NCBI GenBank assembly: GCA_024244705.1
Contig: JAAEOK010000077.1
Span: forward strand, 62,001 to 126,000
Direction: 5' to 3'
Source: Alphaproteobacteria bacterium
GTDB lineage: Bacteria; Pseudomonadota; Alphaproteobacteria; JAAEOK01
DNA: 64,000 nt
Made by a program: the position numbers and the translations under genes. The number at the start of each line of letters is the position of its first letter. The first letter of the stretch is position 1. Positions 1 through 64,000 of this stretch are shown here, piece after piece. The notes beneath the pieces were generated by a model, which saw only the letters and a list, made by a program, of their open reading frames with translations, was not told the DNA's origin and made no database searches.

Positions 1-1527
1 CAGCATGAACAGGTTGTTGTGATCGTGGGCGCGAAGATCGCTGTCGACGACCGAGGTTTTGGCGTCGTTTCCCATCAGCGTCGTTCCCATGATATGGCCC
101 GCGCCCTGGAAGTCGGCGTCATCCTTATGATTGATGTCGCTACAGCCCATGCGCTCGAAGAGCAGCTGATGAACCCGGCGCGATTCCGCCAGGCCCTTCT
201 TGGTGTAGCCGTCGAGACGGTAGGACAGGCGCGGCCGCGGAATACCGATCGCATCCTTGCGCGTCGGATCGGGGACGATCCGGTTTTCGGGATCGGGCAG
301 CTGTTCGGTCAATGTTGCCAGGCGCAGCTGACGTTCGCAGCGGTGGCGAAGAAGCTCCGCCAATCGGCGCCCGCGAATGCCTTGACCGACGAGATCTTGG
401 ACGTCGCTGAGCGGCGCACCGGTCGGCCACGACCACCCCCAATTGCCCAACTCGATACGGTAGGACGGCCGCTCTCGCCGCCAATCTCCGGCGCGGGTGT
501 TCTCGACGCCTGAGGTGGATCCCGGGCCGCGATAGGGAAAAATCGGATTCGGCGTCAACGCCCAGCTGAGCTGCGTCGGGTGGTCCATCAAGTTGCGGCC
601 CACCTGATCGGAGGAATTGGCGACACCGTTCGGCGTGCGCTCGCCCTTCGACATGAGCAGGATTTTCGGCCCCTCGATGGCATGGGCGGCGAGGACATAG
701 ACCTTGCCGACGGCCCGTCCTCCGCTCATGTCGGGGCGCTTGAAGCGGACGCCCGACACCGCGCCATTGCTATCGACCTCGACGAATTCGACGACATGCT
801 CGGGCATCAGGCGCGCGCCGCTGCGCTCGGCCAGCGCCAAGGCTGCGGTCGCATCGTATTTGGCCTGGATCGGGCAGATCGGGATGCAGCTCGCGTTGCC
901 GCAGCATCGCGGGCGGCCGCCCCGGGTCACCGAATTTCGTGCCTGCGGCGTCGATTTGAGGTCAAAGGGCGTCCCGTCGAAGGCGTGCTTCCGGACCTGC
1001 CGATCGAGATAGCTCTGCGCGATCATCGGCATCGGATAGTCTCGGGACCGGGGAGACCCCAAATCGTCCGAAGAATCGCCGGCGACGCCGATCTCGTGCT
1101 CGGCCTTCGCGTACCACGGCTCGAGGTCGTCGTAGGACAGCGGCCAATCGCGCCCGCGGCCGAATTTGGTGTTCAGGCGAAAGTCGTCCGGTACCAGGCG
1201 CAGAGCCGTCCCCAGCCAGTGCCATGTGGTTCCGCCGACCAACCGGACATAGGTGCTGGCGAACTTCGCCGGGCCGGCCTGGACGTAATAGGAATCCAAA
1301 TCGTCCGACTTCGGATGGGGCGCATAGGGCGCATCCGGATAGGGAGCCTCAGGGACGCCCTTGAGTGGCGACGCATAGTAGCGCTCCATATTCGCCCCGC
1401 GGTGCGTCATCGGGCCGGCCTCGAGAATCAGGACCGAATGACCCGCCGCCGCCAGTTCCTTCGCCACCAAGGCGCCCGCGATACCGGCGCCGACGATCAC
1501 CGCATCCGCGGTCAGTGTCTCCGCCAT
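1..1527 (-). CDS. GMC-family FAD sugar/polyol dehydrogenase, large subunit (3' end cut off by window)
   Basis: Flavoprotein subunit of a membrane dehydrogenase that oxidises a sugar or polyol in the periplasm and passes electrons to the respiratory chain. Translating the minus strand from the ATG at 1527 gives 509 codons with no stop. The N-terminus has the dinucleotide-binding motif VIVGAGIAGALVAKEL. A central four-cysteine cluster, RCCGNASCIPICPI, is typical of the gluconate/sorbitol/fructose dehydrogenase branch of GMC enzymes and probably binds Fe-S. The GMC C-terminal signature GHIMGTTLMG is followed by SVVDSDLR and NLF. Only the last few residues are missing. The start lies 2 bp after the stop of the small-subunit gene, so the two are one operon; a cytochrome c subunit would be expected beyond the window. 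The substrate cannot be assigned. Confidence 0.9.
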   Translation of the reverse strand, partial: MAETLTADAVIVGAGIAGALVAKELAAAGHSVLILEAGPMTHRGANMERYYASPLKGVPEAPYPDAPYAPHPKSDDLDSYYVQAGPAKFASTYVRLVGGTTWHWLGTALRLVPDDFRLNTKFGRGRDWPLSYDDLEPWYAKAEHEIGVAGDSSDDLGSPRSRDYPMPMIAQSYLDRQVRKHAFDGTPFDLKSTPQARNSVTRGGRPRCCGNASCIPICPIQAKYDATAALALAERSGARLMPEHVVEFVEVDSNGAVSGVRFKRPDMSGGRAVGKVYVLAAHAIEGPKILLMSKGERTPNGVANSSDQVGRNLMDHPTQLSWALTPNPIFPYRGPGSTSGVENTRAGDWRRERPSYRIELGNWGWSWPTGAPLSDVQDLVGQGIRGRRLAELLRHRCERQLRLATLTEQLPDPENRIVPDPTRKDAIGIPRPRLSYRLDGYTKKGLAESRRVHQLLFERMGCSDINHKDDADFQGAGHIMGTTLMGNDAKTSVVDSDLRAHDHNNLFML

Positions 1528-1529
1528 GC

Positions 1530-2021
1530 TCAATCCTCGCCGCCGGTGGGCGGCGCGTCGGCCCATGAAATCCAATCGCAATGAGCCGGCGGCTTGGTGA
1601 AATCGAGCGCCCGCCAAACCAGCGCGCCGTTCCACAGAATGCTGTGCTGGGTCCCGTCGCGATCGGTCACGATCCCCGTATACCAAGCCTTGACGATGGT
1701 GTTGGCGAGGTCGTCGAGACCGGCATCGGCGATCACCGCGTCGAGGTCCCCGGTCTGGTGGGCTTCGACGAGTTCGGCCAGCCGGCGCAGCTGAGCGGGA
1801 TCGGTCGATGCCTGGATGGCGGCGAAAAACCTGTCGAGTTCGGCCAGGCCCTGATCGGGGATCAGCCCGTTGAGCTTGTTGGAAAAGCTGAGAAACGTGC
1901 CCGGCGTGAGCTCGAACGCGCCGGCGTTCAGCGGCGGCAGCAGCGCCCCGCCGGCGAGGCCGGCGATCAGGGTCAGGAAAGTGCGCCGATCGGGCCCGGT
2001 CACCGGTTGCGCTCCACTCAT
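1530..2021 (-). CDS. FAD-dependent sorbitol/fructose dehydrogenase-type small subunit
   Basis: A 163-residue partner of the GMC flavoprotein that follows it on the same strand. It starts with a twin-arginine-like signal (DRRTFLTLIAGLAGG, about residues 11-25), which fits folded export together with the FAD subunit. The C-terminal half carries the motif TIVKAWYTGIV followed by ILWNGALVWRAL, as in the FAD-SLDH small-subunit family (also called gluconate dehydrogenase subunit 3-like). A GAGG ribosome site precedes the ATG. The role inferred from the family is folding, export and membrane docking of the large subunit. Confidence 0.82.
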   Translation of the reverse strand: MSGAQPVTGPDRRTFLTLIAGLAGGALLPPLNAGAFELTPGTFLSFSNKLNGLIPDQGLAELDRFFAAIQASTDPAQLRRLAELVEAHQTGDLDAVIADAGLDDLANTIVKAWYTGIVTDRDGTQHSILWNGALVWRALDFTKPPAHCDWISWADAPPTGGED

Positions 2022-2136
2022 GACAAGCCTCGCGTGTAATGATTGGACCGCGCAAAGATATCGGCTTTGGGCGATGGCGACAATCCGATGCCGTCCGGGA
2101 TAGGCCGCGAAGTGATGAACACGCGGCGGCGGCCGC

Positions 2137-2913
2137 TTACTTGCGCGCCACCATGAGCTGCTTGATTTCAGCGATGGCGCGTGCCGGGTTGAGGGCCTTG
2201 GGGCACGCCTTGGTGCAGTTCATGATAGTATGGCACCGATAGAGCCGAAATGGGTCCTCGAGCAGGTCGAGACGCTCGCCCGTCGCCTCGTCGCGGCTAT
2301 CGGCGATCCAGCGATAGGCCTGCAGCAGGATGGCGGGACCGAGATAGCGGTCGCCGTTCCACCAATAGCTGGGACAGGACGTGGAGCAACAGAAACACAG
2401 TATGCATTCCCACAACCCGTCGAGTCTTTGGCGCTCCTCCGTCGATTGCAGCCGCTCGCGGCCGGGCGGCGGGCTTGAGGTCATTATCCATGGCTGGATC
2501 GACGCATACTGCGCGTAGACCATGTTGAGATCCGGCACCAGATCCTTGACCACCTGCATGTGCGGCAGCGGATAGACGTTGGCGTCACCCTTGATGTCAT
2601 CGATGTACTTTGTGCAGGCCAACGTATTGGTACCGTCGATGTTCATGGCGCAGCTGCCGCAAACGCCTTCGCGGCAGGACCGCCGGAAGGTCACCGTCGC
2701 ATCGGTCTCGTTCTTGATCTTGATCAGTGCATCGAGGACCATTGGTCCGCAGGCATCGAGGTCGACATCATAGCTGTCGATGCGCGGGTTCTCGCCGTCG
2801 TCCGGGTTCCAACGGTAGACGTTGAACTTCTTGATGTTGGTGCCGCCCGAGGATGCCGGGTGATGGGTGCCTGGTTTGACCCGAGAATTCCGCGGCAGAT
2901 TGAACTCGACCAT
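2137..2913 (-). CDS. sdhB: succinate dehydrogenase iron-sulfur subunit
   Basis: The 258-residue electron-transfer subunit of complex II, at the cytoplasmic face of the inner membrane. All three cluster motifs are visible: the [2Fe-2S] cysteines in [10 protein letters not shown] (about residues 78-87), the [4Fe-4S] set in [12 protein letters not shown], and the [3Fe-4S] set in [17 protein letters not shown] near the C-terminus. A strong AGGAGG ribosome site precedes the ATG. It is the last gene of the operon sdhC-sdhD-sdhA-creD-sdhB, separated from sdhA by a creD-type gene, which is not the usual arrangement. No convincing terminator follows before the next minus-strand gene at 2021. Confidence 0.97.
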
Positions 2914-2937
2914 TTCGTACGCCTCCTGGCGCTGCCT

Positions 2938-4365
2938 TTATGCCCGGCCCGATGCGAGTCCGTCAATGTTTGGCGATGTCGTGCGGGATCGAAGGTTTCG
3001 AGTCGCGTACATGGTCGCGGTCAGCGCCACGAACAGAGTCAGCGCGCCGGCCAACAGGGCATAGTCCTGGGCGTTGAGGACAAAGTAGAGGACCAGATAG
3101 AGCGCGGTTAAGATCGCGCCGACGATTGCCGCGTCGCGCTTGGTGCTCATGGCGGCCCCGACATACACCGAAATCACCGCGATCTCAGCCACCGTCGCGA
3201 CGAGGTAGGCGAGCGCGAAGCCGATATGCTCGGCGAAAGAAAACAGCAGCAGGAAGAACAGCACCAAAGCGCCACCGACGACCCCATACTGCAAGAGATG
3301 CAGGCGCCGTCCGGTGACATTTTCCATGACAAAGAACGTCAGAAGCGTAAGCGCGACGAACAACAGCCCATATTTGGCCGCGCGCACGGCCTGTTGATAG
3401 GGATCGACCGGCTGGTAAAGCCGGACCCCGGTGGCGTGACGGTCGGGCCGATATTGCGCTTCGATGCTCAGCGGATCATGAACCCAGTGCTGGGGCAACG
3501 ATCGCGCCAGATGTGGAATGTTCCACTCTGCCGAAAATCCGGTTTCGCCGATCTCACGCGCGGTGGGAAGGAAATCGCCATCGAAACTCGGATGGGGCCA
3601 ATCTCCCGACAGCGCAATTCTACTCTCGCGACCGGTCGGGACAACGTCCAGGCTTGCGCTTCCGTTTAGGTCGAATTCAAAGGCAAACGGATAATCACTC
3701 TCCCCCGGTGCGAGATCGGCCAGCCGGGCATGGATTCCCGATTGGACGACCGTCACGCCACCGGTCCCGGGTTCGAGAACCAGGCTACGACCGGCGAACG
3801 TCGCCGTCCCGATATCACGTATCGCGGTCGTGTCACCGATGCCGAGAACGAGCAAGGCTTGATCCCACAAGATCTGCCGATCGCCCCGTCCGGCCAGCAA
3901 TTCCGACTCGGCGGGCACACGAAAGGTGCCGGCGATGCTGGAATTCGCCACGTATACGATGCTTTCGTAAATGCTTCGCTTGCGCTTTTCATGATCGAGG
4001 GTCACCGCCACAGACAAGTCATCTGGAAGAATGATCAGATGGCGCAGCTCGACGATTTCTTCCTCGGCCGACTTGATCCACGGGCTGCGGCCGTCGTCGG
4101 TGCGCGTTCGCACTGTCCGCGACCGTTCCATGGGAATGACCAGGAGCGGACCGGTCAGCGTTTGGGGATTGCCCCAAATATGGGCGATCTCGGCGCGCAC
4201 TTGGTCGCGCCTTCCTTTGCGTTCATCGATTACATCCTCGACCAGCGCCAAGGGTACCGCCATGAGAAGGCCGATCGCCGCAATCAGAAGTGCGCGAACT
4301 GTTTGTGCGGTTTGTTGGGTATCGAGACGCTGAAAGAATGGCGGTCGGCTGTCGCTATCGCCCAT
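2938..4365 (-). CDS. creD: CreD-family inner-membrane protein
   Basis: A 475-residue membrane protein of the CreD family. Residues about 21-45 form an N-terminal anchor. A large periplasmic domain follows, with the family's conserved stretches (TLTGPLLVIPMERS; SGDWPHPSFDGDFLP; FSAEWNIPHLARSLPQ). About six transmembrane segments fill the last 150 residues, beginning at KYGLLFVALTLLTFFVMENV. In Enterobacteria CreD is induced by the CreBC two-component system and affects colicin E2 tolerance and the envelope; its molecular function is not known. No creBC genes are present here. The gene lies between sdhA (150 bp upstream) and sdhB (24 bp downstream) on the same strand, so it is probably co-transcribed with complex II. 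Confidence 0.88.
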   Translation of the reverse strand: MGDSDSRPPFFQRLDTQQTAQTVRALLIAAIGLLMAVPLALVEDVIDERKGRRDQVRAEIAHIWGNPQTLTGPLLVIPMERSRTVRTRTDDGRSPWIKSAEEEIVELRHLIILPDDLSVAVTLDHEKRKRSIYESIVYVANSSIAGTFRVPAESELLAGRGDRQILWDQALLVLGIGDTTAIRDIGTATFAGRSLVLEPGTGGVTVVQSGIHARLADLAPGESDYPFAFEFDLNGSASLDVVPTGRESRIALSGDWPHPSFDGDFLPTAREIGETGFSAEWNIPHLARSLPQHWVHDPLSIEAQYRPDRHATGVRLYQPVDPYQQAVRAAKYGLLFVALTLLTFFVMENVTGRRLHLLQYGVVGGALVLFFLLLFSFAEHIGFALAYLVATVAEIAVISVYVGAAMSTKRDAAIVGAILTALYLVLYFVLNAQDYALLAGALTLFVALTATMYATRNLRSRTTSPNIDGLASGRA

Positions 4366-4514
4366 GGCGCTTGCCCCTGCATTGTGCGAGCAGCCGACAG
4401 CCTGAAACTCCGAGAGGGCTGTTCAAAGACCATTTTGCGGCAATATTGGGATTGGATATCTAGAGCGCTCTTGCGTGACGGCATCCGCAGCGCGCCACAC
4501 ACGGCGACACGGCG

Positions 4515-6305
4515 TCAGTACACGCGGGCCTTGGGCGGAAAGTGCTGAACCTCATTGCTGAGCGGCTGCAGATGAACCGGGCGGTAGTCGATTGCTGTCT
4601 CTCCCGCCTCGTTGCAGGTCGTGATGGTGTGCTTCAACCAATTGACGTCATCGCGGTCGGGGAAATCTTCGCGGGCATGCGCGCCGCGGCTCTCGGTCCG
4701 ATTGCGCGCCGAATTGATCGTCACCTGAGCCTGGTAAAGAAGGTTATCGAGTTCGAGTGTCTCGACCAGATCGCTGTTCCAGATCATCGACCGGTCGGTG
4801 ACGCGGATATCGCTGCGTTTACTCCACAGGTCCGCCATCCGTTCGCACCCCTCGCCGAGCGTTTCGGCGGTCCGGAACACGGCACAATCGCGTTGCATGA
4901 TTTGCTGCATTTCCAGCCGCAGCGCGGCCGTCGGCGATTCTCCCTCGGCATGGCGGAAACGGTCGAGGCGGTCGAGCGCGCGGTCTCCGATTCCGTTGGT
5001 CAGCGGTCGCTGTGGCTGACGGGGCGTCATCAACTCACCGCACCGGTTGGCGGCGGCGCGGCCGAAGACGACGATATCGAGTAGCGAGTTCGAGCCCAAG
5101 CGGTTGGCGCCGTGCACCGAGACGCAAGCCGCCTCTCCAATCGCCATCAGGCCCGGCACGATGGCGTCCGGATTGCCACCGTCCAAGGTGACGACCTCGC
5201 CGTGATAGTTGGTCGGTATGCCGCCCATGTTGTAATGGCATGTGGGCAGGACGGGGATCGGCTCGCGTGTCACATCGACACCGGCGAAGATACGCGCCGA
5301 ATCGCTGATGCCCGGCAACCTTTCGTGGATCGTCGCCGGGTCGAGATGTTCGATGTGCAGGTGGATATGGTCCTCGGTTTCGCCGACCGCGCGGCCTTCC
5401 CGGATCTCCACCGTCATCGCGCGGCTGACCACATCGCGGGATGCGAGATCTTTGGCCGAGGGCGCATAACGCTCCATGAACCGCTCGCCCTCGCTATTGG
5501 TCAAATAGCCGCCCTCGCCGCGTACGCCTTCGGTGATCAACACGCCGGCGCCGTAAATCCCGGTCGGATGGAACTGGACGAACTCCATATCCTGCAACGG
5601 CAGGCCGGCGCGCAACACCATCGCATTACCGTCGCCGGTACAGGTATGGGCCGAGGTGCAGGAGAAATAGGTGCGGCCGTATCCGCCGGTCGCCAGCACG
5701 GTCATGTTGGCGCGAAAGCGGTGAATCGTGCCGTCGTCCAGGTTCCACGCCATGACGCCGAGACAGGTGCCGTCATCGTCCATGAGCAGGTCGATGGCGA
5801 AATATTCGATGAAGAACTCCGCATCATGCTTCAACGCCTGTTGATACAGCGTGTGAAGAATCGCGTGCCCGGTGCGGTCGGCGGCGGCGCAAGTTCGCTG
5901 GGCGGTGCCCTCGCCGTAGTTGGTCGTCATGCCGCCGAAGGGACGCTGATAGATCTTGCCGTCCGGCGTTCGCGAAAATGGCACGCCGTAATGTTCCAGC
6001 TCGACGACCGCTGGAATCGCCTCGCGCACCATGTACTCGATGGCGTCTTGGTCGCCCAGCCAATCGGACCCCTTGATCGTGTCGTACATGTGCCAACGCC
6101 AATCGTCGGGACCCATGTTGCCGAGCGCCGCCGACATACCGCCCTGGGCCGCCACGGTGTGGCTGCGGGTCGGGAAGACCTTGGTGATGCAAGCCGTGCG
6201 CAGGCCTTTTTCGGCCATGCCGAATGTCGCGCGTAAGCCCGCGCCGCCGGCGCCAACGACAATCACATCATATTCGTGATCGATGACTTGGTAGGCTTGC
6301 GCCAT
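4515..6305 (-). CDS. sdhA: succinate dehydrogenase flavoprotein subunit
   Basis: Catalytic subunit of complex II (596 residues); it oxidises succinate to fumarate at a covalently bound FAD. The N-terminal FAD motif [14 protein letters not shown] is followed by [16 protein letters not shown], whose histidine is the covalent FAD site. The capping domain contains [22 protein letters not shown], and the catalytic region has [13 protein letters not shown]. Length matches the family (about 590-600). The start codon overlaps the sdhD stop by one base (TGATG), indicating translational coupling. The C-terminus keeps the conserved HTITT and [10 protein letters not shown] segment. Confidence 0.98.
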
Positions 6306-6691
6306 CAGATGCCGGCCCCCAGAGCGATGCGCAGCACGGCGACGACGGAGGCGACGCCAAGCACGATCGCGAGCCCTTTGACGGCGATGATGGCACTGAT
6401 CTTGATCGGTTCGCTATGCACGTAGTCCTCGATCACGACCTGAATCCCCGATTGCGCGTGATGGAAGGTCGCGACGATGAGCAGAACCAGGAGAACGGTC
6501 ACCACGGGCGAACTGATCCATTGCAGGAAGACCGCATGATCGGCCCCGGTCAACGCCGCCACCGATGCGACGAACCATATTGTCAATGGGATCAATGCCA
6601 GGGCGGTGAGCCGCTGGGCCCACCAATGGGCAGTGCCGTCCTTGGCTGAGCCCAGGCCGCGCGCGGTCTTCATCGGTGTCCGAAACGCCAT
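6305..6691 (-). CDS. sdhD: succinate dehydrogenase membrane anchor subunit
   Basis: A 128-residue membrane anchor with three hydrophobic helices (about residues 32-52, 60-80 and 100-123). The segment [20 protein letters not shown] contains the conserved histidine that usually ligates haem b and the residues near the quinone site. Together with SdhC it tethers SdhAB to the inner membrane and reduces ubiquinone. It starts 3 bp after sdhC and overlaps the first base of sdhA, so the three genes are tightly coupled. Confidence 0.93.
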
Positions 6692-6694
6692 CGT

Positions 6695-7087
6695 TCACCC
6701 TCCCATCGCGGCATAGCCGAGGATCCACGACAACAGCGTAAGGCCGATGGCGGCGAACACGACGATCCACCCGGTGGCCGTCATTGTCTTGATTTCAAAC
6801 CCCAACCCGGCATCCCAGGCAAGGTGACGAATGCCGTTGCACAGGTGGTAAAATAGCGCCAGCGACCACCCGAAAAGCATCAACCGGCCAATCCACGACC
6901 CGATAACCGCTTGCGCGGTCTCGAACGGACCCGGTCCGGCCGCCGCCGCCAGCAGCCACCAGACCAAAATAAATGTGCCGACCGCCAGCGCGACCCCCGT
7001 GAGGCGGTGCAAGATCGACAGCGCCATGGTGATTTGCCAGCGGTAGACTTGCAAATGCGGAGAAAGAGGCCGGTTTTCGGACGCCAT
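6695..7087 (-). CDS. sdhC: succinate dehydrogenase cytochrome b556 subunit
   Basis: First gene of the sdh operon: 130 residues with three transmembrane helices. The N-terminus RPLSPHLQVYRWQITMALSI and the motif SILHRLTGVAL are family hallmarks; HLCNGIRHLAWD carries the axial haem histidine. I chose the ATG at 7087 because it has a GGGA sequence about 9 nt upstream and gives the usual start MASENRPLSPH. An in-frame ATG at 7111 would add eight residues and has no ribosome site. Confidence 0.93.
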   Translation of the reverse strand: MASENRPLSPHLQVYRWQITMALSILHRLTGVALAVGTFILVWWLLAAAAGPGPFETAQAVIGSWIGRLMLFGWSLALFYHLCNGIRHLAWDAGLGFEIKTMTATGWIVVFAAIGLTLLSWILGYAAMGG

Positions 7088-7160
7088 GATCGCAATCCCA
7101 GAATAGGGCATGGAACTAGGTACGAATTTCGTCGTTCGATGCCGCCTACACCATCAATGT

Positions 7161-7190
7161 TACTTAGACTGCCGCTGCCCGCCGAGTCAA
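7161..7190 (-). promoter_or_regulatory. possible sigma-70-type promoter of the sdh operon
   Basis: On the minus strand a good -35 element, TTGACT (7190-7185), is followed after 18 nt by TAAGTA (7166-7161), a weak match to a -10 box. It lies about 75 nt upstream of the chosen sdhC start. The -35 is convincing and the -10 is not, so this is only a candidate. Confidence 0.3.
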
Positions 7191-7410
7191 CTTAGCGGCG
7201 GCGGCGATAACGGCGAAGAACGCAACTGCAACAATTTTGCGGCGAGCTTGTGGTCGCATTCGCCCGGAAGCCACGACATCTAGAAATATTCCATTGAAAG
7301 GGTCCACAATCGTTGGCTCCTGTGAATAAGTTTGTGGAAAAAATTTGGAGTAATTGTGTGTCTTTCGAGTAGATATACACAGAAATATCGAAACACCCGT
7401 GAATTTATTA

Positions 7411-7439
7411 TTGCGGTTCAACTTTGCCCTGAGCAGTAT
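7411..7439 (+). promoter_or_regulatory. candidate promoter for the large structured RNA
   Basis: TTGCGG (7411-7416) and CAGTAT (7434-7439) are separated by exactly 17 nt on the plus strand and sit in an AT-rich stretch (about 7200-7440) just before the GC-rich hairpin array begins. Transcription would start near 7446. The elements are imperfect, and no transcription data exist to confirm them. Confidence 0.35.
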
Positions 7440-7705
7440 TGTTTCAGGTACGCGATGCGTCGGAGCGCAATGTGTCAGGAAGCGAACGGAGCCTTCGGGC
7501 CGAGTGAGCGGAAAGATGAGGCGCGCTTCGGGTCGAACGGGAAACCGAACGACCAGCCGGAGTAACCTGCGGAACCTCCGGGATCCAAGGGTTGCAGCCG
7601 AAGGGCTCTTGTCTCCGGCCGCTCGGTCCCAAGTGACCGGCATGGGTTTCGCCTCGGTGGAACCGGTGTCAGGACACGGCGGCGCCTCTCCCTCCCGAGA
7701 TGGCG

Positions 7706-8033
7706 ATGCAGGGATCGGGGCTCGGCGGACCTGTCGGGAAACCGGTGGGAACGGCGGGGCGGCAGACGGGCAACCGTGTGTCGGCAAGGCCGGAGACAGT
7801 CCTCCGGACGATTTGCCGGGCAACCGGGAGGTCGGACGGAACGGTGGGCGGGTAACCGCCCGACGGATGGGCCGGTGACGGGTCACCGGAAGGCTCGCTG
7901 GGCGACCAGCGGACTGGACGGATCGGCGGGTGGGCAACCACCTGACGGGATGGCCGGAGACAGTCCTCCGCGAGGTGCGTTGGGAAACCGGCGGGCTGAA
8001 CGGAGCGCCGGGCGGGAAACCGCCTAGCGGAAA
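7706..8033 (+). repeat. four tandem 82-nt structural modules (GNRA hairpin array)
   Basis: Modules start at 7706, 7788, 7870 and 7952, each exactly 82 nt. In all four, GG-GNRA-CC sits at offsets 30-37 and again at 62-69: the loops are GAAA/GCAA, GCAA/GUAA, GCGA/GCAA and GAAA/GAAA in order. Modules 2-4 begin GGCCGG and open with a further hairpin (CCGGAG/CTCCGG, CCGGTGA/TCACCGG, CGGAG/CTCCG). Modules 2 and 4 share their first 19 nt exactly. Stem sequences differ between modules but stay complementary, for example CCGG/CCGG, CGCTGG/CCAGCG and GTTGG/CCGGC at the first GNRA hairpin. A fifth, partial module begins at 8034 (hairpin plus GAAA at 8065-8068), and a degenerate one may precede at about 7624. 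Confidence 0.85.
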
Positions 8034-8159
8034 GGCCGGAGGCAGCCCCTCGGGGCGCGACGCCGAAAGGCGAAGCGAAGTTCATCACGAGCGTCAACTC
8101 TGTCAGGGGTGCACGCTCAGCTGCAGGGATGGACGGAAAGGCTTGTAACGCGTGCTGCG

Positions 8160-8235
8160 AGGAACCCGCTGGGTTCCTGAGGCGCCAAGGGTGTCCCCGC
8201 CGGACAGGACCTTATGGTCCAAAGCCCTTGGCGCC
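8160..8235 (+). terminator. 3' hairpin plus 11-bp cruciform closing the candidate RNA
   Basis: AGGAACCC-GCT-GGGTTCCT (8160-8178) is a perfect 8-bp hairpin. It is followed by a perfect 11-bp stem, 8181-8191 with 8225-8235 (GGCGCCAAGGG / CCCTTGGCGCC). That stem encloses two smaller hairpins, TGTCC/GGACA and GGACC-TTAT-GGTCC, giving a three-way junction. Downstream comes only TCGCGCATTTT, a poor U-tract, so it could be a terminator or simply the 3' domain of the RNA. Confidence 0.4.
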
Positions 8236-8315
8236 TCGCGCATTTTAACACAGGCGATTCGCATTCACAACAATATTTTGTGTTATCAGCCACACGGCGT
8301 GGCAAATGTAGTGAT

Positions 8316-9383
8316 TCAAGCCGCGGGATCCCGACGCGGCATCAACACCGTATAGTCCAAATCGAGCAAGATCGCGGGGTCTTCGGTTGGCCCCGGATCG
8401 CGGCCCGGGAAATCCGTGCATGGGAGATCCTTGGTTGCGACGGTCCGCAGCCGCAGGGCGCCGAACCCGGGGGCCTGCTGCACCTCGAACCGGTCCACCA
8501 CCTCGCTCCACGCATACACGGTGTCGCCGGCAAAGGCCGGATTGAGATGACGGCCGCCGTTGAGGGCCGCCACCTTGAACGCATTGGCGAGGCCATTCAC
8601 GCTGAGCGCGCGGGCGAGACTGATGATGTGCCCGCCATAGACGATGCGGCGGCCGAACCGGCCGTTGCGTTCGGCATGTTGATTGAAATGCACTTTCGCC
8701 GTGTTCTGGTAGAGTCGGGTTGCAAGCATGTGATCGGCCTCTTCGATTGTCATGCCGTCGACATGATCGATGCGCTCGCCCGCTTGGTAGTCATCCCACA
8801 AATAGGGACTGCCGCTGTCGGCAACGTCGTAGGAGTCGGCGCCGAGGCCGGCGGGTATCACGATATCCTGCGCCGATGCCGCCGTCGGCAATTCCGGAAC
8901 CTCCGACGCGGGCGCCGGCGCATCCGGGTCGCGCTTGCGAACCATCACCCAGCGAACGTAGTCGAGGACGGTTTCGCCGCGCTGGTTGCGGCCATTCGAA
9001 TGCGCGTAAACGACCCCCGTCTTGCGGTTGGAATTCTCCCTCAGGCCGACAATGGTGGAGGCCGCGGACAGAGTATCGCCGGGATAGACCGGGGCGCCGA
9101 AACGCCCCGCCGCATAGCCGAGATTGGCCACCGCGTTGAGTGATATATCGGGCACCGTCTTGCCGAACACGATGTGAAACACGAGCAAATCGTCGAGCGG
9201 CGCCCGGTCCAGCCCGAGGGTGCGGGCGAACTCGTCGCTGGAGGGAAGCGCGAAGCGGTTGCCGTAAAGCGCGGTGTAGAGCGCGGCGTCACCGGTGGTT
9301 ACCGTGCGTGGGGTGGCATGGCGAATCTCCTGGGCGAGGCGAAAATCTTCGAAAAAGTTGCCCCGGTTGGTCTTTTCGCTCAT
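8316..9383 (-). CDS. mch: mesaconyl-CoA hydratase (beta-methylmalyl-CoA dehydratase), tandem MaoC domains
   Basis: A 355-residue enzyme of the ethylmalonyl-CoA pathway that interconverts mesaconyl-C1-CoA and beta-methylmalyl-CoA. Its N-terminus (KTNRGNFFEDFRLAQEIRHA) and the block HIVFGKTVPDISLNAVANLG closely resemble characterised Mch from Rhodobacter sphaeroides. Two hot-dog domains of the MaoC type are present, about residues 1-160 and 190-345; the second keeps VYGGHIISLARALS. The ATG overlaps the stop of the upstream CitE-family gene (ATGA), so the two are translationally coupled. It ends tail-to-tail with the candidate RNA at 7446-8235. Confidence 0.92.
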   Translation of the reverse strand: MSEKTNRGNFFEDFRLAQEIRHATPRTVTTGDAALYTALYGNRFALPSSDEFARTLGLDRAPLDDLLVFHIVFGKTVPDISLNAVANLGYAAGRFGAPVYPGDTLSAASTIVGLRENSNRKTGVVYAHSNGRNQRGETVLDYVRWVMVRKRDPDAPAPASEVPELPTAASAQDIVIPAGLGADSYDVADSGSPYLWDDYQAGERIDHVDGMTIEEADHMLATRLYQNTAKVHFNQHAERNGRFGRRIVYGGHIISLARALSVNGLANAFKVAALNGGRHLNPAFAGDTVYAWSEVVDRFEVQQAPGFGALRLRTVATKDLPCTDFPGRDPGPTEDPAILLDLDYTVLMPRRDPAA

Positions 9384-10264
9384 TCGGCGGCGTCTTTCGA
9401 AAGCGCTTCGATGGCCTCGGCTAGCTTGACCAATCGCCGAGCGTTCTCGACGTGGAGGTTCTCGATCAATTTTCCTTCGACGACGACCACGCCTTTTCCG
9501 GCGGCGGCGGCTTCCGCATGAGCTTCAATGATGCGACGGGAAAACGCGACCTCTTCCTGCGACGGTGCGAAAACCTCGTTCGCGACTGCAATCGTCTTCG
9601 GGTGAATCAAGGTCTTGCCATCGAATCCGAGTTCCAAGCCTTGCCGGCAAGACTCGGCGAAGCCTTCATCGTCGTTGAGATCGAGGTGAACGCCATCGAC
9701 GATGGCTCGGCCATAGGCCCGCGCCGCCAGTAGGCATAAGCCGAGGCTGGTCAACATCGGCAAGCGGTCGCGGGTATGGCTAGCGTGCAGGTCTTTGGCC
9801 AGGTCCGACGTTCCCATGACGAGACAGGAAATGCGTTCGCTCGCCGCCGCGATTTCTTCGGCATGAAGCGTGCCGCGGGGCGTTTCCATCATGCACCAGA
9901 TGTTCATGTGCTCTGGCGCGCCATGGCTCCGCATCAGGGACTCGACCTCCTCGACCATGGTGTTGGTTTCGACTTTCGGCACCAGAATGGCATCGGCTTG
10001 GGAACCCGCGGCGGCGATCAGATCCTCCCGTCCCCATTCGGAATCGAGGCCGTTGATGCGAATCGCGAGTTCTCTTCCGCCGTAGCCACCGGCGTCGACG
10101 GCGTCGACCACCTGCTGGCGCGCAATTTCCTTGGCATCGGGCGCGACCGCGTCCTCGAGGTCCAAGATCAGCGCATCGGCCGGAAGGGTTCGTCCTTTCT
10201 CGAGCGCGCGGGCGTTCGAGCCCGGCATGTAAAGAACACTGCGCCGCGGTCTTGTGGTCGCCAT
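9380..10264 (-). CDS. CitE/HpcH-family malyl-CoA lyase or thioesterase
   Basis: A 294-residue TIM-barrel protein of the CitE family. The opening RRSVLYMPGSNARALEKG, the metal site LILDLEDAVAPDAKE, LVPKVETNTMVEEVE and GFDGKTLIHPKTIAVANEVF are all family features. In the ethylmalonyl-CoA pathway such enzymes cleave malyl-CoA or beta-methylmalyl-CoA (Mcl1) or hydrolyse malyl-CoA (Mcl2). The sequence looks to me closer to the Mcl2 thioesterase type, but the assignment between these is open. It is the first gene of a two-gene operon with mch, which supports a role in that pathway. A GGGGGA element precedes the ATG. Confidence 0.83.
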   Translation of the reverse strand: MATTRPRRSVLYMPGSNARALEKGRTLPADALILDLEDAVAPDAKEIARQQVVDAVDAGGYGGRELAIRINGLDSEWGREDLIAAAGSQADAILVPKVETNTMVEEVESLMRSHGAPEHMNIWCMMETPRGTLHAEEIAAASERISCLVMGTSDLAKDLHASHTRDRLPMLTSLGLCLLAARAYGRAIVDGVHLDLNDDEGFAESCRQGLELGFDGKTLIHPKTIAVANEVFAPSQEEVAFSRRIIEAHAEAAAAGKGVVVVEGKLIENLHVENARRLVKLAEAIEALSKDAAE

Positions 10265-10447
10265 ATTTTCTCGTCCCCCTTATGATTCAAGCCGCGCACA
10301 CTATAGGCGCGGGCCCGAGCCTGGCAAGACCTCGACAAGGTGTCGTCGGTGCCGCGCGGCGGACACCCGTTGACGCATCGACGGCGCTGTTGGCGGTCGA
10401 TGGATTGTATGCCACCGTGAACGCCGCCAACACATGATCGGCGGACC

Positions 10448-11290
10448 ATGAATATTCTGTCCATCCAGTCATCGGTTGTTTACGGCCATGTTGGCAACAG
10501 CGCGGCGGCCTTCGCGCTGCAGGCCCTCGGCCACGAGGTGTGGCCGCTGAACACCGTGGAGTTCAGCAACCACCCAGGGCGTGGCGCACGGACGGGCCGA
10601 ATCAACGATTCCGGCCACCTGCGCGACCTGCTCGACGGGCTCGACCGCCTGGGCGTCCTCGGCGATTGCAATGCGATATTGAGCGGGTACCTGGGCTCGG
10701 CGCAAAACGGCGCTGTCGCGCTCGAGGCGGTTGCACGGGTTCGGGCCGCGCGAAGCAATGCAGTCTATTGTTGCGATCCGGTCATGGGCAACGAAAAGAA
10801 GGGCCTGTTCGTGACCCCGGATGTCGCGGAATTCATTCGCAACCGGGCGGCCGCCGAGGCGGACATCTTGGTGCCCAACCGGTTCGAGCTTGGGCACTTG
10901 ACCGGCCGCGACATCGGCGGCGTAGCCGATGCGTGCGCCGCGGCCATGTCGCTGGCCGAGCAGGGCCCCGAAATCGTGGTCGTCAAGGGCATCCGGTCCG
11001 ACGACCGCGTCGCCGCACTCGCCTGCACCGGCGGACAAACATGGCTGGTCGAGACGCCCCGCCTCGATGACGTCGCCGACGACGGTGCGGGCGATCTGTT
11101 CACCGCGATCCTGCTCGGCCGATTGCTCGGCGGCGCGAAGCCGGCGGCGGCGCTCGAACAGGCCGCAAGCTCCACCTTCGCCGTCCTCGAGGAAACCCGC
11201 ACGGTTGGGGCGGATGAGCTCGCCCTGATCGCGAACCGGACCGCCGTGACCGATCCGCAACGCCGGTTCGAGGCCGAAGCGCTAAGTTGA
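10448..11290 (+). CDS. pdxY: pyridoxal kinase
   Basis: A 280-residue ribokinase-fold kinase that phosphorylates pyridoxal for vitamin B6 salvage in the cytoplasm. The N-terminus MNILSIQSSVVYGHVGNSAA is characteristic of PdxY. CDPVMGNEKKGLFV is the conserved substrate-binding segment, and DDGAGDLFTAILLGRLLGG carries the catalytic aspartate in a variant of the GTGD anion hole. It is divergent from the CitE-family gene and converges on the TPR-glycosyltransferase, overlapping its 3' end by 9 bp. Confidence 0.9.
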   Translation: MNILSIQSSVVYGHVGNSAAAFALQALGHEVWPLNTVEFSNHPGRGARTGRINDSGHLRDLLDGLDRLGVLGDCNAILSGYLGSAQNGAVALEAVARVRAARSNAVYCCDPVMGNEKKGLFVTPDVAEFIRNRAAAEADILVPNRFELGHLTGRDIGGVADACAAAMSLAEQGPEIVVVKGIRSDDRVAALACTGGQTWLVETPRLDDVADDGAGDLFTAILLGRLLGGAKPAAALEQAASSTFAVLEETRTVGADELALIANRTAVTDPQRRFEAEALS

Positions 11291-13048
11291 GCGGCGCGCG
11301 ACCAAAGCCGTCAGATCTGCCGCGACCCGGTCGATAACCGGCCGCCAATCCCGCGCCGCCGACTGGCGGTAGAGCCGCATCGACGGATACCACGGCGAAT
11401 CCGGACGGTCGAGCAGCCAGCGCCAGTCGGGCACATGGGACAGCAGCGTCCAGGTCGGAAGCGCCAGGGCACCGGCGAGATGCGCCGTCGCGGTGTCGAC
11501 GGTAATGATGAGATCGAGGTTCGCCATCGCGGCCGCCGTCTCCTCGAAGGGGCGGAGGTCATCGCCAAAAGAAACAAGTTCCAACTCGCGCGGCGGCTCC
11601 TGCGCCGCCGCCTCGCCGACCTGAAGCCCATAGAACGCAACGCCGGGAATGTTTCCGAGCGGCGCGAATTGCGCAAGGCGGATCGACCGGATGCGGTCAT
11701 TGGGGTTCCTCGGATTGCCCGCCCAGGCCAATCCGACACGCAGCGGTCCCGACGAAAGGCGCTTCTCCCATGCCGCCCGTCGTGACTCTTCCGGATGGAG
11801 ATAGGGGACCGCGTTCGGAATGGTTTCCTCGGTCGTGCCAAATATGAATGGCAGGCTGAGCAGCGAGATATGAAAGTCATGCTCGGGATAGGGGAGATCG
11901 GGGGAAAAGGTCTTGGCGACGATCTCGTCCCATCCGGCCGCACCCTCCAACAATGGCAACAATTCGCGCTCGCATTCGAAAACGATGCGACCGCCGCGTT
12001 CCTTGACCATCGGCAGATAGCGGATCAATTGCAGGATGTCTCCCATGCCTTGCTCGGTATGGACCAGGAGGCGCTCGCCGGAAAGGCGGCGACCATCCCA
12101 CGCCGGCCGTTCGAACGGTCCGCGAACGCGTTCCTGGCTGATCAGGTCATCCTTGACGCGCCATTCAAACTCCTGCCAGCCGACGGCGAAACGGCCGAGC
12201 CTCAACAGGCATTGCGCCTTGTCGACATGCGCCTTGACGTTGTTCGGCGCGGTGCCAATTACTTGGTCATAGCACTCGATTGCATCATCGAAGCGCGCCG
12301 CGGCGACATAGGCCATGGCGAGGTCCCGCCGCGCCGGGACGGACGACTCATCGACGGCGAGCGCCTGCTTCAAAACGCCGATCGCTTCTTGCGGTCGGTC
12401 GGACCGGATCAGTGCATGTCCGAGCGCCTTGAGGTTCTCGCCGTTGCCGGGCTGGAGCGTGCAGGCTTGGCGAAAATGCACAACCGCCTGCTCAAATTTA
12501 TTCTGCGCATGCCATCCGAAGCCGTCCCAATAGGCGGCCCGGCCCGCGTCGCCGCGGCCGCGGCTCATGTCGGCCAAAGCAAAATAGGCCGGGGCGAATT
12601 TCGGATGCTTTCGAATGGCGCGCCTGAGCAGGGCCTCCGCCTCATCGCCACGCCCATCATCGAGTACCAGCTTGCCGAGATTGAGCAACGCCTGGGCGAA
12701 GTTGGGTGCAACGGCGAGCGCGCCACGAAACGCGGCTTCGGCGGCGGAGCGATCATTCCGCCGCGTCTCGATAAGCCCGCTGGTGTTCAGATACGCCGCG
12801 TTCTTCGGCTCGACATCGAGCGCGCGCGTGATCAAACCGGCTGCATCCTCGATTCGCCGCTGTTGCATCCGAATCAGAGCGAGGACGTGCAGGGCATCGG
12901 CGGATTCGGGATCTTCGGAGAGGATCGCCGTACAGATCGTCGCCGGCTCATCGAGGCGGCCAATTTGATGCAACCGCTGGGCCTCGCGAAGGCGGTCCTC
13001 AAAGTCGCCGGTCCCAGAACCGGTCGCCGGGGCCACCCTACCACTCAT
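11282..13048 (-). CDS. TPR-repeat glycosyltransferase-like protein
   Basis: 588 residues. The N-terminal half (about residues 15-300) consists of tetratricopeptide repeats such as PENPRNAAYLNTSGLIETRR-like helices and AVDESSVPARRDLAMAYVAA. The C-terminal half resembles GT9/GT41-like TPR glycosyltransferases: [59 protein letters not shown] and a terminal WRWLLDRPDSPWYPSMRLYR. I place the start at the ATG at 13048, whose bases overlap the upstream stop (ATGA); an in-frame start 69 nt upstream would lie inside the upstream gene. Substrate unknown; relatives often act on flagellin or surface glycans. Confidence 0.8.
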   Translation of the reverse strand: MSGRVAPATGSGTGDFEDRLREAQRLHQIGRLDEPATICTAILSEDPESADALHVLALIRMQQRRIEDAAGLITRALDVEPKNAAYLNTSGLIETRRNDRSAAEAAFRGALAVAPNFAQALLNLGKLVLDDGRGDEAEALLRRAIRKHPKFAPAYFALADMSRGRGDAGRAAYWDGFGWHAQNKFEQAVVHFRQACTLQPGNGENLKALGHALIRSDRPQEAIGVLKQALAVDESSVPARRDLAMAYVAAARFDDAIECYDQVIGTAPNNVKAHVDKAQCLLRLGRFAVGWQEFEWRVKDDLISQERVRGPFERPAWDGRRLSGERLLVHTEQGMGDILQLIRYLPMVKERGGRIVFECERELLPLLEGAAGWDEIVAKTFSPDLPYPEHDFHISLLSLPFIFGTTEETIPNAVPYLHPEESRRAAWEKRLSSGPLRVGLAWAGNPRNPNDRIRSIRLAQFAPLGNIPGVAFYGLQVGEAAAQEPPRELELVSFGDDLRPFEETAAAMANLDLIITVDTATAHLAGALALPTWTLLSHVPDWRWLLDRPDSPWYPSMRLYRQSAARDWRPVIDRVAADLTALVARRST

Positions 13049-15048
13049 TGGGCTTGCGCCTTTGTCGCCACCCGGTCCCCCAGGGCCGACGCCACCGCAT
13101 CGACGACGGGCCCCCACGCACCCGGCCGCGGCTGGCGGAAAAGACGCATCGTTGGGTACCAGGATATACGCGAATCATCGCTACCCCAGCGCCAGTCGGC
13201 CGCGTGGGGCAGCAGGGTCCAAGCCGGCCGTGCCAACGCGCCGGCAAGATGGGCGGCCGCGGTTTCGACGGTTATGACGAGGTCGAGGTTGGCCATCACC
13301 GCCGCGGTATCGGCAAAATCGCCCAGTCGCCCACCAAGATCGATCAAATCGAACGCCGCCGAGGCAACCTGCCGCCGCGGGGCGCCGACCTGGAGGCTGA
13401 ACAACGCGACCCCGTCGATCTCACCCAACGGGGCGAGTTGCTCGATCGCAATCGAACGAAACCGGTCGACGGCGTTCTTGGGGTTTCCCGCCCAAACCAA
13501 GCCGACCTTCAGCCGACGATCGCGTACGGTTTCGGCAGGAATATCACGCCGTTGCGGGTCTGCGGTCAGATAGGGAACGTCCGCCGGTACGGTGTCGACC
13601 GTCGTCCCGAATATGCCGGGCAGGCTCATCAATGGAACATGGAGGTCATAGTCGATGGCGGGATCCGTGCCCTTGGTCGACCGGACGATCTCGGCGTCGG
13701 GAAAGGACGCCCGAAAGAGTTCAACCAGTTCCTTGCCGCACTCGACGATAATCCGCCCGCCGCGTCGCCCAATCCTAGGCAGGTAACGGGCGAATTGCAG
13801 TGCATCACCGAAGCCCTGCTCGCATAACACCAGCACCCTTTCGCCGGTCAGTCGTTCGCCCTGCCATTTCGGCCGCCGGAATGCGTGGAAACCGGAACGC
13901 GCCATCAATCCTGGCTCTTCGCATCGCCACTCATATTCGGGCCATGCCTCGGCCCACCGGCCCTGCTGCAATAGCGCCAGTCCCTTGTTGAAATGGGCCT
14001 TCGCGTTGTCCGGGTGCCGCGCCAGGAGGCGGTCGGATTCGGCGATCGATTCGGCGATTGCACCGGTCAGTCGAAGCAATTGCAATCTGCCGAGCGCCGC
14101 ATCGACATGGTTTTGATCCGCGTCGAGCGCCCGTTGATAGCAGGACAATGCCCGCTGATAATCGTGGCGCGCCTCATGGATCAGACCACTGTTGAAAAGG
14201 GTGTCCGCATGTCTCGGATCGAGTTCCAGGACACGATCATAGGACGCCAGCGCCGCATCTCCGTCGCCGGCCCGGTCGCGGGCGAGGCCAAGCCTGAAGT
14301 GACCGTCGGAGAGATCTGGCGCAATTCGAACAATTTGCTCCAAGGCATCGATGGCGCCCGTGCGGTCTCCCAGTTTTTCGCGGCAGAGACCAAGGATTCG
14401 CCACGCTTCGGCGTCGGAAGGTTCATCGCCGACGGCCGTCGCCAATATTTCGGACGCCTCAGCCCAGCGCTCATTCTGGGCCAGTGCTTCGCCCAATGCC
14501 ATTCTCAAGATGGCATTCCCAGGCTCCAGTTCCGCGGCCCGCCGATAAGCTTCGATCGTTCCTTCTCCGTCTCCATTTCGACGCGAAGCGTCGGCGCGAT
14601 GAAACCACGCCGCCACATTCTTGGGGTCGGCACGAGTCGCCCGATCAAAGAAATCGTAGGCACGCGCGAACGTACCGGCCTCTTCCGCCGCCTTGCCAAG
14701 CGCCACCAGCGCCGACGGCTCATCCGGGTCGACGCCGAGCACCTTTTCATAAACTTCCTCGGCGTCTTTGGACCGGCCAAGTAGGTTAAGGGTACGAGCC
14801 AAGGCGCCGAGGGAATGGACGTCGGCGGCGTCGCATTCGACCGCGCGCTCGAACGCCGGCAGAGCATCCGCGTGCCGGCCCTGCTTGGCCAGGGCGACAC
14901 CCAGCAAATACCATGCTCGGTCGTCCCCCGACGCCTTGTCGATGGCTTGGCGGCAAAGATCTTCCGCTTCGATCGCGCGATCCTCGCGCAAGGCGCGGGA
15001 CACGGAATCGATAAGGGATGAGGTCATCCTTCCGGTTGGCGCATTCAT
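13045..15048 (-). CDS. TPR-repeat glycosyltransferase-like protein (paralogue)
   Basis: 667 residues, a paralogue of the next gene. About ten TPR units occupy residues 10-370 (for example [20 protein letters not shown] and [20 protein letters not shown]-type helices), followed by the same transferase domain: [72 protein letters not shown]. The ATG at 15048 ([11 protein letters not shown]) overlaps the stop of the upstream remnant (ATGA) and is preferred over the in-frame ATG at 15027. The two intact copies and the remnant look like a tandem amplification in one operon. Confidence 0.8.
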
Positions 15049-15464
15049 CGCACGAACGTCGACCCGCCCTCTTTGCGGCGGTACGAGGTTGACCGTTTTC
15101 GGGACCGGTCGGCAACCAGACGGCGGAGATCCTCGGCGACCCGAGCGAGGACCGTCGTCCAGTCGCCCGGCCGTGGCTGACGAAATAGCCGCATCGTTGG
15201 GTACCGGGGGAAATCGGACCGGTCGAGCATCCACCGCCAGTCCGGCACATGGCGCAGCAGAACCCATGCCGGTTTTGCGAGCGCGCCGGCGAGATGAGCG
15301 ACGGCGGCGAGCAGCGGAAACGGCTGCCATGCCTCCGGGCGATCTGCGGCGGGGATCGGCGTCATTCGCACCACGTCATCCAGACATCCGCGATCGATCG
15401 GGATCCGCATCGCCACCGCCGCGTCGCTCAGATGCCGATTAGTGGCAGGCGAATCGTCTGCCAC
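15045..15464 (-). pseudogene. C-terminal remnant of a third TPR-glycosyltransferase
   Basis: The last 90 residues of this 139-codon frame match the end of the two downstream paralogues: [43 protein letters not shown]. The TPR array and the nucleotide-sugar-binding half are missing, and the first 50 residues have no recognisable counterpart. The stop still overlaps the next start as ATGA, exactly as between the two intact copies, so a full-length third gene probably lost its front by deletion. It may still be translated from a GTG at 15464, but it could not be catalytic. Confidence 0.72.
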
Positions 15465-15756
15465 TGTCGTGCCCCATGTTGCTGCCGATTCTGGCCGCCG
15501 CCAATCTGGCCATCCACACTCACCCGTGAAGGGCGGGAGTCTAGTTGATTATGGAGCGCGACGGAACCGGCCCCGATGCCGGCGAGCCGCCTCAACCTAG
15601 CCGGCGAGGAAGCCTCGAAAACCCTGTTCAAATGCCACGCAGTGGGCTAGATCAGGACGCGGTTCTTCGTGATCGCGCGCCGGTCGAACGGTCCCTAGGC
15701 CCGACCGCGCCATTGCGTCGGCCAGGCAAGACGGCAAAGGGGGGCCGGCGAGCGGC

Positions 15757-16404
15757 ATGGACTTGGCGCTCTTTATCAAGGGGTTGATCGTCGGTTTCGT
15801 CATTGCGGCACCGGTGGGCCCGGTCAACATCCTTTGTATCCACCGCACCTTGACCGTCGGCCGGCGCTCGGGATTGATTTCCGGCGTCGGCGCCGCGCTC
15901 GCCGATACGTTTTTCGGCATCATCGCGGCGTTCGGCCTGACACTGATCGCCGATTTTCTCATCGCCCAGCAGTTTTGGCTGCGGACCATCGGCGGCATCA
16001 TAATCATCACCTTGGGAATACGCGCCTTGTTCTACAAGCCGAAGCCGCCGGGCAGCGTGGAACGGCGCTGGCACAAACGGATCGCCGGCGACTTCACCAG
16101 CACATTTGCGCTGACGATCACCAACCCGATCACGATTTTTTCGTTCGTCGCGATCTTCGCCACCGCCAACGCCGTGGTTCCCGAAGACGATTTGAGCGCG
16201 GCGCTTGCCCTTATCGCCGGCGTTTTTGTCGGTTCGCAAATGTGGTGGTCGACCCTGACCTTCGGCTCCGGCATGTTTCGCCACCGCCTCGACGAAGACG
16301 CGCTGCGCTGGTTGAGCCGCATTTCCGGCGCGCTGATTATCCTGTGCGGCGCGGTCGCGCTGTTGAGCGTGGTGCCGCCGTTCAACAAGATTTTCGAGTA
16401 CTGA
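15757..16404 (+). CDS. LysE-family exporter
   Basis: A 215-residue inner-membrane protein with six hydrophobic segments, matching the LysE/RhtB fold. The N-terminus KGLIVGFVIAAPVGPVNILC has the family's PxGP motif, and TFALTITNPITIFSFVAIFA contains the conserved TNP. The family exports amino acids or related solutes by proton antiport; the substrate here is unknown. It converges on asd, with 18 bp between the stops. Confidence 0.85.
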   Translation: MDLALFIKGLIVGFVIAAPVGPVNILCIHRTLTVGRRSGLISGVGAALADTFFGIIAAFGLTLIADFLIAQQFWLRTIGGIIIITLGIRALFYKPKPPGSVERRWHKRIAGDFTSTFALTITNPITIFSFVAIFATANAVVPEDDLSAALALIAGVFVGSQMWWSTLTFGSGMFRHRLDEDALRWLSRISGALIILCGAVALLSVVPPFNKIFEY

Positions 16405-16422
16405 CCACTTGGATCTGCCGTC

Positions 16423-17448
16423 TTAGGCGGCCCGCTTCATATGACCGTCGATCAAATTTTCCGCGATTTGTATCGCGTTGAGCGCCGCACCTTTGCGCAG
16501 GTTGTCGGCGCACACCCACATCGCGAGCCCGTTGGCGATGGACGGATCGCGGCGGATGCGGCTGACATAGACGGCATCCTCGCCGGTGCACTCGACCGGG
16601 GTCACATAGCCGTCGTCGGTCCGGTGATCGACGACCGCAACCCCCGGCGCGTCGCGTAGGATTTCGCGCGCCGCGTCGTCGGACAGCGGGCGCTCGAATT
16701 CGACATGGACGGCCTCGCCGTGGCCGATGAACACCGGAACCCGCACGCAGGTGGCGACGACCTCGATTTCCGGATCGAGAATCTTCCTCGTCTCTTCCCG
16801 CATTTTCCACTCTTCCTTGGTCGAGCCATCGTCCATGAAGACGTCGATATGCGGGATGGCGTTGAAGGCGATCTGCTTGGTGAATTTCTCTTTCTCGACC
16901 GGGTCGTTGACGTAGATGGCGCGGGTTTGCTGGAACAATTCGTCCATCGCCGCGTTGCCACCACCGGACACCGACTGGTAGGTCGCAACCACGATCCGCC
17001 GGATGCGGGCCACGTCATGGAGCGGCTTCAACGCCACCACCATCTGGATGGTCGAGCAATTGGGATTGGCGATGATGTTCTTCTTCGCGTATCCGGCGAT
17101 CGCCTCGGGGTTGACCTCGGGAACGACCAACGGAACCTCCGGGTCCATGCGGAACTGGGAGGTATTGTCGACTACCACGCAGCCCGATTGCGCCGCGCGC
17201 GGCGCGTGAACCGCGGAAACCTTCGCGCCAGGCGAGAACAGCCCGAGATCCCAACCCGTGAAGTCGAAGTGATCGAGCGCCTGTACTTTGAGTCGCCGGT
17301 CCTCGCCGAAACTCACTTCCTTGCCGACCGACGCCGTCGACGCCACCGCCGCAATCCTGTCGACCGGAAACTTGCGCTCGCTCAGGGTATTGAGGATTTC
17401 GAGCCCGACATTGCCGGTCGCCCCGACCACCACTACATTGTACGTCAT
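16423..17448 (-). CDS. asd: aspartate-semialdehyde dehydrogenase
   Basis: 341 residues. Reduces aspartyl phosphate to aspartate semialdehyde, the branch point to lysine/diaminopimelate, methionine and threonine. The NADP-binding start VVVVGATGNVGLEIL, the catalytic-cysteine segment IANPNCSTIQMVVALKPLHD, the block SVSGGGNAAMDEL and the C-terminal ADNLRKGAALNAIQIAENLI are all present. Length is normal. The gene sits downstream of the leu cluster on the same strand, though a small plus-strand gene lies in between. Confidence 0.96.
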   Translation of the reverse strand: MTYNVVVVGATGNVGLEILNTLSERKFPVDRIAAVASTASVGKEVSFGEDRRLKVQALDHFDFTGWDLGLFSPGAKVSAVHAPRAAQSGCVVVDNTSQFRMDPEVPLVVPEVNPEAIAGYAKKNIIANPNCSTIQMVVALKPLHDVARIRRIVVATYQSVSGGGNAAMDELFQQTRAIYVNDPVEKEKFTKQIAFNAIPHIDVFMDDGSTKEEWKMREETRKILDPEIEVVATCVRVPVFIGHGEAVHVEFERPLSDDAAREILRDAPGVAVVDHRTDDGYVTPVECTGEDAVYVSRIRRDPSIANGLAMWVCADNLRKGAALNAIQIAENLIDGHMKRAA

Positions 17449-17542
17449 ATCGCCGCTTCCGTTCGAACCATTGCGTCCCCGACCTTGCCGTCGCGGGATC
17501 GATTGAATTACGCTTTCATCACCGAGTTTTCAAGGATTGGCC

Positions 17543-17878
17543 GTGACCGGACGTTTTCAAACCTTCGCCGAGTTCTGGCCGTATTACCTCGGCGAGCATG
17601 CACGGCCGCTGACCCGCCGGCTCCACTATTTGGGCACCTCCCTCGGCATCCTGCTGTTCGTTCTGGCGCTATCGCTGGCCGAGCCGTGGCTGCTGCTCGC
17701 GGCGTTGATCGCCGGATACGGCTTCGCCTGGTTCGCACACTTCGCCGTCGAGCGGAACCGTCCGGCCACCTTCACCTATCCGCTGTGGTCTTTTGCCGGC
17801 GATTTCAAGATGTTGTGGTTGTGGCTCACCCGCCGCCTCGACCCCGAACTCGAGGCCGCCGGCGTCAAGAAGCGCTAG
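17543..17878 (+). CDS. DUF962 (Mpo1-like) small membrane protein
   Basis: 111 residues with two or three hydrophobic helices. RFQTFAEFWPYYLGEHARPL, TRRLHYLGTSLGI and YGFAWFAHFAVERNRPATF are the DUF962 signature; HxxG and HF-xE-N histidines bind metal in yeast Mpo1, a 2-hydroxy-fatty-acid dioxygenase. Bacterial members are uncharacterised. The start is the GTG at 17543, six bases after AAGGA; a TTG at 17537 would touch that ribosome site. The gene lies head-to-head with asd and tail-to-tail with a small secreted-protein gene. Confidence 0.8.
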   Translation: MTGRFQTFAEFWPYYLGEHARPLTRRLHYLGTSLGILLFVLALSLAEPWLLLAALIAGYGFAWFAHFAVERNRPATFTYPLWSFAGDFKMLWLWLTRRLDPELEAAGVKKR

Positions 17879-17933
17879 ACAGGACGCCGCGAGCGACCCG
17901 CATCGTCGCGCGGCCGAAAATATCGTCGCCGAA

Positions 17934-18110
17934 TCAGCCTTGCGGCTTGGTTTCGGTCGGCACCGGCGTCATTGGCGCGCCCGCGGTTTGCGCCGGCTTC
18001 TCGGTATGTGCGCTTTTCAGTCCGCCACAGCCCGGCCCCGCCATTGCGACGGAGGTCGTCAGCGCGACCATGGCCAAACCGCCAACCAGCGTCAGTATAA
18101 GCCTTTTCAT
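17934..18110 (-). CDS. small secreted protein of unknown function (58 aa)
   Basis: A 58-residue gene just after leuB. It starts MKRLILTLVGGLAMVALTTS and has a clear signal peptide with a likely cut after SVAMA, leaving about 34 residues (GPGCGGLKSAHTEKPAQTAG and a Thr/Pro-rich tail). There is one cysteine and no lipobox at the cut. I do not recognise a family. The signal peptide and the 56-bp spacing from leuB support a real gene, but there is no homology evidence. Confidence 0.5.
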   Translation of the reverse strand: MKRLILTLVGGLAMVALTTSVAMAGPGCGGLKSAHTEKPAQTAGAPMTPVPTETKPQG

Positions 18111-18166
18111 GGCGCTGTCCTTTTCTGCCGTGAACCGACCAAGTCTACGACCAAAACGACCTGCGC

Positions 18167-19279
18167 TCAAGCCGCCAGGGCGTCGAGCTCGAGCAAGAGT
18201 TCGGCCCCCATTTGGGCGGTCGATACCAACTGCATGCCGGGCTGCATGATATCGGCTGTGCGAACCCCGCGCTCGAGCACGTTGTTGACCGCTCTTTCGA
18301 TCACCTCGGCGTCGGCGGCCAGATCGAAGGCATAGCGCAGGGCCATCGCGAAACTCAGGATCATGGCCAGCGGATTGGCCTTGTCCTGACCGGCGATATC
18401 CGGGGCACTGCCGTGGACCGGTTCGAACAGCGCCATGCGCCGCCCGGTGGCATCGGGTGCGCCGAGCGACGCGGACGGCAGCATGCCGAGCGAACCGGTG
18501 AGCATCGCGGCCTCGTCCGAAAGCATGTCGCCGAACAAATTGTCGGTGACGATGACATCGAATTGCTTGGGATAGCGCACCAACTGCATCGCGCAGTTGT
18601 CGGCGTACATGTGGGTCAGCTCGATATCCGGAAATTCGGCGTCGTGAAGCCGCTGCACCTCCTGCCGCCACAGCACGCCGGTCTCCATCACGTTCGCCTT
18701 TTCCGAAGAGCAGACCCGGCCGTTGCGCTTGGCGGCGAGTTCGAACGCGACCCGCGCGACGCGCTCGATTTCGGGCGAGGTGTAGACCTGGGTATTGACC
18801 CCGCGGCGGGTGCCGTCGGCCAATTCCTCGATGCCGCGGGGTTCGCCGAAATAGACGCCGCCAGTGAGCTCTCGCACGATCAGGATGTCGAGCCCACTGA
18901 CGATTTCAGGCTTGAGGGTCGAGGCATCGACGAGCGCTTCAAAACACATCGCCGGGCGCAAGTTGGCGAACAAATCCATCTCTTTGCGCAAGCGCAGCAG
19001 TCCACGTTCCGGCTTCCGCTCGAACGGCAGGTCGTCCCATTTCGGTCCACCAACGGCGCCGAGCAGAACCGCGTCGACCGCCAATGCATCGGCCATCGTC
19101 TCATCGCTCAAAGGGGCGCCATGGACATCGATGGCGGCGCCGCCGACATGGCCCTCGGCGATATCGAAACCGACCGCGCGGCGGCGGTCGAGCCAATCCA
19201 CCACGTGCCACACCTGGCGCATCGCCTCGGGGCCGATGCCGTCGCCCGGCAGCGCAAGGATCTTTCTGTTTGAAGCCAT
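18167..19279 (-). CDS. leuB: 3-isopropylmalate dehydrogenase
   Basis: 370 residues. Oxidatively decarboxylates 3-isopropylmalate in leucine biosynthesis with NAD. Seen: the N-terminus [34 protein letters not shown], the substrate-binding [14 protein letters not shown], the signature [20 protein letters not shown] and [18 protein letters not shown]. It sits apart from leuCD, with one unknown gene between, on the same strand and in the same probable transcription unit. Confidence 0.97.
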
Positions 19280-19383
19280 CGGTTATCGCTCGCTGTCGAA
19301 GTTTCTTGTTTCGGTTGGCGCCCGTTCCTACATCGCCAGCCTCGGGGCGACAAGGTCCGCGTCGATAGTGCGCCGCGAGACCG

Positions 19384-20016
19384 TCAATTGCCGATGATGC
19401 GCATGAAGGTACGGTACATGGCGTCGTCGGCCGCTTCGCCCCGGCGCTTTCCCGAATCGGTGAAAAAATGGGCAAATCCGAAAACCGTCTTGTCGCCGCC
19501 GACGAAGAATGCGCGCGAGAAAAAGGTGCCGCCGGAATCGGCGCATTCGACGATCGCGCGACGGGCGAATTCCCCGTTGCCGACGGTCCGACGGGCGTGC
19601 ATGCGTACGCGGGGCCGGCCGGAACAGCCCTTGGACCAATCGATGACTACCTGACGGACAACCTTGTCGAAATCGGCAAGGACACCGATCGGATAGGAGG
19701 CGAGAACGCCGTAGACCGATTCGCGGACGTCGCCGACCACCGCATCGTTGCTCCAGACGAAGCTGGCGTCGGGCCAGTCGTTCTCGATCTGCGCCGCATC
19801 GAGGAGGCGGAAATCGGATAGCCCGGCGACGTCGAGTAGTGTCCGAACGTCGGCGTGCTCAAGCGTCGCGTCCGGCTCGGCCGCCGCGGACGACGCCATC
19901 GTGCTCGCCAATAACGGCGCCAAACAGGCGCCGACAATCGCCAGCCGGACGATCGAATTATGCCTAAATCGCGTCGCTTCCGATGCGTTGCGCCCGCGCC
20001 GGTCGGTTGACCGCAT
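19384..20016 (-). CDS. exported protein of unknown function
   Basis: 210 residues from the ATG at 20016, which has GAGGGGG just upstream; a TTG at 20031 would add five residues. An N-terminal hydrophobic stretch (SIVRLAIVGACLAPLLASTM) ending in SSAAAEP looks like a signal peptide. The mature part contains two cysteines (DWSKGCSGRPRVR; VECADSGGTFF), which could form a disulfide. I recognise no family. It lies between leuD and leuB, and no catalytic role in leucine synthesis is suggested by the sequence. Confidence 0.62.
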   Translation of the reverse strand: MRSTDRRGRNASEATRFRHNSIVRLAIVGACLAPLLASTMASSAAAEPDATLEHADVRTLLDVAGLSDFRLLDAAQIENDWPDASFVWSNDAVVGDVRESVYGVLASYPIGVLADFDKVVRQVVIDWSKGCSGRPRVRMHARRTVGNGEFARRAIVECADSGGTFFSRAFFVGGDKTVFGFAHFFTDSGKRRGEAADDAMYRTFMRIIGN

Positions 20017-20101
20017 GTCCCCCTCTACCAATCGACCCCAGACCTAGTGGCCCCATTTTAACGCGTTCGGCCGACCTGCGGGACTTCTTCTGTCGCGCCC
20101 G

Positions 20102-20713
20102 TCAGCGCCACAGCCAGGGGTGTCGCTGGCGGAGGCTGTCCTCATGGTTGTCGATATGGGCGGCCTTTTCCATGGTCAGGCCGATATCGTCGAGGCCGTT
20201 TAGGAGGCAATGCTTGCGGAAGGGGTCGACGTCGAATTCGATGATTCCGTGGTCGTGCCCGGTGACCGTCTGGTCCTCGAGATTGACCGTCAGCGTCGCA
20301 TTCGCCCCGCGCCCGGCATGCTCGAGAAGGCGCGCGACGTGATCGTTGTGCACGGCGATCGGCAGGATGCCGTTCTTGAAGCAGTTGTTGTAGAAAATGT
20401 CGGCGAAGCTCTCGGCGATGACGCAACGAATGCCGAAGTCGAGCAGCGCCCAGGGCGCATGCTCGCGCGACGAACCACAGCCGAAGTTTTTGCCGGTGAC
20501 GAGGATTTCAGCGTTTTCGTAGTGCGGGTGATGGAGCACGAAGTCCTCGATCCGCTCGCCTTCGTGGGTGTGGCGCAGCTCGTGGAACAACCCGGCGCCG
20601 AGCCCGGTCCGCTTGATCGTCTTGAGGAACTGTTTGGGGATGATCATGTCGGTGTCGACATTGTCCATGTGCAGCGGCGCCGCCACCCCGGTTAGTTCGA
20701 TGAATTTGTCCAT
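20102..20713 (-). CDS. leuD: 3-isopropylmalate dehydratase small subunit
   Basis: 203 residues, the swivelling domain of isopropylmalate isomerase. The N-terminus [20 protein letters not shown] and [16 protein letters not shown], followed by [17 protein letters not shown], are diagnostic. It pairs with LeuC encoded 43 bp upstream. Normal length. Confidence 0.97.
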
Positions 20714-20756
20714 ACCGTGTTCCCGCCTCTATTCGGGTCGTTGCGTTATTTGAGAC

Positions 20757-22163
20757 CTATTGCATATCCCGCACGTCGGTCAGGTGGCCCGCGATCGCCG
20801 CCGCCGCGGCCATGGCCGGGCTCAACAGATGGGTGCGCCCGCCACGTCCCTGCCGGCCCTCGAAATTGCGGTTCGAGGTCGAGGCGCAGCGCTCGCCCGG
20901 CTCGAGCCGGTCGGCGTTCATCGCCAGGCACATCGAGCATCCCGGTTCGCGCCAATCGAACCCGGCCTCGACCAGGATGCGGTCGATGCCCTCGTCCTCG
21001 GCCTGAACCTTGACCAAGCCGGAGCCGGGCACGACCATGGCATGAATGCCGTCGGCGACCGTGCGGCCCTTGGCGATTTCGGCGACGGCGCGCAAATCAT
21101 CGATGCGGCCGTTGGTGCACGAGCCGATGAAGACCTTGTCGATGGCGACCGCGTTGAGCGGCGTCCCCGGCGTAAGACCCATATAGTCCAGGGCGCGCTC
21201 GATGGCGCGGCGGCGTGATTCGTCGCTTTCCGCCGCCGGATCGGGCACCGCGCCGGTGATCGGCAGCACGTCCTGCGGGCTCGTGCCCCACGTCACCTGT
21301 GGCGGAATGTCGCCCGCGGCGAGGCGCACTTCGCTGTCGAACACCGCGCCGTCGTCGGTCGGCAATTCGCGCCAGTGGGCGACCGCCTGCTCCCAGGCCC
21401 CCGCCTTCGGCGCCATCGGCCGGCCCTTGAGATAGTCGAAGGTCACCTCGTCCGGCGCGATCAACCCGGCGCGGGCGCCGGCCTCGATCGTCATGTTGCA
21501 GACCGTCATCCGGCCTTCCATCGACAGGCCACGGATCGTGTCGCCGGCGTATTCGATGACATGTCCGGTCCCACCCGCGGTGCCGATGCGGCCGATGATC
21601 GTCAGCACCAGATCTTTCGCGGTGACACCGAGCGGCAGATCGCCCTCGACGAGGATCCGCATGTTCTTGGCGACCTTCTGAATCAGTGTCTGGGTGGCGA
21701 GGACATGCTCGACCTCCGACGTTCCGATGCCGAAAGCCAGGGAGCCGAAAGCGCCATGGGTCGCGGTATGGGAATCGCCGCAGACGATGGTCATGCCGGG
21801 CTGCGTCATGCCCTGCTCGGGCCCGATAATATGGACGATGCCCTGGCGGACATCGTCCATGTCGAAGAACTCGATACCGTGCTCGGCACAGTTTCGGCGC
21901 AGGGTCTCGACCTGGATGCGCGACTCCTCGTCCTCGATTCCGCGGCTGCGATCGTCCGTTGGCACATTGTGGTCGGCGACGGCGAGCGCGGCATCCGGCC
22001 GCCGCACCTTGCGGCCGGCCATGCGCAGACCTTCGAACGCCTGGGGGCTCGTCACCTCATGGACGAGGTGGCGGTCGACATAGATCAGGCAGGTTCCTTC
22101 GTCTTGGCGATGGACCACGTGATGGTCCCAGATCTTGTCGAACAGCGTCCTCGGCGACGTCAT
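20757..22163 (-). CDS. leuC: 3-isopropylmalate dehydratase large subunit
   Basis: 468 residues, aconitase-fold subunit carrying the [4Fe-4S] cluster. Cluster cysteines are visible in [14 protein letters not shown] (first) and [11 protein letters not shown] (second and third). Also seen: the start [32 protein letters not shown] and [20 protein letters not shown]. It follows rplS by 21 bp on the same strand, so leucine genes and ribosomal genes are probably co-transcribed. Confidence 0.97.
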
Positions 22164-22184
22164 CCGGTCCTCCGCCGTTGTCGG

Positions 22185-22607
22185 TTAACTTCCCGCCTTT
22201 TTCGCCTCTGCGGCGGCACTCCGCGACTTGGCGGCGGCCATGCCGCGCCCGGTCGTCCGCTCCGCGATCCGCGCCCGCTTGCCGGTCCGGCCGCGGAGGT
22301 AATACAGCTTGGCCCGGCGGACCTTGCCGCGGCGGACGATTTCGATCTTCTCGATGCGCGGCGAATAGAGCGGAAAGACGCGTTCGACGCCTTCGCCGTA
22401 GCTCAGCTTGCGCACCGTGAATGACGAGTTCAAGCTGGCATTGCGACGGCCGATGCAGACCCCCTCGAACACCTGGATACGCTCGCGCGTTCCTTCGACG
22501 ACACGAAGGTGGACCTTGACCGTATCGCCCGGGCTGAAGTCGGGGATCGTCTTGGACTCGGTCAGCTTGGCGATCTGATCTTGCTCGATCTGCTCGATAA
22601 CATTCAT
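22185..22607 (-). CDS. rplS: 50S ribosomal protein L19
   Basis: 140 residues from the ATG at 22607, which has a perfect AGGAGG ribosome site; the longer upstream frame has none. The core [48 protein letters not shown] and [18 protein letters not shown] is typical L19. A 20-residue Ala/Lys/Arg-rich tail extends past the usual end. Last ribosomal gene of the rpsP-rimM-trmD-rplS operon, 11 bp after trmD. Confidence 0.96.
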
Positions 22608-22618
22608 AACCACACCTC

Positions 22619-23341
22619 CTATCCCTGCCCGCGGCGGGCGACATAGCGCGACCACAGGTCGGGCCGCCGTTCGCGGGTAATTCTCTCTGCCTCGGCCAAG
22701 CGCCAGGCCCTAATTCGTTCATGGTGGCCGGATAGCAACACTTCCGGCACCGCGCGGTCGCTCCAAACTTGCGGCCGCGTATAGTGCGGGTACTCCAACA
22801 ATCCCCGCTCGAAACTCTCCTCGGCGAGCGACGCCTCCGCACCCACGACCCCCGGCAGCAATCGCACGCAGGCATCGATCAGCGCGATCGCTGCCGGCTC
22901 GCCGCCGGAGAGGACGAAGTCGCCGAGACTCACCTCCTCGAGTCCGCGCGCCTCCACAACCCGTTCGTCCAAGCCCTCATAGCGGCCACAAACCAATGTG
23001 ATCGCCGTTTCCCCGGCCAACCGCCGGATCCGCTCCTGATCGAGCATCCGTCCCCGTGGCGACAGGTAGATCAAAGGCCCGGCCGCACCGTCGGCCGCAT
23101 CCAGTGCCGCGTCGACGACGTCCGGCCGCATCACCATTCCGGCGCCGCCGCCGAATGGCGTGTCGTCCACGGAGGCGTGTTTATCGCGCGCGAAATTCCG
23201 AATGTCCACTGTTTCCAGCGCCCAAATGCCATCGGCCAGACCCCGCCCGGCCAGCGACAATCCGAGGGGGCCCGGAAACATTTCGGGGAAAAGGGTCAGC
23301 ACCTTCGCCGTCCACACCGGGTTCCGCGACATCGTCGTCAT
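22619..23341 (-). CDS. trmD: tRNA (guanine-N1)-methyltransferase
   Basis: 240 residues. Methylates G37 of tRNAs using S-adenosylmethionine, which prevents frameshifting. The SPOUT trefoil-knot region is visible: [38 protein letters not shown] and [20 protein letters not shown], and the C-terminal domain includes [20 protein letters not shown]. The start may be the ATG at 23341 (GGAGG very close) or at 23332. It lies 12 bp after rimM in the conserved operon. Confidence 0.96.
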
Positions 23342-23353
23342 CGCCTCCGACCG

Positions 23354-23878
23354 TCAACTTTCCTCATCTACCGCCGTGTCACCTTCGGGCGGCGGTTTGA
23401 TCACCACTCTGCCGCCGCCGATGTCGATTTCGGGCACTGCTTCCCTGGTAAAGGGAACAAGCACCTGTCGGCGATCCGAATCCACGACCTCGAGCACGTG
23501 GCCGGCGCCGAAATCGTACACCGCCTTGACCTTGCCAACCTCGCGACCGTCCGGATCGACCGCCGTCAATCCGATGAGGTCGGCGTGGTAGAACTCCTCC
23601 GGATCGGTTTGCGGCAACGCCGACCGCGGTACATAAAGGCGCGTCCCCTTGAGAGCCTCGGCCGCGTCGCGATCATCGATACCGGCGATACGGGCGATGA
23701 GCTGTCCCCGGCTGCGCCCGACGATTTCGAGATCGTAGCGCCGCGCCCCGTTCTTGTCGCTGAGCGGCCCGTAGCTTAGGAAATCTTCCGCGTTCGCCGT
23801 AAACGAGGCGATTCGAATATTACCGCGGACGCCGTGCGGGGCACCGATCGCACAAACACAGATCATCGCCTCGCCCAT
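23354..23878 (-). CDS. rimM: 16S rRNA processing protein RimM
   Basis: 174 residues. Assembly factor for the 30S head that binds ribosomal protein S19. VCAIGAPHGVRGNIRIASFT is the N-terminal hallmark; the PRC-barrel part contains YHADLIGLTAVDPDGREVGK and a terminal ALVPFTREAVPEIDIGG-like strand. It stands 29 bp downstream of rpsP in the usual order. Confidence 0.93.
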   Translation of the reverse strand: MGEAMICVCAIGAPHGVRGNIRIASFTANAEDFLSYGPLSDKNGARRYDLEIVGRSRGQLIARIAGIDDRDAAEALKGTRLYVPRSALPQTDPEEFYHADLIGLTAVDPDGREVGKVKAVYDFGAGHVLEVVDSDRRQVLVPFTREAVPEIDIGGGRVVIKPPPEGDTAVDEES

Positions 23879-23907
23879 CGCTGTCGATCCCGGATTCTCG
23901 GCGACTG

Positions 23908-24609
23908 TTACTCCTCTTTCTTGACCTCTTCGCCCTCGCCCGGCGCGGCGTCCTCTGCAGGTGCCTCTTCAGCCACCGCGGCCTCATCCGCCGGAGCCTC
24001 TTCCGTCGCGGTTTCTTCCGCCGCAGCCTCTTTCGCCGGAGCTTCTTCCGCCGCAGCCTCTTCCGCCGGAGCTTCTTCCGCCGCAGCTTCTTCCGCCGGA
24101 GCTTCTTCCGCCGCAGCTTCTTCCGCCGGAGCTTCTTCCGTCGCGGCCTCTTCCGCCGGGGCCTCTTCAGCAACGGCCTCTTCCGCCGGGGTTTCTTCGG
24201 CCGGGACTTCCTCGGCAACCGGTTCCGCCGCCTTAGCCTCTTCGGCCGCTTTCGCCGCCACCACGGCGGCAGCCGCAGCCTCTTCCACGACCTTCATCCG
24301 CTCGACCGCCTTGGCCTTGGGCTGGTTTTTCTTGGTCTGTTCGGGGATCGCCGGCGCCGCGGCGATGCTGGCATCGCCCAGGAACCGGGCGACACGGTCG
24401 GACGGCTTGGCACCGACCGACAACCAGTGACGGATCCGCTCTTCCTTGAAGGTCAATCGATCGCCATGGTCTCGCGGCAACATCGGATTGTAGGTGCCGA
24501 GCTTCTCGATGAAGCGGCCGTCCCGTGGATCGCGGGAATCGGCGACGACAATGCGATAAAACGGCCGTTTCTTGGCGCCGCCCCGCGCCAGACGAATTCT
24601 TAGGGCCAT
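23908..24609 (-). CDS. rpsP: 30S ribosomal protein S16 with a long Ala/Glu-rich C-terminal tail
   Basis: 233 residues, against about 80-110 for most S16 proteins. Residues 1-85 are normal S16 ([53 protein letters not shown]). A basic linker ([15 protein letters not shown]) is followed by about 125 residues of almost pure Ala/Glu/Pro built from the decapeptide [10 protein letters not shown], encoded by a 30-bp tandem repeat. The frame stays open through the repeats, which argues that the tail is translated. Shorter Ala/Glu tails on S16 are known in alphaproteobacteria; the acidic length here is unusual. First gene of rpsP-rimM-trmD-rplS. Confidence 0.94.
24031..24150 (-). repeat. four in-frame 30-bp repeats inside rpsP
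   Basis: Units start at 24031, 24061, 24091 and 24121, each 30 bp and nearly identical, encoding [10 protein letters not shown]-type decapeptides. Related but more diverged copies extend to about 24000 and 24215. The unit is a whole number of codons, so copy-number change would lengthen or shorten the acidic S16 tail without a frameshift. Confidence 0.85.
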
Positions 24610-24645
24610 GCAAGCTTCCTCCTGAATTGATCCTGATTTCGTGGA

Positions 24646-25035
24646 CTATTCCGCGTCGTAACAAACGGCTTCTATCTTGTGCCCGTCGGGGTCGAAGACG
24701 AAGGCGCCATAGTAGGTTTCGCTGTATTCCGGCCGCAGCCCGGGCGCGCCCGCATCGGTGCCGCCGGCCGCGATCGCGGCGTCATGGAATGCTCGAACCA
24801 AGTCGCGCGACTTGGCCTGAAAACAGACATGCATCCCGTTGCAGGGCGCCGTCGGTCGGTCACCATCGAGGGGCCGCGTGATCCAAAACTGCATGGACGG
24901 CATCTCGGGGCCATAGGCTGCCGCCTCGCCGTCAATATCGTACAGCCGCTGGTACCCCAGGACGGCAAACACCCGGTCGTAGAAATCGCGCGAGCGGACG
25001 ATGTCGGCGACGCCGATGGACATGTGATCGATCAC
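24646..25035 (-). CDS. VOC-family (glyoxalase-like) protein
   Basis: 129 residues with the paired beta-alpha-beta-beta-beta pattern of the vicinal-oxygen-chelate superfamily. The start MIDHMSIGVADIVRSRDFYD and the end YYGAFVFDPDGHKIEAVCYD carry a metal-ligand histidine and acidic residues, and MHVCFQAKSRDLVRAFHDAA is the middle repeat. GGAGG precedes the ATG. It is inserted between ffh and rpsP on the same strand. The substrate is unknown. Confidence 0.83.
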   Translation of the reverse strand: MIDHMSIGVADIVRSRDFYDRVFAVLGYQRLYDIDGEAAAYGPEMPSMQFWITRPLDGDRPTAPCNGMHVCFQAKSRDLVRAFHDAAIAAGGTDAGAPGLRPEYSETYYGAFVFDPDGHKIEAVCYDAE

Positions 25036-25056
25036 GGTTCCCGCCTCCTGCCTCGC

Positions 25057-26421
25057 CTACATGCCGCCGAATCCAGGCGGCAGCCCGCCCGGCGCCATAC
25101 CGCGCATCATGCCCTTCTTGCCGAGCTTGCCCATGCGCTTCATCATCTTGGTCATCTGCAAATGCTGCTTGAGCAGCTTGTTGACCTCCTGGACGGTCGT
25201 GCCCGAACCGGCGGCAATGCGGCGTCGGCGCGAGGCGTGAATGACTTTCGGACTGCGCCGCTCCTGTTTGGTCATCGACGAGATGATCGCCTCCTGGCGG
25301 CGGATCATCCCGTCGTCGATCTTCGCCTCGGCCAATTGCTTCTTGACCTTGCCGACACCCGGCATCATGCCGAGCAGTCCCTCGAGGCCGCCCATTTTCC
25401 GCATTTGCTGGAGTTGCTGGGCCATGTCGTCGAGATCGAAGTCGCCCTTCTGCACCTTGCGCGCGAGCTTCTCCGCCTCTTCCTGCTCGATCGTCTCCTG
25501 CGCCTTCTCGACCAGGCCGACAATGTCGCCCATGCCGAGGATGCGGCCGGCGATGCGCTCGGGGTGGAAGGCTTCGAGGGCATCGAGCTTCTCGCCGACA
25601 CCGATCAGTTTGATCGGGCACCCCGATTCCATCCGCATCGACAGCGCCGCGCCGCCCCGGGCATCGCCGTCGACCCGGGTGAGAACGATGCCCGTCAAGC
25701 CGACCCGATCGCCAAACGCCCGCGCCACGTTGACCGCGTCCTGACCGGTCATCGCGTCGGCCACCAGCAGGGTCTCGACCGGGTTGGTCGCGTCGCGGAT
25801 CGCGGCCGCTTCGTCCATCAGTTCATCGTCGATGGCGAGCCGCCCGGCGGTGTCGAGCAGCAATACGTCGTAGGCCTCCAGCGTCGCCTTTTGCACCGCG
25901 CGGCGGGCGATCGCGACCGGCGGCTCGCCGGCAACGATCGGCAGGGTATCGATTCCCGCCTGCTCGCCGAGCACCGCCAGCTGCTGCTGGGCGGCCGGGC
26001 GCCGGGTATCGAGCGCCGCCATCAGGACCTTGGACTTCTGCCGTTCGGCCAATCGCACCGCGACCTTCGCCGTCGTCGTCGTCTTGCCCGAACCCTGCAG
26101 CCCGACCATCAAGATCGGCACCGGCGGGTTGGCCCTGAGGTTCAATTCGACGGCTTCACCGCCGAGCATCTCGACGAGCTGGTCGTGAACGATCTTGACC
26201 ATCTGCTGGCCGGGCGTGACACTTTTCAGCACGGTCTCGCCGGTTGCCGCCACGCGGACATGGTCGATGAATTGCTTGACCACCGGCAGCGCGACATCGG
26301 CCTCGAGCAGCGCCACCCGGACTTCGCGCAACGCCACGTCGATGTCGGCCTCCGACAAGGCGCCGCGCCGGGTCAGCCCGTCGAAAATGTCACCCAGCTT
26401 ACCGGTCAGGCTTTCGAACAT
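25057..26421 (-). CDS. ffh: signal recognition particle protein (Ffh/SRP54)
   Basis: 454 residues. GTPase of the SRP, which targets nascent inner-membrane proteins to FtsY (encoded at 30586). N domain MFESLTGKLGDIFDGLTRRG; G domain with VGLQGSGKTTTTAKVAVRL, DTRRPAAQQQL, LLLDTAGRLAIDDELM and LTRVDGDARGGAAL. The C-terminal M domain is methionine-rich and ends MRGMAPGGLPPGFGGM, including the RNA-binding IHASRRRRIAAGSGTTVQEV. The start at 26421 fits the family; a longer frame upstream reads through the leader hairpin. Confidence 0.97.
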   Translation of the reverse strand: MFESLTGKLGDIFDGLTRRGALSEADIDVALREVRVALLEADVALPVVKQFIDHVRVAATGETVLKSVTPGQQMVKIVHDQLVEMLGGEAVELNLRANPPVPILMVGLQGSGKTTTTAKVAVRLAERQKSKVLMAALDTRRPAAQQQLAVLGEQAGIDTLPIVAGEPPVAIARRAVQKATLEAYDVLLLDTAGRLAIDDELMDEAAAIRDATNPVETLLVADAMTGQDAVNVARAFGDRVGLTGIVLTRVDGDARGGAALSMRMESGCPIKLIGVGEKLDALEAFHPERIAGRILGMGDIVGLVEKAQETIEQEEAEKLARKVQKGDFDLDDMAQQLQQMRKMGGLEGLLGMMPGVGKVKKQLAEAKIDDGMIRRQEAIISSMTKQERRSPKVIHASRRRRIAAGSGTTVQEVNKLLKQHLQMTKMMKRMGKLGKKGMMRGMAPGGLPPGFGGM

Positions 26422-26448
26422 TGCCGCATGACTCCAAAACACAAAAGC

Positions 26449-26479
26449 GCCCGTGCGCGAAACTCGCGGACGGACGGGC
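26449..26479 (-). promoter_or_regulatory. terminator-like stem-loop in the ffh leader
   Basis: Arms GCCCGT/ACGGGC (26449-26454 with 26474-26479) enclose a second perfect hairpin, CGCGA-GTT-TCGCG (26456-26468). Read on the minus strand this is followed by CGCTTTTGTGTTTT, 28 nt before the ffh start. It could be an attenuator in the ffh/rpsP transcript or a barrier to antisense transcription. No alternative antiterminator fold was worked out. Confidence 0.4.
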
Positions 26480-26675
26480 CCCCTCGGGGGCATGGGTTAC
26501 TCAAATTGATTGAGCGCGGCGGAATTTATGCACCCCGGCCGCCAACGTCAAGCACGACCTTGCTCCCTATCTCGGGGCGCACGACCGCATTTGGCCGCGT
26601 GTACCGACGCCGCCGCCTTGCTATGATCGTGCGCCCAAACGATTTACATCGCAGCCGAGGCACGACGCGCAGGCC

Positions 26676-27764
26676 ATGATCGACTTCCTCGCCACCTGGA
26701 TCCGGGTCGTCTCCCACGGCGGCGCGGGCGCGCGCGTGCTGACCAACGGCAAGTACACTGGATGGTTCTTCGGCGCCAGCGATGCCGGTACGATCGACCC
26801 GGCCGGCTTGGGTCGCGTCTCGTGGGTGGTTGTGCGCAAGACGCGGATCAACGAGGTGCCGCTGCCGACCCTTCGAGCCGTGGCGAAGGGTTTCGCCTGT
26901 CGGCTGGAGAATGCCCGCTTCATCGTCCTGCAGCGCGGCGCGGCGGCCCGCCCAAGCGCGTTTCTCGATGCTGTCCGGCGCCAAATCGGCAGCGACACCG
27001 ACGCGCCGGCCGGCCCCCTATTCGACGACGCCGACGCGGCCTCATCCGGCGCCGAAGCGGTCGCGACCCGAGCCATCGTCGTGACGACTTACAACCGACC
27101 CGCGGCACTTGCCCGGACTCTGCCGCAGCTGATAGCGCTCGGCGTTCCGGTCCTCGTCGTCGACGACGGCTCGAACGAGGATGCCAGCGACGCCAACCGC
27201 CAGTGTGCCGAACGACTGGGCGCCCGCTATCTCGCCCTGACGGAAAATCGCGGGGTTGCCGGGGCCGTTAATTTGGGCGTCGCATACTGGCTGGCCGATC
27301 CCAAAATCGAGTGGATTTCCTATTTCCAGGACGATGTCGACGTCGACCCGGAGCTGTTCGACGTCCTGGCCGTCTACGAGGACCCGCTTCGTCAGCCGGT
27401 GCTGACCGGGCTCGACACCAACGAGCATGCCGCCACACGCGAGACCACCGACCGCGGCCACAAATTGAAATACAAGGCCAACAGCACCGGCATGCATCTA
27501 CACTGCCACCGCGATTACTGGGCCGCCGTGTTGCCGGTTCCGTCGCGCTATCTTGGCGCGCCGAAGGCGGGCCGCGGCGGATCCGGCGCCGATTCGTGGA
27601 TCGTCAAGCGCGCGCCCGGGTCCATCGTGCAGCGTGGGATGAACGCGCTCTGCGTCTGCGGCTTGGTGACGTCGTTCGCCTGGCGCAAGGAAGATTCGAC
27701 CTGGGGCAACCAGCATCTGGTCGACCCGCCGCAGGACCCCGCCGACGGCTCGCCGGCGGAATGA
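26676..27764 (+). CDS. glycosyltransferase with a GT2-type domain
   Basis: 362 residues. The first 130 residues form a domain I do not recognise (FFGASDAGTIDPAGLGRVSW). From about residue 130 a GT-A fold follows: AIVVTTYNRPAALARTLPQL, VLVVDDGSNEDASD, NRGVAGAVNLGVAYWL and SYFQDDVDVDPELF, whose DDVD matches the DxD metal motif. Its stop overlaps the next start (ATGA), so it is coupled to the Fe-S protein gene. Donor and acceptor are unknown. Confidence 0.78.
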   Translation: MIDFLATWIRVVSHGGAGARVLTNGKYTGWFFGASDAGTIDPAGLGRVSWVVVRKTRINEVPLPTLRAVAKGFACRLENARFIVLQRGAAARPSAFLDAVRRQIGSDTDAPAGPLFDDADAASSGAEAVATRAIVVTTYNRPAALARTLPQLIALGVPVLVVDDGSNEDASDANRQCAERLGARYLALTENRGVAGAVNLGVAYWLADPKIEWISYFQDDVDVDPELFDVLAVYEDPLRQPVLTGLDTNEHAATRETTDRGHKLKYKANSTGMHLHCHRDYWAAVLPVPSRYLGAPKAGRGGSGADSWIVKRAPGSIVQRGMNALCVCGLVTSFAWRKEDSTWGNQHLVDPPQDPADGSPAE

Positions 27765-28453
27765 CCGGGGACGACGACGTGCGGGACGCGATTGACTGCG
27801 GTGTCAGCGCCGCCGGCTTGGTCGTGCTTGGCAGCCTCGCGGTCGGTCGGGCCGATTTCGCCGATATACGCTCCGGCACCCTGGTACTGATCGGCAATGC
27901 CGGCCCCGCCATGTGGCGCCATTTCTCCACCGACCGCCGCGACGAACCCGATCCGCTGAACGGCTGGTCGCGGCGTACCCTGGACGCGATCGCTCAAGGT
28001 CTGACGCCTGAATTTGGCCCGATGCGTGTGCTCTACCCCTTCGATGGCCCGCCCTATCACCCGTTTCAGGCCTGGGCGGTCCGCGCCGGCGCCGCATTTC
28101 CATCGCCGATCGGCCCGCTGATCCACCCCGTCTACGGTTTGTGGCATGCCTATCGCGGCGCTTTCCTGCTTGCCGAGCGGCCGCATACGCCGAGCCCGAA
28201 CCAGGCGCTCCACCCCTGCGAAAGCTGCGCCGAAAAGCCCTGCCTGACGACCTGCCCGGTCGATGCCTTCACCGCCGGCGGCTACGACGTCGCGGCCTGT
28301 GTCGGCCATATCTCGGGGGACAGCGGGGCCGAGTGCAGGGAACTCGGTTGCCGGGCGCGGCGCGCTTGCCCGATCGGCCGCGAATTCCATTACGGCGGTG
28401 AGCAGGCGGGCTTCCATATGGACGCATTTTTGGCCGCGCGCCGGGACCCTTAG
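27761..28453 (+). CDS. 4Fe-4S ferredoxin-type protein
   Basis: 230 residues. Cysteines [14 protein letters not shown] (C-x2-C-x4-C-x3-CP) and a second group [22 protein letters not shown] are consistent with two [4Fe-4S] clusters. The preceding 150 residues resemble the region before the clusters in QueG-like (epoxyqueuosine reductase) proteins, but the full QueG catalytic domain is not obvious, so I leave the reaction open. Start ATG overlaps the glycosyltransferase stop as ATGA. 61 bp upstream of dapF. Confidence 0.72.
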
Positions 28454-28514
28454 CGGCGGCGGCGAGAACGCGCGGGCATGGACATTTTCGGCCTGCGCAA
28501 CATATAAACTGCTC

Positions 28515-29351
28515 ATGGGCGACTATCCCTTCAAAAAGATGCACGGTCTGGGCAACGATTTCGTTGTCGTCGATATCCGCGCCGATCCCCTGGTCCTATC
28601 GCGCGACCGGGCACGGACGATTTGCGACCGCCGTCTCGGCGTCGGCTGCGACCAGTTGCTTGCCGTCGAACCGCCGGCCAACGGCCGGGCCGACGCGTTC
28701 ATGCGCATCTACAACGCCGACGGCAGCGAGGCCGGCGCCTGCGGCAACGGCACCCGGTGCGTGGCCGATCTGCTGATGGCAGAGACTGATAAGGACGCGA
28801 TTGCGATCGAAACCATTGCCGGCGTGCTGACCGCCGAGCGGTGCGGCGATGGCCGGGTCGCGGTCGACATGGGACCGGCAACGGCCGAGTGGCAGCTGAT
28901 CCCGTTGGCCCGAGCGATGGATACCGACCATCTCGACCTGACATGCGGACCGCTCAGCGACCCGGTCGCGGTCAATGTCGGCAATCCGCACGCGGTTTTC
29001 TTCGTCGATGACGCGGCGGCGGTGCCGCTCGAGACGTTGGGCCCCGAGCTGGAGACCGATCCGCTGTTCCCCGATCGCGCGAATATTGGCGTGGTGCAGG
29101 TTCTGGGGCCCGACCGGCTGCGGTTTCGGGTCTGGGAACGGGGCGCCGGGATCACTCGTGCCTGCGGTTCCGGCGCCTGCGCGGCCGTGGTCGCGGCGGC
29201 GCGGCGCCACCTCATCGCCGGTCGCCGAGCCACCGTGGTTCTCGATGGCGGCGCGCTCGACATCGATTGGCGCGAGGACGGTCACGTCATCATGACCGGC
29301 CCGGTCGCCACCAGCTACCATGGCCGGTTCGCCGCGGATCTCCTGCAATGA
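28515..29351 (+). CDS. dapF: diaminopimelate epimerase
   Basis: 278 residues. Converts LL- to meso-diaminopimelate for lysine and peptidoglycan. [15 protein letters not shown] is the start signature. The two catalytic cysteines are in [14 protein letters not shown] and [15 protein letters not shown], and [11 protein letters not shown] is also present. The ATG at 28515 gives the family length. The stop overlaps the mtaB start (ATGA). Confidence 0.97.
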
Positions 29352-30589
29352 CCGCGCCACGCGTCATCACCTTCGGTTGCCGTCTCAACGCCTACGAATC
29401 GGAATTGATCGCCGGGTTGATCGGGGACAGCCCTTGCAACGATCTGGTCGTCGTCAACACCTGCGCGGTAACGGCGGAGGCCGAACGCCAAGCCCGCCAG
29501 ACGATTCGCCGCGCCTGGCGCGAAAACCCGGCGGCGCGGATCGTCGTGACCGGATGCGCCGCGCAGATTGACCCCCACGCCTATGCCGCCATGGCGGAAG
29601 TCGATCAGGTCCTGGGCAACGAAGAAAAGCTTCGCGCCGAGAGTTATCTCGCCGCCGACCGTGTCATCGTCGGCGACATCATGACCGTGCGCGACACCGC
29701 GGAGCATCTCGTCGAAGGCTTCCACGGCCGCAGCCGGGCCTTCGTCCAGGTCCAGCAGGGCTGCGATCACCGCTGCACGTTCTGCATTATTCCCTTCGGT
29801 CGCGGCAACAATCGCAGCGTCCCGGTCGGCCGCATCGTCACCGAGGCGCGCACGCTGGTGGCGGCGGGGTACCGGGAAATCGTGCTGACCGGCGTCGACA
29901 TCACCGGCTACGGAAGCGATCTGCCGGGCCGGCCGAGCCTGGGCCAGATGGCGCGGCGCCTGCTCAACCTGGTTCCGGAACTCGAACGCCTCCGGCTCAG
30001 CTCGCTGGATCCGGTCGAAATCGACGGCGACTTGTTCGCGCTGATCGCCGACGAGCCACGCCTGATGCCGCACCTGCATCTCAGCGTCCAGTCGGGCGAC
30101 GATCTGATTCTCAAGCGCATGAAGCGGCGTCACCTGCGGCGCGACGTGATCGATGTCTGCGACCGGGCGCGGCGGGTGCGGCCGGACGTGGTGTTCGGCG
30201 CCGACATCATTGCCGGCTTTCCGACCGAGACCGAGGCCATGTTCGAACGGACATTGGACCTCGTCGTGCGCTGCGATCTGACATACCTGCACGTCTTTCC
30301 CTATTCGGCGCGGCGCGGAACGCCGGCCGCCCGGATGCCGCAGGTGCCGATGGCGATCCGCAGGGAACGGGCCGCGCGGCTGCGGCGCCTCGGGGATGAA
30401 ACGCTTGGCCGTTTCCTCGACCGCCGCATCGGCGGCACGGCAACGGTCTTGGTCGAAAAACCGGATACCGGCCGCAGCGAGCATTTTGCCGTCGTGCAGT
30501 TCGACCGCCGGGCGATACCGGGGACGATCCGGTCGGTCCATATTTCCGGCGCGGAAAACGGCCACCTGGTGGGTACGCTCGCTGCATGA
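29348..30589 (+). CDS. mtaB: tRNA t6A37 methylthiotransferase (MiaB-like)
   Basis: 413 residues. Radical-SAM enzyme adding a methylthio group to t6A at position 37 of tRNA. The UPF0004 domain starts [19 protein letters not shown] with the first cluster cysteines (also [12 protein letters not shown] and [10 protein letters not shown]). The radical-SAM motif is [20 protein letters not shown], and [18 protein letters not shown] follows. The C-terminal end is short but TRAM-like. Coupled to dapF and ftsY by ATGA overlaps at both ends. Confidence 0.93.
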
Positions 30590-31557
30590 GCAGGGACGAA
30601 TCGCCACCGGAGGGGAGCTGGCTGGCCCGCCTCAAATCCGGCCTCAAACGATCGACCACCAAACTGAGCGACGGCATCGGGTCGGCTTTGACCGGCCGCC
30701 GGCTTGACGACGATGCTCTCGAATCGCTCGAGGAGGCTTTGATCAGCGCCGACATCGGGCCGGCCATGGCGGCCCGCCTTACCGCGTCGCTGGCCAAGCA
30801 ACGATTCGGGCGCGACATCACGCCGCGACAGGTCCGCGAGACCTTCGCCGGCGATATTGCCGCGCTTCTGGCCGACGTCTCCGTGCCGCTCGAATTCGAA
30901 GACAGCGATGGCCCGGTGGCCGTACTCGTGGTCGGGGTCAACGGATCCGGCAAGACAACGACCATCGGCAAGCTCGCCCATTGGTTGGATGGCCGCGGCA
31001 AGCGCGTCATGTTGTGCGCCGCCGATACCTTTCGTGCCGCCGCGATCGAGCAATTGCAGAGCTGGGGCGAGCGCAGCGGCGTACCGGTCGTCACCGGACG
31101 CCAAGGCGCCGACCCGGCCGGGCTGGCCTTCGACGCCCTCGAACGGGCGCGCCGGGAGAATATCGACGTGTTGCTGATCGACACCGCCGGCCGGCTTCAC
31201 AACAAGGCCGGGCTGATGGCCGAGCTCGAAAAGATCAGCCGCGTGATCAAGAAGCTTGACCCATCCGCGCCGCACCATTGCCTCTTGGTCCTCGATGCGA
31301 CGACGGGCCAGAACGCGTTGGCCCAGGTCGAGACCTTCCGCGAGGTGACGAACGTGACCGGTCTGATCGTTACGAAATTGGACGGCAGCGCGCGCGGCGG
31401 GATACTTGTCGCGCTCGCCGAACGGTTCGGCCTGCCGGTTCATGCGATCGGCGTCGGCGAAAGCGCGAAGGACCTGCGGCCTTTCGATGCGCACGAATTC
31501 GCCCACAATTTGCTCGACATCGAGCCCGGTGTCGATCCCGCGATCGCCTCGCGGTGA
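30586..31557 (+). CDS. ftsY: signal recognition particle receptor FtsY
   Basis: 323 residues; the membrane-associated SRP GTPase that docks Ffh (encoded at 25057). NG domain only, with a short N-terminal extension instead of the long acidic A domain. Seen: VGVNGSGKTTTIGKLAHWL, AADTFRAAAIEQLQSWGER, LLIDTAGRLHNKAGLMAELE and TKLDGSARGGILVALAERFG, and the end VGESAKDLRPFDAHEFAHNL. Start overlaps the mtaB stop. Confidence 0.97.
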   Translation: MSRDESPPEGSWLARLKSGLKRSTTKLSDGIGSALTGRRLDDDALESLEEALISADIGPAMAARLTASLAKQRFGRDITPRQVRETFAGDIAALLADVSVPLEFEDSDGPVAVLVVGVNGSGKTTTIGKLAHWLDGRGKRVMLCAADTFRAAAIEQLQSWGERSGVPVVTGRQGADPAGLAFDALERARRENIDVLLIDTAGRLHNKAGLMAELEKISRVIKKLDPSAPHHCLLVLDATTGQNALAQVETFREVTNVTGLIVTKLDGSARGGILVALAERFGLPVHAIGVGESAKDLRPFDAHEFAHNLLDIEPGVDPAIASR

Positions 31558-31563
31558 TCGCGC

Positions 31564-32490
31564 ATGCCCGGTTCGCCGACGCACCCAGCGGCACGGGACG
31601 GCACGGCCGCGCGGTACCGTATTTATGTGCAGCTCGACGGAAGACTGGGCAACCAGATGTTCCAATACGCCGCCGGCCGCGCCCTCGCCGACACGCGGAA
31701 CGCAGCGCTTGTTCTCGTCAGCCCAAACACCGGTAACGGGAAAAAGCCGGGCTGCGCGCTCGACCCGTTCGAGCTTGGCGACGTTGAACTCGTCGGCCCA
31801 CTGATTCCGGACGATCCGTGGCGACGCCGCATTCAGCGGATCACCGACAGATGGTTTCCCGCCCACAGCCGGCGCCTCGGGCTGCCGGTCATCCGGGAGG
31901 CCGATATCCGGTCGCCGGAACAATTTTTTGGCCTGTCCCGGAGCAGCTGTCTGGTCGGATTTTGGGAATCGCCGGGATATTTCGACCGCATCGCCGATCG
32001 CATCCGCGCCGACTTCGATCTCGGCCGTTTCGCCGCGGAAGCGCAAGCCGAGACCATGGCAACGATTTCGGCCCGACAGACGGTCGCCGTGCATGTTCGG
32101 CTCGGCGATCTCACCGACGCCAGCCGTCGCGACGGCAGTTTCGATTTCTGCCGGCGCGACTATTACGATCGCGCCCGTGCCCTGATCGACCGCTGCGGTG
32201 AAGATCTTCACTATCTGGTTTTCTCCGACGAGCCGGCCACCGCGCGCGCGATGCTTTCGGATTGGCGTAAATGCACGTTCGTCGAGGGAAACTCGCCCTA
32301 CCAGGACATGATGCTGATGAGTCGATGCCGGCATTTCATCATCGCCAACAGCACGTTCGGCTGGTGGGGAGCGTGGCTGGGCGCCGGCGGCGAATCGATG
32401 GTCGTCGCGCCGCGATTGTGGCTGTCGCTCAACCTGTATCGTGCCAATCATCCGAACGATCTCTATCCGGAGGATTGGATCGTCGTTTAG
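31564..32490 (+). CDS. GT11-family (alpha-1,2-fucosyltransferase-like) glycosyltransferase
   Basis: 308 residues. The GT11 family transfers fucose from GDP-fucose. QLDGRLGNQMFQYAAGRALA is the N-terminal donor-binding motif; VAVHVRLGDLTDASRRDGSF is the HxRxGD motif, and FSDEPATARAML, FVEGNSPYQDMMLMSRCRHF and IIANSTFGWWGAWLG complete the C-terminal block. It starts 6 bp after ftsY, so it probably shares that transcript. Acceptor unknown; likely surface polysaccharide. Confidence 0.86.
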   Translation: MPGSPTHPAARDGTAARYRIYVQLDGRLGNQMFQYAAGRALADTRNAALVLVSPNTGNGKKPGCALDPFELGDVELVGPLIPDDPWRRRIQRITDRWFPAHSRRLGLPVIREADIRSPEQFFGLSRSSCLVGFWESPGYFDRIADRIRADFDLGRFAAEAQAETMATISARQTVAVHVRLGDLTDASRRDGSFDFCRRDYYDRARALIDRCGEDLHYLVFSDEPATARAMLSDWRKCTFVEGNSPYQDMMLMSRCRHFIIANSTFGWWGAWLGAGGESMVVAPRLWLSLNLYRANHPNDLYPEDWIVV

Positions 32491-32571
32491 ACCTCGCGTC
32501 TTCCACAGCCGTCACGAGGGCCCTATGCTGGTCGCCGCGGAGAGGCATCACGGTTCCAAGATGTGTGACCG

Positions 32572-33495
32572 ATGACGGCGAACGGTGCGGCGCCCTCGAC
32601 GGCAGGGTCGGAGCGTCGACGTCATGTCTTTGCCAAGCTCGACGGACAGCTTGGCAACCAGATGCTGCAATACGCGGCCGGGCGGGCGCTCGCCGAGCAC
32701 CTCACCGCCGACCTCGTACTGGTTACCCGGCAGCGCGACCAGGAGGGGCAATTAACGACCCACCTGGCACCGTTCGAAATCGACGGCTTCGAATTGATCG
32801 GGCCGGAGTTGCCGCGCACCTGGACCGGCAAGAAATGGCGCCGCATCAAGGAGCGATGGCTGGATCGGGATGACCGCCGCATGGGCGTGCCCATCGTGCG
32901 GGACGACCGTCTCCGGTCGATCGATGATTTCTTCACCATCACCGATGATTGCTATTTGGCCGGTTACTGGCAGTCGCCGGGCTTTTTCGAGCCGATCGCC
33001 GACCGCATCCGCGCTGAATTCGACCTCCGCCGCTTCGACCAGCCGCAATTGCGCGGCACCCATTCGCTCATCGATCCGGCGCGCACGGTCGCGGTTCATG
33101 TCCGGCTCGGAGATTTTGTGGGGAAAGCCGAGCGCAGCGATTGGTTCGATTATTGCCGCCGCGACTATTTCGATCGCGCCCGCAAGCTCCTCGATCGATC
33201 GCTTCCGGAGAAACACTACCTGGTTTTTTCCGACGATCCGTCGGCGGCGCGACGAATGTTGGAAGGGTGGTCCGACTGCACCTTTGTCGAGGGCAACTCG
33301 GCAACCGAGGATATGTTCCTGATCTCCCGCTGTCGGCACATCGTTATCGCCAACAGCACGTTCAGCTGGTGGGCGGCGTGGCTCGGCGCCCGACCCGACT
33401 CGCTCGTTATCGCGCCCCGACTGTGGCTCGGCACGCTTGGCCGCGGGCCTCATCCGCTTCCCGATCCCTTCCCGAAGGACTGGATCGTCATCTGA
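32572..33495 (+). CDS. GT11-family glycosyltransferase, tandem paralogue
   Basis: 307 residues, a diverged duplicate of the preceding gene. The same blocks occur in the same places: KLDGQLGNQMLQYAAGRALA, VAVHVRLGDFVGKAERSDWF, YCRRDYFDRARKLLDRSLPE, FVEGNSATEDMFLISRCRHI and NSTFSWWAAWLGARP. The two are separated by 81 bp. Divergence in the middle third suggests different acceptor specificity rather than redundancy (inference). Confidence 0.86.
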   Translation: MTANGAAPSTAGSERRRHVFAKLDGQLGNQMLQYAAGRALAEHLTADLVLVTRQRDQEGQLTTHLAPFEIDGFELIGPELPRTWTGKKWRRIKERWLDRDDRRMGVPIVRDDRLRSIDDFFTITDDCYLAGYWQSPGFFEPIADRIRAEFDLRRFDQPQLRGTHSLIDPARTVAVHVRLGDFVGKAERSDWFDYCRRDYFDRARKLLDRSLPEKHYLVFSDDPSAARRMLEGWSDCTFVEGNSATEDMFLISRCRHIVIANSTFSWWAAWLGARPDSLVIAPRLWLGTLGRGPHPLPDPFPKDWIVI

Positions 33496-33644
33496 AAACA
33501 CGGCGCCAACGCGCGCGCTGCCGGCTGCCGGCGGGCCCGTGATTCCGCGATCATCGAATGGCCCGGGAGCTCCCCGGTTGATCTGGCGCAACGCCGCGGC
33601 ATCCGGCGGCTCATACCATGGCATTGGCATCGAAGGAGAATGCC

Positions 33645-34910
33645 GTGGGCGACTTGGAACTATACCAGCGCCTCATGGTCGCATTGGCGCTCGGCTTCCT
33701 GATCGGCTTCGAGAGGGGCTGGCATGCGCGTTCGGCGCCGGAAGGCGCGAGAATCGCCGGCGTCCGTACCTTCGCGATCACCGGTCTGCTCGGCGGGCTG
33801 TGCGGCCTACTGTCCTTGCAGCTCGGAGAAATCGTGTTGGCCGCCACCTTCATCGCCTATGCGGCGATACTGATCGCGGCCCGTTGGAGTCACGTCAGGC
33901 AAAGCGGCGACCAGGGCATAACCACCGTTGTCGCCGCGATGCTGACCTTTGTTCTCGGCGTGGTGGCGGTTCGGGGAGAGGTCGCGATCGCCGCCGCCGG
34001 CGCCGTCGCGGCGGCACTGCTGCTCGGCATCAAGCCGCCCTTGCATAAATGGCTGGAGCGCATCGAACGGGACGAAATGCTGGCGGTGTTGAAGCTGCTG
34101 GCGATGACCCTTGTATTGCTGCCGGTGCTGCCGGACCAGGGGTATGGACCCTGGCATGCGCTCAACCCCTACGAGCTGTGGCTGATGGTGATCCTCATCG
34201 CCGCGATCTCCTTCGTCGGCTATGCGGCGGTGCGAATCTTCGGCACCACCGGCGGCATGATCTTGGCCAGCGCGGCCGGGGGCCTGGTCTCCTCGACCGC
34301 GGTCACGCTGACGTTCGCGCGCCTGGCGCGGCGCAATCCCGAGGCCACGCCGTTGCTGTCCGCGTCGATCTTGATCGCCGGCGGAACGATGTTCCCCCGC
34401 ACACTGCTCGTAGTCTGGATTATCGCACCCTCGATGGCCGGCTACCTGGCGCTTCCACTCGGGTTGGCGGGTATTGGCGCGTTCGCCGCCGCGTACATGT
34501 TATGGCGGCAGCAAGCGAAGCATCCGGAGACGCCGGCGCTAAAGCTGCGCAATCCATTCGAGTTCATGACCGCGCTCCAGTTCGGTGCCTTGCTGGCCGC
34601 CATCATGCTGTTGTCTCGCGCGCTTCAGGCATGGTGGGGTGACGAAGGCATCTATGTTCTTGCCGGGGCCTCCGGACTCGGCGACGTCGATGCGATCAAC
34701 CTTTCTCTGTCCGGCATGGTGAAGGCCGCGGAACTCACTCCCGAAGTCGCGGCAACCGGGCTTCTCATAGCGGTTATCTCCAACACGCTGGTCAAAGGCG
34801 CGCTCGCAACGGTCCAGGGCACACGGCGCCTCGGCATTCGCGTGGCCGCGGGTCTTCTCGTGTCCGTCGCGGCGGGGGGCTTTGGTCTGCTGCTGATGGC
34901 GGCGCTTTAG
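33645..34910 (+). CDS. MgtC/SapB-type N-domain plus DUF4010 membrane protein
   Basis: 421 residues and about 12 transmembrane helices. The N-terminal third matches MgtC/SapB proteins (LALGFLIGFERGWHARSAPE; GVRTFAITGLLGGLCGLLS). The rest matches DUF4010 (GPWHALNPYELWLMVILIAA; GGLVSSTAVTLTFARLARRN; GLGDVDAINLSLS). I chose the GTG at 33645 because AAGGAG lies six bases upstream; the ATG at 33618 has no ribosome site. The molecular function of this family is unknown, and no Mg2+ riboswitch is apparent upstream. Confidence 0.82.
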   Translation: MGDLELYQRLMVALALGFLIGFERGWHARSAPEGARIAGVRTFAITGLLGGLCGLLSLQLGEIVLAATFIAYAAILIAARWSHVRQSGDQGITTVVAAMLTFVLGVVAVRGEVAIAAAGAVAAALLLGIKPPLHKWLERIERDEMLAVLKLLAMTLVLLPVLPDQGYGPWHALNPYELWLMVILIAAISFVGYAAVRIFGTTGGMILASAAGGLVSSTAVTLTFARLARRNPEATPLLSASILIAGGTMFPRTLLVVWIIAPSMAGYLALPLGLAGIGAFAAAYMLWRQQAKHPETPALKLRNPFEFMTALQFGALLAAIMLLSRALQAWWGDEGIYVLAGASGLGDVDAINLSLSGMVKAAELTPEVAATGLLIAVISNTLVKGALATVQGTRRLGIRVAAGLLVSVAAGGFGLLLMAAL

Positions 34911-34923
34911 CGCTAACCGCTGC

Positions 34924-35817
34924 TCACGCCAGTTTGGCGATCATGTCGACGAATTCCGCGACTGCGCGGCCGATCTCATGCGGCGAGTCTTCTTGGATGA
35001 AATGCTTGCCGGCAACCGTGATCTCGGTCTGGTTCGCCCAGCCACGGCAGATTTCCCGCTGCGGGCCGATCAGGATCGAGCCCGGCTCGGCATTGACGAA
35101 GAGTTTGGCAAACGGTGCCCCGGCCATGAAAGACTGATTGGCCGAAACCAGATCCGCCATCTCCGGCGGCTCGCCGTCGATCGGTATCTGCCGCGGCCAG
35201 GTTAGCGTCGGGCGGCGGCTCTCGCCCGGCTCGACGAATGGCGTGCGATAGACCGCCATCTCTTGTTCGGACAGATCGCGCAGCACACTGGCCGGCAGGA
35301 TTCGTTCGACGAATACGTTTTTCTCGAGCACGAGCTCCTCGCCGGCCGGCGACCGCATCGCCTGAAATATGCCGCGCGCCGCTTCCGGCCAGCCGTCCCA
35401 GGTCAAGGGGGTGACGATGGTTTCCATATAGGCCATGCCGCGTACCTGGGCCGGATTGCGGCGCGCCCAATACATGCCCAGCGCCCCGCCCCAGTCGTGA
35501 ACGACCAGGATAACGGGATCGGAGCCGACGACGTTCTCGAACCAGCCGTCGAGATACCGGGCATGATCGCGGAAGGCATAGCTGCCATCCGGGGCCCGGC
35601 CCGACCGGCCCATGCCGACGAGATCGGGGGCGAGACAGCGGGCGTGCGGCGCGACATGGGGAATCACGTTGCGCCACAGATAGGACGATGTCGGATTGCC
35701 GTGCAAGAAAACGACTGTGGGCGATTCCTGTCCGGTTTCGACATAGGAGATCTCGGAACCGGCGACGGCAACGGTGCGGCGCGGATGACCGTCCTCGGCG
35801 GATATGGTCGTGGTCAA
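34924..35817 (-). CDS. haloalkane dehalogenase-type alpha/beta hydrolase
   Basis: 297 residues. Predicted to hydrolyse carbon-halogen bonds. Features of the HLD-II (DhaA/LinB) subfamily are visible: oxyanion/halide residue Asn in FLHGNPTSSYLWRNVIPH, nucleophile Asp and halide-binding Trp in VVHDWGGALGMYWARR, acid Glu in GMAYMETIVTPLTW and base His in AGKHFIQEDSPHEIG. The start is a TTG at 35817, five bases after AAGGAG. Length agrees with the family (293-310). Substrate cannot be read from sequence. Confidence 0.87.
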   Translation of the reverse strand: MTTTISAEDGHPRRTVAVAGSEISYVETGQESPTVVFLHGNPTSSYLWRNVIPHVAPHARCLAPDLVGMGRSGRAPDGSYAFRDHARYLDGWFENVVGSDPVILVVHDWGGALGMYWARRNPAQVRGMAYMETIVTPLTWDGWPEAARGIFQAMRSPAGEELVLEKNVFVERILPASVLRDLSEQEMAVYRTPFVEPGESRRPTLTWPRQIPIDGEPPEMADLVSANQSFMAGAPFAKLFVNAEPGSILIGPQREICRGWANQTEITVAGKHFIQEDSPHEIGRAVAEFVDMIAKLA

Positions 35818-35952
35818 GAGGACTCCTTCTTTGTTCGCGATCCCATTCTTCGGTATCACCGGACGCCACGACCATACATCCCGACGATCCTGTTGACCAT
35901 TCGTGCGGTGCGGCGGATTGTCACGATTCCACAATATCCGTCTTGCCATCCC

Positions 35953-36795
35953 ATGCCCTTCGATCTCGCCGTCCTCGTCCTCATTGCAGCGGCCATGCAC
36001 GCGTCCTGGAATGCGTTGATCAAGGGCGGCCGCGATCCGCTCACGGTTCAGGTCATGATATTCGGCGTACCGGCCGTGATGGCGGTGCCGCTGATTCCAA
36101 TTCTCCCCCTCCCCGACCCCGCGAGTTGGCCGTTCCTGGCCGCATCGACGGTCATTCACGTCGCCTATTACATCTCCCTCGCCGCCGGATACCGGGTCGG
36201 TGATCTAAGCCTTGTCTATCCGATCGCGCGTGGAATCGCGCCGGTCCTGGTGACCGTGCTGGCGCTGGCCTTTGAGGGCGAAGTGCCGACTCCCATCCAA
36301 CTGGTCGGCGTCGCATTGGTTTCGCTTGGCATCATCAGCCTCGGCGCCCGTCGCGGCGGACCGCCGCGCCACCGCCACGCCATCTTCTTCGCCATCCTCA
36401 CCGGCATCTGCATTTCCGCCTACACCGTATCGGACGGCATGGGCGTCCGCCGCACGGCGATTCCCCTGAGCTATATCGCGTGGCTGTTCTTGTTGCAGGG
36501 CTTCCTGTTCGCCACCATAACGGTCGCCTGGCGTGGCCGCGCGGTGCTCGAATCGATGCGGCTGGAGTGGCGGCGCGGCGTGTTCGGCGGCGTCATTTCG
36601 GCATTGAGTTACACGATCGTAATCTGGGTCATGAGCCTCGGCGCGCTGGCCCCGATCTCCGCCCTGCGCGAGACCAGCGTCATCATCGCCGCGCTGCTCG
36701 GCACCACACTCCTCGGCGAGCCCTTCGGCCGGGCCAGGTTCGTTGCCGCGATCGTCGTCTGCGCCGGCGCGGCGCTTCTCAGTCTGGCGGGCTAG
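35953..36795 (+). CDS. EamA/DMT-family transporter
   Basis: 280 residues, about ten transmembrane helices arranged as two EamA repeats (about residues 3-135 and 145-278). LVLIAAAMHASWNALIKGG is the first helix; YPIARGIAPVLVTVLALAFE and SALRETSVIIAALLGTTLLG are the conserved ends of each repeat. Substrate unknown. It runs divergently from the dehalogenase gene and is followed after 33 bp by yciB. Confidence 0.85.
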   Translation: MPFDLAVLVLIAAAMHASWNALIKGGRDPLTVQVMIFGVPAVMAVPLIPILPLPDPASWPFLAASTVIHVAYYISLAAGYRVGDLSLVYPIARGIAPVLVTVLALAFEGEVPTPIQLVGVALVSLGIISLGARRGGPPRHRHAIFFAILTGICISAYTVSDGMGVRRTAIPLSYIAWLFLLQGFLFATITVAWRGRAVLESMRLEWRRGVFGGVISALSYTIVIWVMSLGALAPISALRETSVIIAALLGTTLLGEPFGRARFVAAIVVCAGAALLSLAG

Positions 36796-36828
36796 CGTAT
36801 CGGTGCGCTGGGCCCTATATAGGGCAGC

Positions 36829-37386
36829 ATGAATCCGGTGCTCAAGATCGCCGTCGAAGCAGGCCCATTGGTGGTGTTCTTCGCGGCCTACGCCTGGGGC
36901 GACATCTTCGTCGCCACAGCGGCCTTCATGATCGCGGTCATTGTCGCGCTGTCGGTGTCGTGGCTCGTCCATCGCCGCATACCGATGGTGCCCTTGTTTA
37001 CCGCGATCATCGTGATGGTCTTCGGTGGTCTGACCCTATGGTTCAACGACGAGACGTTCGTAAAGATGAAGCCGACGATCATCAATGCCGCCTTCGCGTT
37101 GGCGTTGTTGGCCGGGCTCATCTTCGACCGCCCGCTTCTCAAACCGTTGTTCGATTCGGTGTTCCAGGTCGACGACAAAGGGTGGCGGTTGCTGACCTGG
37201 CGCTGGGCCCTGTTCTTCGCTGCCATGGCGGTCCTCAACGAAATCGTCTGGCGAAGCTTTTCGACCGACGTCTGGGTCAGCGTCAAGGTGTTCGGCTACC
37301 TGCCACTGACCCTGATCTTCAGCGTCATGCAGATGCCGTTGATTCAGCGTCATGGCATCGCCGAGGAACCCGAGGCCGCAGACTAG
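36829..37386 (+). CDS. yciB: YciB/IspZ inner-membrane septation protein
   Basis: 185 residues, five or six transmembrane segments. EAGPLVVFFAAYAWGDIFVA, IPMVPLFTAIIVMVFGGLTL, NDETFVKMKPTIINAAFALAL and RWALFFAAMAVLNEIVWRSF are the family's conserved blocks. YciB (septation protein A, formerly IspZ) is involved in cell envelope and division in other bacteria. Its stop touches the end of the convergent NUDIX gene. Confidence 0.92.
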   Translation: MNPVLKIAVEAGPLVVFFAAYAWGDIFVATAAFMIAVIVALSVSWLVHRRIPMVPLFTAIIVMVFGGLTLWFNDETFVKMKPTIINAAFALALLAGLIFDRPLLKPLFDSVFQVDDKGWRLLTWRWALFFAAMAVLNEIVWRSFSTDVWVSVKVFGYLPLTLIFSVMQMPLIQRHGIAEEPEAAD

Positions 37387-37935
37387 TCAATCCTGGGCCA
37401 TCGTCATCGCCTGTCCCGCCGGATTGCGATGCGGCGCGAAGTCGGTTTTGCCCCGCGTATCGGCGAAGTGATTGAGCGCCCATGTGACGCTGGGAAAGGC
37501 GAGTTCGTCCCACGGAATTTGTTCCCATGAAAACAGGGCGACCTCCTGGTTTTCTGGCCCGGCGGAAATATCCGGCGACAGTAGACGGGCGCGAAAGAAG
37601 AGCTGGATCTGACTGATGTGCGGAATATCGTAGAGCGCGATCAGCGCATCGATCTCGATACGCGCACGGGCCTCCTCCCACGCCTCGCGCTTCGCGCCGT
37701 CGGAAGAACTCTCATTAACCTCCAAATAGCCGGCCGGCAGCGTCCACTTGCCGATGCCAGGGGCGATCGCCCGCCGGCAGAGAAGGATTCGATCCTCCCA
37801 CTCGACAACCGCGCCGGTAACGATCTTGGGGTTCTCATAGTGGATGAAGCCGCAATCGGGGCAGGTTAGCCGCTCCCGCTCGTCCCCCTCGGGAACGGTC
37901 AAGACGGTCGGCCCGGAAGGTTTTTGGCCTTTCAT
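37387..37935 (-). CDS. NUDIX hydrolase with N-terminal zinc ribbon
   Basis: 182 residues from the ATG at 37935 (GGGGA upstream); an in-frame start at 38031 would add a low-complexity leader. The N-terminus has one CPDCG pair of a zinc ribbon. The Nudix box is GYLEVNESSSDGAKREAWEE, close to the G-x5-E-x7-RE-x2-EE consensus. IVTGAVVEWEDRILLCRRAI precedes it. Likely cleaves a nucleoside diphosphate-linked metabolite such as NADH or ADP-ribose; the substrate is undetermined. Confidence 0.85.
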   Translation of the reverse strand: MKGQKPSGPTVLTVPEGDERERLTCPDCGFIHYENPKIVTGAVVEWEDRILLCRRAIAPGIGKWTLPAGYLEVNESSSDGAKREAWEEARARIEIDALIALYDIPHISQIQLFFRARLLSPDISAGPENQEVALFSWEQIPWDELAFPSVTWALNHFADTRGKTDFAPHRNPAGQAMTMAQD

Positions 37936-38176
37936 CCCTTTTCCCCGGCGATGGCGGCCGCCGGCGGCTGGCATTTCCATGATTTCGGCGTTCGCCGGCG
38001 CCATCCCGACGATAGGGCCATAATCGGACAACGCATAGAGAACTTGTTTCCGGCACCCGCACTATGGTTAACGCGGCTCGGGATACCGCGCGCCGGGCCG
38101 CACTTTGGTTAACTTTTTCGAAAGGCGTAAACGGAATAATAGAAACCGGAAGCGTAAGAGCGAAAGGGATGAAGCG

Positions 38177-38881
38177 ATGACTATCGGCGCCGCCCCCGAC
38201 ATTCAACCGGACAAGCTGCTTGGATTGGCACGCACGCGATCGATCGCCTCGCGCGCGACCTTGGCGGCTTCGCTCAGCGATTTGTACTTCAACGGTTCAT
38301 CGGATCGCAGCGATCGCGAAAAGGAGCTGATGGCAGAGGTGCTTCAGAACCTGATTCGCGACGTCGATACCTGTATGCGCGAGGTTCTCGTTCGGAACAC
38401 GGCGCCGAGCCGCATTCCAGCCAGCGACATGGCCCGTGTTCTGGGCAGCGACAATGCCAACGAGGTCCACAAGACACTGCGTGAAAGTGGCAATCTTACC
38501 GACGACGACCTGGTCGCCGTCGCCCGCCGCCGATCCGATGACTACAGGCGCGCCATCGCGGAGCGGGATGGCCTAACCGAGCGGGTCACCGACGCGATCG
38601 TGGCCGTCGCCGACGACGCCGTCATCTTGCGCCTGGTCGCCAACCAAACGGCGGCGCTGTCCGTCGATGCCGTTGAGCTGCTGATCTCGCGCTCGGCCGA
38701 TGCCCCCGCGCTTCAAGCCTTGCTTCTCGAGCGGCCCGAGCTGTCGTCGGAACAGATCAATCGCCTTGGTATGCCGCGGAGCGCCGCCGCTCCCCAGTCG
38801 GCCGCAGAGAGCGACGGCGAGGCCAAGCTTTCGTCGCTGCCAAAATGGTTGCGCCGCGGCATCGCCGAAGGAACCGCCTAA
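38177..38881 (+). CDS. DUF2336 family protein
   Basis: 234 residues, mostly helical and soluble. LLGLARTRSIASRATLAASL at the N-terminus and LIRDVDTCMREVLVRN are typical of DUF2336, a family common in Alphaproteobacteria with no known biochemical function. The start at 38177 follows AAGGG by eight bases. It converges on pgk with 16 bp between the stops. Confidence 0.75.
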   Translation: MTIGAAPDIQPDKLLGLARTRSIASRATLAASLSDLYFNGSSDRSDREKELMAEVLQNLIRDVDTCMREVLVRNTAPSRIPASDMARVLGSDNANEVHKTLRESGNLTDDDLVAVARRRSDDYRRAIAERDGLTERVTDAIVAVADDAVILRLVANQTAALSVDAVELLISRSADAPALQALLLERPELSSEQINRLGMPRSAAAPQSAAESDGEAKLSSLPKWLRRGIAEGTA

Positions 38882-38897
38882 AGCGGAATCGCATCGG

Positions 38898-40088
38898 TCA
38901 GGAGTCCCGGTATAGAACCGCGACGCCCGGCAGTTCTTTGCCTTCCAGCCATTCCAAGAAAGCTCCGCCGGCGGTCGACACATAGCTGAATTCGTCGACC
39001 ACCCCGGCATGGGAGAGCGCGGCCACGGTATCGCCGCCACCGGCAATCGAGCGCAAGCGGCCCGCCTGCGTGAGCCGCGCCACGGCCTGCGCAACCTCAT
39101 TCGTGCCGGCATCGAAGGGCGGATGCTCGAAAGCCCCCAAGGGGCCATTCCACAGCACGGTCTTGCACGCGGCCATGGATTCACAAAGCGCCCGGGCGGA
39201 TGCCGGTCCGATGTCGAGCATCATGTAATCGGGCGGGATCGCGGCGACCGGCACGACGCGATGGCCGACGCTATCCCCGAGACCGGTCGCGATGACGGCG
39301 TCGGCGGGGAGAACGAACTCGCAGCCGAGCTCATCGGCTTGAGCGAGAATTCGGCGCGCCTGATCCGCCATGTCCGGTTCGCACAGCGACCGCCCGACGT
39401 CGACGCCCAGGGCGTGAAGAAACGTGTTGGCCATGCCGCCGCCAACCGCCAGGCGGTCGACCTTGTCGATCAGATGGCCAAGGACGGAAAGCTTGGTCGA
39501 CACCTTCGCGCCGCCGACGACGGCGGTCACCGGTCTTTCAGGGTCCTCGAGCGCGGCGGCCAGGGCATCCAGCTCCGCCTCCATGAGCAGGCCGGCGGCG
39601 GACGGCAAGATCGCGGCGATCGCGAAATTCGACGCGTGTGCCCGATGGGCGCACGAAAAAGCATCATCGACATAGAGATCGGCCAACGCCGCCAGCTCGG
39701 CGGCAAAGGCGGAATCGTTCGCTTCCTCGCCGGCGTGGAAACGCAGATTCTCGAGCAGCGCGATATCGCCGTCACCCAGCGCAGCGACCGCGTCCCGCGC
39801 CGACGGCCCGATACAATCCTCGGCAAAGCGCACACGCCGGCCCGACAACGCCTTCTCGAGGACAGGGACCAATGGGCGCAGCGACAGATCGGCGACAACA
39901 CGGCCCCGTGGTCGGCCGAGATGCGACATCAAGACCACCCGCGCCCGCCGTGACAGCAGATTTTCCAATGTCGGCAACAGGCGCTCGATACGCGTCGCAT
40001 CGGTGACCCGGCCATCCTGCATCGGAACGTTCAAGTCGCCGCGAACGAGAACGCGTTTCCCGGCGACGTCGAAATCGCCGATTTTCAT
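38898..40088 (-). CDS. pgk: phosphoglycerate kinase
   Basis: 396 residues. Catalyses 1,3-bisphosphoglycerate + ADP to 3-phosphoglycerate + [78 protein letters not shown] and [20 protein letters not shown], with the final [12 protein letters not shown]. The ATG at 40088 gives the standard length; a GTG at 40100 is possible. It stands alone without gap or fba. Confidence 0.97.
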
Positions 40089-40230
40089 GAGTCTTCGCAC
40101 CTGACGTCGAACCCTGTGTGGGGCACGGTCGGTCCGGCCCGCGACAAAGACCCGACCGCCTGGCGGGCGGTCGGCGCTACAACTGCACTTACAATGATTT
40201 TGAAACGCGAACCGTCGCTCGTCGTCAAGA

Positions 40231-41553
40231 TTATTGCGGCGGCGGCGTTGATTCCGACGGCGACGAAATTCCGAGCGTCGGCGTCAGCAGACCCATTGTC
40301 GCGAGGACGCGGTAAACGCCGAACTCGGTCGTAAAGTCCTCGGTGACCAACTGTGTCCGCGAGACGAAAAGCTCGTTTTGCACGTCGAGCAAATCCAGCA
40401 ACGATCGGCGATTAACCTCGAACTGCTGAAAGTAGGCGTCGCGCACCTTGACGTTGGCCTCGACTTCTTCCCTGAGCGCAACGCCGGTCTCGCGAGACGC
40501 GAACAAGCCGTTCCAGGCGAGCCGGGTTTCCTCAGCGACATCGCGTCGGGAAACATCGAGTTCGCTTCGCGACTGGGCGAGGCGCTCCTTGCTCTCCTGC
40601 ACCCGCGCGGCGTCGATGCCACCCCGGAAAATGTTGTAGGTCATCACCGCGTTGACCGAATAGTCGGTCGCGACGCCCGAAATACCGCCCTGGTCCTCCT
40701 CGCGGTTTGCCTCCGCCCGGAGATCCAAACGCGGCCAGAAATTGGATTCGGCGACGGTCACTTCCCCGCTCGCGCGTTCGATCTCGGCGGCGGCGACCTG
40801 AACGACCGGGCTATTCGCCAGCGCCGTTTCGACCGCCACGTCGATCGTTGGCGGCAATGCGTCCTCGGGCGGGTTGGGACGCAAAAGATTCTCCGGCATC
40901 GCGCCGACAACCGCGATGTAATTGGCCACCGAGTCTTCCTGGCGCCCTCTCGAGACCGCCAAGGATGCCTTGGCGGCACCGACACGGGCGACCGCCTGGT
41001 CGATGTCGGACCTCGGACCGGCACCGCTCTGGGCGCGGCGGGTGACCAAATCGAGCAGACTCTCGTGCTCGTCGACATTCTCTTGCGCGATGCCGACGAT
41101 CTCGGTGGTCCGCTGGACATCGAGAAACACCTCGACTGCACGCAACGCGAGCACCTCGACGGTATCGAAAACACGGTAGGCGGCGGACCGCACGCGACCG
41201 ATCTGCCGATCGACCTCGCCCTCGCGTCCGAACCCATCAAAGATCAACTGGTTGAAGATGGCGCCGACCTCGTTCGGAAACTTGTCGACATCAGTGCCGC
41301 CGGTAGCCACGTTGTTCGACACCTCGTAGCCGTACTCGCCGGCGATATCGATGCTGGGATAGTAGAGACCGCGGGCCGCGCGAAGCTCCTGGTCGATCGC
41401 GCGACGGTTGTCGCGAATCGCCGTGACCTCGGGGTTGGTCTGCAGCGTGGTAACGATCGCGTCTTCGAGCGTCACCGCCGGCGCGCCGGTCGTACTCGCG
41501 ATAATTGTCGCGGCGGCGACAGCAACGGCAGAAATCTGAGCTCGTGGCGACAT
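40231..41553 (-). CDS. tolC: TolC-family outer-membrane channel (type I secretion)
   Basis: 440 residues. The start [20 protein letters not shown] is a signal peptide, preferred at 41553 because GAGGGGA lies just upstream. Two OEP repeats follow ([20 protein letters not shown] and [20 protein letters not shown] in the first; [20 protein letters not shown] and [20 protein letters not shown] in the second). It is the TolC subtype found with type I systems. It is transcribed away from the ABC/HlyD pair, with 498 bp in between. Confidence 0.88.
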
Positions 41554-42051
41554 GGTTCCCCTCATTTGTCCACCCCTGGAATTACGCGCAGGTTAAGTTG
41601 CCTAATCCATTGTTTTTGTTGACGACAACGCTGGTAATGAACGCAGACAATGCTACTCTTCCCCAAGATCGACGAAAAATCAAGGCCACTCAGGCTCATA
41701 CCGCGGATACGACCGCGATTCCTACCTGCGCGCATTCTTCGCCGTGCGCGATAATCCATCCAACCAGACCCGATAATCGCATAATTCCGATCCAATCCGA
41801 GAAAAGATTGTTGGATATGCCGTTATGAGAAAAGTAATCGTTGCGTGGTTAGGTGCGGTGGCGACCCAACTTGCGGTGGTGTGACGGGGCGCACTGGCAG
41901 GTGCCCGTTCTCGGCGCTACTATTTCGTGACTAACTCACTGGTAACCAATATGTTTCGGTAGCAGCCACATTTCGCCACTTTTGGCGAATATGAACTGCC
42001 TCGCCGGAGGCTTACGCGCCCGCTGTCGGCTGGGTTAAGAGGAGATCTCGT
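41554..42051. other. intergenic control region between tolC and the ABC transporter gene
   Basis: About 500 bp, AT-richer than the genes on either side and without a supported protein gene. It contains a perfect inverted repeat, TTCGCCA-CTTT-TGGCGAA (41972-41989), about 62 bp before the transporter start, which could be an operator or an mRNA hairpin, and GTTG-ACGA-CAAC near 41618-41632. A 19-codon frame at 41825 has no ribosome site. GAGGAG (42039-42044) is the ribosome site of the GTG start at 42052. Confidence 0.5.
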
Positions 42052-44346
42052 GTGGGCAAAAGATCCGACGAAAGTCGGAATCGCAATTTGCCGGAACCGC
42101 CACTCACGGAGGCGGTGAAGCCGGAGGCGTCGCCGACCGTTTTCGATGGTACGCATGCTGTGGTGCAACCTGGGCCCACACTGGCGAACATCGAGACCCT
42201 GCCGGCCGAGCAGGTGCCGAAGGGCCCGACGATTGACGACCCGCTCCTCGAGTGCCTGGTGATCCTGACCGCCCTGCTTGAGCGGCCCCATTCCGGTGAG
42301 GCTCTGCGGGCCGGCCTTCCGCTGGTCCACGACCGCTTGACACCGGACCTGTTCATCCGCGCCGCCGAGAGGGCTGGGCTTTCGTCCCGTCTCGTCCGCC
42401 GCAAGCTGGACGATATTTCCGTCCTGTCCTTGCCGTGCGTGCTGCTGATGAAAGGCGGGCGGGCCTGCGTATTGGCGCGCATCGAAAAGGGCGATACCGC
42501 AGTCGTGGTCATGCCGGAAAGCGGGCGCGGCGTGCGGGAGATTTCGTTCGACGATTTGAACGAGGAATTCGCCGGCTACGTGCTCTATGCGAAACCCGAG
42601 TATCAATACGACGCGCGGTCGAAAGAGACCGACATTCCACATTCGAAGGCGTGGTTCTGGGGCACGTTGTGGCGCTTCCGACGGATCTATTACCAGGTCA
42701 TGCTGGCGGCATTGATGATCAACATCTTTGCAGTCGCGACGCCGATATTCGTCATGAGCGTCTATGACCGCGTGGTTCCAAACAACGCGATCGAAACGAT
42801 GTGGGTCCTGGCGTTGGGCGTGATCACTGTATTCGTCTTTGAATTCATACTGAAGAATCTGAGAGGACATTTCGTCGATACCGCCGGCCGTCACGCCGAT
42901 GTGATTCTGTCGTCGCGCATCTACGAGCAGTTGATGAACATCAAGCTGTCGTCGCGCCCGGCATCGGCAGGCGGCTTCGCCCAGCAGCTGCGCGAATTCG
43001 AAAGTCTTCGCGAGTTCTTCACCTCGGCCACGGTCGCGACCACGGTCGATCTGCCGTTTATCTTCATTTTCATCGCCATAATTTGGCTGCTCGGCGGGCC
43101 GGTCGGGTTGGTCCCGACGATCGCGGTTCCCGTCGTATTGATCGTCGGATTCCTGGTCCAGGGGCCGCTGGGCCGGCTGGTCGCGAACTCGTCCAAGGAA
43201 GCGGCGCAGCGTCACGCTCTATTGGTCGAAAGCATCGGCGGCCTCGAAACCGTCAAGAGCCTTGGCGCCGAAGGCCGGATGCAACGCAAATGGGAGCGCT
43301 TCGTCGGCGCCGCCGCGAAGTCCGGTGTCAGAGTCCGCGCGCTCACCTTCCTCGGCTTGCACTTCACCGGTTTCATCCATCATCTGACGATCATCGGCGT
43401 GGTCATATTCGGTGTGTACAGAATCACCGCCGGCGAGATGTCGATGGGCGCGCTGATCGCCTGCATGATCCTGGCCGGGCGAGCCATGGCGCCCTTGACC
43501 CAGGTCGCCTCACTGCTGTCGCGATACAATCAATCCATGGTCTCCCTTCGCACCCTGGATTCGATCATGCGGCTCCCGGTGGAGCGGGCGCGCGGGGCCG
43601 CCTTTCTCCATCGCCCGGTATTGTCCGGCGACATCGAGTTCAAGGACGTGGAGTTTCGCTATCCCGAACAGGCCATCGGCGCGCTGAACAAGGTGTCGTT
43701 CAAGATTTCGGCCGGCGAGCGCGTCGGGATCATCGGCAAGATCGGTTCCGGCAAGAGCACGCTCGAAAAGCTGATCCTCGGCCTCTACACACCCGATGAG
43801 GGAGCGGTCTGGGTCGATGGTGCCGACGTGCAACAGATCGACCCGGCGGACCTGCGGCAGAACATCGGCTATGCGGCGCAGGACATTTTCCTGTTTTTCG
43901 GATCGATCCGCGACAACATCGGCGTCGCCGCCCCCTACGCCGACGACTTCGCCATCCAGCGCGCGGCCCAGATCGCCGGCATCGACAGTTGGGTCAGCAA
44001 ACACCCGATGGGATACGATTGGCCGGTCGGGGAGCGCGGCGAATTCCTTTCCGGTGGCCAGCGCCAAGCCGTGGCGGTGGCCCGCGCTCTGGTTCGCGAC
44101 CCCAACATTCTGCTGATGGACGAACCGACCAGCAATATGGACAAGGGCTCCGAGGAGCAGTTCATCAACAAATTGGAATCGGTGCTCGAGGGCAAGACGA
44201 TAATTCTGGTCACGCAACGCGTCTCCATGCTGCGCCTCGTCGATCGCCTGATCGTGCTCGACAGTGGCAAGGTGGTCGCCGACGGGCCACGCGACAAAGT
44301 GCTCGAGACGCTGTCTCGCGGACAGATCCGCGGCACCGCCGCCTAA
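42052..44346 (+). CDS. type I secretion ABC transporter with degenerate C39-like domain
   Basis: 764 residues. Residues about 75-200 align with the C39 peptidase region, but the catalytic Cys/His are absent, as in LapB/HlyB-type exporters that bind their substrate without cutting it. Six transmembrane helices (about 225-500) precede the nucleotide-binding domain: GKIGSGKSTLEKLILG (Walker A), LSGGQRQAVAVARAL (signature), NILLMDEPTSNMDKGSEEQF (Walker B). Pumps an unfolded protein from the cytoplasm through HlyD and TolC. GTG start, seven bases after GAGGAG. Confidence 0.9.
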   Translation: MGKRSDESRNRNLPEPPLTEAVKPEASPTVFDGTHAVVQPGPTLANIETLPAEQVPKGPTIDDPLLECLVILTALLERPHSGEALRAGLPLVHDRLTPDLFIRAAERAGLSSRLVRRKLDDISVLSLPCVLLMKGGRACVLARIEKGDTAVVVMPESGRGVREISFDDLNEEFAGYVLYAKPEYQYDARSKETDIPHSKAWFWGTLWRFRRIYYQVMLAALMINIFAVATPIFVMSVYDRVVPNNAIETMWVLALGVITVFVFEFILKNLRGHFVDTAGRHADVILSSRIYEQLMNIKLSSRPASAGGFAQQLREFESLREFFTSATVATTVDLPFIFIFIAIIWLLGGPVGLVPTIAVPVVLIVGFLVQGPLGRLVANSSKEAAQRHALLVESIGGLETVKSLGAEGRMQRKWERFVGAAAKSGVRVRALTFLGLHFTGFIHHLTIIGVVIFGVYRITAGEMSMGALIACMILAGRAMAPLTQVASLLSRYNQSMVSLRTLDSIMRLPVERARGAAFLHRPVLSGDIEFKDVEFRYPEQAIGALNKVSFKISAGERVGIIGKIGSGKSTLEKLILGLYTPDEGAVWVDGADVQQIDPADLRQNIGYAAQDIFLFFGSIRDNIGVAAPYADDFAIQRAAQIAGIDSWVSKHPMGYDWPVGERGEFLSGGQRQAVAVARALVRDPNILLMDEPTSNMDKGSEEQFINKLESVLEGKTIILVTQRVSMLRLVDRLIVLDSGKVVADGPRDKVLETLSRGQIRGTAA

Positions 44347-44359
44347 GCGGGACTTTTTC

Positions 44360-45697
44360 ATGGCCAAGAAGATCAAGCACCGCGAAGATATCGATCTGCT
44401 GCCGGACGTACAGTCGGCGATCCAGGGCATGACGTACCGTTATGCCACCATCATGTTGGTGTTCATCGCGATCTTCCTGACCACTTTCGTCGGCTGGGCC
44501 TACTACGCCAAGCTCGACGAGGTCACGCGCGGCGACGGCCGGGTCATCCCCTCGCGGTCGGTGCAGGTGATCCAAAATCTGGAAGGCGGGATCGTCGCCG
44601 AAATTCTGGTGCGCGACGGCGAGGTCGTCGACGCGGGCCAAGTTCTTTTGCGTATCGACAACACCGTTGCCGAATCCGACTTCCTCGAGAAGCGGGCCCA
44701 ATATCTAAGCTATTTGGGTCAAGCGGCCCGCCTCAAGGCAGAATCCGAGGGTGCCGAGGCGCCGGATTTCCCGGCACAGGTCATCGAGGAAGCGCCGGGG
44801 GTCGTCGCCGACCAACTCGCCCTTTTTGAATCGCGCAAGCTGTCGATCGCGAACAAGGCCAAGATCTACCAGAACCAGGAAGAGCAGAAGCAATTGGAAT
44901 TGCGCGAGCTGCAGTCGCGCGCCTCCATGCTGAATCGGTCCTACGGCCTCGTTCGCGAAGAACTCGACATCACCAAGCCCCTGCTCGCGGACGGTGCCGT
45001 ATCGCGGGTTGACGTGCTTCAGTTGGAACGGCAGGCGAACGATTTGAGGACCGAATTGGAATCGGCGCGGCTCTCCATACCGAGACTGGAATCGGCATTG
45101 GCCGAGGCCAGTCAAAGAATCGAGGAGGTCGAGCTCGACGCGCGTGCCGAGGCACGGCTCGAGTTCACCAAGACCAATACCGCGCTGGCCGCGCTCCAGG
45201 AAATTTTGGTCGCCGAAAAGGACCGCGTCCTCCGTACCGAGGTGCGGGCGCCGCTGCGTGGTATCGTCAAGGATATCTCGGTTACCACCGTCGGCGGTGT
45301 TATCCAGCCGGGCGAGGATTTGGTCCAGATCGTCCCGCTCGAGGACACGCTTGTCGTCGAGGCCCATATCAAGCCCCACGATGTCGCCTTCCTGAGCCCG
45401 GGGCAGAAGGCGAAGGTCAAGATCAGCGCCTATGATTTTGCGATCTACGGCGGGCTCGACGCGATCGTCGAACACATCAGCGCCGACACGCTCGAATCGG
45501 AAGAAAACCCGCGCGAGGACTTCTACCTGATCCGACTGCGCACGGACCGGAATTACCTGGGCACGGAAGAAAACCCACTGCCGATAATCCCCGGGATGAC
45601 CGCCACGGTCGATATCCTGACCGGCGAGAAGACGGTTCTCGCCTATTTGATGAAGCCGATCCTGCGCGCCCGCTACAACGCCCTCAGCGAACGTTAG
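44360..45697 (+). CDS. HlyD-family membrane-fusion protein
   Basis: 445 residues. One N-terminal anchor (ATIMLVFIAIFLTTFVGWAY), then VIPSRSVQVIQNLEGGIVAE typical of type I adaptors, a coiled-coil hairpin (about residues 140-280, with KAKIYQNQEEQKQLELRELQ) and a beta-barrel end (GVIQPGEDLVQIVPLEDTLV). The C-terminus includes GMTATVDILTGEKTVLAYLM. It links the ABC exporter encoded 13 bp upstream to TolC. Its 3' end overlaps the convergent P450 gene by 4 bp. Confidence 0.92.
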   Translation: MAKKIKHREDIDLLPDVQSAIQGMTYRYATIMLVFIAIFLTTFVGWAYYAKLDEVTRGDGRVIPSRSVQVIQNLEGGIVAEILVRDGEVVDAGQVLLRIDNTVAESDFLEKRAQYLSYLGQAARLKAESEGAEAPDFPAQVIEEAPGVVADQLALFESRKLSIANKAKIYQNQEEQKQLELRELQSRASMLNRSYGLVREELDITKPLLADGAVSRVDVLQLERQANDLRTELESARLSIPRLESALAEASQRIEEVELDARAEARLEFTKTNTALAALQEILVAEKDRVLRTEVRAPLRGIVKDISVTTVGGVIQPGEDLVQIVPLEDTLVVEAHIKPHDVAFLSPGQKAKVKISAYDFAIYGGLDAIVEHISADTLESEENPREDFYLIRLRTDRNYLGTEENPLPIIPGMTATVDILTGEKTVLAYLMKPILRARYNALSER

Positions 45698-46908
45698 ATC
45701 ACCTCGCGAAAGGTGATGGGCAGCGATCGCATGCCCCGGAAGACCAGCGAATCGATCCATTCCGGCGACCGGTCCCCGAGCGCCACTTGTTCGAGACGCC
45801 GAGCCAACGCGTGAAGCGCGTAGCGTCCCTCCAGTCTGGCGAGCGGGGCACCGAGACAGAAATGAATGCCGTAGCCAAAGGCAATATGATTGGCGGACTC
45901 GCGTCGGACATCGAACCGGTCAGGGTCGGTAAACACCGTGTCATCCCGATTGGCCGCGTTGATCATGAGATACAGGCGGTCACCGGCCGCGATGCGCCGT
46001 TCGCCGATTTCGAGGTCTTCCAAGGCGATGCGCACCATGGCCTGGGTCGGGCCATCGTAACGCAGCGCCTCCTCGACGGCGCCATCCAACGGCTCGGGCG
46101 ACTGTCTCAACACCGCTAAGGATTCACCGTGCCGAAGCATCGCGTATAGTCCGTTGGCGATCAGATTGGTCGTCGTTTCATGGCCGGCGAACAGCAGCAA
46201 CACGCAACAGGCGATGAGTTCGTCCTCGCCGAGAACATCGCCGCGATCCTCGGCCGCGATGAGGGCGCTGAGGATATCGTCCCGCGGCGCGCGACGGCGT
46301 TCGGCGATAATATCGTGGAAGTAATCGGCCATCGCGCCGGCGGCGGCCTCGGCGCGGGCATGTTTGTCCGGGCTCAGCAAATTGCTGCCGACGAAGGTCG
46401 CCAGCTCGTCGGACCAAGTCTTGAACAAATGCTGATCGTCGCTGGGCACGCCGATCATGTCGGCGATGACCGTAACCGGCAACGGGTAGGCGAAGTCGGC
46501 GATTAGGTTGGCCTCGGTGTTGCCGGCCATAGCGGTGATGAGGCGATCGACGATTGCGATGATGCGCGGCGTCAACCGTGCCACCGCCCGGGGCGTGAAG
46601 GCCTTGTTCATCAAGCCCCTGAGGCGCGTGTGCCGCGGCGGATCGGTGAACACCGCCCAGTTGCCGACGATCCGAGCCAGGGTCGGAACGGGACGGCCCG
46701 ACGTCGTCATGTGGTGGAGAAAAGGCGTAATGCGGTCGGCCGACAGACGTTTGTCGTTGAGTGATTTCTTGACGTCATCATAGCGGGTCAGCACCCAGCC
46801 ACCCAAGACATCGCTTCTGTGAACCGGGTCCTCCGATCGCAAGCGCGCGAAGATCGGGTACGGGTCGGCAATAATCTCCGGTCGCCGGGGGTCATAGGAA
46901 ACGGTCAT
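45694..46908 (-). CDS. cytochrome P450
   Basis: 404 residues. A soluble bacterial-type P450. The I-helix oxygen motif is in LLFAGHETTTNLIANGLYAM, the K-helix ExxR in EEALRYDGPTQAMVR, and the haem loop FGYGIHFCLGAPLARLEGRY contains the thiolate cysteine. It has no adjacent ferredoxin or reductase gene. The substrate is unknown; soluble relatives act on terpenoids, fatty acids or polyketides. Confidence 0.93.
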   Translation of the reverse strand: MTVSYDPRRPEIIADPYPIFARLRSEDPVHRSDVLGGWVLTRYDDVKKSLNDKRLSADRITPFLHHMTTSGRPVPTLARIVGNWAVFTDPPRHTRLRGLMNKAFTPRAVARLTPRIIAIVDRLITAMAGNTEANLIADFAYPLPVTVIADMIGVPSDDQHLFKTWSDELATFVGSNLLSPDKHARAEAAAGAMADYFHDIIAERRRAPRDDILSALIAAEDRGDVLGEDELIACCVLLLFAGHETTTNLIANGLYAMLRHGESLAVLRQSPEPLDGAVEEALRYDGPTQAMVRIALEDLEIGERRIAAGDRLYLMINAANRDDTVFTDPDRFDVRRESANHIAFGYGIHFCLGAPLARLEGRYALHALARRLEQVALGDRSPEWIDSLVFRGMRSLPITFREVI

Positions 46909-46958
46909 GCCATCCTCGACCGACTAACGTCGAAACAAATGAATGTCGCGCCCATATC

Positions 46959-48991
46959 TCATGCCTCGGCCTTCGTATCGGCGTAGTCGTCGGTCGCACC
47001 GGCCGGGTACCGCCGTCGTCGCAGCCACCAACGGTGAACCACCGCGACCGTAACCAGGTAGCTCAGCGTCCACGCGATCATCGCGTAGCGGCGGTTCGGT
47101 TCCCAGAAGAAAAGGACGCAGTGATTGGCGACCGCGGTCGCCGCCAGCAGCCGCACCGTCGGGGTCGACAGCCGCGGCACCGTCAACGCGGCGACGGCGC
47201 CAACGAAAGCGAGCGCGTTGAGGATGATGCCGTACCACGAATCGCTGGTGCCCGAGATATGGAGCCAGCGGAAGAGGTGGTTGCCGACCCGCGCCAAGTC
47301 TTCTCCCAAGAAATTGCCGGCGAAGACGTCGCCGATGGCGGCGAGGTAGAGCGCCGGCGGCGCATGGAGATTGGATTCATGCATCGCCGACGTCGTGGTT
47401 GGCACAAAAACGCCGCCAAAATAGAAATTATGAAACGGGGCCAACGCCAATGGCAGGAAGACGAGTGCCGCGGCGATGAGGCTTCCCCTTTGCGCGCGCG
47501 GCAATGAATAGAAAGTAGCCGACCAGGAATACGATGGTGCCGGGACCGAGGTTGGGGCGGATAAAGAGGGCCAGCGCGAGCAGCGCATTGGCCCACAAGG
47601 CCGATCTCAAGATGCCGTCAAAATCGCGGCCGGCGGCGTTCAGATAGATGACCAGCGCGAACAGGAAGGCGGCGTACGCGATGGCCTCGCCGAGCCCGCG
47701 TTGAAACAAGTCGATGTAGCTGAGAAAGGAAAAGCCGAACGGCGAGGAAATCGGAAAGACGAGAAATATCGCCGCCATGATCAGCGCCATCCGCACCGGA
47801 AGTACCGTCCGGAACAACAGATAGAACGCGGCCGGCACGGCCAGCACGATGGTTAGAAAGCCGAACGAGGTATCGCCGAAAAACACCGAACCGAGTGCCC
47901 GTACATAGCGCAGCCCCGGCATATGCCAGTAGACCGTTTCGTTGCCGCGCAGCGCCTCCCGCCAATCGCCGCGCACCGCCGCGTCGAGCACAATGTGTCC
48001 GTAGCCTTCGTGGGTCAGGCCGTCATTGCCGCCGGAATACGGCCACCACCCTCCGATCGCATTCCCGCCCAACAGCTCGAGTGTCACCACCAATCCCGCG
48101 CCGACGCCAACGACCATCGCCGTGCGGCGCCTCTCACCGGCGATTCTTAGGTCGAAGATCAAAAGAACAATACACAGCACGGCGACCGCTTTTGTCAGGT
48201 CTTCGACAACCGCGGACGACCACAACGCCGTCGACGGATCGAGGCGCATCGCCAGCGGCGGATCGTAGGAGACCGCAATCCCGTAAACCTGCCGCCCGGC
48301 GTCCGCGGCCGTGATCGCACGGCAATCCCATGCGCCGTTGGCCAACCGATCGAAGCCGCCGCCGGCGCCGGGCCAAAACACCACGCCGCGCCAGCACAAC
48401 GCACTGCCGACGCTGGCGTCGGAGAGCTCGTACATGACGAAGAAGGGCATTTCCTTGCGTTTGACGTCGCTGCGACCGTCGTACCAGTTGTACATCTTCT
48501 CGTTGACGAACCCGCCGCGGAAGGATCGCAGACCGGCGAAATCGATGCGGTCGACGGTTCGCGAATAGGGCCGCCGGCCGCCATACCGAGTCGGCTGAAA
48601 ACGCGAAGATTTCCGTCGGCCATTGGTTTTGGTGGCGCCAGCATCCGGCCTTTCGCGTGCACCATTTGTCGGGCGGATAACGCGCTTCGAAGGCGGTTTC
48701 CAATTCGGCGGCGACAACACCCGGAAGCGCCGCCCGAAAGATCGGCGCCTGATCGGTCTTGAGGTAGACGTTGTGCCCCTCCTCGATCGCCGCACGGGGC
48801 AAGCTATGCTGCGCGACAACCGCGGCCAGCACGATTGCGGCGGCAATGATCGGGCGTGCGACTTTCCGCGACGGTTCGCCGAAGGCGGCGCAGAACAGGC
48901 CGAGGACAAAGAGACAGTAGGTATAGCTATCGACAATCGGCAGCCCCAAGGCCGCCACGATCAAAATAACCGCAAACGTGCGCTGTATCAT
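46959..48991 (-). pseudogene. polytopic membrane protein interrupted by two frameshifts
   Basis: Three overlapping frames together read as one membrane protein of about 675 residues. Frame 1 starts MIQRTFAVILIVAALGLPIV at 48991 and is good through EIFAFSADS. The sense then moves to a second frame at about 48585 (RPYSRTVDRIDFAGLRSFRG), which holds most helices (AVLCIVLLIFDLRIAG; FPISSPFGFSFLSYIDLFQR). A third frame takes over at about 47495 (RGSLIAAALVFLPLALAPFH) and runs to 46959. Either the gene is decaying or the assembly has two indels; one candidate site is the GCGCGCGCAAAGGGG stretch. The layout resembles GT-C type transferases, but I cannot name the family. Confidence 0.68.
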
Positions 48992-49136
48992 TCGGTCCCG
49001 CCCCAGGGTGCGCACGGGTTGCATACCCCCGGCGGCCAACGAAGCACAAGGCCATTTTGACCGCGGAAACCAATGCCGGGACTGGTCGGTTCGATTCGCG
49101 CCCGACCGCGACCAAGACCGGCTCGCGGCCTACCGC

Positions 49137-49787
49137 TTACGGCCGGTGTGCTGTCAGCAAATAGTGGGGATACCAGAGCGACCGATGATGCGACGGCGGG
49201 CTTACGTTCAATCCGCAGTCCGCGAGGATTGCGGCGATGTCCGCGGCCCGTCGCGGCTGCACCCATTCACGGCTCAGAACCAAATCGTGGATCTGATTGA
49301 GGGCGCTGCCCATTCTGCGGTCGGCGTCGATATCCATGACGATAAGCCGAGCACCCGGCCGCAAAGCCGACGCCAGGTCGCGGAGGAAGGCTTCCTGGCG
49401 CGCCGCCGCCACATGGTGCAGCACATCGATCAATGTGACGACATCGTAGTCGTCGAGGTCCGGCAATGCGTCGTCCGGTGCCGTCAGGCGAACTCGTACC
49501 CTGTCGTCCGCGCCGATCAGAGATCCGGCATTACTGACCGCGTCGGCCGAAATGTCGTAACCGTGGGCGGCTCGGCAGCGCCGGTATTCAAGCGCCAGAT
49601 AAAGCAGGGTTCCGTTGCCGCAGCCGATATCGAACAGTCGTGCGCCGGTCGGAATTCGGGCGAGAACCTCGTGCAGCGGCACGACGAACGGGCGATAGCG
49701 GACTTTCAGGCGATCGAGCAAACCGAACGCGCCGATGCGGCCGCCGAGTTTGGCCGACAGGGCCTTCCTGGTCAGTGTCGATGACAC
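49137..49787 (-). CDS. class I SAM-dependent methyltransferase
   Basis: 216 residues from a GTG at 49787, five bases after GGAGG. LFDIGCGNGTLLYLALEYRR is the SAM-binding motif I; DYDVVTLIDVLHHVAAARQE and ALRPGARLIVMDIDADRRMG are motifs post-I to III. It lies between the UbiA-type gene and the frameshifted membrane protein on the same strand, which suggests a lipid-glycan substrate, but that is inference. Confidence 0.83.
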   Translation of the reverse strand: MSSTLTRKALSAKLGGRIGAFGLLDRLKVRYRPFVVPLHEVLARIPTGARLFDIGCGNGTLLYLALEYRRCRAAHGYDISADAVSNAGSLIGADDRVRVRLTAPDDALPDLDDYDVVTLIDVLHHVAAARQEAFLRDLASALRPGARLIVMDIDADRRMGSALNQIHDLVLSREWVQPRRAADIAAILADCGLNVSPPSHHRSLWYPHYLLTAHRP

Positions 49788-49903
49788 GGCCGTTCCTCCG
49801 TCGCGCGAGCTTTTGGCGGACAAAGTGGAGACCGGCTCAAGCGTTCCGCGCGCCGATGTCGGCGACCCGGCGTATCGTTGTCCGACACTTTCGGTGGTTG
49901 ACG

Positions 49904-50905
49904 TCACAGGTAGAACAGGACCGCGTAAGTCAAAACCCAGCACACCACGGACGTGCGGATCATCGGATCCTGGAGCACCAGTTCGGCTGGGGCATCGGGC
50001 GTCTCGGTCACGACGACCAATTGAAGATAACGGAACAATCCGAGCGCGACGAAGATCGCCGTCGCGATAAGATAAGGCGATCCGACCCGGGTCATGGCAT
50101 AGCCCGAGACACAAAAGAGAACGTAGCTCAGCAGGGTCGTCGCGGCGGCGACGCCGAGCAGGAGGTCGAGGAAGGATTTGTTATAGGCCGACAGGACGGG
50201 GCGGCAAGCGGCGGCGCGGCCATCTCCGGCTTGCGCGAGGTCGGCGCGCCGCTTGCCGACGACGAGGAACAAGGCGAGCAGTGCCGTCATACTCAAAATC
50301 CAAGGCGACGCCGTAACGCCGATCGCCGCGCTGCCGGCCAACAAACGTAGAACGTAGCCGCTGGCGACGACGAACATCTCGATGAGCGCGACATGCTTGA
50401 GCCATATCGAATATGCGATATTGACGGCAATGTATGCGGCGGCGACCAGGGCGAATATCGGGCCCAGCCCGGAAACCAGCATCGCCACGCCGGCCGCCGA
50501 CAGCAACCCGGCGAACAGTATCCAGGCCTGCCGAGGTGTCACCGCACCGGCGGCAATGGGCCGGCCTCGCTTGAGCGGGTGGTCACGATCGTCGGCGGCA
50601 TCGTGGATATCGTTGAACACATAGACCGCGGCCGATATCAGCGTAAAGACAAGGGTGGCGACCACGGCCACCCAGACTTGGCCGACGATCAGGATTTGAC
50701 CGGCGAAGAAGACCGGCGCCGCGACGAATCCGTTCTTGATCCACTGCCATGGCCGCGTCAGGGTCAGCAACGCGGCGGCGGTACGCCCGATATGCCGCGA
50801 CGGAGCGGCGCCACCGCCGATGGTGCTTCGCGCTTTGGTCGCCGGGCTCAAGATTGGCCAATCGATGGCTACTCTAGGCGGGCGCATTGCTTGATGCTGG
50901 TCCAT
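49904..50905 (-). CDS. UbiA-family prenyltransferase, decaprenyl-phosphate phosphoribosyltransferase-like
   Basis: 333 residues from the ATG at 50905, with eight or nine helices. TRPWQWIKNGFVAAPVFFAG is typical of the branch that includes mycobacterial DPPR synthase, and the metal motif is NDIHDAADDRDHPLKRGRPI. This branch attaches phosphoribose to polyprenyl phosphate, the first step to lipid-linked arabinose/ribose donors. I infer the same kind of reaction here because the neighbours are a methyltransferase and a possible GT-C protein, but a quinone-type function is not excluded. The start is uncertain. Confidence 0.78.
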   Translation of the reverse strand: MDQHQAMRPPRVAIDWPILSPATKARSTIGGGAAPSRHIGRTAAALLTLTRPWQWIKNGFVAAPVFFAGQILIVGQVWVAVVATLVFTLISAAVYVFNDIHDAADDRDHPLKRGRPIAAGAVTPRQAWILFAGLLSAAGVAMLVSGLGPIFALVAAAYIAVNIAYSIWLKHVALIEMFVVASGYVLRLLAGSAAIGVTASPWILSMTALLALFLVVGKRRADLAQAGDGRAAACRPVLSAYNKSFLDLLLGVAAATTLLSYVLFCVSGYAMTRVGSPYLIATAIFVALGLFRYLQLVVVTETPDAPAELVLQDPMIRTSVVCWVLTYAVLFYL

Positions 50906-51214
50906 TGCCAATCGCACGCATCGTGGTGAATTTCCGCGATTTGAACCTAGCCACAAGAAGTTAACAATTTCGCTACGTAAAGGCGCCGGCGCCCAGGCCG
51001 GTCGCGGCTACGGTCGGCCTGCCGTTTTCGCCGCTTCACCCCTGGAAAATAAGGGCAATTCTCCCCATGTACGGAGCGCGGTCGGCCCCCCACGGGGCCG
51101 ACATTGGTGTTGGCAGATGGCTCGCGGTTTGGCACAGTAGACATATCGCCGACCGAAAATGCGTTTGGTGCCGGCTATCGCCCCGGGCGACGGCCCAATA
51201 AGTGAGGTGTTCCA

Positions 51215-51856
51215 ATGAGTAAGGCGGTTCGGTCTTTGGTGTTGAGTTGCTTGTTGGTGGCGCCTGTCGCTGCGACGGCCGAAGACGGCATCACCGAGAT
51301 TCTGGAATATCGTGTCCTGCGCGACGGCGATCAGATCGGCAGCCATATTTTTACGATTTCCCAAGACCAGGACCAGACCAGGGTCAACGTCAAAACCGAT
51401 ATTGAGGTCCGGATCGCATTTATCACCGCATTCCGTTTCGAGCACGAACGCGACGAAGTGTGGCGGAATGGCAGTCTGGTCAGCATCGAATCGACGACCA
51501 ACGATGACGGTGACGAATACACGATTAAGGGTTGGGCCACGGACGATGGTTTCTTGCGCAACGTCAATGGGCGTACCGATTCGTTCGACAACGGAACCGG
51601 CCTTGTCAGCTTCTGGGACCGCGACCTGATCCTCGCCAACAATTCCTATTTCAGCGGCGTGGTCGACGAGACCTACGATGTATCGATCTCGTCTCCGAGC
51701 GTCGAAACGCTGTGGATCGACGAACGCAGCTATGACGCCGAGCACTACCGGATGTCCGGCGATTTGGACTACGACCTGTGGTACGATTCCGAAGGGAGCC
51801 CATTGAAGATCTCGTTTGAAAAGCGCGGATCGAAGATCGATTGGATCCTGAAATAG
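51215..51856 (+). CDS. exported protein, DUF6134-like
   Basis: 213 residues. Signal peptide MSKAVRSLVLSCLLVAPVAA with cleavage near TAEDG. The mature part is all beta-rich (ILEYRVLRDGDQIGSHIFTI; VRIAFITAFRFEHERDEVWR; YYDLWYDSEGSPLKISFEKR-like end). It resembles DUF6134, a periplasmic family of unknown role. A short gap of 16 bp separates it from the deacetylase gene, so they may be co-transcribed. Confidence 0.7.
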   Translation: MSKAVRSLVLSCLLVAPVAATAEDGITEILEYRVLRDGDQIGSHIFTISQDQDQTRVNVKTDIEVRIAFITAFRFEHERDEVWRNGSLVSIESTTNDDGDEYTIKGWATDDGFLRNVNGRTDSFDNGTGLVSFWDRDLILANNSYFSGVVDETYDVSISSPSVETLWIDERSYDAEHYRMSGDLDYDLWYDSEGSPLKISFEKRGSKIDWILK

Positions 51857-51872
51857 CGCGGATGTTGCGACC

Positions 51873-52898
51873 GTGAAGGTCGTCTATCCCGAGGCGCAGG
51901 CGCTCCATCAGCCAGATTTCTATTACATCCGCGGCAACCGATCAGGCGCCCGTGAGGTGCCGGAAAGAGCCGAAGTGCTGTTGCGCGCGGCGCGCAGTGC
52001 CGGTCACGAGATCGTGGCGGCGGAGAGTTTCGGTGCGACGCCCCGTGAAGCGGTCCATGACCGGGATTATCTGGCGTTTCTCGAAACCGCGCACGAGAGG
52101 TGGCAGGCGTTGGAAAATGCCTCGCCCCAGATCATGCCGAGTATTCATCCGGTCCGCCACATGCAGGGCCGGCCGGCCCACATCGTCGGCCAGGTCGGCT
52201 GGTTCATCGCCGACACCTCCTGCCCGATCGGTCGCGGAACTTGGCAGGCCGCCTGCGCCAGCGCCGACGCGGCGATCCACGCGGCGCGGCTGGTTCAGGG
52301 CGGCGAACGCGCGGCCTACGCGCTGTCGAGGCCACCGGGGCATCATTGCTATTCCGACTTAGCCGGCGGCTTCTGTTACCTCAACAACATCGCGATCGCC
52401 GCCGAGGACATGCGGCGCGAATTCGATCGGCTCGCCATCATCGACATCGACGTCCATCACGGCAACGGCACCCAGGGCATTTTCTACCGCCGCGATGACG
52501 TCTTCTTCGCCTCTGTTCACGCCGACCCCAATGCCTTCTATCCCTTCTTCGCCGGCTATGCGTCGGAAACCGGCGACGGGCCCGGCAAGGGCACGACACT
52601 GAACAAGCCGTTGCCGCTGGGCAGCGGTGACGGCGACTTTATGGCCGCGGTCGATGAAATTCTCGCCGCGGTCCGTGAATTCGCGCCCGCCGCGGTCCTT
52701 GTATCGCTGGGTTTCGACGCCTCGGAGGACGACCCGTTCGCCGGACTCGCCGTGACGACCGCGGGTTTTGGGCAGGTCGGCACCGCCATCGCGCGACTTG
52801 GCCTGCCCCTGGTGCTGGTTCAGGAAGGCGGCTACCTCAGCCGGTCGCTCGGCGACAACCTGGTCAGCTTCATCGCCGGGGTTGATTCAGCGCTGTAA
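51873..52898 (+). CDS. histone-deacetylase-family amidohydrolase (acetylpolyamine amidohydrolase-like)
   Basis: 341 residues, zinc-dependent arginase/deacetylase fold. The catalytic His pair is in SRPPGHHCYSDLAGGFCYLN, zinc ligands in IIDIDVHHGNGTQGIFYRRD and VSLGFDASEDDPFAGLAV, and a glycine-rich loop LVQEGGYLSRSLGDNL closes the site. Bacterial members of this clade deacetylate acetylpolyamines or other small amides. The last 67 bp overlap the end of the convergent DUF1194 gene. Confidence 0.9.
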   Translation: MKVVYPEAQALHQPDFYYIRGNRSGAREVPERAEVLLRAARSAGHEIVAAESFGATPREAVHDRDYLAFLETAHERWQALENASPQIMPSIHPVRHMQGRPAHIVGQVGWFIADTSCPIGRGTWQAACASADAAIHAARLVQGGERAAYALSRPPGHHCYSDLAGGFCYLNNIAIAAEDMRREFDRLAIIDIDVHHGNGTQGIFYRRDDVFFASVHADPNAFYPFFAGYASETGDGPGKGTTLNKPLPLGSGDGDFMAAVDEILAAVREFAPAAVLVSLGFDASEDDPFAGLAVTTAGFGQVGTAIARLGLPLVLVQEGGYLSRSLGDNLVSFIAGVDSAL

Positions 52899-53608
52899 GG
52901 GGGCGGACCGGAATCGGCGATCGCATTTCCGGCGATTTCATTTATCAGCTTCTTGAGAACCGCGACTTCGAAATCCTCGAAGCGGTCGGCCGTCAGGGCG
53001 AAAGACCCGGTGCCGCCGATCACATTGTCGAGGTAGTAACGGTCGAGCAATTTGACGTCGCTCAAAATCGGCAGGCCGTTGATGACGATGCCGCTGGAGA
53101 CGGCTTCGTCACGAGCCGCAACCGGGTGTTCGCCCTGATTTGAGCGGCCGTCGCCGGAGATGTCGATGGTCCAGCGCGGGCCGTCGAAAGGGTTATTGGG
53201 GAAAAGGCGAGTCGCATATCGAATCGCCGCGGCGATATCGGTTTGCCCGGTCAGGAACGTCCGCCTCGTGAGCGCGATTCTTTCGGCAAAACCAAGCGCG
53301 CTGGCCGCATCGTGCACACGGGTCCATTCCACCGCCACGCGCTGCTCACGGGCACCGGACCAATGGACCAACGCGACGGCGACGCCATCGGGCGCCGCTT
53401 CGAAAATCGTATCGATTAGCGTCTGGTTGCGGAACGCCGCCGCGTAGCCTTCCATTTGAAAGCGGTATTCGCGGTACGAAACGCTCGACGAAGTGTCGAC
53501 GGCCAACACCAATTCCTGATCGACGCGCTGCGCCGCCAGGCTCGGCGAGACAAGCCAGAGAATGATCGGCGCAAGGACCGCCAACGCAATACCGGAACGC
53601 GAAATCAT
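52832..53608 (-). CDS. DUF1194 protein (VWA-like, exported)
   Basis: 258 residues. Signal peptide MISRSGIALAVLAPIILWLV-SPSLAA, then a von Willebrand A-like domain with a MIDAS motif (LVLAVDTSSSVSYREYRFQM) and WTIDISGDGRSNQGEHPVAA as the second metal loop. Function unknown. The final 22 codons overlap the 3' end of the deacetylase gene on the other strand, after the domain has ended. Confidence 0.82.
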   Translation of the reverse strand: MISRSGIALAVLAPIILWLVSPSLAAQRVDQELVLAVDTSSSVSYREYRFQMEGYAAAFRNQTLIDTIFEAAPDGVAVALVHWSGAREQRVAVEWTRVHDAASALGFAERIALTRRTFLTGQTDIAAAIRYATRLFPNNPFDGPRWTIDISGDGRSNQGEHPVAARDEAVSSGIVINGLPILSDVKLLDRYYLDNVIGGTGSFALTADRFEDFEVAVLKKLINEIAGNAIADSGPPPYSAESTPAMKLTRLSPSDRLR

Positions 53609-53668
53609 GGCCGCCGCAGGATGGCACCGCCACCGCGGCAGCGCTACCCTCGTCGAGGGCGCAGTATG

Positions 53669-54847
53669 TCAGGGCAGCACCAGACCCGGCATAGGACGCG
53701 CGCCGCCGCTGTCCGGAAAAACGGAGCGGTCGAGCGCCGCGTTCCCGACGCTCAGGTGATCGGCCAGGATGCCTTTGAAAACCGAACGCAAATCGAGGGT
53801 CGGCCGCAGGTCGCGACCCTCGTGCAGGTCGCCGGACGCCAGTCCCGGCCAATCCGCGACCACCCGCCCGCCGCGTACGCCGCCGCCGACCATCAGCGCC
53901 ACCCCGGCGGTGCCGTGATCGGTGCCACCGGTACCGTTCGCCGCCGCCGTCCGTCCAAACTCGGTAACCGCCACGACCACCGTTTCCGGCCAGGCGCTTC
54001 CCAGGGCGAGCCTCAGCTTGTCGAGCCCGGCGTCGAGCCCGGCCAAATTGTTGGCCAGACGGCCGCGCACGGTGCCCTGGTTGGCATGGGTGTCCCAGCC
54101 GCCCATTTCCATGACCGCGAGCCGGGGGCCCGACGGCTCGGACAGCATCCGGCCGGCAACCGTCGCCATGGTGCCGAACGCCGCCGCACCCCGGCCCGGA
54201 CGGCGGCCGTCCATGGCGCCGCCCATGTCTTGGGTCCGCATCGCCTCGGCGAAGGCCGGGCCGAAGACCGGGTCGTTGCTGTACAGGTCGCCAAGCCGTT
54301 CGAAAAAGGCCTCGTCCGGCGTCGGCAGCACCGAAGGCGCCCAGTTGGCGACGGCGATATCGCCGCGCAGCACCAGGGGCACGGTCTGGCCGACGGCGAG
54401 TGCGGCCGCACCGCTGCCGCCCAGCGCCGCCACCGTGCGGTTGAGCCAACCGTCGGTTGCCGCATGGGGGCGTGTGGTGCCGTTTTCGAGCAGGTCCTGA
54501 CCGTCGAAATGGGAACGGTTGCGGTACGGCGACGCGGTGGCATGGATCGCCAGCATTTCACCCCGGGCGTAGGCGGCATGAAGTTTCTCGAGTGACGGAT
54601 GAAGAGCGAAAAACCCGTCGAGCGGCAAGGCCTCGTTGGCGGACAAGGCCAAGGCGCCCCGCCGGGCGCCGTATTGCGGATCGCCGACCGGCGGCACCGC
54701 CGCCAGGCCGTCGAGGCCACCGCGTAAAACGACCAGAACGAATCGATGGGCGCCCGGGACCTGAGCGAGGGATAGCCGCGGCAGCGATAGGGCGGCGGCA
54801 GCGGCGAAGGATTTGAGCACGGTGCGGCGGCTCGGCATGGCATTCAT
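53669..54847 (-). CDS. DUF1501 exported protein
   Basis: 392 residues. Tat-type signal MPSRRTVLKSFAAAAALSLP just after the start, then the alkaline-phosphatase-like DUF1501 fold: RFVLVVLRGGLDGLAAVPPV, HPSLEKLHAAYARGEML, LAVMEMGGWDTHANQGTVRG and TVVVAVTEFGRTAAANG. Start at 54847 (MNAMPSRR) overlaps the DUF1800 stop as ATGA. The pair is usually found together; its function is not known. Confidence 0.88.
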   Translation of the reverse strand: MNAMPSRRTVLKSFAAAAALSLPRLSLAQVPGAHRFVLVVLRGGLDGLAAVPPVGDPQYGARRGALALSANEALPLDGFFALHPSLEKLHAAYARGEMLAIHATASPYRNRSHFDGQDLLENGTTRPHAATDGWLNRTVAALGGSGAAALAVGQTVPLVLRGDIAVANWAPSVLPTPDEAFFERLGDLYSNDPVFGPAFAEAMRTQDMGGAMDGRRPGRGAAAFGTMATVAGRMLSEPSGPRLAVMEMGGWDTHANQGTVRGRLANNLAGLDAGLDKLRLALGSAWPETVVVAVTEFGRTAAANGTGGTDHGTAGVALMVGGGVRGGRVVADWPGLASGDLHEGRDLRPTLDLRSVFKGILADHLSVGNAALDRSVFPDSGGARPMPGLVLP

Positions 54848-56172
54848 CTCCGCTGGAATTCGGGACTGGCCAGGAGCAGCGCGAACGCCTGCTGGCTGTC
54901 GGCCGCCCGAGCGATGGCCTGGCGCGTGGCCGGGGAAACGACCGGGCCTATGGTCTGATCCATGACCGGCCCGGGCGGCACGGCCCCGCCGGTCCGTTCG
55001 GCGACCGCGTAGGCCCATTCGATCCGGTGCATCAGGGCATTCGGGCCCAGCCACGCCTCCGCCGTATCCGGCCAACCCGCCGGAGACGGCGCGTCGAAAG
55101 GCGCTTGGCCGAGCAGACTCAAGGACTCGACCAATCGTTTGCTGGCGCCGGTAAACCCGACCGGTCTCAGCGCCGAGACGACATAGTCATTGGGACTCTT
55201 GATCTTGGCCAACGGCTGCTGCCACGCCTCGGGCGCGGCGATCAACCCGCGCGCCATCGCGCCGAGGTCGCCATCGGTGTCGAGAAACAGGCGTGCCAGC
55301 CGGTTGACGGCGGTGGCCGGCGGATCATCGGCGATGAAATGGCGGGCGAGTTTGGTCGCGATATGGTGCGCCGTAGCCGGGTGCCGCGCCAGGTCGAACA
55401 GCGCCCGCCGGCCCTCCTCCTCGCCGCCTTCCGCATAGTTCCGGCCGAGCAGGGACTTCGCCCCCGGCTCGTGCGCCAGGTCATAGAACCGAAAGGTCCC
55501 GCTATTCGCCTCGCCGCGGCGTCCCGCCGACCACCCGGTGAGGATTCGCGCCAGCGCTTCGACGTCGCGTTGGCCGTAACCGCCGTCGACACCGAGGGTA
55601 TGGAGTTCGAGGATTTCGCGGGCCAGGTTCTCGTTGAGTCCTTTGTCGCGGCGGCGCCCGACGACGGAATTGGGGCCAAAGGATAGATGGTTGTCGAGGT
55701 AGTAGAGCATCGCCGGGTGTTGAGTGACGGCGAGCAGCATGTCCGCGAACCTGCCGCCGACATGGGGCCGAATCGCCTCGCGCTCGTAGGCGCCGGCGAC
55801 ACCACTGAGCAGCGGCTTGCGGATCGACACCGTGAAGTGATTGCTCCAAAAGGCGACCAAACGCTCGACCAACGGCGCATCGCTGCGGATCGCGGCCAAT
55901 GTACGCGCACCGGCCTCGTCCATGTAGAGTTGGCGCATGCGCCGCTTGGTCTCCTTTAAATCATCCCGGTCGCGCTTTCTCCCGCCCTTTTGGAATTGCT
56001 TGACGATTTCGGGAGTGCGCTGGAAATCGCGCAATTCGGCCGGCACGCGGCCGGCTGCTCCGAGCTGGGTCTCGAGCACCTGTTGCGGCGCCGGCGCCAG
56101 TTTCTCCAGTTCCCCCGGGCCGGGGCCCAAGCCAAAGCGGGTGGCGGCGATGAAAGCGGCGGTCGTGCTCAT
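54844..56172 (-). CDS. DUF1800 protein
   Basis: 442 residues from the ATG at 56172; a GTG at 56187 would add five. FIAATRFGLGPGPGELEKLA is the family N-terminus, with LVAFWSNHFTVSIRKPLLSG, LDNHLSFGPNSVVGRRRDKG, ENLAREILELHTLGVDGGYG and ALARILTGW following. Nearly all helical. Members pair with DUF1501; no activity has been shown. Confidence 0.9.
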   Translation of the reverse strand: MSTTAAFIAATRFGLGPGPGELEKLAPAPQQVLETQLGAAGRVPAELRDFQRTPEIVKQFQKGGRKRDRDDLKETKRRMRQLYMDEAGARTLAAIRSDAPLVERLVAFWSNHFTVSIRKPLLSGVAGAYEREAIRPHVGGRFADMLLAVTQHPAMLYYLDNHLSFGPNSVVGRRRDKGLNENLAREILELHTLGVDGGYGQRDVEALARILTGWSAGRRGEANSGTFRFYDLAHEPGAKSLLGRNYAEGGEEEGRRALFDLARHPATAHHIATKLARHFIADDPPATAVNRLARLFLDTDGDLGAMARGLIAAPEAWQQPLAKIKSPNDYVVSALRPVGFTGASKRLVESLSLLGQAPFDAPSPAGWPDTAEAWLGPNALMHRIEWAYAVAERTGGAVPPGPVMDQTIGPVVSPATRQAIARAADSQQAFALLLASPEFQRR

Positions 56173-56234
56173 CGGGGTTGGTCGCACCTCGAAATTCGCG
56201 GTCCCATCCTGATATCACGGGCGACGCCCAATTT

Positions 56235-57158
56235 TCATGCGCGCACGCGCAATCGACCCCGGACCTTGCGCTCCCGTATCGAAAGGTAGATTCCGCTGGC
56301 GATGAGAATGAAGATCCCGACCCAGGTCCAACCATCCGGAAAATTTCCGAAAACGAGGTAGCCGATCACCGCCGCGCTGACGATCTCGGCATAGCCATAG
56401 GGCGCCAGAAACGATGCCGGGGCCTGCTCGTAAGCCTTGATGATAAAGAAATGGCCGCTCGCCGCGGTCGCCCCGAGCAGCACCATCCACCCGATGTCGC
56501 CGCCCCGCGGCGTGACCCACTCGAACGGCATCACCGCGCTCATGACGATTGCGCCGAGCAAGGCCGTATAGGTCAGTGTCACCAGCGGCGGCGCCGTGCG
56601 TGACAGCCGGCGGGTCGCGATCGCATAAAGCGCATAACAGAGGCCGGCGCCGAGGGCGAAAACGGCACCCTCCTCGAAGACGCCGGCACCGGGCCTGATG
56701 ATGATGCAGACGCCGACGAAGCCGATCGCGACCGTGGTCCATCGCCGGATGCCGACCGTTTCCTTGAGCAGCAATGCCGACAGCAGGGTGACGACCATCG
56801 GCGAAACGAAGAAGATGCCCAGGGTGTCGGCGATCGGCAGAGTCTTGAGGGCGGCGAAAAAGCAAATCGTCGCGCCGAGCAGGAAGCCGCCGCGAATGAC
56901 TTGAAGCACCGGGTTCGGCGGCCATAACCCGCGCCAGCCATAGCGCCACAGCGCGAATGGCGCCAGCAACAGAAAGTGAAAAAAGAACCGCGCCCAGACC
57001 ACCTCGAGGACCGGATAGGTCGCGGCGAGATGCTTGGCGATGGCATCGAGCCCGGGAATGATGGTGTAGGCGACCAGCAACAGGCCGACGCCGAGGAGCG
57101 GGCGATCGCCGGCGGCGACCACATGAGTGTCCCGACCCGGCGGCAGAGAGACGGTCAT
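56235..57158 (-). CDS. EamA/DMT-family transporter
   Basis: 307 residues with ten helices in two EamA repeats. IIPGLDAIAKHLAATYPVLE and FVSPMVVTLLSALLLKETVG mark the first repeat; FIIKAYEQAPASFLAPYGYA and VIGYLVFGNFPDGWTWVGIF mark the second. Resembles S-adenosylmethionine or amino-acid drug/metabolite exporters, but the substrate is unknown. It is not closely related to the EamA gene at 35953. Confidence 0.87.
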   Translation of the reverse strand: MTVSLPPGRDTHVVAAGDRPLLGVGLLLVAYTIIPGLDAIAKHLAATYPVLEVVWARFFFHFLLLAPFALWRYGWRGLWPPNPVLQVIRGGFLLGATICFFAALKTLPIADTLGIFFVSPMVVTLLSALLLKETVGIRRWTTVAIGFVGVCIIIRPGAGVFEEGAVFALGAGLCYALYAIATRRLSRTAPPLVTLTYTALLGAIVMSAVMPFEWVTPRGGDIGWMVLLGATAASGHFFIIKAYEQAPASFLAPYGYAEIVSAAVIGYLVFGNFPDGWTWVGIFILIASGIYLSIRERKVRGRLRVRA

Positions 57159-57195
57159 CGGGCGAAATGCGGCGGACGCCGTGCCGGTCCCGGCC

Positions 57196-58062
57196 CTACT
57201 CGGCGGCGGGCGCGGTCGGGCGTCGCGACCGAAAGGGGTAGGTCACCTGACCCAGCAGCGAGGCCGGCATGGAATCGTGGATTCCGATCTCGGCCGGCGG
57301 ACGCCGGTCGGGATTGATGTAAGTGCCGAAGATCTGATCGAACAGCATCAGATTCTCGCCGTAGTTGCGGTTGCCCTCCTCGGGCACCATCGAATGGTGC
57401 CAGCGGTGAAGTTCCGGGGTGTTGAAGACATAACTCAGGATGCCGCCGCGCATCGCGATATTGCAATGGGTCAGCACACCGATATAGGCGGTGATCGCGC
57501 TGACCCACATGATCACCGATTCCGGAGCGCCGACGAGGAATGCCACGGCCAGGCCGAAGCTCGTGCTGACGATCGTATCGACGAAGTGGAAGCGGCCGGT
57601 GTTGACCACCCACAAACGCTTGGCGCTATGGTGGATGGCATGGAATCGCCACAGCAGCGGCCATTCGTGGGCCAGCCGGTGGGCCCAGTAGAAGCCGAAT
57701 TCGGCCGCGACCAGGCCGATCAGAATCTGCGCCCACAACGGCCATTCGCCCGGCCACCACGTGGCGCCGGTCGGCGACACCATCTCGGTGGCGCCGATCA
57801 TCGCCAGCGATACGACCAGGACCTGGACCGCCGTCTTGCTGAGCAGGGTATGGCCGAGATCTGCGACCAGTTGTCCGTCATAGGACAACCATCGCTCTTC
57901 GTGGGGCATGACCCGCTCGAGGATGAGAAGAACACCCGCCAGAGTGAGATAGCTCAAGTTGAAGGCAATGACCGGATGGCCGAAAACGAAGCCGACAGAC
58001 AGCGCGCTGATCGCAATGCCGAGTAGCAATGGCCAGATGACGTACGAGATGACCGTCCGCAT
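57196..58062 (-). CDS. sterol desaturase/fatty-acid hydroxylase family protein
   Basis: 288 residues, membrane di-iron enzyme. The histidine boxes are HRLAHEWPLLWRFHAIHHSA and ELHRWHHSMVPEEGNRNYGE, together with HFVDTIVSTS. Four to five hydrophobic segments surround them. The start at 58062 follows GAGGGG; a longer upstream frame is unsupported. Likely hydroxylates or desaturates a lipid; the substrate is unknown. Confidence 0.85.
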   Translation of the reverse strand: MRTVISYVIWPLLLGIAISALSVGFVFGHPVIAFNLSYLTLAGVLLILERVMPHEERWLSYDGQLVADLGHTLLSKTAVQVLVVSLAMIGATEMVSPTGATWWPGEWPLWAQILIGLVAAEFGFYWAHRLAHEWPLLWRFHAIHHSAKRLWVVNTGRFHFVDTIVSTSFGLAVAFLVGAPESVIMWVSAITAYIGVLTHCNIAMRGGILSYVFNTPELHRWHHSMVPEEGNRNYGENLMLFDQIFGTYINPDRRPPAEIGIHDSMPASLLGQVTYPFRSRRPTAPAAE

Positions 58063-58183
58063 TCCCCTCTTCCCACTCGACCCCCGCTGGGCGCTCAGCC
58101 ACACGTTTTTACCGGCGGTCCCGGTCCGGGGTCCACAAAAAATATGCGATGGCGGCCCTATTCCCAAGACCGCGCCATCCGAT

Positions 58184-58546
58184 ATGATGTCGATCATGGA
58201 AACCGACGCGGCCGCGGACGCCGGTAAATACGAGAACCGCCTGTTGGCGCGCAAGGACGAACTCGAGCAGCTTGTCGACGCGACATCGGCGGAGCGCGCG
58301 ACGGTCGAACTCGACCAGCAGCGGCAAGGCCGGTTGTCCCGGATGGATGCGCTTCAAGCCCAGGCCATGGCCAACGAGGCGGCGCGGCGGCGCCTCGTCG
58401 AGCTGGAGCGCATCGACAACGCGCTCAAGCGATGCGCCGCCGGAGACTACGGGTACTGCGTCGCCTGCGAGGAACCGATTCCGGCGGCCCGCCTCGATTT
58501 CGACCCGGCGATCGCGACCTGCGTCAATTGCGCGCGCGGGGGGTAG
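58184..58546 (+). CDS. DksA/TraR-type zinc-finger protein
   Basis: About 120 residues. A coiled-coil N-terminal helix pair (KDELEQLVDATSAERATVEL; MANEAARRRLVELERIDNAL) is followed by a C4 zinc finger, YCVACEEPIPAARLDFDPAI-ATCVNC. Members bind RNA polymerase through the secondary channel and modulate transcription. Starts at 58184, 58187 and 58196 are all in frame and none has a clear ribosome site. Shorter than classic DksA (about 150), more like the TraR/DksA-like subgroup. Confidence 0.82.
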   Translation: MMSIMETDAAADAGKYENRLLARKDELEQLVDATSAERATVELDQQRQGRLSRMDALQAQAMANEAARRRLVELERIDNALKRCAAGDYGYCVACEEPIPAARLDFDPAIATCVNCARGG

Positions 58547-58571
58547 TTATGTTGCGAGCACCGCAACCAGC

Positions 58572-58973
58572 ATGAGCACGACACCGGCGATAACCCCGCG
58601 GGACGATCGGGCGACCCTCAAATACACGGCCGCGCTGTTCGCCGCCGCGGCGGCGGCCGGTATCGCCGGCTATGCCGTGATCGGCTGGCTTGGCGTCGGT
58701 CTGGTCGGATTGTTTGGACTGTGGTTCGTCAACGATCATCGGATGGTACAAAGCGACGAAGACGGCGACATCGCCTATCCGGACTATCGCCGCACGCCCT
58801 ACGCCGACGCCCTCTATGAGCAGGCCCGTGCCAACCACCTTCGCCAATTGGCAGCCGAGGGCAAGCGCCAGGAGGACATCGCCGCCGAGCGCGCCTTCCT
58901 GCGCTATCTCAAGAACACGGTCTTTCTGTCGGTGATGGCGTTCGGCCTCGGCATGACAATGCTACACGGATAG
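58572..58973 (+). CDS. small membrane protein of unknown function
   Basis: 133 residues. Two hydrophobic segments near the front (LKYTAALFAAAAAAGIAGYA and GWLGVGLVGLFGLWFVNDH), a charged middle (DEDGDIAYPDYRRTPYADAL), and a third near the end (TVFLSVMAFGLGMTMLHG). I do not recognise a family. It sits 5 bp before the aminotransferase gene and 25 bp after the DksA-like gene, so it is probably co-transcribed with both. Confidence 0.55.
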   Translation: MSTTPAITPRDDRATLKYTAALFAAAAAAGIAGYAVIGWLGVGLVGLFGLWFVNDHRMVQSDEDGDIAYPDYRRTPYADALYEQARANHLRQLAAEGKRQEDIAAERAFLRYLKNTVFLSVMAFGLGMTMLHG

Positions 58974-58978
58974 GAACG

Positions 58979-59905
58979 ATGAACGATCTCGCCGCCCCCG
59001 CGTCCACCGCCGCCGCGATCCGCTATCCGAACGGTATCGCCTTCTGCGATGGCACTTTTTGTCCCATGTCGGAGGCCAAGATCTCCGTCCTCGATTGGGG
59101 GTTCCTGCGCTCCGATGCGACCTACGACGTGGTCCACGTGTGGCGCCGGCGCTTTTTCCGCCTCGACCTCCATCTCGACCGCTTCCTCAATTCCCTGGCC
59201 AAACTCCGGCTAACGGTACCCTATGACCGCGACGAGATCGCCGCCATCCTGGCCGAGTGCGTGCGCCGCTCGGGGCTCGACGACGCCTATGTCGAGATGA
59301 TCTGCACCCGCGGCGTGTCACCGACCTTCAGCCGCGATCCGCGCGATGCCGTCAACCGCTTCATCGCCTTCGCCATTCCCTTCGGCTGGATCGCCGACGA
59401 GGAACAGCGGGCGCGGGGTCTCGACATCGCCATCAGCCGGGTGCCGCGCATTCCTCCCGAATCGGTCGACCCGACGGTCAAGAACTACCACTGGCTCGAT
59501 CTCGTCGCCGGCATGTTCGAGGCCTACGACAGGGGCGCCGAGAACGTCGTGCTGGTCGACCTCGCCGGCAATCTAAGCGAGGGCCCGGGGTTCAATCTGT
59601 TCGTCGTCAAGGACGGCCGCGTCGCCACACCGGTGCGCGGCGTGCTGCAGGGGATTACCCGGCAGACCGCCCTCGATCTTTGCGCCGAGCTGGGCATCGC
59701 CGCCGAGCAGGGCGTGGTCGACATACCGTCGGTCCTGGACGCCGACGAAATCTTCATCACCTCCACCGCCGGCGGCATCATGCCGGTCACCCGGGTCGAC
59801 GGCGGAGCGATCGGTGACGGCCGGCCGGGGCCCGTGACCCGGGAGCTGACCGAGCTTTATTGGCGCAAGCACGACGACCCGGCATGGACGACGCCGATCG
59901 ACTGA
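58979..59905 (+). CDS. class IV (branched-chain/D-amino-acid type) aminotransferase
   Basis: 308 residues, PLP fold type IV. KISVLDWGFLRSDATYDVVH is the N-terminal motif, TVKNYHWLDLVAGMFEAYDR contains the Schiff-base lysine, and LSEGPGFNLFVVKDGR with ITSTAGGIMPVTRVDGG binds the cofactor phosphate. The N-terminal tyrosine/histidine positions look more like D-amino-acid or R-amine transaminases than IlvE, but the substrate cannot be fixed. It overlaps no neighbour and converges on marC. Confidence 0.83.
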   Translation: MNDLAAPASTAAAIRYPNGIAFCDGTFCPMSEAKISVLDWGFLRSDATYDVVHVWRRRFFRLDLHLDRFLNSLAKLRLTVPYDRDEIAAILAECVRRSGLDDAYVEMICTRGVSPTFSRDPRDAVNRFIAFAIPFGWIADEEQRARGLDIAISRVPRIPPESVDPTVKNYHWLDLVAGMFEAYDRGAENVVLVDLAGNLSEGPGFNLFVVKDGRVATPVRGVLQGITRQTALDLCAELGIAAEQGVVDIPSVLDADEIFITSTAGGIMPVTRVDGGAIGDGRPGPVTRELTELYWRKHDDPAWTTPID

Positions 59906-59909
59906 CCGG

Positions 59910-60539
59910 TCACGAAAACGCGCCGCTGTTCTTGATCCCGTCGAGGATGAACTGGGCGGCGAGCGCGGCCAGCAGGACGCCGAAGACGCGGGTGATGACA
60001 TTGAGCGCGGTGCGGCTGAGAAACCGGTGGATTTGTGTCGCGCCCAACAACACGACCAACGCCAACACCATAATGCCGATCATGACACCGATCACGACCG
60101 CCTGCTTGGCGTAATCGTCCTCGACATTTCCCATCAACAGAACGATGGCACCGAGCGCGCCGGGGCCGGCGAGGAGCGGCGTCGCCAGCGGAAAAACGGA
60201 GACGTCGGTCCGGGTCGTGGCTTCGGCGGCTTCATCGGCAGTGGTGCTCGAAGCGGTCGACACCCGGCCGAAAACCATATCGATCGCCATCAACATCAGC
60301 AGGATACCGCCGCCGACGCGCAGGCCGGACAACGTGACGCCGAGCCGCTCGAGCACGAAGTCGCCGCCGAGTGCGAAGACGAGGAGAATTCCGGTCGCGA
60401 TCAGAGCGCCGCGGATCGCCATGTGGCGGCGATCCCGGGCGGACGCGTTGGCGGTGATGGCGGCGAACACCACCGCCGCATCGATCGGGCCGATCGTCGC
60501 GAACAGCGTGGTGAAGGCGACCAGGGCGAGATCGAACAT
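59910..60539 (-). CDS. MarC-family membrane protein
   Basis: 209 residues from the ATG at 60539; upstream codons in the same frame are unsupported. Six helices with FTTLFATIGPIDAAVVFAAI (the N-terminal P-containing helix) and FPLATPLLAGPGALGAIVLL as the conserved repeat, ending VLLAALAAQFILDGI. The MarC/UPF0056 family was named after a multiple-antibiotic-resistance locus, but its role is unresolved. Confidence 0.9.
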   Translation of the reverse strand: MFDLALVAFTTLFATIGPIDAAVVFAAITANASARDRRHMAIRGALIATGILLVFALGGDFVLERLGVTLSGLRVGGGILLMLMAIDMVFGRVSTASSTTADEAAEATTRTDVSVFPLATPLLAGPGALGAIVLLMGNVEDDYAKQAVVIGVMIGIMVLALVVLLGATQIHRFLSRTALNVITRVFGVLLAALAAQFILDGIKNSGAFS

Positions 60540-60685
60540 CGTGGTGGGCCTCGGTGGAGCGTAGTTCCGCCTCTCGATATCAGGGGCATCGGGGCGGAAC
60601 AACCCCGATTTCCAATCTTACCGCTCGAACGCATCGCCCGAACTTCGAGTTCGCGATTTCCCGCCTAGGCACTATCGTCAGGGCG

Positions 60686-62062
60686 ATGGGTAGGTCGCTG
60701 GTGGTCTCGGTTCGCACCCGCGCGGCGCAAGCGATTGGCATCGCTCTTCTGGCGTTGGTCGCGGCGGCGCTCGGCGGCTGCGAGACCGATCCCGGCCAGC
60801 AGCGGATTTGCGTCCGCGCCACCGCGTTGTTCGCCGCGCCCGGTGGATACGTCGAGATCCAGGGTGCGACGCCGGCCGAGGATCCCGACTACCATATCCG
60901 AATCGATTACCGTTCAATCGCAGCGGATGGACGGGCCACCGACCGCGTCGTCGCCTGTGCCTTCGCCGGCAGCGGGTTCGGTTCCGGACGGTTCGATCTG
61001 ATCGGCATCTGGACCAGCCACCGGGGGGCGTTGTCGCCGCGCGAACTGTTTTGGGCCAAACGGGTACTCGATTTGAAGCCCCTCGGCGATGTCGCGGTCG
61101 AAGCGACCAAGTCGGACGTGATCGATAGGCCGGGTCCGGCGCTCGAATTCCTCTATCTGCTGCAGCAACTGATCAATGCCCTGGTCCTGGGTTCGGTCTA
61201 TGGCCTCGTCGCCGTCAGCTTCACCCTGGTCTATGGCATCATCGGCAAGATCAACTTCGCCTTCGGCGAGATTTACATGATCGGTGCCGTCGGGACGGTG
61301 CTGTGGACGGTCTTTTTCGCCGCCCTCGGCGGAGCCGGCTTGGCCGTATCCCTGGCCGCGGTATTCGTCCTGGCCGCGGCGACGGCGGGGCTCTACGGCT
61401 GGGCCAGCGAGCGGCTCGTGTTTCGGCCGCTGCGCCGGGTGCACTCGCACGCCCCGCTGATTGCCGCGATCGGTCTTGTGCTGTTCCTGCAGGAATATGT
61501 CCGTCTCCTCCATACCGGACGCGATTTCTGGCTTGCGGCCAACTTCAGCGACGGCTTCGTACTCGCCGAAGCCGACGGCTTCACGCTCTACGCCTCGCCG
61601 AAACAGCTCTGGATTCTGAGCCTGACGCTTTTGGTTTACGGCATCCTCGCCTACATCCGGGCACGGACCGGATTCGGCCGCGCCCAACGCGCCTGCGCCG
61701 ACGATACCGCGCTCGCCGAGTTGCTCGGGGTCGACGTCGATCGGGTCGTCGCCGGCACATTTGCCCTTGGCGGAGTCTGCGCCGGCATCGCCGGTTTCAT
61801 CATCGTCGAATATTACGGCGTGGCGAATTTCTTCATGGGCTTGATCATCGGCTTCAAGGCGCTGACCGCGGCCATTGTCGGCGGCATCGGATCGGTCACC
61901 GGCGCCCTGTGGGGGGCCATGATCCTGGCCATGCTGGAGGTCTTCTGGTCGGCCTATCTCGATACCGCATGGAAGGACGTCGCCGTCTTCGGGCTGTTGA
62001 TCGTGGTCTTGATATTCCGCCCTGACGGCCTGCTCGGCGTGCCCCGCGGGCGCGGCGATTGA
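60686..62062 (+). CDS. LivH-type ABC permease with an N-terminal lipobox/periplasmic extension
   Basis: 458 residues. From about residue 155 it is a branched-chain amino-acid permease of the LivH type (GSVYGLVAVSFTLVYGIIGK; INFAFGEIYMIGAV; FKALTAAIVGGIGSVTGALW; AMILAMLEVFWSAYLDTAWK). The first 150 residues are not part of LivH: a signal-like helix ends in LGGC at residues 29-32, a lipobox, followed by a beta-rich segment (YHIRIDYRSIAADGRATDRV). The residues after the lipobox could act as a tethered sensor or substrate-guiding domain. No livM, livG/F or livK is in the window. Confidence 0.78.
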   Translation: MGRSLVVSVRTRAAQAIGIALLALVAAALGGCETDPGQQRICVRATALFAAPGGYVEIQGATPAEDPDYHIRIDYRSIAADGRATDRVVACAFAGSGFGSGRFDLIGIWTSHRGALSPRELFWAKRVLDLKPLGDVAVEATKSDVIDRPGPALEFLYLLQQLINALVLGSVYGLVAVSFTLVYGIIGKINFAFGEIYMIGAVGTVLWTVFFAALGGAGLAVSLAAVFVLAAATAGLYGWASERLVFRPLRRVHSHAPLIAAIGLVLFLQEYVRLLHTGRDFWLAANFSDGFVLAEADGFTLYASPKQLWILSLTLLVYGILAYIRARTGFGRAQRACADDTALAELLGVDVDRVVAGTFALGGVCAGIAGFIIVEYYGVANFFMGLIIGFKALTAAIVGGIGSVTGALWGAMILAMLEVFWSAYLDTAWKDVAVFGLLIVVLIFRPDGLLGVPRGRGD

Positions 62063-62086
62063 TGGCCTCGGGCGCCCGACCCTATT

Positions 62087-63268
62087 TTAGTTACCGCCGC
62101 CGAGGGCCTGATAAATTTTCCGTCCGGCGCGCCCGGTCGGCGGCATGCCGAATTTCTGTTCGGCGTCGGCGATGCCGGCGCGGGTCAGCGGCCCGACCTT
62201 GCCGTCGGGTTCGCCGATGTCGTAGCCGGCGGCCAGCAGCAATTGCTGCAGATGCAGGCGCTCGGCACGCGACAGCCCGGGATCGTCGGTCGGCCATGGC
62301 GTCCGCAGGGTCGGATAGCCGGCCAGGCGGTCGGCGAGATGGGAGATCGCCAGGGCATAGGATTCGGCGTGGTTGTAGGAATAGATCGCGTCGAAATTGC
62401 GGAACACGAGGAAACCCGGCCCGCCGGAACCGCCCGGCAGGATGAGCCCGGCCCGGGCGCCGCCGGACAGCGCGCTGCCATCGGCGCGCACCACGCCGCG
62501 GTCCGCCCACGTCGATAACGTTGCCTTTTCCTGGCGCCCGACCGGACCGCCATAGCCGGGCGGAACCTTGACCTCGATCATCCACGATTCGCCGTTCCGC
62601 CAGCCCGCGCGCTTCAGGTAATTGGCGGTCGACCCGAGTGCGTCGGGGATTGAATTCACCAGGTCGCGCCGTTGGTCGCCGTCGAAATCGACGGCCAGGC
62701 GCTGATAGGTCGACGGCATGAACTGGGTTTGCCCGAAGGCCCCGGCCCACGACCCATAGAGGGCGTCGAGCTCGAGGTCGCCGCGATCGACGAGCTTGAG
62801 GGCGGCGATCAACTCGCCGCGCCAGAAATCCCGGCGCCGGTGGCCGAGGCACGACAGGGTTGCCAAAGCGTGGGGCAGGAAATTGCTGCCCGCCTCCTGG
62901 CCGTAATCCGTCTCGACCCCCCAGATCGCGGCGATGACGTGACGATCGACGCCATAGCGCCGTTCCGCCGCCCGCAGTTCGCTATCGTATTTCGCCATCA
63001 TGGCCTGGCCGTCGGCGACGCGCTGCTCGTCGACCAGATAGGCGATGTAATCCCAGATCGGGGTCTTGAATTCGGGCTGCGCCTGCGACAAGGCAAGCAC
63101 TTTTTCGTCGGGCTGGGCCGTATCGAGCGCCTGCGATGCGACCGCAGGCGCCACGCCGGCCCGGATGGCGGCGTTCTTCAGCCCGGCGACACAGGACGAA
63201 AATTCGGCCGCCGCAACTGGTCCGGTCGAAAGGACCACAACCGCTCCAACGACAAGTGCGCTTCGCAT
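62087..63268 (-). CDS. MltB-type lytic murein transglycosylase
   Basis: 393 residues. Signal peptide MRSALVVGAVVVLSTGPVAA with GGAGG eight bases upstream of the ATG at 63268. The SLT fold contains the catalytic Glu in IAAIWGVETDYGQEAGSN and GSWAGAFGQTQFMPSTYQRL. A peptidoglycan-binding domain follows (LLLAAGYDIGEPDGKVGPLT). Cleaves peptidoglycan to 1,6-anhydro muropeptides in the periplasm. Confidence 0.92.
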   Translation of the reverse strand: MRSALVVGAVVVLSTGPVAAAEFSSCVAGLKNAAIRAGVAPAVASQALDTAQPDEKVLALSQAQPEFKTPIWDYIAYLVDEQRVADGQAMMAKYDSELRAAERRYGVDRHVIAAIWGVETDYGQEAGSNFLPHALATLSCLGHRRRDFWRGELIAALKLVDRGDLELDALYGSWAGAFGQTQFMPSTYQRLAVDFDGDQRRDLVNSIPDALGSTANYLKRAGWRNGESWMIEVKVPPGYGGPVGRQEKATLSTWADRGVVRADGSALSGGARAGLILPGGSGGPGFLVFRNFDAIYSYNHAESYALAISHLADRLAGYPTLRTPWPTDDPGLSRAERLHLQQLLLAAGYDIGEPDGKVGPLTRAGIADAEQKFGMPPTGRAGRKIYQALGGGN

Positions 63269-63533
63269 GGATACCTCCTTCGGACGGCGCCGCCGTGGCA
63301 CATAGCGCTATAGATTTAGGGTCGCCGCCATCGAATTTTAACCGCGCCGTCGAAATGCCCTCGCCGCGCGTTCCGAGCCGGACGCTATCGCCCCGCGGCG
63401 GCGATGAGGCATGCGGGCCTCATGCGACCCTTTGGCGGTTGTTTACTGGGCATTCTTTGCGCTATCCCTGTGGCTTCGTAAACCATACCGCCCGGACCAG
63501 GGCCACCGGTCGCGAGTTTTCACGGAGGGGATC

Positions 63534-64000
63534 ATGACCAGCCGATTCGACGAGGTCCACAAACGTTCGATCGATGACCCGGAGGGGTTTTGGGGCGAGG
63601 CCGCGGAGGCCCTGCACTGGACCAAGAAATGGGACCGCGTGCTCGATGACTCGAACCCGCCCTTCACCCGCTGGTTCGTCGGCGGCGAGTGCAATACCTG
63701 CTACAACGCGCTCGACCGTCATGTCGAAAACGGGCGCGCCGACCAGCTGGCGCTGATCTATGACAGCCCGATGACCGGCCAGGTCAAGAAGTTCACCTAC
63801 CGCGAGCTGCGCGACAAGGTCGCCCGTTTCGCCGGTGTCTTGGCGGCGACCGGTGTCGGCAAGGGTGACCGGGTCATCATCTATATGCCGATGGTGCCGC
63901 AGGCGGCGGTCGCGATGCTGGCCTGTGCGCGGCTCGGCGCCGTTCACTCGGTTGTTTTCGGCGGTTTCGCCGCCAACGAGCTCGCCGTGCGCATCGACGA
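63534..64000 (+). CDS. prpE: propionyl-CoA synthetase, N-terminal part (cut off by window)
   Basis: 155 complete codons, no stop. Activates propionate to propionyl-CoA with ATP. SRFDEVHKRSIDDPEGFWGE is the acyl-CoA synthetase start, and CNTCYNALDRHVENGRADQL with MPMVPQAAVAMLACARLGAV and HSVVFGGFAANELAVRID match PrpE rather than acetate synthetase. GGAGG precedes the ATG. It supplies C3 units to the same metabolism as the mch/CitE pair at 8316-10264. Confidence 0.9.
   Translation, partial: MTSRFDEVHKRSIDDPEGFWGEAAEALHWTKKWDRVLDDSNPPFTRWFVGGECNTCYNALDRHVENGRADQLALIYDSPMTGQVKKFTYRELRDKVARFAGVLAATGVGKGDRVIIYMPMVPQAAVAMLACARLGAVHSVVFGGFAANELAVRID

Follow-up and report, generated by a model that had tools for sequence, protein, structure and literature searches.

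Here, we identified a predicted large structured noncoding RNA between sdhC and mch in an alphaproteobacterial genome. It almost certainly represents a real RNA class, and its family is found in a scattered subset of Alphaproteobacteria, typically behind a row of five DnaA-box sites and a predicted promoter. Taken as a whole, the data are best explained by an unlisted class of structured RNA that is large (~800 nt), acts in trans and is linked to a DnaA-controlled promoter, and we consider this explanation likely to be correct. Positions below refer to the window, that is, the whole 64-kb stretch of DNA that was analysed.

Extent and predicted fold of the RNA

The features of the RNA and the genes flanking it are as follows.

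6695-7111, minus strand: sdhC, divergent upstream neighbour (Pfam PF01127)
7446-8242, plus strand: large structured noncoding RNA, ~795 nt, predicted start at about 7446 (fold z-score, hairpin counts, homologues)
7447-7464, plus strand: conserved 5' element GGTACGCGATGCGTCGGA, consensus GNACGCGAAAGCGYCGGA (alignment of 76 upstream regions)
7724-8051, plus strand: four tandem 82-nt modules, 7724-7805, 7806-7887, 7888-7969 and 7970-8051 (repeat finder, alignment, repeat-unit model R1)
8161-8177, plus strand: hairpin hp0 of the 3' domain, GGAACC-CGCTG-GGTTCC (covariation in 3'-domain alignment A8)
8179-8237, plus strand: 13-bp stem P1 of the 3' domain (8179-8191 with 8225-8237), probable terminator
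within 8179-8237, plus strand: hairpins hp1 (8192-8206) and hp2 (8207-8220), enclosed by P1
8243-8246, plus strand: short run of U residues following the terminal stem, with longer runs in some homologues
8316-9383, minus strand: mesaconyl-CoA hydratase/MaoC-like gene (mch), convergent neighbour (Pfam PF19315, PF01575)

The minimum free energy (MFE) fold of 7446-8237 on the plus strand gave exactly the counts reported by a first-pass annotation of this DNA, namely 22 hairpin loops, including ten GNRA and one UUCG loops. The segment coordinates of that annotation were also accurate, with a predicted start at about 7446 and a terminal stem that ends at 8237. The minus strand of the same segment had 0 GNRA and 0 UUCG loops in its MFE fold, and 15 dinucleotide shuffles of the segment produced 11-18 hairpins with 0-3 GNRA loops. 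The folding energy z-score of 7440-8260 was -11.5 on the plus strand versus -2.0 on the minus strand.

A search against all Rfam models had been proposed as a check of this candidate. When it was run, no Rfam 15 family matched the window RNA at gathering or relaxed (E<=5) thresholds, a flavi_FSE hit to the RNA segment (14.3 bits, E 2.1) being rejected as chance level, and 17 homologous loci had no Rfam match either. The sole gathering-level Rfam match in the window was the 'ffh' sRNA motif (RF01793) at 26440-26491 on the minus strand (37.5 bits). No publication describing the RNA was found in a full-text search of the open-licence literature, and the main text of a 50-genome noncoding-RNA survey makes no mention of DnaA or Alphaproteobacteria.

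Homologues and their distribution

Whole-RNA BLAST searches against relatives, phages and plasmids returned nothing usable, because the primary sequence of the RNA diverges too fast, and a degenerate DNA pattern search of viral contigs gave no match. The first homologues were found by synteny, using 80 loci retrieved with the neighbouring mch protein. L010 (Kiloniellales), L013 (Kiloniellaceae) and L035 (Rhodospirillaceae) have gaps of similar size at this site, and all three gaps end alike, with a hairpin GGAGCC..GGCTCC, a stem GAGGCGYCRGG..CCYGRCGCCTC enclosing two hairpins, and U residues. With respect to the genes, this 3'-terminal structure has the same orientation as in the window, and the gaps of L010 and L013 fold better than shuffles on the RNA strand. 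Similar-size gaps in Magnetospirillum and Parvibaculum were rejected as homologues since they hold ORFs instead. Other ORFs also occupy the mch-sdhC gap in species without the RNA (11098-11895 in L024, 11155-12019 in L053, and further cases in L036, L062 and L074), and the spot therefore seems to accept different inserts.

A covariance model of the 3' domain (R2), begun by hand from four sequences, matched 33 of 385 family-spread alphaproteobacterial genomes, usually with one copy of the RNA per genome. Its rebuild, R3, matched 34 of these 385 genomes at the class-wide threshold of E<=0.001, where E-values are rough owing to a short calibration of the model. In one order, R3 also matched 33 of 61 genomes, in a second order 11 of 15, and in one family all four. 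In a phylum-wide sample of 398 genomes, R3 matched the window's own genome and none of the 397 others. The genomes are mostly metagenome-assembled or lack a species name.

The RNA often adjoins sdhC, as it does in the window. Many genomes have no sdh gene beside the RNA, and its neighbours include AhpC, an Fe-alcohol dehydrogenase, Sel1, GGDEF/EAL, MlaC, DUF1223 and other genes. The DnaA-box array and the RNA stay together across these changing neighbourhoods. Neighbours that differ between lineages, next to a pairing of array and RNA that is kept, speak for a product that acts in trans and mean that the array belongs to the RNA. Control of sdh as the main role of the array is unlikely, given that both elements persist where sdh is not adjacent.

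Covariation and coding potential

Conserved pairing between genomes had been named by the first-pass annotation as a second check, and conserved, covarying pairing was found in many alphaproteobacteria, both at the sdhC-mch locus and elsewhere. Among 79 homologous 3' domains (window 8161-8242), 97.6% of the cells were paired and 20 of the 23 pairs had changes on both sides, and 0 of 500 shuffles reached any of these measures. When the pairing partners were slid as a control, paired cells fell to 39-52%. Because this alignment was fitted to the hand-started model, the numbers of pairs are biased in favour of the modelled structure; the bias is offset by the slid-partner controls and by the independent finding of the array.

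For the same reason, full-length RNAs were aligned de novo (MAFFT, RNAalifold). Seven species yielded 60 compensatory pairs versus 19-32 in column shuffles, and four species yielded 38 versus 9-20. Compensatory counts from two sequences were often not above shuffles, groups of more divergent species being decisive, and one nearly identical trio (f242) was uninformative for covariation. These computations show that the whole 600-950-nt RNA covaries in the better-sampled lineages, that the 3' domain with its terminator is conserved and covarying, and that a 5' hairpin is conserved at the predicted start. In the alignment of 76 upstream regions, a conserved 5' element, GNACGCGAAAGCGYCGGA, lies directly downstream of the predicted start.

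The gap had been described as lacking a supported protein gene. ORFs do overlap the RNA, but the reading frame is not kept between homologues and nearly all indels are non-multiples of three, which indicates that the RNA does not encode a protein.

Tandem modules and a fast-changing interior

The first-pass annotation had rightly recorded the hairpins of the gap but overlooked both the four 82-nt tandem units and the DnaA-box array with its promoter (7321-7440). Each unit contains three hairpins, two of them GNRA-type. Compared as paralogous copies, the units have eight pairs with changes on both sides, a number reached by 5 of 500 shuffles. In the 385 genomes, model R1 found the window's own four units only; a 25-bit match in L024, on the opposite strand relative to mch, was dropped as chance. 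The interior of the window RNA is without a close relative, and its predicted fold rests on energy and on the four repeats.

Predicted lengths of the homologues range from ~140 to ~1470 nt, with a median of ~700 nt. Their folds contain 180 UUCG loops versus 4, and 81 GNRA loops versus 14, in one shuffle of each. In two homologues, tandem modules make up nearly the entire RNA, 10.5 x 33 nt in L156 (~5620-6060) and 7.8 x 67 nt in L148 (~5840-6450), with UUCG hairpins between GGAA-type internal loops. By computation, the RNA interior is shown to be fast-changing, modular, rich in UUCG and GNRA hairpins and able to expand as tandem repeats. Short forms of ~300 nt from array to 3' domain were seen in L220, L234, L235, L236 and L239 (from locus position 1501). 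They come from related genomes, their arrays are sometimes diverged, and G758, the genome of L220, has a second 3'-domain match.

The number of large structured RNAs known from bacteria is small, and most of them lack a clear function. The RNA described here enlarges this set by an unlisted class, which is found repeatedly across a substantial part of the Alphaproteobacteria. A resemblance to the giant RNAs GOLLD, ROOL, OLE and HEARO had been noted in the first-pass annotation. The large, structured plus-strand RNA of an unlisted class held up, but homology to these four found no support, as their models matched neither the window (gathering, E<=5) nor the 17 homologous loci. GOLLD is of comparable size and likewise has a conserved 3' region; it is encoded by phages or prophages near tRNA islands, whereas the gene of the window RNA is chromosomal and has an array of DnaA boxes at its predicted promoter. 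No tRNA lies within the 64-kb window, the phage collection gave no match, and the neighbours are chromosomal metabolic genes, which differs from the usual location of GOLLD and ROOL. OLE, ROOL and HEARO share the size class and hairpin density of the window RNA but differ from it in hosts, neighbours and promoter. The fast-evolving, repeat-expanding interior between conserved ends offers a natural experiment in large-RNA evolution.

A row of DnaA boxes at a fixed distance from a predicted promoter

Upstream of the predicted start, the following elements were assigned.

7321-7329, minus strand: DnaA box 1, TTATTCACA, exact consensus, array position 0 (pattern search)
7333-7341, minus strand: DnaA box 2, TTTTCCACA, 12 bp from box 1 (pattern search, array geometry)
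7344-7352, minus strand: box 3, array position +23, degenerate here (TTTGGAGTA on the plus strand; homologue array geometry)
7355-7363, minus strand: box 4, array position +34, half-conserved TGTG (TGTGTGTCT on the plus strand; homologue array geometry)
7373-7381, plus strand: DnaA box 5, ATATACACA, one mismatch, inverted, +52 from box 1
7411-7416, plus strand: predicted -35 element TTGCGG, beginning 38 bp after box 5 begins (near-invariant column)
7434-7439, plus strand: tentative -10 element CAGTAT, 17-bp spacer, weak conservation (read from the sequence)

The 169.5-kb contig contains only two TTWTNCACA sites, which are boxes 1 and 2 and precede the RNA start by 105-125 nt. The five-site array (window 7321-7381) has a fixed geometry in 76 of 78 homologues, with the consensus TGTGNATAA at 0, +12, +23 and +34 and TTATNCACA at +52; the sites at +23 and +34 are often reduced to TGTG. 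Homologues showed 0-11 mismatches out of 32 (two outliers at 13) versus 12-18 in shuffles. The array is absent from every search model and thus supports homology independently. The 12-bp tandem pattern of boxes 1 and 2 occurs once in the window's own 4.5-Mb genome and once in G300, a 4.36-Mb genome, at the RNA in both. In G334, a second tandem DnaA-box pair lies away from the RNA (C1:249071-249091) and is possibly the origin of that genome.

A near-invariant TTG, presumably of the -35 element, follows the start of box 5 by 38 bp in 61 of the 78 homologues and by 39 bp in eight (69 of 78 together). The computations thereby show a conserved, putative sigma70-like promoter at a fixed distance downstream of the five-site array. 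Such a register is what a transcription-control site needs, as opposed to a pure titration site, and it favours a promoter that is probably controlled by DnaA. On the other hand, the weak -10 element and the degenerate boxes 3 and 4 in the window, as judged from the sequence, count against this reading. The row of DnaA boxes before the promoter suggests that the RNA is made in step with DNA replication. As a functional lead the rigid array is strong, and control of a giant RNA by the replication initiator is directly testable.

Possible function and alternative explanations

We propose that transcription is activated, or gated, by DnaA bound to the array at about -69 to -121, such that the RNA level would follow the DnaA or replication-initiation state. 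The RNA would then act away from its own locus. A multivalent scaffold or sponge is its most likely role, in which the repeated hairpin modules may bind many copies of one partner, either a protein or the RNA itself as in GOLLD and ROOL, and the conserved 3' domain may serve for termination, for stability or as a docking site. Conserved ends that flank repeated, exchangeable hairpin modules would suit a scaffold or sponge, although this part of the proposal is tentative and rather doubtful; no known partner of the RNA was found. A widespread giant RNA class that is switched on by DnaA through a five-box promoter array and that feeds back on the cell cycle is a real prospect, at somewhat less than even odds. 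If true, it would amount to a replication-coupled RNA scaffold located outside the origin, and we know of no example of this category of cell-cycle control.

An unlikely alternative is that the locus serves chiefly as a DNA site that titrates or converts DnaA, with the RNA as a by-product or helper. The E. coli datA site, which lies outside oriC, contains five DnaA boxes and an IHF site (PMC4585315), and the array described here likewise has five strictly spaced boxes, is located outside oriC in G300 and is unique as a tandem array in the genome. datA and DARS resemble it as non-oriC clusters of DnaA boxes with constrained spacing, yet they are noncoding DNA acting on DnaA (PMC4585315), whereas here the array is in register with the promoter of a structured RNA. 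A pure titration site needs neither the 38-39-bp distance to the -35 element nor a covarying structure over 600-950 nt, and both are kept.

There is only a slight probability that the array is the chromosomal origin itself and the RNA an oriC-associated transcript, positioned like CcnA of Caulobacter. This was our first reading of the locus. In its favour, an AT-rich DnaA-box cluster lies beside a promoter, the window's own genome has no other tandem box pair, and its hemE-RP001 region (RP001 identified by eye), on a different contig from the RNA, has no clear box cluster. The genes hemE, hemH and rho are the usual origin context in alphaproteobacteria. G300, the one single-contig genome with the RNA, has its GC-skew minimum at ~625 kb beside these genes, about 1 Mb away from the RNA at 3.98 Mb, and a DnaA-box cluster at that minimum (C1:627234-627370, L209) marks a clear chromosomal origin. 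GC skew and the hemE-linked origin thus led us to reject the first reading in G300, where the locus is not oriC. For the window's own genome the exclusion is indirect; its contig, like those of three other genomes, has no GC-skew sign change at the RNA. CcnA of Caulobacter crescentus lies within oriC, is presumed to be activated by CtrA and acts on the ctrA and gcrA mRNAs (PMC8959179). Both are alphaproteobacterial noncoding RNAs tied to replication-control DNA, but CcnA is in oriC and the RNA in G300 is not.

Our preferred reading, a DnaA-promoter-linked, trans-acting RNA, was also weighed against two explanations that we regard as highly improbable. A CsrA/RsmA-sequestering RNA of the CsrB/RsmZ type would have repeated hairpins with ACGGA linkers, and ACGGA-like linkers do occur in the 82-nt units; however, homologues favour UUCG loops, and the window's own genome lacks a CsrA gene (PF02599), as do 20 of 33 carriers (present in 13), which refutes a CsrA sponge as the general mechanism. 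A DNA-level array of repeats or hairpins without RNA function (REP- or cruciform-like, or a mobile-element remnant) would account for the tandem 82-nt repeats and inverted repeats, but not for the marked difference between the strands in folding energy and GNRA loops, the mostly single copy per genome, the conserved promoter and terminator, and the covariation.
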